DNA from: a virus
Length of the DNA stretch: 28,192 nucleotides
Direction: 5' to 3' (one strand)
Virus record (IMG/VR): IMGVR_UViG_3300043427_001856
Span: 1 to 28,192 of that record
Made by a program: the position numbers and the translations under genes. A model generated the notes under the pieces. It did not search any database. It saw only the letters and a list, made by a program, of their open reading frames with translations, and was not told the origin of the DNA. This document shows positions 1-28,192 of this stretch, piece by piece. Each line of letters begins with the position of its first letter. Position 1 is the first letter of the stretch.

Positions 1-937
1 TCGGCACTGAACGTGCGATCTGCTGCTGCAGGTCATCCCAACCGGCGTCTTGCTTGAAGCGAGCCTTGATGCCGTAGTGCGCTAGTGCCTTGAGCTGTGC
101 ATTCACGTCGGTGGTATCGCCAAAGCGTTGCACCGTCTTGAGGTATTGATCGTCAGCGGCTGCGCCCGTAATCACACCCGGCCGCAGGAAGGAGACGAGC
201 ATGGCGCAACTGCTGGAGAAGCACATCCGGTTGGCCTGGCCCGCCACCGTGGAATCGCGTTGGCTGTAGTAGGGCACCTTCAACGGTGTGTTGGGCTTCT
301 GCTGTGCAGGCACGCCCAAACGCTGATCACCGCAGAACAGGGCCACCTCCGCAGCGCGTCGCCGCTCTAGCCCGGCCAGCACAGCTTCGCCGGCATGCAC
401 CCAGCGCGGCAGTTCTTCCCGCACGACAATGCAGGGGTCTTCACCAGCCAACAGCCGCTTACGCAGCGTGGAATCTTCTAAAGCGCCAAGGCCGAGGTTG
501 TAGGCAAAGCTGATGATGGCCGCGACCTGATTGGGCTTCCACTGCTTGGCCAGCGGCAGCAGGTGCAGCACGCCAGGGCCGAAGAGGTTCTCTACCTCGT
601 TTTGCAGCAGCTCATCCGCTAGGGCCTGACTGATCTTGTCGCCCATGCGCACCGGCGTATCCATCAGCCGTGTGGTGCCCCAACCGATGGTGGGCACACC
701 AGCTGGGCAGCGATAGGCCTCCAGCTTGCAACCTTCAAACTCGCGGATGGTCTTCAGAGCGGGTGCCAGCCAGCTCGGCGGCAGCGGTTGCTTAATCGCC
801 GGATCAGCGCGATACAGCTCCGCGAACTGCTTGAGCGTGTCAGCGTCTAGGTGTTCCTGCAGCCAATCCCAAGCGGCAAGTTGATGAGGCAGCTGCTTGA
901 AGTGCTTGGCCGCATCGCGCAGCTGAATGATGCTCAT
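1..937 (-). CDS. Endolysin: GH24 lysozyme (P1 Lyz type) plus C39-like peptidase domain, 3' end off window
   Basis: The frame is open from an ATG at 935-937 to the left edge, giving 312 codons with no stop. Its start overlaps the stop of the upstream membrane-protein gene (ATGA), so the two are probably translationally coupled. Residues 1-55 form an extra N-terminal region. Residues about 60-205 look like a T4/P1-type muramidase with the spacing Glu68, Cys77, Thr83; a Cys in the middle position is the P1 Lyz variant of the E-D-T triad. The segment following Glu68 and ending in GWGTT is the family signature. From about residue 219 a second domain starts with VPYYSQRD and has Cys239-F-S-S-S-Cys244, which resembles the Peptidase_C39_2 fold. 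The expected role is cleavage of glycan and possibly of peptide bonds in cell-wall peptidoglycan at lysis. The lysozyme call is firm. The peptidase activity is inferred, and its downstream His/Asp would lie beyond the edge. Confidence 0.88.
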   Translation of the reverse strand, partial: MSIIQLRDAAKHFKQLPHQLAAWDWLQEHLDADTLKQFAELYRADPAIKQPLPPSWLAPALKTIREFEGCKLEAYRCPAGVPTIGWGTTRLMDTPVRMGDKISQALADELLQNEVENLFGPGVLHLLPLAKQWKPNQVAAIISFAYNLGLGALEDSTLRKRLLAGEDPCIVVREELPRWVHAGEAVLAGLERRRAAEVALFCGDQRLGVPAQQKPNTPLKVPYYSQRDSTVAGQANRMCFSSSCAMLVSFLRPGVITGAAADDQYLKTVQRFGDTTDVNAQLKALAHYGIKARFKQDAGWDDLQQQIARSVP

Positions 938-1176
938 ATCTTGGTCTCCAGCACAGCGAGCCGCTGTTCAATCGCATTCAGGCGGGGGTATAGCTCTTGC
1001 CGGTCTTCCTTGATCTCTGTGCGCAGCAGGCTGACTTCACCAGCAATGTGCTCCACAGCGGCGGTCAGGCGGATCACAGCCTTTGAGGCTTCCTCGTCTT
1101 TGCGCATAAAGGAACCAACGCCGCCTGCCCCAATGGCAAGGACAGCACCTGCCAAAGCAGCGACGATTTCGACCAT
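934..1176 (-). CDS. Small membrane protein with coiled-coil tail, holin candidate
   Basis: This 80-aa protein has an Ala/Gly/Val-rich hydrophobic segment at residues 3-23, then a charged region at about 24-78 with heptad-like leucines that is likely to form a coiled coil. It sits directly upstream of the endolysin with an ATGA overlap and just downstream of another small hydrophobic protein. A membrane protein in this position is typically a holin or a holin partner that lets the endolysin reach the wall. The order (membrane segment first, coiled coil second) is the reverse of XhlA-type hemolysin proteins. I do not recognise a named family, so the lysis role is inferred from position and topology. 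Confidence 0.65.
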   Translation of the reverse strand: MVEIVAALAGAVLAIGAGGVGSFMRKDEEASKAVIRLTAAVEHIAGEVSLLRTEIKEDRQELYPRLNAIEQRLAVLETKI

Positions 1177-1179
1177 GGC

Positions 1180-1353
1180 TCAGCGGCGCTTGCGCTTGTT
1201 GTTTTGCTCAACCTGAGCAGCGGCTGCGATACCCCGAAGGGCCGCGAGCACCAGCTGCACCCAACCGTTGGCCTTGACGCCAGGGATGTAGCTGAGCAGC
1301 TCGGAGCCAGCCAGTAAGGCAATGGCTAGGCCCGCAAGTTCCTCTGGCGTCAT
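1180..1353 (-). CDS. 57-aa hydrophobic protein, possible holin
   Basis: A short frame runs from an ATG at 1351-1353 to a TGA at 1180-1182. The protein starts MTPEELAGLAIALLAGSELL, has one or two hydrophobic stretches (about residues 6-20 and 31-44) and ends in a very basic tail, KRKRR. The size, the hydrophobic core and the charged C-terminus fit a small class of holins. The gene is three bases upstream of the next membrane protein and belongs to the same lysis cluster. Its leader holds one copy of the repeated GGCAACTTAG junction motif. No family is recognised, so the function is inferred. Confidence 0.6.
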   Translation of the reverse strand: MTPEELAGLAIALLAGSELLSYIPGVKANGWVQLVLAALRGIAAAAQVEQNNKRKRR

Positions 1354-1371
1354 GGTGGCCGAGCAGTTGCT

Positions 1372-1381
1372 CTAAGTTGCC
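1372..1381 (-). repeat. Junction motif copy, GGCAACTTAG
   Basis: Located in the gap between the integrase stop and the 57-aa membrane protein, in the sense direction of the latter, 18 bases before its ATG. A GAGC-AACT-GCTC mini-hairpin follows. Confidence 0.65.
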
Positions 1382-1385
1382 CGCC

Positions 1386-2288
1386 TTACAGCACGGGCAT
1401 CTCATATTCCGCAGTCGTTGCTGCGTAATGCTTCCAGATCACTTCCGATGTGTTGCCAGCCCAGTTGGCTGCCTGCGTCACGGGGATACCAGCCTCCAGC
1501 CAGCGGCTGATTGCAACGTGCCGAAGGTCATAGGGCCGGTAGCGCTTCTTGATCAGCCCAGCGCTGTGGAGTTGGCCCATGCGTTTAATGAAAAAGCTCT
1601 GAAAGGCAAGCCGATTCCAAGGGAACACGTAGTCGCTATCCCTTGGCAGATCAGCCAAGATCTCCTGCGCTCTGGCATTGAGCGGAACCCAACGCTTCTT
1701 GTTGGTCTTAGTGCTGTTCTTGTGGCCGTGGGTCAGGGTGAAGTTGCTATGGATCAGCACCCGCTCGCCATCAATGTCGGCCCACTTGATCGCTCGGGCC
1801 TCGCCTGTGCGCAACGCGGTCTGCAGCATGAACTCGGCAAACAGCGCCCAGTTCACGCCCCGATAGGTGAGCTTGGCCTCTAACGCCACAAGCACCAGGG
1901 GAATCTCCTCGCGGGGAATGACGACCACCTCGTGCTCACCCTGTGGCGCCTTGGGCATCCTGAAGTTGGCGACCGGATTGCGAGGCAGGATCGCTACATC
2001 TTCTGCAGCAGCCCAGCGGTACAAGCTGCGCACATACATGCAGACGCGCCGCGCAGCCTTCTCAGGCTTCTGCTGCAGCAGCCAAGTCAACACGCGCCGG
2101 CCTTCAGGGAACTCCTGAATCGGACAACGCGCCAGCCATTTGCTGACTTGGGCGTAGTCGCTGGTGAGGCTGGTGGGGCAGAGCGACACGCTGCGCTCTG
2201 CCTTGAACAGCTCCCAGGCTTGAGAAAGCGTCTGCTCGCAGACGGGCGCAGACTTTCCTGCGCGATAGGCTTCAGCCATCGGGTCCAC
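1386..2288 (-). CDS. int: Tyrosine recombinase / phage integrase
   Basis: The protein is 300 aa, a usual length for a phage integrase. Residues about 20-110 form a SAM-like core-binding domain. The catalytic domain shows Arg160 in TALRTGEAR, a Lys-rich strand at about 190-199, the box II sequence YDLRH with Arg256 and His257, and the nucleophile Tyr288 in KHYA. The first box II histidine is replaced by Tyr253 and the box III histidine by Asn279; both substitutions occur in active relatives. The role would be site-specific integration and excision of the phage genome. The start is GTG at 2288, with an in-frame ATG three codons later; a stop lies 18 bases upstream of the GTG. The gene lies unusually between tail-fibre accessory genes and the lysis genes, on the same strand as both. 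No directionality factor or repressor is visible. Confidence 0.93.
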   Translation of the reverse strand: MDPMAEAYRAGKSAPVCEQTLSQAWELFKAERSVSLCPTSLTSDYAQVSKWLARCPIQEFPEGRRVLTWLLQQKPEKAARRVCMYVRSLYRWAAAEDVAILPRNPVANFRMPKAPQGEHEVVVIPREEIPLVLVALEAKLTYRGVNWALFAEFMLQTALRTGEARAIKWADIDGERVLIHSNFTLTHGHKNSTKTNKKRWVPLNARAQEILADLPRDSDYVFPWNRLAFQSFFIKRMGQLHSAGLIKKRYRPYDLRHVAISRWLEAGIPVTQAANWAGNTSEVIWKHYAATTAEYEMPVL

Positions 2289-2477
2289 TTGTACTGGATC
2301 TGATCACGGGTCAGGCGGTTGCCGCCGCGCTGGCCCACCACACAAGTAGCACACTGCTGTAGATGTGCTGTCTACTGGCCTTGGGAATGGATGGCCCAAG
2401 CGTGAGACGCCTCAAGGGCGTACAGGGGCTTGGGCTCTATCAGCCCGATGCCGAAGCAGAGCGGGAACGAGTTAAGG
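2289..2477. other. Intergenic region upstream of the integrase, possible attP or control site
   Basis: This 189-base gap shows no credible gene. It holds a dyad at about 2348-2363 (AGCACA and TGTGCT around a 10-base loop) and a nested shorter dyad (TCTAC/GTAGA family), next to the integrase start. Such sites beside int could be recombinase arm sites, a repressor operator or part of attP. No tRNA-like end sequence was seen. Without the bacterial junction the attachment core cannot be defined. Confidence 0.3.
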
Positions 2478-2813
2478 CTAAGCAGCGGCGGGTGCTGCAC
2501 TCCAGGGCAGCCCTTGGGCGACTTTTGGAGCACGCTGATCTTCGATTTGCTGCGAGAGGGCAGCCTGGATCTCAGCCACCTTCTCCTCACCAAACTTGGC
2601 CTGCACCCAGCTCACCACCTCTGCCTCAGTGACGCTGGCGAAGGGGATCATGTTGTCGGGGTCGGCAGGATCAAGGCCCAGGCTGCCGTAGGCCGAGCTG
2701 GCGTACACCTGATCCTCACTGCAAGCAGCCACTGAATAGTGAACCGTCTGAATCTCTCCGGTTTGAGCCAGTCGTTCGAGCTGGTTAATGGTCCAGGTGT
2801 AGGTGTCAGCCAT
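2478..2813 (-). CDS. Conserved small cyanophage-type protein, unknown function
   Basis: The 111-aa protein begins MADTYTWTINQLERLAQTGE and contains the segment YASSAYGSLGLDPADP. It matches, from memory, a family of short proteins common in marine cyanophages (DUF7936-like). The pattern is a beta-rich N-terminal half with repeated aromatic and threonine strands, then a helical Gln/Glu-rich region and a short Pro/Ala tail. No catalytic motif is visible. It lies between the small genes after the tail fibre and the integrase. In relatives such proteins accompany structural or tail genes, but the role is unknown. Confidence 0.7.
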   Translation of the reverse strand: MADTYTWTINQLERLAQTGEIQTVHYSVAACSEDQVYASSAYGSLGLDPADPDNMIPFASVTEAEVVSWVQAKFGEEKVAEIQAALSQQIEDQRAPKVAQGLPWSAAPAAA

Positions 2814-2890
2814 GGGTGTAGTGGCAGTGCCTTAAGGCTAAGAGTGGTGCAACCTGTTGAACAGGCCGGTTGCCCGCCTAGTGAAGGTGA

Positions 2891-3031
2891 CTACGACTGC
2901 TCGCGCAGGAGCTGGTCAAAAAACTCGCAAACAATCCGAGCGGATAGGTAGAACTCTCGATTGCTCTGCCCACCCGCAAGGATTGCTCGGAACTCCTCGT
3001 ACGCGGTTTTGATGGTGTCTTTATCTGGCAT
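2891..3031 (-). CDS. 46-aa hypothetical protein
   Basis: A short frame from ATG (3029-3031) to TAG (2891-2893) encodes a helical, charged protein beginning MPDKDTIKTAYEEFRAIL. I recognise no family. Support for it being real comes from its leader, which shares an identical 13-base start-spanning sequence (CCACTTCTATGCC) with the neighbouring gene, and from its tight fit in the small-gene cluster. No membrane segment or Cys motif is present. Confidence 0.5.
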   Translation of the reverse strand: MPDKDTIKTAYEEFRAILAGGQSNREFYLSARIVCEFFDQLLREQS

Positions 3032-3039
3032 AGAAGTGG
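3027..3039 (-). repeat. Start-spanning 13-bp repeat, copy 1
   Basis: CCACTTCTATGCC on the minus strand, containing the ATG of the 46-aa gene. An identical copy spans the next gene's start at 3266-3278. There is no obvious Shine-Dalgarno in either leader. Confidence 0.6.
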
Positions 3040-3048
3040 AAGCGACTA

Positions 3049-3270
3049 CTAAGCAAAGGCTTCAAGCTCGTCAGCAAGCGCGTAGAGGTCGGAGGCATCG
3101 ACTACCAACTCATACCAGCCATCGCCATGAACCTCGTAGGAATACTTGGCTGCGATTTCTCGGATTGCGGCGACAATGGCGGGCAAATAGTGCCACTCCT
3201 CAGGCTTACCGCTGGCTGCTCGGTTGAACGCCCAGAATACCTCTTGGGCTTGCGATGAAAGTTCAGGCAT
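3049..3270 (-). CDS. 73-aa hypothetical protein
   Basis: The protein begins MPELSSQAQEVFWAFNRAAS and is mostly helical, with an aromatic segment around YEVHGDGWYELVVDASDLY near residues 45-63. It is acidic and lacks membrane or metal motifs. It is one of four small genes between the tail fibre and the integrase, and its start carries the second copy of the CCACTTCTATGCC repeat. I do not recognise a family; small genes in this place are often accessory genes acting on the host. Confidence 0.6.
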   Translation of the reverse strand: MPELSSQAQEVFWAFNRAASGKPEEWHYLPAIVAAIREIAAKYSYEVHGDGWYELVVDASDLYALADELEAFA

Positions 3271-3278
3271 AGAAGTGG
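3266..3278 (-). repeat. Start-spanning 13-bp repeat, copy 2
   Basis: Identical 13-mer CCACTTCTATGCC spanning the ATG of the 73-aa gene, 239 bases from copy 1. It may be a shared translation or regulatory element, or mark a local duplication of a leader. Confidence 0.6.
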
Positions 3279-3288
3279 TAATGGTTAC

Positions 3289-3504
3289 TCAGTTTGGCCA
3301 AGCTTCATCAGCCTTCTGAAGCAGGTAAGCAATAAAGCGCTCCACCTCTTCGCGGCTTTCAAAAACTTCCGTGTAGTGCGGATCCTCGTTGTTTGCCAGT
3401 TTTACAACGCCGGCTTGAACCCACGCGGAATGTTTCTCCATGTGGTTCTCGCGCTGTTCAAGCCATTCGGCAGGCGTGAGCTTGGGATAAAGTTCTTGGG
3501 TCAT
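3289..3504 (-). CDS. 71-aa hypothetical protein
   Basis: The open frame extends to 3546, but the ATG at 3502-3504 is preferred because it has a good Shine-Dalgarno (TGGAG, four bases upstream) and starts MTQELYPKLTPAEWLEQREN. The product is a charged helical protein ending in a stretch with FIAYLLQKADEAW. No domain is recognised. A hairpin lies upstream in its leader, so it may start its own small transcription unit after the tail fibre gene. Confidence 0.6.
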   Translation of the reverse strand: MTQELYPKLTPAEWLEQRENHMEKHSAWVQAGVVKLANNEDPHYTEVFESREEVERFIAYLLQKADEAWPN

Positions 3505-3527
3505 GGTCTCCAGGGGATCGTGGCCAA

Positions 3528-3554
3528 GGGCAGGGTGTTGACGCACGCCTGCCC
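3528..3554 (-). terminator. Hairpin between tail fibre and small-gene cluster
   Basis: On the minus strand GGGCAGG and CCTGCCC form a perfect 7-bp stem around a 13-base loop, about 80 bases after the tail fibre stop. The stem is followed by only two T residues, so it is at best a weak intrinsic terminator. It could instead be an mRNA-stabilising or attenuating structure ahead of the 71-aa gene. Confidence 0.35.
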
Positions 3555-3632
3555 ACCAACCTTACCACGCTGGTCAAGCCCAACCATCCGGAAGTTCCAG
3601 ACAGTTGAGCCAGACAGACTTTTGAGTAGGAC

Positions 3633-5678
3633 TTAGATGCCTGCCGCAGTTAAGCGAGTCTTCAGACTTTCAATCTCAGCCAACGCTTCCTGCAACGCAG
3701 CGGTCAGCAGTGGCACCAGCTTGCTTTGGTCGATGCCTTGGTAAATAGGGTTGCCGTCAACATCCACTTCGTCCTTGGTGCCAGTCACGCACTCAGGGAC
3801 AACCGCTTGGGCTTCGTGGGCGATGAAACCGTCAACGGTCTTGTCAGGATCCGCGATGAAGTTGAAGCGGTGAACTTGAAGCTGATTGACGCGATCAATC
3901 GCACCAGTTAGCGGGACAACGTTTTCCTTAAGGCGGTAGTCAGAGGAGGTGTTGTAGGCGGTGGCAGTATTGTTACCAGTAATCGATCCAATGAGTGTTC
4001 CAGAGTATCGAAAAGCAGCAAAGGATTGCGTACTTGCGTTTACGTCATTAACTCCGAGTCCCCAGTCACCTGCAGCCGGTTCAGAAGTGATCCTACCCCG
4101 GCTAGTAGACGTACCAACAAGCATATTCCCCGCATTCGTAATCCTCATCCGCTCCGTCGGGCTGCTCGCTCCGTCGGCAGTAGTGGAGAACACTAAACGG
4201 CCTGGCATGTCAGCCGCGCCGCCACCAGTCACAGCCCCATCGACATAAGCTGCAACACTTGCAGCAGATCTAAAACTAGAGCCACCATCTGCGCCAGTGA
4301 ACTCAATAATGCCTAGGAAGTCGCCATCAGCAACAGCAGTATTAGTCCCTTTTGTTCCAGACTTTGACCTGCCCAGGATAATACCAGCGGGGGCAGATGC
4401 GATTGAGTCATAGCGGGTGATTGAGAAATATGCGTCGGCACCAGTTCCTACAACTTGCAGCCCGGCGTCAAGTGCATTGTTAACGCTCGTAGACGTGCCA
4501 ACTAAGAGCCTGCCGGAGCTGTCAATCTGAACTCGCTGTGAAGTGCTATAGGTCGTTCCAGTTTCAAACTGTATGGTTTTTGCCTTTATTTGCAGGTCGT
4601 TGATTGTTGATGTACCAAGCGCCTGAATGTATGGCGTTGTGGTGTTGATGATTTGAACACCCTGGCCACTGCTATCAACTCCTTTGATATTGCCGACAAC
4701 GTGGAGACGCTCGTCAACCGTCGCAGTGCCAATCCCTACGCGGCCCGATACATCAATACGAACTCGTTCAGTTGGCGAGGTTGAACCACCGTTGGTTAAA
4801 AATCTGAGACCGCCTGCACCGCTTCCATCTTGCGCTGCAATGTCAAGAGTTGTTGCTGATTGATTCCAACGCACATAGCCATAATAATAAGGATCCCCAG
4901 TGCCAGCAGCTCCCAAATAAAGTCCGCCACTTGCGTAGTTTGATGTTGAAGATGCGAGCCTTAATTGATAAGTGTCATTTCTAATTACATCTAATCCGTA
5001 GCCAGGGCTACTAGTCCCCAGACCTAAGCGGCCACTGGAGTCCAGGCGCATCCGCTCAGAAACGCTTGAGCCGTTATTCGTCAGCCAAACAGTTGGCTGG
5101 TTTTGCCACTGAATAAAGTTGAACGAACCGTCCGATCCGGCGTTCATTTCAACGCCTGCGTACTGGCCAGCACCGGTTGTGGCGTTCTTAATAACAAAAC
5201 GGGTTACGTCGGCCCCATACAACAGCGTGCCACTGCCACTTGCAAAGCTAAGGCTGCTGACACTAGTACCGATACCAACATTCCCATTTGCATCAACAAA
5301 CAACCGCCCAGTGCCATTAGTCGAGATGGCTACGTTGTTTGCCGAAGGTAGATAAACGCCGTTCGTGGGTACGCTGCTGCCACTTGGGATCAGTGCTGCA
5401 GCTGTTGCGGTGCCGTTGGTGGTGACGTTTTGGCTGCCGAAGTTAGGGCTGATCTTGGTGCCGGCAATCGCAGCGCTGGAGTTGATGTCAGCGTTATCAA
5501 TAGTGCCGGCCGGCAGATTGCTCAAGTCCTGCTTAAGCATTGGGTGACCACCGGCTGTGCTGCCGTCGTGGACCACCACCACATCCTTGTCGGTATCGAC
5601 CGTCAGCTCAGCAACGGCACCCGTGAAGGTGCTGTGCTCCGCAGTCGAGCCGCGACGATTCTGAACTTGGGTTGCCAT
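3633..5678 (-). CDS. Tail fibre/spike with C-terminal S74 intramolecular chaperone
   Basis: This 681-aa protein has an MTD-like N-terminal attachment domain at residues 1-50 (RRGSTAEHSTFTGAV, then VVHDGSTAGG). The shaft carries at least five spaced copies of a beta repeat of the form ERMRIDSSGRLLVGTS near residues 129, 209, 303, 380 and 507. From about residue 578 comes a Peptidase_S74 domain: SSDYRLKENV, then GFIAHEAQ, and a coiled-coil end. S74 domains assemble trimeric fibres and then cleave themselves off at the Ser, releasing the mature receptor-binding fibre. The start overlaps the previous stop (ATGA). The middle is AT-richer than the structural genes (25 G+C of 60 in 4921-4980, hand-counted), which suggests exchange of this host-range module. 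Confidence 0.92.
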   Translation of the reverse strand: MATQVQNRRGSTAEHSTFTGAVAELTVDTDKDVVVVHDGSTAGGHPMLKQDLSNLPAGTIDNADINSSAAIAGTKISPNFGSQNVTTNGTATAAALIPSGSSVPTNGVYLPSANNVAISTNGTGRLFVDANGNVGIGTSVSSLSFASGSGTLLYGADVTRFVIKNATTGAGQYAGVEMNAGSDGSFNFIQWQNQPTVWLTNNGSSVSERMRLDSSGRLGLGTSSPGYGLDVIRNDTYQLRLASSTSNYASGGLYLGAAGTGDPYYYGYVRWNQSATTLDIAAQDGSGAGGLRFLTNGGSTSPTERVRIDVSGRVGIGTATVDERLHVVGNIKGVDSSGQGVQIINTTTPYIQALGTSTINDLQIKAKTIQFETGTTYSTSQRVQIDSSGRLLVGTSTSVNNALDAGLQVVGTGADAYFSITRYDSIASAPAGIILGRSKSGTKGTNTAVADGDFLGIIEFTGADGGSSFRSAASVAAYVDGAVTGGGAADMPGRLVFSTTADGASSPTERMRITNAGNMLVGTSTSRGRITSEPAAGDWGLGVNDVNASTQSFAAFRYSGTLIGSITGNNTATAYNTSSDYRLKENVVPLTGAIDRVNQLQVHRFNFIADPDKTVDGFIAHEAQAVVPECVTGTKDEVDVDGNPIYQGIDQSKLVPLLTAALQEALAEIESLKTRLTAAGI

Positions 5679-5902
5679 CAGACGAGAGCGCCGTAATCGA
5701 GCGTCCCGCTAGCGCTACCCGTGATCAGCCCATAGTCCTGGTTCGCAAAAGCGATCCGCACGATCTCATCAGACCCCTGATTGCGCTTCATGTAGATCGC
5801 GCCGTCGTAGGTATTGATGCCAAGCTCACGCAGCTCTAGATCGCTGGTGGTGGGAACCTTGCCGGCGACGGCAGAGCTTTTGAGCTTGATCGTGTTCGCC
5901 AT
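5678..5902 (-). CDS. Short fibre-associated protein (MTD N-terminal-like domain)
   Basis: This 74-aa protein starts MANTIKLKSSAVAGKVPTTS and continues with DLELRELGINTYDGAIYMKR, a pattern seen at the N-terminus of many marine phage fibre proteins. Here it is a separate gene. It overlaps the start of the S74 fibre by ATGA and follows a GPxG/beta fibre group, so it may be an adaptor joining the fibre to the tail tip. Its start lies three bases after a strong hairpin, which could limit translation. The structural role is inferred from sequence style and position. Confidence 0.75.
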   Translation of the reverse strand: MANTIKLKSSAVAGKVPTTSDLELRELGINTYDGAIYMKRNQGSDEIVRIAFANQDYGLITGSASGTLDYGALV

Positions 5903-5905
5903 GTG

Positions 5906-5935
5906 GCGTCCGTGGGTGGCTATCTAGCCGGACGC
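5906..5935 (-). promoter_or_regulatory. Hairpin immediately upstream of a start codon
   Basis: Arms 5906-5912 and 5929-5935 are perfectly complementary (GCGTCCG/CGGACGC), with an inner GGCTA/TAGCC dyad at 5918-5929. The outer arm ends three bases before the ATG of the 74-aa fibre gene, where a ribosome binding site should be. It could hide the site or stabilise a processed mRNA end. Confidence 0.5.
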
Positions 5936-5936
5936 A

Positions 5937-5946
5937 CTAAGTTGCC
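5937..5946 (-). repeat. Junction motif copy, GGCAACTTAG
   Basis: One of eleven junction copies of GG(C/A/G)AA(C/G)(C/T)TA(G/A), reading in the direction of the downstream 74-aa fibre gene and placed just before the hairpin at 5906-5935. Confidence 0.65.
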
Positions 5947-5953
5947 GGCCGGC

Positions 5954-6781
5954 TCAATAGCTGCCGCCATCCAAGGTGATGCCGTCAATCGTGCCGCCGG
6001 TGATGGCCACGTTGTTGGCGTTCTGAGTGCTCATCGTGCCCAAACCGCTGATGTCAGTGTTGGGGATCGTGGCCGAGGCGGTGAGGGCGCTGGTGCCCGA
6101 GCCTTTGACATAGCCGGTCAGCGTTGCAGCGCCGGTGCCGCCGTACTGCACGCCAATGGTGCTGGCGTTCCACACACCACTGGTGAGGGTGCCAACAGAG
6201 GTCAGACTGGAGCCAGTGACACCGCTGCCGAGGGTGCTGCCACTGAGCACGTTGGCGCCGTTGATGCGATAGACCTTGCCGCTGGCTAGGTCAATGTCCT
6301 CGCTGGAAGTCCAGCTGTCGGTGGCATTGATCCAGTTAAAGGTCTTGTCGGTTGCACCCTTGAGCGTGATGCCGCCGCCATCAGCTGTGGAGTCCGTGGG
6401 CGAGGCCACGTCGCCCAAGATGATGTTCTTGTCGTCAACGGCGAGCGTGGTGCTGTTGATCGTGGTGGTGGTGCCGTTGACGGTCAGATCACCACCGACG
6501 ACCACGTTGCCGGTCGTGGTGAAGGCGCCGATGGTCGCAGCACTGAGATCGACAGTGCCGGTGAAAGTCTTGTTGCCGCTAATTGTCTGAGCGGTGTCCA
6601 GTGTGACGAACGCACCGGCGCCACCGATCTTGATGATGCTCGTGGCGCTGCCACCTGCCCCGCCAGTGCCGGTGCCGTAGTGCAGGACAGCATTGCCCTC
6701 ACTAAAGGCAAGCTCCGCATTGGCCAGGCTCGTCGGTGCGCTGCTGCCCGTCGAACGCTTAATGCGGATGGTGTTGGCCAC
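5954..6781 (-). CDS. Tail fibre-like protein, 275 aa
   Basis: The protein begins MANTIRIKRSTGSSAPTSLA, an N-terminal style frequent in cyanophage fibres. It continues with Gly/Ser/Thr-rich beta repeats such as SGNKTFTGTVDLS and GDLTVNGTTTTINSTTLAVD, then DKNIILGD, typical of hub or fibre shaft proteins. It probably adds a trimeric beta-structured element to the tail tip and takes part in adsorption. The start is GTG at 6781; no closer ATG fits. It is followed by the 74-aa adaptor-like gene and the S74 fibre, forming a three-gene fibre set. Exact fold and receptor are unknown. Confidence 0.8.
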   Translation of the reverse strand: MANTIRIKRSTGSSAPTSLANAELAFSEGNAVLHYGTGTGGAGGSATSIIKIGGAGAFVTLDTAQTISGNKTFTGTVDLSAATIGAFTTTGNVVVGGDLTVNGTTTTINSTTLAVDDKNIILGDVASPTDSTADGGGITLKGATDKTFNWINATDSWTSSEDIDLASGKVYRINGANVLSGSTLGSGVTGSSLTSVGTLTSGVWNASTIGVQYGGTGAATLTGYVKGSGTSALTASATIPNTDISGLGTMSTQNANNVAITGGTIDGITLDGGSY

Positions 6782-6808
6782 GGTTACCGGCGAGACACTG
6801 CGTTGCAG

Positions 6809-6818
6809 CTAGGTTTCC
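6809..6818 (-). repeat. Junction motif copy, GGAAACCTAG
   Basis: Junction motif in the 39-base gap before the 275-aa fibre gene. A 14-base stretch around it (CTGACCGGAAACCT) is identical to the copy near 7461-7474. A small CTGC-AAC-GCAG hairpin follows. Confidence 0.65.
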
Positions 6819-6820
6819 GG

Positions 6821-7108
6821 TCAGAAATTCCCGCCGTCCGTCAGTGTGATGACCGTGTTGATGTCATCGCCTTTCCAAGTGCTGGTGGTGGCGTCGTAGT
6901 ACAAGACGCTGCCCGTGACTTTGGCGGTGTCGTTGACGTTCGCCAAGTCGCCGAGGTTCAGCACTTCACTAATGGGCGGGCCTTGTGGGCCAGCGGTTTG
7001 CACCTCCACCAGCAGCGGCTGAGCAGCTGTGGTGAGTTCAATCGCCTGCTCGGCGATTTCAGTGACGACCACCTGGCCGGTGCTGATCACCTCAACGGTG
7101 TTGGCCAT
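6821..7108 (-). CDS. Small tail protein with a collagen-like GPQGPP turn
   Basis: This 95-aa protein has an N-terminal beta region (MANTVEVISTGQVVVTEIAE), a short collagen-like GPQGPP segment near residue 42, and a C-terminal segment with VLYYDATTSTWKGDD resembling a fibre-tip domain. Such short proteins occur in phage fibre clusters and may form a trimeric linker. It starts two bases after the stop of the preceding gene, implying coupled translation. The assignment as a tail or fibre component is from composition and context. Confidence 0.7.
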   Translation of the reverse strand: MANTVEVISTGQVVVTEIAEQAIELTTAAQPLLVEVQTAGPQGPPISEVLNLGDLANVNDTAKVTGSVLYYDATTSTWKGDDINTVITLTDGGNF

Positions 7109-7110
7109 AG

Positions 7111-7455
7111 TCAGCTCGGTGCGGTGTAGCCCTCAGAGGGGCGCACGATGCCTTCGAGGTAATACTCGCGCAGACCGTTGCTGTCGATCAGCATCACGTC
7201 GTACCGGCATTCTTCCGGGAGGGTTGCCGTGACGGTGTACGGCAGCGTGAGCTTTACCGAGCCAGTGCTGGCATTCAGCGTCGTCACTGTGAAGTCGCCG
7301 TACTTGGTCACGCGATCCTTGCTCCACACCTGCGCCAGCACCGTCCAGCCGGTGATGTTGATGCCGTCGCCGTCCGCATCCTTGAACTGCACCTGCAGCG
7401 GATAATCCGCCCGCCGCTGGGGCCGGATGTTGTAGCTCGCCGGGGTGATCGCCAT
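7111..7455 (-). CDS. Tail/baseplate-associated beta protein
   Basis: The 114-aa product starts MAITPASYNIRPQRRADYPL and continues with LQVQFKDADGDGINITGW, an Ig-like beta pattern found in N-terminal domains of baseplate upper proteins and small phage tail proteins. ATG at 7455 is preferred to an upstream in-frame TTG at 7461, because the junction motif ends just four bases upstream of the ATG. It sits between the tail-terminator candidate and the fibre set. It probably anchors fibres to the tail tip; this is inferred. Confidence 0.7.
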   Translation of the reverse strand: MAITPASYNIRPQRRADYPLQVQFKDADGDGINITGWTVLAQVWSKDRVTKYGDFTVTTLNASTGSVKLTLPYTVTATLPEECRYDVMLIDSNGLREYYLEGIVRPSEGYTAPS

Positions 7456-7458
7456 ACC

Positions 7459-7468
7459 CAAGGTTTCC
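7459..7468 (-). repeat. Junction motif copy, GGAAACCTTG
   Basis: Degenerate at the ninth base. It lies only a few bases before the ATG at 7455, occupying the place of a ribosome binding site. It shares a 14-base context with the copy at 6809-6818. Confidence 0.6.
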
Positions 7469-7475
7469 GGTCAGC

Positions 7476-7874
7476 TCAACCCGCGTAGGTGTCGGGGTTG
7501 GTTGTGATGTCCACGCGCATCTGCGATCTCGGCCCCACACCACGGGGCACGTTGATCGTCACCGCGTTGCTGCCGGGGTAGCTCCACAGCAGGCGGCCGG
7601 CCACTTCCTGCAGGCTGGCATCGCCGCTCCAGTCCACCAGATATAGCGTCCAGCGGCTGAAGGCTTGCTCCTTGCTGTATTGCCGCACCGGCACCAGGTC
7701 GGGCTCGCGCACAATCACCACCTCCAAGCCGGTCACGGTGGTGCCAGGCGGCAGGCTTTCACCCGGTGCCCGCACCGAGATGGCTGGTGTGGTGGCGCTA
7801 TTGGCCAAGGTGTACGTGCCGAGCTGATCCACCAGCGTGGTCTCGATGGCGGTGCGCAGGCTCAGCAAGTCCAT
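7476..7874 (-). CDS. Tail terminator-like protein candidate
   Basis: A 132-aa protein beginning MDLLSLRTAIETTLVDQLGT, with an alpha-beta pattern: an N-terminal helix, strands (VTGLEVVIVREPDL), then SRWTLYLVDWSGDASLQEVA and a closing strand region with GPRSQMRVDITT. Size and pattern resemble small tail-terminator proteins (lambda gpU is 131 aa), which cap the tail tube and join it to the neck. No terminator gene is seen in the usual place before the tail tube, which supports this reading. It directly follows the frameshifted chaperone. Confidence in the specific role is modest. Confidence 0.5.
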   Translation of the reverse strand: MDLLSLRTAIETTLVDQLGTYTLANSATTPAISVRAPGESLPPGTTVTGLEVVIVREPDLVPVRQYSKEQAFSRWTLYLVDWSGDASLQEVAGRLLWSYPGSNAVTINVPRGVGPRSQMRVDITTNPDTYAG

Positions 7875-7877
7875 TAC

Positions 7878-9049
7878 CTAGTCTTCCGCCGTAAGCAGCA
7901 AGCAGCCTGCCTCGATCCAGCCGAAGCCGGGGCGAGCGGGGACTAGCAGCCGGTGCGTCAACAGTGGCCGATCTAGATCGCGCAGCAGGACCGTGCCGCT
8001 GATCTGCCCACGAACGAGCACCAATCCGCCACGGATGCCGGTGGCTTCCCACACGGGTGCCAACACCCACACCGCCTCATCGTCGGAATGCAGCGCCCGC
8101 ACCTCGGGCATTCGCGTGCCGTCTGCTGCGCTGGCCAGCACCTCGTTCCAGCAGGACACCAATAGGGGCGGTGCCTTGTCGTCGTGCTTGAGCGCCAGGG
8201 CAACTGCAGCCACCTCGGCGCTGAGGCGTCGCTCGGGCTTTTGCTCGCTGGCGAACAGCTGGAAGTCCTGCAGCGAGAAGGGTTTGCCCTTCTTGGGGTC
8301 GCGGTTGATGTTGGCCAGCAGCGCTGCGAGTTGGGCCACCGGCATCTCCTGCAGTTGCGCTTGCTCGCGGCGAATCCGCTGCAGTTCACGCCATGCCTGC
8401 AGCACCGTTTGCCGTAGTTCCCTCGCGTAGGTGGTGCGGTGGAACTGGCCGGGGTAGCTGTGCGCTAGGTCGTAGAAGATCGCTTGCCAGTCCGTTTCGC
8501 TGCGGCGCCATCCGCCGCTGGCGGCTTTCCCAGCTCCTCCTCAGTCGGCGGCTCACTGGGCAGCGCCTCGGCATCGCTTTCTTCCTGCGCTAGCTGCCAG
8601 ATTGCGTTGAACAGGGTGCGGTGCATCTGGCGGGTGTCAGCGATGCTCCACTCCGGCAGGTTGCAGCGGCAGCGGATCAAGGCCGTGACCGTGGATTCCA
8701 TGTTGCGCTGGCCGGCGGCGGCATACACCTGCGCCACTTCTTGGATCAACGCCGCGTGTTTCGTGCGGATCTCTTCGGCCCGCTCCTCCAGCTGACGGCC
8801 ACTGATCGCACCTTCAATGATGTTGAACGCCTCAGAGATGCTGATCTCTTCGGCCTTGGCAATGGCATCCGCGATCTGGGCGCCTTTGACGAAGCTGCTC
8901 TGCTCATTGGCCAGCAGCTCAGAAATCACCGCCGATTCACCAACGGTGAGACCACCGAGCACCGGCATCTCCAGAATGCCGCTCGCCGGTGTGCCAAGTC
9001 GCCGGGAGGTGGGTGCTTTAGGCGCCTGAACAAAGGGAAGCGTCGGCAT
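7878..9049 (-). CDS. Frameshifted tail assembly chaperone (GT-like fusion product)
   Basis: If ribosomes slip -1 at GGGAAAG (8525-8531), residues 1-175 of the upstream protein join 215 residues from the -1 frame, which stays open to a TAG at 7878-7880, giving 390 aa. The -1 frame reads AASGGWRRSETDWQAIFYDL immediately after the slip, then AHSYPGQFHRTTYARELRQT. This region has no start codon that fits between 8525 and the GTG at 8405, yet reads as a sensible protein; that argues it is made by frameshifting. In lambda, gpG and gpGT are made in a fixed ratio and load the tape measure for tube assembly. The T-like part here would bind tube protein. Downstream is a likely soluble helical domain. 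The alternative is an independent 175-aa protein from GTG 8405. Confidence 0.8.
8465..9049 (-). CDS. Tail assembly chaperone, unshifted (G-like) product
   Basis: The zero-frame product is 194 aa and starts MPTLPFVQAPKAPTSRRLGT. The core at residues 32-160 is helical, with GESAVISELLANEQSSFVKG and SISEAFNIIEGAISGRQLEE, and ends in an acidic tail (EESDAEALPSEPPTEEEL) just before the slip site. A helical domain with an acidic end ahead of a slip site fits the G chaperone pattern. In lambda, G protein binds the tape measure and prevents its aggregation. Here the gene lies downstream of the tape measure and tip genes instead of between tail tube and tape measure, which is unusual. The 19 residues after the slip site are a low-complexity tail. 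Confidence 0.75.
   Translation of the reverse strand: MPTLPFVQAPKAPTSRRLGTPASGILEMPVLGGLTVGESAVISELLANEQSSFVKGAQIADAIAKAEEISISEAFNIIEGAISGRQLEERAEEIRTKHAALIQEVAQVYAAAGQRNMESTVTALIRCRCNLPEWSIADTRQMHRTLFNAIWQLAQEESDAEALPSEPPTEEELGKPPAADGAAAKRTGKRSSTT
8502..8531 (-). promoter_or_regulatory. -1 programmed ribosomal frameshift signal
   Basis: The heptamer GGGAAAG at 8531-8525 is read in the zero frame as G-GGA-AAG, exactly the X-XXY-YYZ phase. Six bases later GCGGCG (8518-8513) and CGCCGC (8507-8502) form a perfect GC stem with a 5-base loop, a standard stimulator spacing. The heptamer is the one used in lambda G/GT. Confidence 0.85.
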
Positions 9050-9062
9050 ACGGGTTGGCTAC

Positions 9063-9179
9063 TTACTTAGAGGTTATTGCCTTGTTGATGAGACGTTGCT
9101 CTTTTTCCTTGCGCAACTGCGCTTGGCGCACAGCAGCTTGGACCTGCTTGCTGTAAGCAATCAACTGGGCTGGTGTCAT
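9063..9179 (-). CDS. 38-aa basic helical microprotein
   Basis: A short frame runs from ATG (9177-9179) to TAA (9063-9065): MTPAQLIAYSKQVQAAVRQA followed by a Lys/Arg/Gln-rich helix. Its start is two bases after the stop of the 526-aa tail protein, and the next gene begins 13 bases downstream, so it fits in the operon. I recognise no family. Its composition suggests a single amphipathic helix, perhaps a minor assembly or tail protein partner. The evidence is only position and reading-frame continuity. Confidence 0.45.
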   Translation of the reverse strand: MTPAQLIAYSKQVQAAVRQAQLRKEKEQRLINKAITSK

Positions 9180-9181
9180 GG

Positions 9182-10762
9182 CTATTCGATCAACGTGACC
9201 GCCAGCCTGTAATAGGTGCCTGGCGGGTTATTGAAGCGATTCTCTGGTGTGCCGCTGGGCAACGCATTGCCAAAGCCGGGCGACAGCAGCGGCGTCAATG
9301 ATGCAAACGGGACTTGCAGCAGGTAGTCGGTGTGCTCAGGGAAGGTGCCTTGCCGGACGGTGACATTGAACACCTCTGCGCTGTAGTCCGCGCTGGTGTT
9401 CCACACTTCCCAGGGGCCAGTCTTGGACACGTAGCCGGTGTCAGGCGCTAGCGCTGGGTTGTAGATGTACTCGCCGTAAGGCGTCTTGGCGAGGATCCGG
9501 TCGCTGTTGCGCGTGATGCTGTATTCGCCTTGGCGCACCACCCAGGTGTTCGTAGACCCCGCACTGATCGCTGCGTTGGTGGGGTAGGGCACTGCAAGAC
9601 CAGAGCCGTTGGCTGTGATCGTGTTGAAGATCGGGGGAATCTGCACGCGGTGCAGGTCCACCAATGTCCAGGCGGTGCCGGCATTGGCTTGATCAGCACC
9701 AACCGAAGTGGTGTAGTCAAAGGTATTCGATACATCGTTCCAGCCGCCACCGGGCAAGTCTTCGGCCAGCACGCTGTCGCTCCAATTCCAGCGCACCTCA
9801 TTGATCGGCACCGCAGCCCATGAGGCATACGACTTGTACAGCCGCGCAGGGATGCCAGATGCGGCACCGTCGTAGATCAACGCGCTAAGGGTGTAGACCG
9901 TTGTGCTGCTGCCAACCTCTACAGCGGTGACGGTGTAGTTCGTCTCCAAGTTTGGCATCAGGTAGTTGACGATGAAGCTCTGCGCTGCGGTGTTGGTTGT
10001 CCACTCCGGTGCAATGCGAATCGAGGCACCGACCGCGATGCTGGGGCCACCATTGGAGACTGTGATCGTCTGGCTGCCGTCCGTGATGCCAAAGCCCACG
10101 ACAACGGCGCCGTGGATCTCGGGATAAACGTGAAAGGGGAAGCGGTTGAGCTGCAGCGCGTCGCTGTAGGTCGTCTCAAACTTGGCGCTGATGGTGCCGC
10201 TAACCGGGCTGGGGCTGGTGGTGGGTTGCTTCAGCTTGAAGCCCCCATAGCCGTAGCGGTACTGCACTGAGCCGTTTTCACGCCCGGTGTAGGGCTTGTA
10301 AACGCGCTTTAAGATGCCAGCCGCCATGGGTGAGCGAGCGTTGAAGCGATTCCACGTTGCCGCCGTGTAGGCCGGCACGGTCACCTCCAGCTCTTGCAGC
10401 GTTGTCGGGTCGGTGGCATCCGCCAGCAGTTGAGCGGTGACGGTGTTTTGATTCCGGGAGACAAAGGGGGCCAAGGTGACGCCATCGCTCCAGGTGGTGC
10501 CGGGGCCGTCAATGAAGACGCATTGGAACAGCAGGCCAAAGCCGCCAACCCGTTGCGCAGCAGGGCGCCTGTCAATGCTGGTGTCTGGAGTGCCGCCTAC
10601 AGGGGGCTGCGGCGTGGTTGCCTGCACCTCAGAGGTGGTGGTCGCTTCAACGCGGGCATCGCGCTCGCGCTGCAGTTGTGCTTCACGGTTGGCCTGTTGC
10701 ACCTGACGCGCACTGGCCAGCAACGCATCACTGCAGCTGGTGACCGTGATGCGGGTGCTCAT
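9182..10762 (-). CDS. Virion protein of the tail tip, unknown fold
   Basis: The 526-aa protein begins MSTRITVTSCSDALLASARQ. Residues about 15-70 are a helical Gln/Arg/Glu-rich linker followed by Pro/Thr-rich sequence; the rest is beta-rich and aromatic, with many Thr/Ser/Tyr strands (VTVPAYTAATWNRFNARSP, RYGYGGFKLKQP). This looks like an elongated structural protein of the distal tail or a fibre attachment protein. It is followed within two bases by a microprotein and then the chaperone genes. No enzymatic motif is visible, and no named family is recognised. Confidence 0.65.
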   Translation of the reverse strand: MSTRITVTSCSDALLASARQVQQANREAQLQRERDARVEATTTSEVQATTPQPPVGGTPDTSIDRRPAAQRVGGFGLLFQCVFIDGPGTTWSDGVTLAPFVSRNQNTVTAQLLADATDPTTLQELEVTVPAYTAATWNRFNARSPMAAGILKRVYKPYTGRENGSVQYRYGYGGFKLKQPTTSPSPVSGTISAKFETTYSDALQLNRFPFHVYPEIHGAVVVGFGITDGSQTITVSNGGPSIAVGASIRIAPEWTTNTAAQSFIVNYLMPNLETNYTVTAVEVGSSTTVYTLSALIYDGAASGIPARLYKSYASWAAVPINEVRWNWSDSVLAEDLPGGGWNDVSNTFDYTTSVGADQANAGTAWTLVDLHRVQIPPIFNTITANGSGLAVPYPTNAAISAGSTNTWVVRQGEYSITRNSDRILAKTPYGEYIYNPALAPDTGYVSKTGPWEVWNTSADYSAEVFNVTVRQGTFPEHTDYLLQVPFASLTPLLSPGFGNALPSGTPENRFNNPPGTYYRLAVTLIE

Positions 10763-10765
10763 GGA

Positions 10766-11170
10766 TCAGTCGTCCTGCACCAACGTGATCACATAGGTCT
10801 TGGATTGGCCGGCCGCCAAGGTGATCGACGGCGATTCAGCCACGGTGCTGTGCAGGTAGGTCTCGGTGCCGATCCGCACGCAGATGGTGTCGTAGCTGAA
10901 GCCAGAGCCGCTGCTGGTGAAGGTAGCCGTGATGGCGGGCAATTCATAGCGGGCATCACCCGCATCCCAAGCGCCGGTGCCGATGGTGCCGGTCACGGGG
11001 GCATAACCGTTGGCGCTGGCGGCTTCCACCGCCTGCCAAGCGGCGTAGGTGGAATTGGCGGTCAGGCTGCCGCTGTTGGTGGCCAGGAAGACTTCGTATG
11101 CCTTGCCTTCAAACGCCAAGGCAGCTTGACGCTGCAATTCGTAGTGACTGATCGAGAGCGTGATGGCCAT
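10766..11170 (-). CDS. Small tail protein, paralogue of the neighbouring 140-aa protein
   Basis: The 134-aa protein starts MAITLSISHYELQRQAALAF. It shares several features with the adjacent upstream protein: an NGY turn in the middle, a strand of the type GSGFSYDTICV versus SIGPFQYAVLYND, and SITLAAGQSKTYV versus SITLAAGESFAVDF near the end. The pair probably arose by tandem duplication and could form related decorations or tail-tip subunits. It lies three bases from the next gene and two from the previous, so it is translated in one unit. The function beyond structural is unknown. Confidence 0.7.
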   Translation of the reverse strand: MAITLSISHYELQRQAALAFEGKAYEVFLATNSGSLTANSTYAAWQAVEAASANGYAPVTGTIGTGAWDAGDARYELPAITATFTSSGSGFSYDTICVRIGTETYLHSTVAESPSITLAAGQSKTYVITLVQDD

Positions 11171-11172
11171 GA

Positions 11173-11595
11173 TCAGGCAAGGGTGAGGACACCGGTGGTC
11201 GGATCGAAGTCCACAGCGAAGGATTCACCTGCGGCCAAGGTGATGCTGGAGCCGTAATCCCACCAACCGATCAGCTCTTTGTTGCTGGCGGTGTCGTTGT
11301 AGAGCACGGCGTATTGGAACGGGCCGATGCTGCCGCCGCTGGCAGTCCAGGTGGCCGGGTCGCCCAGCACCAGCTTGTAGGTGCCGGAGGTTTGCGCCGA
11401 ACTGGTGACGGATGCCGTGTTGCCCCCGGCGGTGTAGCCATTGCCCGCGCTGATCTCCGTCAGGTCAGCTTTGACGCTGTTGGTGGCAACAGGTGCGGTG
11501 TTGGTGAGCAACACCTTGAGCGTGTCAGCGCCGAGATCATGCTTCTTCTCGGCCAATGCCTCCACGAAGCTATTGAACTTGTTGAACGACGCCAT
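11173..11595 (-). CDS. Conserved small phage structural protein, 140 aa
   Basis: The start MASFNKFNSFVEALAEKKHD followed by LGADTLKVLLTNTAPVATNS is a familiar pattern in phage proteins of this size, usually annotated as hypothetical or structural. The C-terminal half is beta-rich with SITLAAGESFAVDFDPTTG. It resembles the 134-aa gene product directly downstream. The leader carries the junction motif GGCAACCTAG. It lies between the tail tip/LamG protein and the 526-aa tail protein, so a virion role is likely. Confidence 0.75.
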   Translation of the reverse strand: MASFNKFNSFVEALAEKKHDLGADTLKVLLTNTAPVATNSVKADLTEISAGNGYTAGGNTASVTSSAQTSGTYKLVLGDPATWTASGGSIGPFQYAVLYNDTASNKELIGWWDYGSSITLAAGESFAVDFDPTTGVLTLA

Positions 11596-11613
11596 GAGGC
11601 CGGAGCTTTGGAG

Positions 11614-11623
11614 CTAGGTTGCC
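11614..11623 (-). repeat. Junction motif copy, GGCAACCTAG
   Basis: Sits in the 30-base gap between the LamG tail protein stop and the ATG of the 140-aa gene, in the sense direction of the latter, 18 bases before the ATG. Confidence 0.65.
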
Positions 11624-11625
11624 CC

Positions 11626-14600
11626 TTACGGATCAGGAAACGCTGCTGTTGGCGCTGTGAAGTTCGCTGTGTACTGAGCCACCGTGCTAATCCGCATTTC
11701 ATCAATGTAGCCGTACCAGAAGTTGGCAGCCGTCGTGTTGCTTGCACCAACAGTGAGATCGGCCGTGCTGTTGTATATCGCCGCGCTGCCAATGTTATGA
11801 GTGCTGCCGACTTGCGTGCCGTTTACATACAGCACAAGATCTGAACCGTTACGCACGGCGGCGACGTGATACCAAGTGTTGGTATTAAGCGTTGTGTTTG
11901 ACGTAAAGGTGGTGCCGTTGACTCCATTAGTGCTGTAACGGAAGTTGAGGGATTTGGTTGTGCCAGCGTTGTAGTAAAAATTCCACGCATAGTCGGATGT
12001 TGAAGATGCCGTCTGCGCAGCGATTACCTTGAAAGTAGAGCCAGTATTTTGCGCTAAACGCACCCAAGCTTCCACCGTGAAGTTGCTGCCAGCAAAGTGC
12101 AGCTCATTGGCATCGGCAATCTGCAGATACGGTGCATTAACGAAATAGCCAGACGCGCCACCAAACTTGGACTGAGTGGTGGTGATGTACGCGGACGTTG
12201 AACCAGCTGGCGTAACGGTTCGGCCGTAGCTGCTGGAGTCTGTAAACGCCGTGCTGTTGTTGGCGCCATCCATGTGCAACAGCAACACCACGGGCACGGT
12301 CTTATTGAGCGCTGCTGCCTGCCCGACCAAGCTGAGACTGCCCGCAGCTCCACCGATCACGTAGGCGCGGATGCTGCCAGCGGCTTGGCCTGTGGCCGCA
12401 AAGTTGCCTGCGTCTGCTGGGAACTGCGTAGCGCCGGAGAACTGCGCCGCTTGACCGCTCAGCGCAAAGCTGCCAGCCCCTGCCGCTATTGGCGCCCGCT
12501 GCAACGCCACGATGGCGTTTTGGCCGATTGCCATGAAGGTGCCGTAGTTGGTGCCGATGCGGTAGTCACGGATTGAGCGGGCGCCAAAGCCGTTGAGAGC
12601 AACAGTGCCAACGCCAGCCTTAATCGCCTTGGTGACCTTGAGCGCCGCAACCTGGCCACTCACTGCAAAGCTGCCTAGCTCCGCTGCAATCGTGCTGGCG
12701 ATCAGCGCACTGGTGCGAGTGATCAGTGCAGCCGTTGTGCTGCCGCGATCCAACGCATAGGGGTAGTCAGTGATCGCTGCGCTGCTGCGGCTGACTCCTT
12801 CCACCAACACCGACTCGATGTAAGGCGGCAGGACTGTGGTGGGGGTGATCACAGCGCTAAAGGTCACACCGGTTTCCGAATCAGGGCTGCCGCTTGTGGG
12901 TGTGTACGGCAGGGGCAGGCTGGTGGTGCCCGGTGCCAACGGCACCCAGCTGCTGGCCAAGTTGGTGCCGGAGGTTGCACTCACCGCACCCCACAGCAGG
13001 GCATCGGTGGAGGCAACGATGCCGCTGGCATCAAATGCCCAGCTGGTGCCGTTGACGCGGTAGGCGCCGGTGATGCCCGATGCCTGCAGATACAGCGGGT
13101 CGAAGGGTCGTTTGGGCAGTTGCTCGGGCGCCAGCTGCAAGCTCACGCCACTGCGGTTGCCCAGCAGCAGCTTGTTTTGGATGCGGCCGTAACGCAGCGC
13201 TTTTTCCTTGGCGTCACTCGGCACGCTGCTGAACGCACCACTGCTTTCATCCCAAGTGATCTCGTCGTCTGGGGCGTAGGGCACGGTGAACTCGGTGACA
13301 GCCGTGCTGGTGGTGCTGCCGGTCACCCAAGCGATCTCAGCCTTCTGCTCAGTGACAATGGGTTTCTCGTTGGCGGTGTTGTTGCGCTCGGCTTCGCTGG
13401 GGCGCTTCTGCAGCCCGTACTCACGCTGGGTGTGCAGGCTGGTGTCAGCCCCGATGTAGACCTGCCGGCGGGCCAAGTTCAGCAGCGACGCAATGCTGTT
13501 GGTGAGGTCGGCGGTATCAAGGTCTTGGGCGCGGGTGGCGAGATCCTGCTGGCCGGAGACGGTTTGCGAGCGAGAGATGCTGCGCTTGGTGATCGTCTTG
13601 GAGATACCGCTAACGGCGTCGGTTTCGTATTCGACGACCACCGTGGAATCCAGTTCAGCAGCAATGGTGTCGAACTCTTCCAGCGAACCGGTGTCGTCGA
13701 TGTAAGTGTCGATGTTGAGGCTGCCGGCTAGCTCCAGCTCGGAGAAGTAGTTGTAGGTGGTCTGCGACTTCACCACATCGGCACCCTCTGGCACATCGGT
13801 TTTGCAGAGGTTGGCAAGCACGGTGTGCTCTTCTGCTGCGCTGCTCAGGGCCGCTTTGATCTCAGTGACGCCGCCACCAACCAGCTGCACCGACAGCAGA
13901 TTGACGTTGTTAGCAGGGGCTGCAGCCTTTTCGTACTCAATCACCTCCCGCACCAACTTGGCGGTGGGCAGGTTCCACGGGCTGCCGCTGCGCAGGGCAT
14001 CACTGGCCCAGCGGTTGTTGGTTTCTGCTGAGGAAACCAGATTCAGCGAGATCGACTCGATCTTGCGGTCCCACACGTCGTAGCGCGTGGCCGTGAAGCT
14101 ATTGGGGTAGAAAACATCGCTGTCGGTGACGGTGGCACCGGCGTCGTTGGTGTAGCTGACGCTGACTTCCGAGGGCGCCCCGAAGACTTCCTCAATTTCC
14201 CAACTGCGCTTGAGGTAGCCGTCGCCATACAACTGGTCTGGCGGCAGCAGGCGCAGGCTGCTGAAGCGGACCACCACGCTCTCGCCGGGCAGGTCACCGA
14301 CGCCGATGGGGCCAAGGTCCACCACATCAGCCGGGGTGATCACCGGGCCGGTGCCGCTGTCCTGCGTTAAGTCGAGGAACTGCAGCGTCTCGCTGCTGTC
14401 GAGATAGCCGACATAGCCCTCGGATTGCAGCAGGTCACCCATCACTTGGATGAAGCCAGGGCTTAGGTCGAACTCCTCAAGCGAGAACTTGTTGGTGAGC
14501 GGGATGGCCGCGCTGTCCAGCTCCAGCGCATCGAGGCACTGCTGGAACACGTAGTCCGCGCTGATCGGCAGCATTGCCTTGAGGAACACCTTGCACGGCA

Positions 14601-14937
14601 CATCGCTGTGCTCGTCTTTGGCGTTGGGATCCTCAACAGGTGGCTTGCGGTTTTCGAGGTAGGTCAGCTTGCAGCCCAGCTGCACCGTGGTGGTGCGGCG
14701 GAACGGATCAGCAAAGCTGCTCAGCACCCGCAGCACCCGTGGAATCGTGTAGGTGGTGCCGCCTTTGTCGTAGGTGAAGGTGACCTCAGTGCCGACCACA
14801 GGCGTTTGGGTGCCGTTGAGCACCACCTCGCCACGGGTCTTGATTAGGCCGTTGCCCTGCAGGTAGTCATCAGCAAAGCTGCCGCTGATCACGGTGCCGA
14901 GGCTGCAGCTGACTTCAGCACGGATGTCGATGGCCAT
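11626..14937 (-). CDS. Large tail-tip protein with ~22-residue repeats and C-terminal LamG domain
   Basis: The product is 1103 aa from ATG 14937; a GTG one codon upstream is also possible. The first ~730 residues are beta-rich and read like a tail-tip or baseplate hub protein. Residues about 752-882 hold six divergent ~22-residue units built on AGxGSFALSGQAA. From about residue 883 to the end is a LamG/concanavalin-like domain (LLLHMDGANNSTAFTD, FTVEAWVRL, WYHVAAVRNGSDLVLYVNG, GYIDEMRIS), a carbohydrate-binding fold, so it may bind host surface glycans. The LamG-coding part is AT-richer (28 and 27 G+C of 60 in 11881-11940 and 11941-12000, hand-counted) than the front part (41 of 60 in 13501-13560). 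This suggests a separately acquired receptor module. It overlaps the upstream stop by TGATG. Confidence 0.85.
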   Translation of the reverse strand: MAIDIRAEVSCSLGTVISGSFADDYLQGNGLIKTRGEVVLNGTQTPVVGTEVTFTYDKGGTTYTIPRVLRVLSSFADPFRRTTTVQLGCKLTYLENRKPPVEDPNAKDEHSDVPCKVFLKAMLPISADYVFQQCLDALELDSAAIPLTNKFSLEEFDLSPGFIQVMGDLLQSEGYVGYLDSSETLQFLDLTQDSGTGPVITPADVVDLGPIGVGDLPGESVVVRFSSLRLLPPDQLYGDGYLKRSWEIEEVFGAPSEVSVSYTNDAGATVTDSDVFYPNSFTATRYDVWDRKIESISLNLVSSAETNNRWASDALRSGSPWNLPTAKLVREVIEYEKAAAPANNVNLLSVQLVGGGVTEIKAALSSAAEEHTVLANLCKTDVPEGADVVKSQTTYNYFSELELAGSLNIDTYIDDTGSLEEFDTIAAELDSTVVVEYETDAVSGISKTITKRSISRSQTVSGQQDLATRAQDLDTADLTNSIASLLNLARRQVYIGADTSLHTQREYGLQKRPSEAERNNTANEKPIVTEQKAEIAWVTGSTTSTAVTEFTVPYAPDDEITWDESSGAFSSVPSDAKEKALRYGRIQNKLLLGNRSGVSLQLAPEQLPKRPFDPLYLQASGITGAYRVNGTSWAFDASGIVASTDALLWGAVSATSGTNLASSWVPLAPGTTSLPLPYTPTSGSPDSETGVTFSAVITPTTVLPPYIESVLVEGVSRSSAAITDYPYALDRGSTTAALITRTSALIASTIAAELGSFAVSGQVAALKVTKAIKAGVGTVALNGFGARSIRDYRIGTNYGTFMAIGQNAIVALQRAPIAAGAGSFALSGQAAQFSGATQFPADAGNFAATGQAAGSIRAYVIGGAAGSLSLVGQAAALNKTVPVVLLLHMDGANNSTAFTDSSSYGRTVTPAGSTSAYITTTQSKFGGASGYFVNAPYLQIADANELHFAGSNFTVEAWVRLAQNTGSTFKVIAAQTASSTSDYAWNFYYNAGTTKSLNFRYSTNGVNGTTFTSNTTLNTNTWYHVAAVRNGSDLVLYVNGTQVGSTHNIGSAAIYNSTADLTVGASNTTAANFWYGYIDEMRISTVAQYTANFTAPTAAFPDP

Positions 14938-15686
14938 CACTTCACCTCCGCCACTTCAACGCTGACCGTGTAGCGGGTGCTTTTGACGCCGCCGCTGATG
15001 ATCACCTCAGCGCTGGCACTGGGTGCGCTGATCGGGAAGTAGCTGCCGGTGCTGGGGGTGCTGGCGACGGCGGTTTCGTACCAGCTGCGCACGGCAGTCC
15101 AGCCGCTGCTATCGGTGGTGCCCTCAATGCGGCGCACGCGAGTGGCGGTCAAGGCGCCGGAGATGTAGTGCGTGCCGCTGGCAGTCAGCTGCAGCTGGGG
15201 TGTGTCCTGATAGGTCTCCATCGGAGAGAGCAGCGTGAGCGTGGCGCTGCCGAGGGTCACGGTGCCCAGGCTTGGGATGGTGGCCTCACTGCGCTGGCGG
15301 TTCTTCTCCTCTTGGCGCAGCAGCACAGCTAACGCTTGCGCGGCATCCACCAGCTCGCAGGTGGCCTGGATATAGGGACCGGCTTGATCGCCTGTCGGTG
15401 CAGCGGTGAACCAACAGCCGATCCCGCTCCAGCTGATCCCGTTGGCACTGGCGGTCAGGCTGACGGTGGTGCCGACCGTGCCGCTGCTGAGCGTGTCGGC
15501 ATCGGTGATGCGAGTGTCGCGCCAGGTGTTGTAAACGCTGAGGAGAGATTGCCACTCACTAGCGGTGAGCAGGCCGCTGACGGTCCACTTACGGGCAGTG
15601 AGGCCAGCGCTGGTGTCGGTTTCGTCGTAGCCGAATGGCTGGGCGATCAGCTTGCTGGTGCTGAAGGCGCCGATTGAGATGCTCAT
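14937..15686 (-). CDS. Distal tail-like protein, 249 aa
   Basis: It begins MSISIGAFSTSKLIAQPFGY and is largely beta, with many Thr/Ser strands and a Trp-rich core (ISWSGIGCWFTAAPTGD). Directly after the tape measure (ATGA overlap) and before the tail-tip protein, this is the expected place for a Dit-like hub that closes the tube and carries the tip. I see no specific Dit signature, so the role is from gene order. The short helical EEKNRQRSE segment may link two beta domains. Confidence 0.65.
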   Translation of the reverse strand: MSISIGAFSTSKLIAQPFGYDETDTSAGLTARKWTVSGLLTASEWQSLLSVYNTWRDTRITDADTLSSGTVGTTVSLTASANGISWSGIGCWFTAAPTGDQAGPYIQATCELVDAAQALAVLLRQEEKNRQRSEATIPSLGTVTLGSATLTLLSPMETYQDTPQLQLTASGTHYISGALTATRVRRIEGTTDSSGWTAVRSWYETAVASTPSTGSYFPISAPSASAEVIISGGVKSTRYTVSVEVAEVK

Positions 15687-17719
15687 TGGTAAACCCCCTC
15701 GCGGACGACATCACCGGAGGCGTTGCCGCCGGGCACATTGACAAGAACTGTCCAATCCTTCTTGATCAACTCCTGCTGAGCTTTTGTGTTTTCAACGATT
15801 GCGGTATTGAGATCGTTTTCGGCTTTCGTAAAGCTTTCCGCAAAGCCAGCAACTTGCAGCAGGCGCTCAGGTGTGCTGATGTCGATGTTTTGGCGAATGA
15901 CACCTCGTGCAATCAGTGGATCTACAGCAGCTCTCGCTTGCGCAAGTTGCTGACGCTGCAAAGCGGGACTCAAGAACTCAAATCCGCCACGTAACACGGT
16001 TTGCACATTGTCTTGTGCAGAGCGGAGCGAATCAGCAGCAGCCTTGGCATTACGAGCCAGACTTGCACCAGCCTCTGCATAAGCCAAGCGCACATTAGCG
16101 TTAGCCTTTTCTTGCTCAATAATCAGCTTGTCAACGCTCTCTGCTGTGCGAGTGTTGTTGCGGCCATCACCTACAGGCTTCGCCAACTCACGCTGCAAGC
16201 GGAGCTGTGCAATGCGCTCTTGACGCAACTTCTCTTCGATCCCTAGGCGAACTTGTAGACGCACAAGAGCTGTGCCCTCAAGTGTTGCCAAATCACGAGC
16301 TGCTGCGATATTGGCCTCGATGCCTTTGATTTCAAGGTTGGCCTCGTCACGCCTTAGCTTGGCATTGAGGGCTTTCTGCTCTTCTTCAGATTGCTTTTTG
16401 CTCAAAGCAAGGAGCTTGGCGGCTTCGGCTTCTTGAGCCTTTAATTCTGAGGTTGCATCAACATTCTTGGCACGAAATGCCTCGGCCAGCTCTGGCAGAC
16501 GGGCCAACGTCCGCTCTAAGCCACGTCCATCTGGAAGAAAACCAGTTGACGTGAGCTTCAAGCCTTCAAGCTTGGCTGCATCAAAGAACAGCGCCCGAGC
16601 CTGTTTCGCAGTCAGGTTGTAATCAGTAGCCAGTTGACGTACTGATGCGGCTGCCTCAATGCCAGCGTCTGGCACCAAACCGAGATTGCCAAACAGGCCA
16701 CCCAAGCCAAGTTTGTTGGCATCAATGCCAATTTTGAGACCATCAAGGGCACCGGTTAGGTTTTTAACTTGCTCAATGATCGTTGGCAGCAGGCTTGTGC
16801 CAAACGCGGTTTGAAGTTCATTCCACGCATTGGCCAGCTTCTGGAAGTTCTGCGCTGCTGTTTCCGTGCCGCCTGCACCCGCAGTCAACTCATTAAGACC
16901 TTTCGTCAATGCAGGGAAGAACTGGGATGCCGTCAGCTGACCAGTTTCCACAAGCTTGATCAGCTCTTGCTGAGTAATCCCCAAGCCGCGAGCAGTGGCG
17001 CCAAAGGCGATGGGCAGCCTTTCACCAAGTTGACCGCGCAGTTCTTCCATCTGCACAGTGCCCTTGGCGGCCACTTGCTGCAATGCCAGCAATGAGCCAT
17101 TGATCTCGTCGTTACTCAAGCCAAGAGCCTGTGCAGCCTTTGAAACGGCAGCAAAAAGTTGTTCCTGCTCTTGCAGTGGCACGTTTGCCGCCGTAGCAGC
17201 AGCGGTAAAGCTACCGAAGCTGCTAGCGAGCGTCTTGAAGCTCAAGCCAAGCTGATCTGATAAGCCTCTGGCAAATGAGAGGGCACGGCCAGCACCCTGC
17301 TCCCCCAAGGTGTTGCTGAGCTTGCGCGTAATGGAATCCAGCTCAACTGCAGCGTTAATTGAGCCCCGCAAAAAGCCAGTCAGTGCAGCACCGGCACCTA
17401 GACCAGCCAATGCAGTTCCAAGCCCACTGAGATTGGACCCAGCAGAGGTTGCACTTTTGCCTAGGTCTTCAATGCCAGCAGCTTGACGCTGGGCAAGAGA
17501 GAGAAAACGGCCAGAAGCTTCACGAGCGCGTCCTTGGGCGTCGATGTAATACTGCAGGCCATTGGCTGCTGTACTGACTGCCTTGCCTGACCGATTCAGT
17601 CCTTTTTCAATGTTCTGACCAGTTGTACTGGCTTGACGTTCTGCGGCCTGCAGGCCTGCCTTGAGCTGGGCGTCATCAACGCTAACCGTCAATACAGCAG
17701 CGCCCAGACTCTCGGCCAC
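15683..17719 (-). CDS. Tail tape measure protein
   Basis: The 678-aa protein has a tape-measure N-terminal domain at about residues 125-280: LDSITRKLSNTLGEQGAGRA, QALGLSNDEINGSLLALQQV, KGTVQMEELRGQLGERLPIA. Before it is an Ala/Gly-rich hydrophobic segment (about residues 98-115). The second half is helical and charged, with long coiled-coil stretches (QEAEAAKLLALSKKQSEEEQ). It sets tail length and may help DNA pass the membrane. At about 1.5 angstrom per residue the tail would be near 100 nm. The start is GTG at 17719. It faces the plus-strand neck pair across a 53-base divergent gap and overlaps the next gene by ATGA. Confidence 0.93.
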   Translation of the reverse strand: MAESLGAAVLTVSVDDAQLKAGLQAAERQASTTGQNIEKGLNRSGKAVSTAANGLQYYIDAQGRAREASGRFLSLAQRQAAGIEDLGKSATSAGSNLSGLGTALAGLGAGAALTGFLRGSINAAVELDSITRKLSNTLGEQGAGRALSFARGLSDQLGLSFKTLASSFGSFTAAATAANVPLQEQEQLFAAVSKAAQALGLSNDEINGSLLALQQVAAKGTVQMEELRGQLGERLPIAFGATARGLGITQQELIKLVETGQLTASQFFPALTKGLNELTAGAGGTETAAQNFQKLANAWNELQTAFGTSLLPTIIEQVKNLTGALDGLKIGIDANKLGLGGLFGNLGLVPDAGIEAAASVRQLATDYNLTAKQARALFFDAAKLEGLKLTSTGFLPDGRGLERTLARLPELAEAFRAKNVDATSELKAQEAEAAKLLALSKKQSEEEQKALNAKLRRDEANLEIKGIEANIAAARDLATLEGTALVRLQVRLGIEEKLRQERIAQLRLQRELAKPVGDGRNNTRTAESVDKLIIEQEKANANVRLAYAEAGASLARNAKAAADSLRSAQDNVQTVLRGGFEFLSPALQRQQLAQARAAVDPLIARGVIRQNIDISTPERLLQVAGFAESFTKAENDLNTAIVENTKAQQELIKKDWTVLVNVPGGNASGDVVREGVYQ

Positions 17720-17739
17720 AACTCAGCTTCTTGTTGCTT

Positions 17740-17749
17740 TTAGGTTGCC
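17740..17749 (-). repeat. Junction motif copy, GGCAACCTAA (tape-measure side)
   Basis: Reads toward the tape measure gene on the minus strand. Ten bases away the plus-strand copy at 17760-17769 faces the opposite way, so the two form an imperfect dyad in the divergent gap. Confidence 0.6.
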
Positions 17750-17759
17750 TCTCAAACGC

Positions 17760-17769
17760 GGGAACCTAG
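17760..17769 (+). repeat. Junction motif copy on the plus strand, GGGAACCTAG
   Basis: The only single copy on the plus strand, and it precedes the only plus-strand genes, ending three bases before their ATG. This shows the motif tracks the direction of the downstream gene. Confidence 0.65.
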
Positions 17770-17772
17770 GCC

Positions 17773-18168
17773 ATGACAAGTGCTCTCGCTGCGCTCGCCA
17801 ACGCCACGGCGACCTTCACTGTGCCCACCGTTGGCACCATGACTGATCCCGTTACCGGGAACATTGCACCGGCTACAGAAGCCGTCACCGTCAGCTTGTA
17901 CCTGCGACAGGCCGGCACCAACAGCTCAGGCTTCCCTGGTGTGGACACCGAAGTAGAGACCTATGAGGGCTATGCCGTCAGCCCCCAAGCCCTCGATGCC
18001 CGCATCAAGGCAGGCATCACCGGAACGCTGAACTTTGCTGGTCAAGGTGCCATTGAATGTGAGGTAATCAACGGCCGCTTTCCCTACGGCAGCACCGGCC
18101 TGATCGGCAGCACGCTGCAGCAGGTGCTGGGTGACAAGATCCGCTTGGCCCGCTACGTGCAGGGCTAA
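17773..18168 (+). CDS. Head completion/stopper-like neck protein
   Basis: The 131-aa protein begins MTSALAALANATATFTVPTV and continues with an unstructured Thr/Pro/Gly segment and a beta domain (VTVSLYLRQAGT, VETYEGYAV, FPYGSTGLIGS). The size, the beta content and the pairing with a tail-completion-like gene fit a head-closure (stopper) protein, which seals DNA in the capsid and meets the tail. It lies on the plus strand, opposite to every other gene in the window. Its stop overlaps the next gene's start (TAATG). Role assigned by context and style. Confidence 0.6.
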   Translation: MTSALAALANATATFTVPTVGTMTDPVTGNIAPATEAVTVSLYLRQAGTNSSGFPGVDTEVETYEGYAVSPQALDARIKAGITGTLNFAGQGAIECEVINGRFPYGSTGLIGSTLQQVLGDKIRLARYVQG

Positions 18169-18614
18169 TGGCAGTTCAAGTTAAGGCGACGTTCAACCTG
18201 ACCGGTTGGAATGCCAATCAACTGAAGCTGCGGGTGCCGCAGATCCTCGGCACCTACCAGACAGTGCTGGACAAGCAGCTCAAAGCTGAGATCCAATCAC
18301 CGCAGTTCAGCTGGCCTCGGGAAACCAAACGCCGCAATAGCGCCACTGTCAGCAGCCCCCGCGACATCGTGGACCTTGGCGGCTTCCTGCGCTCCCAGCG
18401 CCGCAACTTTGATGGTCGCACCACGATCACCTTTACGTGGGATGCCAAGAGCAAAGGCGGGTTTGCCTATGCCCCGCTGATCCTCACCGGCTACACCACA
18501 AGCAAAGGCACGCTGGTGCCAGGGCGCAACTGGATCAAGCCGGCGCTAGAGAATGCCCCGCTCGATACCTACTTCGCGGATCAGTGGCGCAAGCTGAGCG
18601 GCATGAGCCTCTAA
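18168..18614 (+). CDS. Tail completion/neck protein (HK97 gp10-like)
   Basis: The 148-aa protein starts MAVQVKATFNLTGWNANQLK. Its middle has RETKRRNSATVSSPRDIVDL followed by GGFLRSQRRN, and its end reads VPGRNWIKPALENAPLDTYF. The GRNWI..A closing motif and the size fit the HK97 gp10 type neck/tail completion family, which joins the tail to the portal complex. It is co-transcribed with the stopper-like gene on the plus strand and ends right at the terminator that stops minus-strand reading. Confidence 0.7.
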   Translation: MAVQVKATFNLTGWNANQLKLRVPQILGTYQTVLDKQLKAEIQSPQFSWPRETKRRNSATVSSPRDIVDLGGFLRSQRRNFDGRTTITFTWDAKSKGGFAYAPLILTGYTTSKGTLVPGRNWIKPALENAPLDTYFADQWRKLSGMSL

Positions 18615-18615
18615 C

Positions 18616-18642
18616 AAAAAGCGGTGAGCCGTAGCCCACCGC
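18616..18642 (-). terminator. Intrinsic terminator ending the head/tail-tube operon
   Basis: On the minus strand the stem GCGGTGGGC / GCTCACCGC (one mismatch, loop TACG) is followed by TTTTTG. It lies 33 bases past the tail tube gene and two bases past the converging plus-strand gene. The plus-strand direction has no T run after the stem, so it favours minus-strand termination. Confidence 0.8.
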
Positions 18643-18674
18643 CTGTGATCCCTTTGCTCGCTCTCTAGTTAGCC

Positions 18675-19154
18675 TCAGGTGTTCGTCTCAGCCACCCAAG
18701 ACGGGGCGCCATAACCGGTCAAGGTGAACGAAACACTGGCCACGTTGCCAGCCTGGATGTCTTCGGAGAAGTCGGTCACGAAGGCCACGCCGCTGTTGTA
18801 CTCAGGGCTGCCGGTGGAACTCATCTCAGGCGATTCACGGAACCACTCCACAGTCACGCCAGTGGCCGCATCCAAAGCTGCTTGACGCAAGATCTTGTAG
18901 CCCGCGTCATTGAGATTGAGGTTCATGGTGCAGGGGATGGTGTAACTCTGCCCTGTCACCAAGCTTGCGCTGTAGCCCTGAGTGGAGCCGTAGTCCAGCA
19001 CGTCAGTGGTGGAGCTACTGCCCTGGATTCCTGCGTTGGTCAGACTGAGGATCTCAGTCATGCCCGTAGAAGCGGTTGGATTTGTGGAGGCCGTGGTGCC
19101 AGCCTTCACATAGAAGCGATACCCAAGGGCCGCGAAGAAGGCACCGGTGGCCAT
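18675..19154 (-). CDS. Major tail (tube) protein
   Basis: The 159-aa protein begins MATGAFFAALGYRFYVKAGT and ends with FSEDIQAGNVASVSFTLTGY, a strand pair typical of phage tail tube proteins, which stack as hexamers around the tape measure. The middle carries AGIQGSSSTTDVLDYGSTQG and a helix NDAGYKILRQAALDAATG. It follows the connector genes and precedes the tape measure in gene order, interrupted only by the inverted neck pair. It is the last gene before the terminator at 18616-18642. Confidence 0.85.
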   Translation of the reverse strand: MATGAFFAALGYRFYVKAGTTASTNPTASTGMTEILSLTNAGIQGSSSTTDVLDYGSTQGYSASLVTGQSYTIPCTMNLNLNDAGYKILRQAALDAATGVTVEWFRESPEMSSTGSPEYNSGVAFVTDFSEDIQAGNVASVSFTLTGYGAPSWVAETNT

Positions 19155-19177
19155 GATCGTTCCTGTGGCTTGTAGCC

Positions 19178-19187
19178 CTAACTTGCC
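19178..19187 (-). repeat. Junction motif copy, GGCAAGTTAG
   Basis: The TAG is also the stop codon of the sigma-like gene. The motif is followed by GGCT-ACA-AGCC, a small hairpin, before the tail tube start. Confidence 0.6.
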
Positions 19188-19756
19188 GCTAAACGATCTT
19201 CTTCAGCTTCCAGCACCTCCCACGGTGTGGGTCGAGGGCAAACGTGCAGATCAAAGCCTTTCACGTCATGAGCGACGCCTGCGGTGGCCAGCAGCGCATC
19301 CTTCAGCTCGGTCTTCGTGCAGCTCAGCTCCTTGCACACTGCTAGCGAGGTCCAGCCGAGTGCCATCAGCTTCCTAGCGCTATTGCCCAAGAGACGCGCT
19401 TTATGCGTGGCCTTGATTGTCCAGTTGCTGCCGCGCAGGAAGTGCAGGCACTCGCCTTGGGCAAACGTCCAAAAGATGGTGCTGAGCTTCCCGCGTTCCG
19501 GGTCATGGGCACGGCACGCCTTGAGAAAGGCGATGTCCACGCAGGAGAAGATGTCTTCGGTGGCCATGCAGTGCCGATACTTGCGGCACAGCTTCCCGCC
19601 GAACATGCGGATCAGGCCAATGTTCTCGGCATACATCCGACCAAAGCGCCGCTGCTCTTCTCTGGTGAACGGCTTGGCGAGATGATGCTCAACGCGCTTT
19701 TTCTCCGGTTCAGCCGGAGTGCTGAAGAATGAAAGTTGGCCTTCAGCGATGCGCAT
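19178..19756 (-). CDS. Sigma-factor-like protein
   Basis: The 192-aa protein has a region resembling sigma70 region 2 at residues about 38-109 (YAENIGLIRMF, MATEDIFSCVDIAFLKACRA, HDPERGKLSTIFWTFAQGEC, LHFLRGS). A second helix-turn-helix at about 131-157 (LMALGWTSLAVCKELSCTKT) fits region 4. It would act in the host cytoplasm as an RNA polymerase partner or a DNA-binding regulator. Finding such a gene between the connector and the tail tube is uncommon. It begins with a short Pro/Glu-rich leader. A late-gene switch role is an inference, and a non-sigma HTH role remains possible. Its leader has no junction motif, but its stop overlaps one. Confidence 0.7.
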   Translation of the reverse strand: MRIAEGQLSFFSTPAEPEKKRVEHHLAKPFTREEQRRFGRMYAENIGLIRMFGGKLCRKYRHCMATEDIFSCVDIAFLKACRAHDPERGKLSTIFWTFAQGECLHFLRGSNWTIKATHKARLLGNSARKLMALGWTSLAVCKELSCTKTELKDALLATAGVAHDVKGFDLHVCPRPTPWEVLEAEEDRLAAS

Positions 19757-19765
19757 ACATGCAGT

Positions 19766-20323
19766 CTAACTTCGCAAGACTTGGACAGCCCCAACAGAAG
19801 ATGATGCCTTGCTTAAGCACAGGCAACCGAGCACCTGCTTGAGGTGTGGCACGACGTTCAAAGCGTTCTTGCTTTCGGCTTGCTGCACGCTGTTGAACTC
19901 CACATCAATCACATCAACGCGGGCACGCTTGAGGTTGGCATTGGGGATGCCAGGGATCAGCTCAGTGCTGCCAGCGCCTGCAACGGTCAGCAGAGTGCTG
20001 TCACCCAGCAGAGCCTCAGCCAGATCAAAGGTGGCCTGCTTGATCGGCTGCGGGATCTCACTGGTGGTGAAGCTCCAATCACCGCAGGCTGCATCACTCC
20101 GGGGCCAGGCCAGCGCTTGGGTGGTGGAGGCCTTCTCGCCGATGTAGCGCAGCTCATCGAGGTAGCGGGTTGCCATGATCAGCGCCCGCCCTTTGTTGTC
20201 GGTGCTGGCTGAAGTCCAATTCAGAGTGCCGAGGTAGAGATTGGCGAGATCATCACCAGTGGCCACGCTGATGTAGCTATTGGCCGAAGCCGAGCCGACA
20301 GTGGCAACAACAGTGACGGTCAT
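19766..20323 (-). CDS. Head-tail connector (DnaT-like domain)
   Basis: The 185-aa protein begins MTVTVVATVGSASANSYISV and shows the pattern ALIMATRYLDELRYIGEKAS then ALAWPRSDA and IPQPIKQATFDLAEALL. This is the pattern of putative DnaT-like proteins and adaptor/connector proteins that bind below the portal. The extension after residue 110 is less conserved and ends in a Cys/Ser-rich helix. It lies after the minor head protein and before the sigma-like gene, the standard adaptor slot. Confidence 0.8.
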   Translation of the reverse strand: MTVTVVATVGSASANSYISVATGDDLANLYLGTLNWTSASTDNKGRALIMATRYLDELRYIGEKASTTQALAWPRSDAACGDWSFTTSEIPQPIKQATFDLAEALLGDSTLLTVAGAGSTELIPGIPNANLKRARVDVIDVEFNSVQQAESKNALNVVPHLKQVLGCLCLSKASSSVGAVQVLRS

Positions 20324-20341
20324 AGCAACGCACCCTTAGCA

Positions 20342-20351
20342 CTAACTTGCC
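20342..20351 (-). repeat. Junction motif copy, GGCAAGTTAG
   Basis: The TAG doubles as the stop codon of the MuF-like gene. It sits 18 bases before the connector gene start and is identical to the copy at 19178. Confidence 0.6.
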
Positions 20352-21358
20352 TTTGGAGCAGCCCACTGCTTCACGGCCTTATCGAAGCTGATCTCACCGT
20401 CTACGAGGCGCTGGCCCAGCTTCTTGCCAAAGATCGCTTGAGCGGTCTGAGGATTGTCTTTCACCCACTGCTTCGCGGCCACCTTGAAGTCGAGCGGTTG
20501 CTCTGGGCCATCACCATCGGCGAGGCGACGGGGTGCCACAGGGTTGCCGTTGGGATCACGCATATCCTCGTTGCGCCATTTCCACGGCACAAGGCTGCAG
20601 CGGCACTGCAAATGCGGCGAAACCTTCTGGTAGTCCGGCGGGAAGCGCTTACCGTCCAGCTTCAGGCAGATCGGGCAGACCTGGCTGTCCAGCAGGGCGG
20701 TCCACACCAGGCCCTCGGCATCCAGCCAGTCCGGGTCAGCTTCGTATTGGTAGATCGCCTGTTGTGCTGCGCTGCCCACCTCGTTGACGGCAGTGCGCAC
20801 GATGGCTTGGACGTTGTTCTCAGTGACGCGCACAACGGCGTTCTGATAGGTGGCAAACGTCTCACCGCCGATGTCCGATAGGCCGAGGCGGATGAAGCGC
20901 TCCACGCGATCCGCGACGGTGGCTGGCAGAGCTTGGGTGAGCTGCGTGCTGAGGGTTTTGCCGCCCACGACGGCATCGTTCACGAGGCGCTGCACCTGCA
21001 CCTGGCTGAGCTGACCGGCACCTTCTGCCGTGAGGTTCCCACCGGCCATGGAGACCAGCCGCCGCGCATAGTCCAGCTGCTGCTCTACAAACGGGGCCAA
21101 GGCATCCTGCAAGGCCGCCAGCTGCGGCACGCCGAAAGAGTCCTGCACGCTTTTGGCCACCGCAGTGGTGATCGCTGCAATGGTGCGCTCACGGTTGACG
21201 CCAACCGCCAGCACACCAGAGCTACCCACGACTCTCTCCACGGCAGCCAAGGTGCTGCGCAGGTCGCGCAACGCCTGACGGATCAGGCGATCTTCCAGCT
21301 TGCGCTGCCGCAACGCATTGCGGAGGAACACCTCGATCTGCTGGGAGAGATCAGCCAC
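20342..21358 (-). CDS. MuF/SPP1 gp7-like minor head protein
   Basis: The 338-aa protein has a helical N-terminal half and a C-terminal domain typical of phage head morphogenesis proteins. Residues 220-256 show LLDSQVCPICLKLDGK followed by PHLQCRCSLVP, with Cys228, Cys231, His249, Cys252 and Cys254, likely to be structural metal ligands. The family is packaged in the head or at the portal and helps assembly and DNA ejection. The start is GTG at 21358, overlapping the end of the basic microprotein gene by eight bases. No toxin-like C-terminal fusion, as in some MuF proteins, is seen. The last ~75 residues are helical and basic. Confidence 0.9.
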   Translation of the reverse strand: MADLSQQIEVFLRNALRQRKLEDRLIRQALRDLRSTLAAVERVVGSSGVLAVGVNRERTIAAITTAVAKSVQDSFGVPQLAALQDALAPFVEQQLDYARRLVSMAGGNLTAEGAGQLSQVQVQRLVNDAVVGGKTLSTQLTQALPATVADRVERFIRLGLSDIGGETFATYQNAVVRVTENNVQAIVRTAVNEVGSAAQQAIYQYEADPDWLDAEGLVWTALLDSQVCPICLKLDGKRFPPDYQKVSPHLQCRCSLVPWKWRNEDMRDPNGNPVAPRRLADGDGPEQPLDFKVAAKQWVKDNPQTAQAIFGKKLGQRLVDGEISFDKAVKQWAAPKAS

Positions 21359-21485
21359 GGCCTTGGCCCCTTAGCTTCTTGCGTCCATGGTTAGGGCGAC
21401 TGCGTTTGCCCTGCCCTTGGCGCGTGCGCTTGGGCGGAGACTGAAAAAGGCGAGCACTACTGCCCGCCTTTGCTTTGGTCGCCAT
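21351..21485 (-). CDS. 44-aa very basic microprotein
   Basis: A short frame runs from ATG 21483-21485, overlapping the upstream stop as ATGA, to TGA 21351-21353, overlapping the MuF start. The protein begins MATKAKAGSSARLFQSPPKR and ends in a Lys/Arg/Gly/Gln-rich tail with GQGKRSRP and RGQGRG. The net charge is strongly positive with no acidic residues, like a nucleic-acid-binding peptide. Similar short basic proteins occur in marine phage head clusters. It could bind DNA during packaging or assist the capsid. Both overlaps, and its sense codons throughout, support it being real. Confidence 0.65.
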   Translation of the reverse strand: MATKAKAGSSARLFQSPPKRTRQGQGKRSRPNHGRKKLRGQGRG

Positions 21486-21742
21486 CAGAGCTTGTAGGCC
21501 ACGACCTTGCCGCTGGTGAGCGTCACTGAAGTGAACAGCCCATCAATGGCACCACCGGCCGGAATCGACACAGCGGAGAAGGTGTTGCCGGAAGCGTTCT
21601 GCACCGTGGCCGTGTTGATCACGGTGGCTTCGAGGGCATAGAGGCGGAAGAACCGCCCGGTGTGAGCGCTGGTGTCAGTGATCAGCTCAAAGCCAACCTG
21701 ACCAGCACCACCAACCTGTTCAGTGGAAGGGAAGACGGCCAT
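21485..21742 (-). CDS. Small head protein, possible decoration protein
   Basis: The 85-aa protein begins MAVFPSTEQVGGAGQVGFEL and is beta-rich with ITDTSAHTGRFFRLYALEAT and FSAVSIPAGGAIDGLFTSVT. It is placed between a disordered linker protein and the basic microprotein, directly after the capsid gene. Many phages have a small capsid-decorating protein here. The start overlaps the upstream stop by one base (TGATG). The role is inferred from position and size. Confidence 0.6.
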   Translation of the reverse strand: MAVFPSTEQVGGAGQVGFELITDTSAHTGRFFRLYALEATVINTATVQNASGNTFSAVSIPAGGAIDGLFTSVTLTSGKVVAYKL

Positions 21743-21894
21743 CAGGATTCCTCCTCAGCCTTCTTGCGACCACGCTTGGGTGTTTCGGCTTGAGGCACCG
21801 GGGCCTCACAGACTGCTGGCTCGGAAGGAACAGAGGCTGCCGGAGCAGCCTCCTCTTCTTCACGACGGGCCAGGTTGAAACCTGTTAATCCCAT
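21742..21894 (-). CDS. 50-aa charged linker-like protein after the capsid gene
   Basis: A short frame runs from ATG 21892-21894 to TGA 21742-21744. It starts MGLTGFNLARREEEEAAPAA, followed by a Pro/Ala/Glu-rich stretch and a KRGRKKAEEES end. It looks disordered. It begins after a GAGGTT sequence that could be a weak ribosome binding site, nine bases after the capsid stop, and is coupled to the next gene by TGATG. Proteins of this kind occur next to capsid genes in other phages; the function is unknown. Confidence 0.6.
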   Translation of the reverse strand: MGLTGFNLARREEEEAAPAASVPSEPAVCEAPVPQAETPKRGRKKAEEES

Positions 21895-21903
21895 CGTTCA
21901 ACC

Positions 21904-22956
21904 TCAGTCGAAGTTGGAAGTAACGGTGCCGCGAACGATACCGATGTTCTTGGTCTCGTACACCTTGGTCCAGTTGGTGATGGTGGCGAGAGTGGCCTGG
22001 CTGGGGTTGGCACCGCCGGCAGTTTGATACTGCGAACCCATGGGGTGGTAGCAGTTGTGCCAGGACACGGCCATGTAGTCGGCCAGCGCGAGGATGTCGC
22101 GGTCCACTTCAGTCTTGAGGCCCTGGACTTCACCAGAACCGACTGCGCCCGGAGTGAAGAAATAAGTTGCATATTTCTTCGAGGAGCCAGAACCAGAAGT
22201 CTGCACATCGTCGGAGACGATCACGCGCATACCCATGAAGAAGGGCACGCTGGCATCAGCGGTGAACGCAGCAGCCACAGAACCACCGAACACATCGGGG
22301 GTAGCAGCGTTAGAAGCAGCAGCGGTAGCGCGAGCTTCAGCAGCGGTCACGTAATCAATGGCGCGGCGCTCCACGAGGTCGTAGTAGACAGCGGAGTGCA
22401 TGCAGATGGCGGAGAGCTTGTCGCCCTGATCGCCCAGCAGTGCGCGAGCCTTGGCCACGTGACGGGCGGTGAGGGGGGTTTCACCCGAACCACCAGCGTC
22501 AAAGGTCAGGTCGATGAAGGCAGCACCGGTGTTAGCGGAACCCACAGCACCGAACACACCCGCGAGGGTGGCCAGCAGATCCTTCTGCTGCTGATAGGCG
22601 ATGTAGGACGCCACTTTGTTGCCGATGGCCTGCATGGGGTCATCACCGGAAGCCAGCTTCGCCAGCTCACGCACACCCCAGGCACGGCCGCGATGCAGGA
22701 ACACACCGCGCTGCTTATCGGCAGTGATGGCGCCAGGAGTGAGGCTGCCGGAGTCGCTCAGGACTTCAGCATCGCCGCTCAGATTGGCATCCCAGAAGGG
22801 CACGTTCACGTAGTCGCCACCGTCACCACCGTTCAGGGCAGCGAGAGGCTGAACAACGCCAGAAGCGATGAAAGCGTTTTGAAGGGTAGTGGCCTCTTCG
22901 AGATAGGGGGTAAAAATCTCGGGGATGACCACATCAGACCGCACAGTGGCAGCCAT
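21904..22956 (-). CDS. Major capsid protein
   Basis: The 350-aa protein starts MAATVRSDVVIPEIFTPYLE, continues with TTLQNAFIASGVVQPLAALN and GDYVNVPFWDANLSGDAEVL, and has HRGRAWGVRELAKLASGDDP then a long spine helix with NKVASYIAYQQQKDLLATLA. This fits an HK97-fold coat protein. The P-loop-like and A-domain regions follow, and the C-terminal part includes VSWHNCYHPMGSQY. It forms the icosahedral shell with the portal and scaffold. GGAGAACACC precedes the ATG, a good Shine-Dalgarno. It lies after the scaffold, the usual order. Confidence 0.92.
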   Translation of the reverse strand: MAATVRSDVVIPEIFTPYLEEATTLQNAFIASGVVQPLAALNGGDGGDYVNVPFWDANLSGDAEVLSDSGSLTPGAITADKQRGVFLHRGRAWGVRELAKLASGDDPMQAIGNKVASYIAYQQQKDLLATLAGVFGAVGSANTGAAFIDLTFDAGGSGETPLTARHVAKARALLGDQGDKLSAICMHSAVYYDLVERRAIDYVTAAEARATAAASNAATPDVFGGSVAAAFTADASVPFFMGMRVIVSDDVQTSGSGSSKKYATYFFTPGAVGSGEVQGLKTEVDRDILALADYMAVSWHNCYHPMGSQYQTAGGANPSQATLATITNWTKVYETKNIGIVRGTVTSNFD

Positions 22957-23047
22957 GGTGTTCTCCAGGTTGGGGGTTTACAAAGGCGGCCAACAGCCAT
23001 TCAGGGCGCCAACAGCTACCCGTTACCTGTAAGTATTCCGCTGCGTG

Positions 23048-23737
23048 TTACTTACCAGCAGCGGCTTTAAGGCGTGCGTACAACTCAGGATCGGTCTTGT
23101 AGATGCGAGCCTGTTCGGTGAGGTTGTAGTGCTCCCGACTAAAGGGGTTCTTGCTGCCAGCCGGTATCTCACCACCGCCACCAGACCGGCCAACGGGTGC
23201 GCCGGTGCCTTGGGGCTTAGGTGCCTTGAGGCGGTATTGCGGCAGGCTGGTGCGTGCCCAGTCGTTGATGGGCGTGCGCTGATAGCCATCGACCACCACG
23301 ACGGTGCCATCGGCCTCGCGTTCAATCTGCTCAGGCTTGAGCTTCAGGCGAATCACCTCATCGGGGTCATGCACGGTGTCCGCCAATGCGGCGACAGCAG
23401 GGCCAATCAGCTTCAGCTCGCGGTTTTCCGCTTCCAAGGCTTCCAGCCGCTGCTGGAGTTGTGATTCGCGTTCACGGAACTGCGCTTCAAGGGCTTGCCG
23501 TGCTTCGGCGTATTTGCCCTGTTGCTCCAGCTGCGCCTGCTCGTGTTCCTGCTTGAACTTGATCAGTCCATCAACGTCCACACCATCCGGTAGTGCCCGC
23601 AGCTTGTCTTTGGCCTGGCCGAGTTGGCGCTCCAGCTTTTGGTTGTGCTGGATCAGGGACTCAATCTTCGACTGCAGCGCAGAAGCATCAACCGAGGATT
23701 GGCTCGGTGATTCTTGCTGATCGAGATCGTCAGACAA
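23048..23737 (-). CDS. Scaffolding protein
   Basis: The 229-aa protein is helical with a long coiled coil (residues about 20-115): SKIESLIQHNQKLERQLGQA, KFKQEHEQAQLEQQGKYAEA, QALEAQFRERESQLQQRLEA. The N-terminus is acidic and the C-terminus basic with a GGGG-rich linker, as in scaffolding proteins that guide capsid assembly. Only a TTG start (23735-23737) is available for the full frame, as no ATG or GTG lies upstream in frame. A sigma70-like promoter lies just upstream (23765-23793), so translation begins about 21 bases after the likely transcript start. No Shine-Dalgarno is visible there. Confidence 0.88.
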   Translation of the reverse strand: MSDDLDQQESPSQSSVDASALQSKIESLIQHNQKLERQLGQAKDKLRALPDGVDVDGLIKFKQEHEQAQLEQQGKYAEARQALEAQFRERESQLQQRLEALEAENRELKLIGPAVAALADTVHDPDEVIRLKLKPEQIEREADGTVVVVDGYQRTPINDWARTSLPQYRLKAPKPQGTGAPVGRSGGGGEIPAGSKNPFSREHYNLTEQARIYKTDPELYARLKAAAGK

Positions 23738-23764
23738 AACAGCAACAAACGATGTATCACTGAA

Positions 23765-23793
23765 AGTATAACTAGCGTTCGCTAGCGGCTCAA
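23765..23793 (-). promoter_or_regulatory. Sigma70-like promoter upstream of scaffold and capsid genes
   Basis: On the minus strand TTGAGC (-35) and TATACT (-10) are separated by exactly 17 bases. The spacer holds an inverted repeat CTAGCG-AA-CGCTAG, a likely operator between the two boxes. It would drive the scaffold, capsid and downstream connector genes. Confidence 0.65.
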
Positions 23794-25241
23794 TTCAACT
23801 GCTGGAGGTTGGCATCAAGCTGTGCGGCTTGTGCATCCAAGCGTTGTGCTTGCTGCGCTTGCGTGGCTTCAATCTCGGCATCCACGTTGAAGTCGTCGTA
23901 GAGCCACTCACCGTCAGCGAGCTGGATCAGCAGCGTTTCTTGGGTGATGTCGCCGTTTATGCGCAGCTTGATCAGCTCTGCGACGTGGGCGGGCTCCAGC
24001 GTGCGGGCCACGAAGTCGTTGTTCACCATGCTGCTGCCGGATGTGGGCAGGTTCAGGTAGGCGGCGTGGAATTGCAGGCAGGTGTCGATCAGGTTCTGCA
24101 GGCCGATGGCGACGGCTTGCAGGGCAGCATCGCCTTGGCTGCGTTCAATCGCCTTGGATTCGGCGGCTTGGTTGGTCATGTTCTGACCGAGCACAGCGGC
24201 TAGGCCTAGCTCTGCAATCTGCTTCTCGATGCGGTCCAGCTCAGTGAAGCGGGCTTGATAGCTGGTGCCAGTGGGTTCGGTGAACTCAGCGCGGGCATCC
24301 ACCGGGAAGGCCATGGCCGAGTTGGGGCCAGCCTCTAGTTCATCCACCTCGGCAGGCACACCGAAGAGGTTGTAACGGGGGACTGCCGCAACGTGGAGGA
24401 TGTTGGCCTGATCGGATTCGCAGCGGTAGGCCTTGAGGTTCAGCCAGGCGACTTCCTCTAAAGGCGGAGTGGATTCGAGGATGCCGGTGCGGTTGGCGTA
24501 AGCGACGGCGAAGGGGATTTGATCAAGGGTGGTGGTGCCTTCGGAGATCAGCTCCCAGTCGCGGTTCTTGGACGCCTGCTTGCGGTAGAGGCGGAAGCGG
24601 CCAATTTCAAGCACGCGGATTTGCTCCACCAGCTCTTCACCGAACTCGCCGTAAGGCACGACCACCTGCTCGCGCAGGCGCAGTTGCGTCAGCTGCTGGC
24701 TGCCGTTCACCACATCGGTGCGCCAGCCGAGGATGTCGCGGGGCGTGTAGCTGACCCAGTACGGGCGCTCAAAAGTGGTCACGGGGGTGTCATCCCCTTC
24801 ATCACCACGGGGGAAGTCCACCAGCACACCAACGTGGCCGTAGCGGATGCACTTTCGCGCCAGATCCTGCAGGTAGACATTGAGATCTGCACCGCTCAGA
24901 TCCACGTCGTAGAGATGCTCCTGGATCACGTCAGGCACGTTGTCCAGCCGCACCGGCTTGCGGGTGAGCATGCCGGCCAGCATCTGCTCTAGGCGCAGCG
25001 TGTAGGGCGGGCAGACCGAGCGGGCCAAGCGTGCCTTATAGCTCTCGTCGTCTTCTTTGGGTTCTTGCGGCAGGTAGCGCTTACCTGCAGCCTGCATGCC
25101 GAGGGTGCCGAGACTGAGCTGCTCGATCAGCCGCCAACGCGGCTCCATGCGCAACCACGCAATCCCAGGGTCATGAACCTGCAGATCCTTGATGGTGGTC
25201 AAGGCGAGGTTCAGATTGGTGGTGGCAGCGAGGGTATGCAC
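23790..25241 (-). CDS. Portal protein (DUF4055-like)
   Basis: The 483-aa protein has a portal body with PGIAWLRMEPRWRLIEQLSL at the start, MLAGMLTRKPVRLDNVPDVI near residue 90, and DLARKCIRYGHVGVLVDFPR, features of the DUF4055 portal family. A helical C-terminal region (AELGLAAVLGQNMTNQAAES, KAIERSQGDAALQAVAIGLQ) matches the portal wing and barrel. The end has a Gln/Ala-rich coiled coil. It forms the dodecameric DNA channel of the capsid vertex. The start is GTG at 25241, downstream of a perfect hairpin built from two junction-motif arms. Confidence 0.88.
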   Translation of the reverse strand: MHTLAATTNLNLALTTIKDLQVHDPGIAWLRMEPRWRLIEQLSLGTLGMQAAGKRYLPQEPKEDDESYKARLARSVCPPYTLRLEQMLAGMLTRKPVRLDNVPDVIQEHLYDVDLSGADLNVYLQDLARKCIRYGHVGVLVDFPRGDEGDDTPVTTFERPYWVSYTPRDILGWRTDVVNGSQQLTQLRLREQVVVPYGEFGEELVEQIRVLEIGRFRLYRKQASKNRDWELISEGTTTLDQIPFAVAYANRTGILESTPPLEEVAWLNLKAYRCESDQANILHVAAVPRYNLFGVPAEVDELEAGPNSAMAFPVDARAEFTEPTGTSYQARFTELDRIEKQIAELGLAAVLGQNMTNQAAESKAIERSQGDAALQAVAIGLQNLIDTCLQFHAAYLNLPTSGSSMVNNDFVARTLEPAHVAELIKLRINGDITQETLLIQLADGEWLYDDFNVDAEIEATQAQQAQRLDAQAAQLDANLQQLN

Positions 25242-25286
25242 GGCGGCTTCAGTGATTGAGAAGGATCAAAACTGCGGCTACCGATA

Positions 25287-25312
25287 CGGAAACCTAGTTT
25301 CCTAGGTTTCCG
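25287..25312. repeat. Perfect hairpin made of two junction-motif arms
   Basis: CGGAAACCTAG (25287-25297) and CTAGGTTTCCG (25302-25312) form an 11-bp perfect stem with loop TTTC. It lies between the HTH microprotein and the portal gene. There is no T run on either side, so it is not a classic terminator. The minus-strand arm is a copy of the junction motif (25302-25311). Confidence 0.75.
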
Positions 25313-25315
25313 GCG

Positions 25316-25501
25316 CTACGTGGTCAGAATCGCCTTGCGAACGGCATAGCGAGAGATATTCAGGCGGCTGGCGATCTTGGTCTGGCTCAGGCCTGCAGTG
25401 TGCAGACGGCGGATGCGCTGCTGCTGGGACTCAGTAGCCCAGAGCAGGAAGATGAGCGGGAAGAGCAGGATCACCGCCACCCACGCGAGGGTGGTTGTCA
25501 T
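25316..25501 (-). CDS. Membrane-anchored helix-turn-helix microprotein
   Basis: The 61-aa protein has a hydrophobic segment at about residues 4-21 (LAWVAVILLFPLIFLLW) followed by a helix-turn-helix at about 27-58 (QQRIRRLHTAGLSQTKIASR then LNISRYAVRKA). The HTH resembles resolvase/transposase-type or LuxR-like short HTH units. A DNA-binding domain tethered to a membrane is rare for a 61-aa protein. It is alone between the terminase and portal genes, downstream of a strong promoter candidate with a palindromic spacer. It may hold phage DNA at the membrane or act as a regulator; the function is unknown. Confidence 0.7.
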   Translation of the reverse strand: MTTTLAWVAVILLFPLIFLLWATESQQQRIRRLHTAGLSQTKIASRLNISRYAVRKAILTT

Positions 25502-25745
25502 GGCAGTGAAGTGATTGGTGTGCTGGGGCCAACCCAGCTGCAGGCTTAGTCAGGCCCTGTTGAACTCGGTTTTTACGGGTCGTGTGTTCTGTTCCCCGAG
25601 CCGCTCCTCGTGCCGGTCAAGCCGGCGGGGTGCGTGCTGTCCGCCCCATGTCTGGTGATTGGGTGGCGCTGTCGCTGCCGTTTCCCGTTCACACCACCAC
25701 TATACCACTTTGGCTAGCCAATGCAAGTCGGCTAGCTAGCGCCAG
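25502..25745. other. 244-base gap with promoter and structured leader
   Basis: This is the longest gap in the window. On the minus strand it starts with GGCGCTAGCTAGCC, then the promoter at 25699-25726, then about 190 bases of GC-rich leader before the HTH gene. The leader holds GCCGG-CTTGA-CCGGC within an outer CCCCG/CGGGG pairing, so it may fold. No credible gene was seen on either strand. Confidence 0.6.
25699..25726 (-). promoter_or_regulatory. Sigma70-like promoter with palindromic spacer
   Basis: TTGCAT and TATAGT are separated by 16 bases on the minus strand. The perfect 12-bp palindrome TTGGCTAGCCAA (25710-25721) overlaps the -35 box by one base and fills much of the spacer, a likely repressor site. 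It would drive the HTH microprotein and portal genes. Confidence 0.65.
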
Positions 25746-27155
25746 TCAATACAGCCGCAGGCCGCGCACCGCCTTGCCGCTGGTGGCACGGCCCACCTCA
25801 AAGCAGCGGTGGACGATATAGCCCAGCGCGTCGTTCATGTGGTCGAAATTGGCCTCTTTATCCGGATCGCCTTTGTCGTTGTAGCTCTGCAGCTCTAGAC
25901 ACTCAATGGTGCGCTTGCAGCGCGGATCGACGAACAGGCGCACATCACCGTTGCCGTTCTCCAGCAACGCTTGCACCGCTGCGATGCGATCACGCACCGG
26001 CGGGTTGGCCTTGGGTGCCATGTTGTGGATGTCGTAGGCCTCAAGGATCGCCACATCACTACGGGAGCTGTTGGTGCTGCGGGCAGCGCCGGAGGCATCG
26101 GGGTAACCGAGGATGCGGGCTTTGCCGTAGCGGCGGCGCACCTCTTGGCCCAGGGCGTCGGTGTCATGGGCACCGCTGATCTCATCAAAGATGTGCAGCG
26201 TGTTGCCACGGCGGACCGCAAGGATGCCGGACATGTTGCCGACGTTGAAGTCAACGCCCAGCAGGATTGACTCATCTGGATGGGGCTGACCTAGCTGGCA
26301 GTCTTTACGCGGTTGGCCAGTTGAGGTCAGCAGCTGAGGCAGTTCTCGAACGTGCTTGTCGCGGTTGAAGCGGTCGTAGACCTGCCCTGTGTTCAGGTTG
26401 ACCCATTGCCCTTCTAGGTAGGCCAGCAGCAAGCTCGGGTCGTAGTTGGCCTTCAGGGTTTCGATGAAGTCCGGCGGCAGGTGCGGATTGTCGTAGGTGC
26501 GCATCCTGATGAGATGCCGATCCTCACGGGCCAAGGCTTCCTCGGTGCCGAAGTTCTGGTACAGCCAGCTGTAGCCCTCGGGCGTGGAGGCTGCAGCGAA
26601 CTGGCGGGTGTTACCGGAGCGAAGACGGCCGAGGATCTTGGTGAACGCCTTTTGCGCCAGCGTCTTGTTCACGGTGTCCACCTCATCAGCGAGACACCAG
26701 GCGAGGTTGAGACCGATGAGGCGTGTCCAGTTCTCAAACGAACGGCACAGGATCTTGGTGTCACCGCCTGGCAGGTGCAGGATGTATTCCGGGAGCGGTG
26801 AAGCCCGGAAGGTGTAGGGGATGTCGTAGGCCTCCAGGAAGTCGTCGAAGTCGTTCTGCCAGATGTCACGGATCAGGGGGCCGGTTGGTTCCATGACGCA
26901 ACCAATGAAGCCCTGATTAGCGATGGCAAGGTTGACGGCTTTAGCGGCTAGGGCACGGGTTTTGCCGGAGCCGTAGCCGGCGCAGAGGGCGACGATCTTG
27001 TGGTCGGTGTCGTCGATGAAGGCCTGCTGCTTGGGGTGCAGGTCGCTGTAGATGCGAGCAAGCAGGGCATTGCTGTCACGCACGACAGGACCAGCGCTGC
27101 GGCCTAGCTGGATTTGAGCGCGTGCTGCGCTGAGCGGATCAAGCGAGAGCGCCAA
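25746..27155 (-). CDS. terL: Terminase large subunit
   Basis: The 469-aa protein has a Walker A motif GYGSGKT at residues 60-66, a Walker B LAWCLADE at 151-158 with Asp157-Glu158, and a coupling segment AAASTPEG at 187-194. The nuclease half carries LLGVDFNVGN (Asp302), GYPDASG (Asp353) and DHMNDALGY (Asp438, Asp442), the three acidic motifs of the RNase H-like nuclease. It powers DNA packaging and cuts the concatemer at the portal. The start is TTG at 27155 with AGGCGG upstream, overlapping the small subunit by 17 bases. Confidence 0.95.
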   Translation of the reverse strand: MALSLDPLSAARAQIQLGRSAGPVVRDSNALLARIYSDLHPKQQAFIDDTDHKIVALCAGYGSGKTRALAAKAVNLAIANQGFIGCVMEPTGPLIRDIWQNDFDDFLEAYDIPYTFRASPLPEYILHLPGGDTKILCRSFENWTRLIGLNLAWCLADEVDTVNKTLAQKAFTKILGRLRSGNTRQFAAASTPEGYSWLYQNFGTEEALAREDRHLIRMRTYDNPHLPPDFIETLKANYDPSLLLAYLEGQWVNLNTGQVYDRFNRDKHVRELPQLLTSTGQPRKDCQLGQPHPDESILLGVDFNVGNMSGILAVRRGNTLHIFDEISGAHDTDALGQEVRRRYGKARILGYPDASGAARSTNSSRSDVAILEAYDIHNMAPKANPPVRDRIAAVQALLENGNGDVRLFVDPRCKRTIECLELQSYNDKGDPDKEANFDHMNDALGYIVHRCFEVGRATSGKAVRGLRLY

Positions 27156-27588
27156 GACCAGCCGCCTGCATGCGGAGCAGGAGTTGATCTTGCTGCTCGG
27201 GTGTCAGATCGGACTGCTGAATGACTTGGACAACGGTGTTGAGGGTATTGAGCACTTCGCGTCGTGTGGCGGCTGCGTCTGACCAGCGATCACGCCAGCG
27301 AGCGGAGTGAGTGAGAAGCCATTGAGCGTCGCGTGTGTCGCCGTTAGCGATTTTGGCGGCCAAGGCTTCTTCACCTGCTGCTGCAGCCTCTTGAATAGCC
27401 GCTAAAAGCGCGGATTCAAGTTCAGTGGCCTCCGCAGTGTCGGCATTAGAGATCCACATGCGAAAGGTGGAATCATCAACACCACAAGCTTCAGCGATGT
27501 TGCGCTGAGACCAACCCAAAGCAGCAAGTCTTGCTGCCTTTTCAATCAAGTTGGCGTTGAGTTTGTAGTGTCCGCGCTCTTTAGCCAT
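27139..27588 (-). CDS. terS: Terminase small subunit candidate
   Basis: The 149-aa protein has an N-terminal helix-turn-helix (YKLNANLIEKAARLAALGWS then QRNIAEACGVDDSTFRMWIS), a central helical region (ALLAAIQEAAAAGEEALAAK, with THSARWRDRW) and a C-terminal helix ending the protein. The HTH plus helical oligomer region fits small terminases that recognise the packaging site and load the large subunit. It directly precedes and overlaps the large terminase gene. The family is inferred from position and domain layout. Confidence 0.85.
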   Translation of the reverse strand: MAKERGHYKLNANLIEKAARLAALGWSQRNIAEACGVDDSTFRMWISNADTAEATELESALLAAIQEAAAAGEEALAAKIANGDTRDAQWLLTHSARWRDRWSDAAATRREVLNTLNTVVQVIQQSDLTPEQQDQLLLRMQAAGLGALA

Positions 27589-27597
27589 GGCCGGAGT

Positions 27598-27912
27598 TTA
27601 ACCGGGGGAGGGCATGAAGAGCGTGCCATCGGAGGCTAGGACGTTCAGGCGGAGTTCCGCATCGTCTACGCCGTAGGCCCAGATGGTGCCCATGCGGGGG
27701 ATGGTTTCAGGTTCGATGGTGAAGAGGAAGAGGTAGTTGCCTTCGGGGTTGTCTTGTGAGGAGGAGGGGAGGTAAAGGCCGGTGAGGCGGAAGGTGGCGA
27801 GGAGTTGTCGAGCGATGTATTCAGCTTCAGCCATGGTGGAGTCGTCATTGAAGACAAGGCCGAAGGGTTCGCCGGTGTAGGGGTATTCAGCGACGACGGA
27901 CCACGGTTCCAT
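27598..27912 (-). CDS. 104-aa hypothetical protein
   Basis: The frame is open further upstream to 28071, but that extension overlaps the RusA-like gene in another frame, so ATG 27910-27912 is preferred. It follows the repeated junction motif by about 20 bases. The protein begins MEPWSVVAEYPYTGEPFGLV and is beta-rich with a helix (AEAEYIARQLLATFRLTGLY), then YLFLFTIEPETI and IWAYGVDDAELRLNVLASDG. No family is recognised. It lies between the resolvase and the small terminase. The function is unknown. Confidence 0.55.
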   Translation of the reverse strand: MEPWSVVAEYPYTGEPFGLVFNDDSTMAEAEYIARQLLATFRLTGLYLPSSSQDNPEGNYLFLFTIEPETIPRMGTIWAYGVDDAELRLNVLASDGTLFMPSPG

Positions 27913-27931
27913 GGTGCCAATGCTGGCTAGC

Positions 27932-27941
27932 TTAAGTTGCC
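27932..27941 (-). repeat. Junction motif copy, GGCAACTTAA
   Basis: The TAA doubles as the stop codon of the RusA-like gene. A GCTAGC palindrome follows before the ATG of the 104-aa gene. Confidence 0.6.
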
Positions 27942-28192
27942 GTGAGGGGGATGATGGTGATGAGGGCACCTGGACGTTCTTGTTGGGTGGTGTAGCGCTT
28001 GTGGGCGGATAGTTGAACCACTTGAGAATCGTCGTGAAGAAGAGTGCCAGTGAGGGCATCAAGCACGGCACGGGAGAGCTTGTCGATGTCGCCTTTGTGT
28101 TTGGAGGTTAGGTGGAGTGGTGCTTTAGGAGATAGGCCGGATTTGTTGTAGTGACCTTTGGGGCGTAGGAAACGAAAGGTGATGGAGATGGA
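27932..28192 (-). CDS. rusA: RusA-like Holliday junction resolvase, N-terminal part off window
   Basis: The last 86 residues are visible. They show HKGDIDKLSRAVLDALTG, then LLHDDSQVVQLSAHKRY, which matches the RusA core: the paired Asp-x-Asp (GDID), the helix with Lys, Arg and the ALDAL/AVLDAL stretch, and the DDSQV Asp. RusA cuts four-way DNA junctions, and phage copies resolve branched replication or packaging intermediates before terminase acts. The N-terminus is cut by the right window edge. The gene ends inside the junction motif. It was found by reading the minus strand at the right edge. Confidence 0.85.
   Translation of the reverse strand, partial: SISITFRFLRPKGHYNKSGLSPKAPLHLTSKHKGDIDKLSRAVLDALTGTLLHDDSQVVQLSAHKRYTTQQERPGALITIIPLTAT

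Follow-up and report, generated by a model that had tools for sequence, protein, structure and literature searches.

The -1 frameshift that yields the tail assembly chaperones gpG and gpGT of phage lambda was reportedly described by Levin in 1993. In lambda, the mechanism centers on the shifty heptamer G_GGA_AAG (PMC5009743), which lies near the end of G, the first of two overlapping ORFs; the second, in the -1 frame, encodes the T domain, such that G is made both alone and as a GT fusion. The lambda pair is situated between the genes for the major tail protein and the tape measure protein, and the textbook order is likewise major tail, chaperones, and tape measure (PMC3706429).

The locus considered here lies in the virus record IMGVR_UViG_3300043427_001856, of which the whole stretch of 28,192 nucleotides was analyzed (hereafter the window). 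It shares with lambda the heptamer G_GGA_AAG, identically phased and close to the end of G, and two overlapping ORFs, of which the second is in the -1 frame and contains a T domain matched by Phage_tail_T; the combination of a free G and a GT fusion is predicted for the window virus from its sequence. It differs from lambda in that the pair lies past the tape measure and tail-tip genes, in that the slip site is followed by a covarying 6-bp GC stem, and in that sequence similarity of its G to known G proteins is undetectable. We consider it almost certain that this locus encodes the G/GT tail-assembly-chaperone pair of a cyanobacterial siphovirus, expressed by -1 frameshifting at G_GGA_AAG. A first-pass annotation, made from the nucleotide sequence without database searches, had predicted a tail chaperone pair arising from lambda-type frameshifting; the heptamer, the codon periodicity, and the T-domain comparisons support this prediction, and its identification of GGGAAAG with the heptamer used for lambda G and GT agrees with the literature (PMC5009743). 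The mechanism has been known since lambda, and it is the gene position that is unusual here.

The predicted slip site and its downstream stem

ORF1 runs on the minus strand from an ATG at 9049 to a stop codon at 8467-8465, and is composed of 175 aa that end at the slip site and are common to the fusion, plus a 19-aa frame-0 tail (PPAADGAAAKRTGKRSSTT). Its codons CTG GGA AAG CCG include the heptamer GGGAAAG (8531-8525), read as G-GGA-AAG, which is the phase for tandem -1 slippage, and our check of the ORFs and the sequence confirmed the earlier assignment of this phase. In the -1 frame, 215 open codons (8525-7881) lead to a TAG at 7880-7878, with every coordinate as first recorded; the predicted GT fusion accordingly has a length of 175 + 215 = 390 aa. 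The earliest possible start in the -1 frame is a GTG at 8405, 40 codons in. The 18 main ORFs of the window contain only three in-phase X_XXY_YYZ heptamers, and that at 8531-8525 opens a -1 frame of 217 codons (counted from the first base of the heptamer) versus 19 and 24 codons for the other two. In the window and its own group, a Shine-Dalgarno-like GGAGGAG (8534-8540, minus strand) stops 2 nt short of the heptamer, and in others it is weaker; this distance is closer than the spacing known to stimulate -1 shifting.

Table 1. Coordinates of the chaperone locus and associated tail genes in the window
Feature	Position	Strand	Basis and remarks
ORF1, gpG-like tail assembly chaperone	8465..9049	-	194 aa; homologues; AlphaFold match to F4YCJ6
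Slippery heptamer G_GGA_AAG, -1, in phase	8525..8531	-	Invariant in 38/38 relatives
-1 frame, T domain of the predicted fusion	7878..8525	-	Phage_tail_T and PHROG matches; alignment
40-codon -1-frame stretch without a start	8406..8525	-	-1-frame codon periodicity; skipped by ordinary gene calling
Stem-loop GCGGCG-GATGG-CGCCGC	8502..8518	-	6-nt spacer; 87% of cells paired; 4/6 pairs with compensatory changes
Probable tail terminator	7476..7874	-	Next gene after G/GT; synteny; weak fold matches
Tape measure protein (TMP_3)	15683..17719	-	E = 4e-27; upstream of G/GT
Major tail protein	18675..19154	-	phrog_1407 (E = 1e-9), phrog_38654 (E = 1.5e-10)

The first-pass annotation had also drawn attention to a perfect GC stem of 6 bp, capped by a 5-base loop (GATGG) and starting six bases past the heptamer. 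Its geometry stands, but the folding energy of the region in the window is unexceptional (z = +0.71; matched by 152 of 200 shuffles), and single-sequence folding, not being significant, was rejected as support for the stem. Across the relatives, the stem reads GCGGCG/CGCCGC in the group containing the window, CCGGCG/CGCCGG in another, and CCGGTC/GACCGG in a third, with changes on both sides at four of the six pairs. Its covariation score is 0.330, compared with slid versions reaching no more than 0.138 and shuffles 0.103, and it has 21 double-changed cells versus 0-5 for the slid versions, a count to be read in the light of the few independent changes, which related sequences share. The stem's conservation in homologues, which had been put forward as a check, was borne out by covariation in most of them, but four relatives (L032, L033, L036, and L038) are without this stem. 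Given its absence from these four, we regard the stem as a putative stimulator in most of the group, at most a helper and no absolute requirement. A search by eye for a second conserved helix or a pseudoknot using the near-invariant AAACGGACTGG found no consistent pairing, and an Rfam scan of 7800-9200 returned no match.

By analogy to lambda, we propose that most ribosomes would read ORF1 to its own stop to produce the 194-aa gpG, whereas a minority would move one base back on G_GGA_AAG, with probable help from the stem-loop, and translate 215 more codons to produce the 390-aa gpGT. Many copies of gpG and few of gpGT would then bind the tape measure protein through the G part, with the T part recruiting the major tail protein, and both forms would leave before the tail is completed. 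We infer the slippage, its frequency, and the chaperone role, as well as the efficiency and the resulting G:GT ratio, from these comparisons.

Conservation across the junction and competing explanations

A scan of viral contigs recovered 56 loci, about 41 of which are close relatives; 38 span the junction. GGGAAAG is present in the same phase in all 38, in which it is the sole in-phase heptamer at the junction, at protein identities down to 57%. The alignment of homologues originally suggested as a check thus upheld the conservation of the heptamer, and homologues retaining both ORFs without an in-phase heptamer, which had been named as the contrary case, were found neither among the 38 near relatives nor among five remote cultured phages. 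In 19 divergent representatives, with Met and Trp set aside, only three codons are invariant among the 60 columns of G with an invariant residue, and two of these, GGA and AAG, belong to the heptamer; of the Gly codons in the window, 4% are GGA.

In the relatives' alignment, the codon periodicity changes frame at the heptamer, ahead of any start codon. Before the heptamer is reached, the wobble position of frame 0 is the least conserved (identity 0.49-0.55 vs 0.75-0.91); the overlap of ORF1 with the -1 frame shows constraint on both frames; and from the end of ORF1 to the GTG the lowest identity is at the -1-frame wobble position (0.59 vs 0.72-0.75). Since the wobble minimum moves to the -1 frame before the GTG, this stretch is, as judged from the alignment, evolving as a protein in the -1 frame, in line with the earlier impression of a plausible protein ahead of any usable start, and the -1-frame periodicity extends across the 40 codons preceding the GTG at 8405.

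These observations bear on the possibility that T is made separately, as a 175-aa protein initiated at the internal GTG, with the heptamer being a bystander. A GTG does occur at this position in most relatives, and the Pfam T match on the -1 frame begins just past it (residue 43). However, given that the stretch before the GTG evolves as a -1-frame protein, initiation at 8405 could not explain its constraint; the 40 codons are conserved with -1-frame periodicity, and recognizable parts of them persist in the cultured phages PSS2 and S-CBS4. Moreover, the GTG is missing in L038, there is no well-spaced Shine-Dalgarno sequence (a GAGGG lies about 14 nt from the GTG), and the invariance of GGA AAG would be left unexplained, making separate initiation a very improbable account. 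Still less probable, to the point of being hardly credible, is a joining of the frames by transcriptional slippage instead of ribosomal frameshifting: the A runs found in some remote relatives (AAAAAAG, AAAAAAA) could slip either way, but the longest homopolymer in GGGAAAG is three, the phase G_GGA_AAG that is kept in every near relative is required by tandem ribosomal and not by transcriptional slippage, and the downstream RNA stem covaries. Although indels are possible in metagenome contigs, an artifact of sequencing or assembly, or the decay of a frameshifted gene, is excluded in practice, since five cultured phages and 38 further contigs have the same arrangement, with protein conserved on both sides.

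The G and T proteins and their counterparts in cultured cyanosiphophages

ORF2, read in the -1 frame, matches the Pfam domain Phage_tail_T (PF06223) with E = 6.3e-5 and 23.8 bits, slightly under the curated cut-off of 25.9, and the same domain is matched by 17 of 21 ORF2 homologues (best E = 4.9e-6); in PHROG, ORF2 matches phrog_34388 (E = 2.5e-18) and phrog_337, a tail protein family (E = 1.4e-5). ORF1 found no known gpG or named family among PHROG and PDB sequences, nor did a PDB sequence search with the G and T profiles or a PDB fold search with G yield a match. The gpG proteins diverge quickly. The AlphaFold model of ORF1 (pLDDT 82) has one clear viral fold match, F4YCJ6 (E = 4e-10), which, from its equal length of 181 aa, is probably S-CBS2 gp015, and further weak matches to annotated chaperones. 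A contig scan with the T profile recovered only remote T-like stretches from Planctomycetes and other MAG contigs, and no evidence on the host. Separately, a set of more distant phage contigs (L042-L056) has a T-like domain that is preceded in nearly every case by an in-phase TTTTTTC heptamer; this set is a possible U_UUU_UUC frameshift group.

Homologues of G and/or T, at about 25-34% identity, are present in the cultured phages PSS2, S-CRES1/2, S-CRES3, S-CBS2, and S-CBS4, which resemble the window in having an in-phase -1 heptamer at the same place. The heptamer is GGGAAAG in PSS2 and S-CRES3, whereas others differ from the window in having AAAAAAG (S-CRES1, S-CBS2) or AAAAAAA (S-CBS4). The frameshift is recorded in none of the annotations of PSS2, S-CRES1, S-CRES3, S-CBS2, and S-CBS4. 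The deposited annotations of PSS2, S-CRES1, S-CBS2, and S-CRES3 (L058-L061) split the gene and start T late, which can be corrected; this is the outcome foreseen in the first-pass annotation, viz., that gene calling would split the pair and drop about 40 residues of its second part. A search of the open-access literature found no report of tail-chaperone frameshifts in cyanophages. Mass spectrometry of the P-SS2 virion detected ORFs 061-063 and 066-067, with 064 and 065 not in Table 2 (PMC2784084). ORFs 064 and 065 are the G and T homologues of PSS2, and their absence from the proteome table, in which the products of the flanking genes are present, is weakly suggestive of chaperones that would remain outside the virion.

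The nearest relatives of the window's terminase, portal, capsid, and scaffold proteins (45-65% identity) are from KBS-S-2A, S-H1, and MED4-184, which differ from the window in being without a match to its G or T; the window's tail module is, on these comparisons, from a lineage other than that of these phages. Given that its terminase, portal, and capsid proteins are 51-65% identical to those of Synechococcus and Prochlorococcus siphophages, the host is probably a cyanobacterium. Among the head-completion genes of the window, a small protein (19178-19756, minus strand) shows a weak match to Sigma-70 region 2 (E = 0.0012, below the cut-off).

Gene order and mobility of the chaperone block

G starts 6.6 kb past the tape measure gene, behind five further genes, and the G/GT pair is not found between the major tail protein and the tape measure, a place that is usual but not strictly defining. 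The first-pass annotation had called this location far downstream of the tape measure unusual, and the relatives extend the observation, with the tape measure gene being upstream of G in all 12 that have a visible tape-measure match. In fold comparisons, the tail terminator candidate (7874-7476) weakly resembles lambda gpU, 2gjv, and phage neck proteins, and it has no match in a PHROG search; its gene travels with G/GT in the relatives, and in S-CBS2 and S-CRES3 its homologues are neighbors of the major tail protein.

The cultured phages each depart from the arrangement in the window: in S-CBS4, G/T lies just before the tape measure, i.e., on the textbook side; in S-CBS2 and the S-CRES phages, G and T are followed by the terminator, major tail, and tape measure genes, in that order; and the PSS2 pair lies 19 kb ahead of the tape measure. 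Given these differing positions, the G-GT-terminator block has, judging from the gene orders, moved within this group. We offer only as a tentative scenario, for which the odds are somewhat unfavorable, that in a clade of cyanosiphophages the chaperones and the terminator have left their usual location ahead of the tape measure for the distal end of the tail module, where the dosage of the chaperones would be set by transcript position and the stem-stimulated slip site and not by synthesis beside the tape measure.

Between the major tail protein and the tape measure, the otherwise minus-strand structural operon of the window contains two opposite-strand genes (17773-18614, plus strand), which are inverted likewise in those relatives that reach that far. 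Given that a weak homologue of one of them sits just upstream of G in S-CRES3, they may represent an inverted block of neck genes.

The analysis identifies tail chaperones, so far unannotated, for a widespread group of cyanobacterial viruses, and indicates that several cultured cyanosiphophages carry annotations in which the second gene is truncated. It also indicates that G/GT need not adjoin the tape measure gene, although that neighborhood commonly serves to find these genes.
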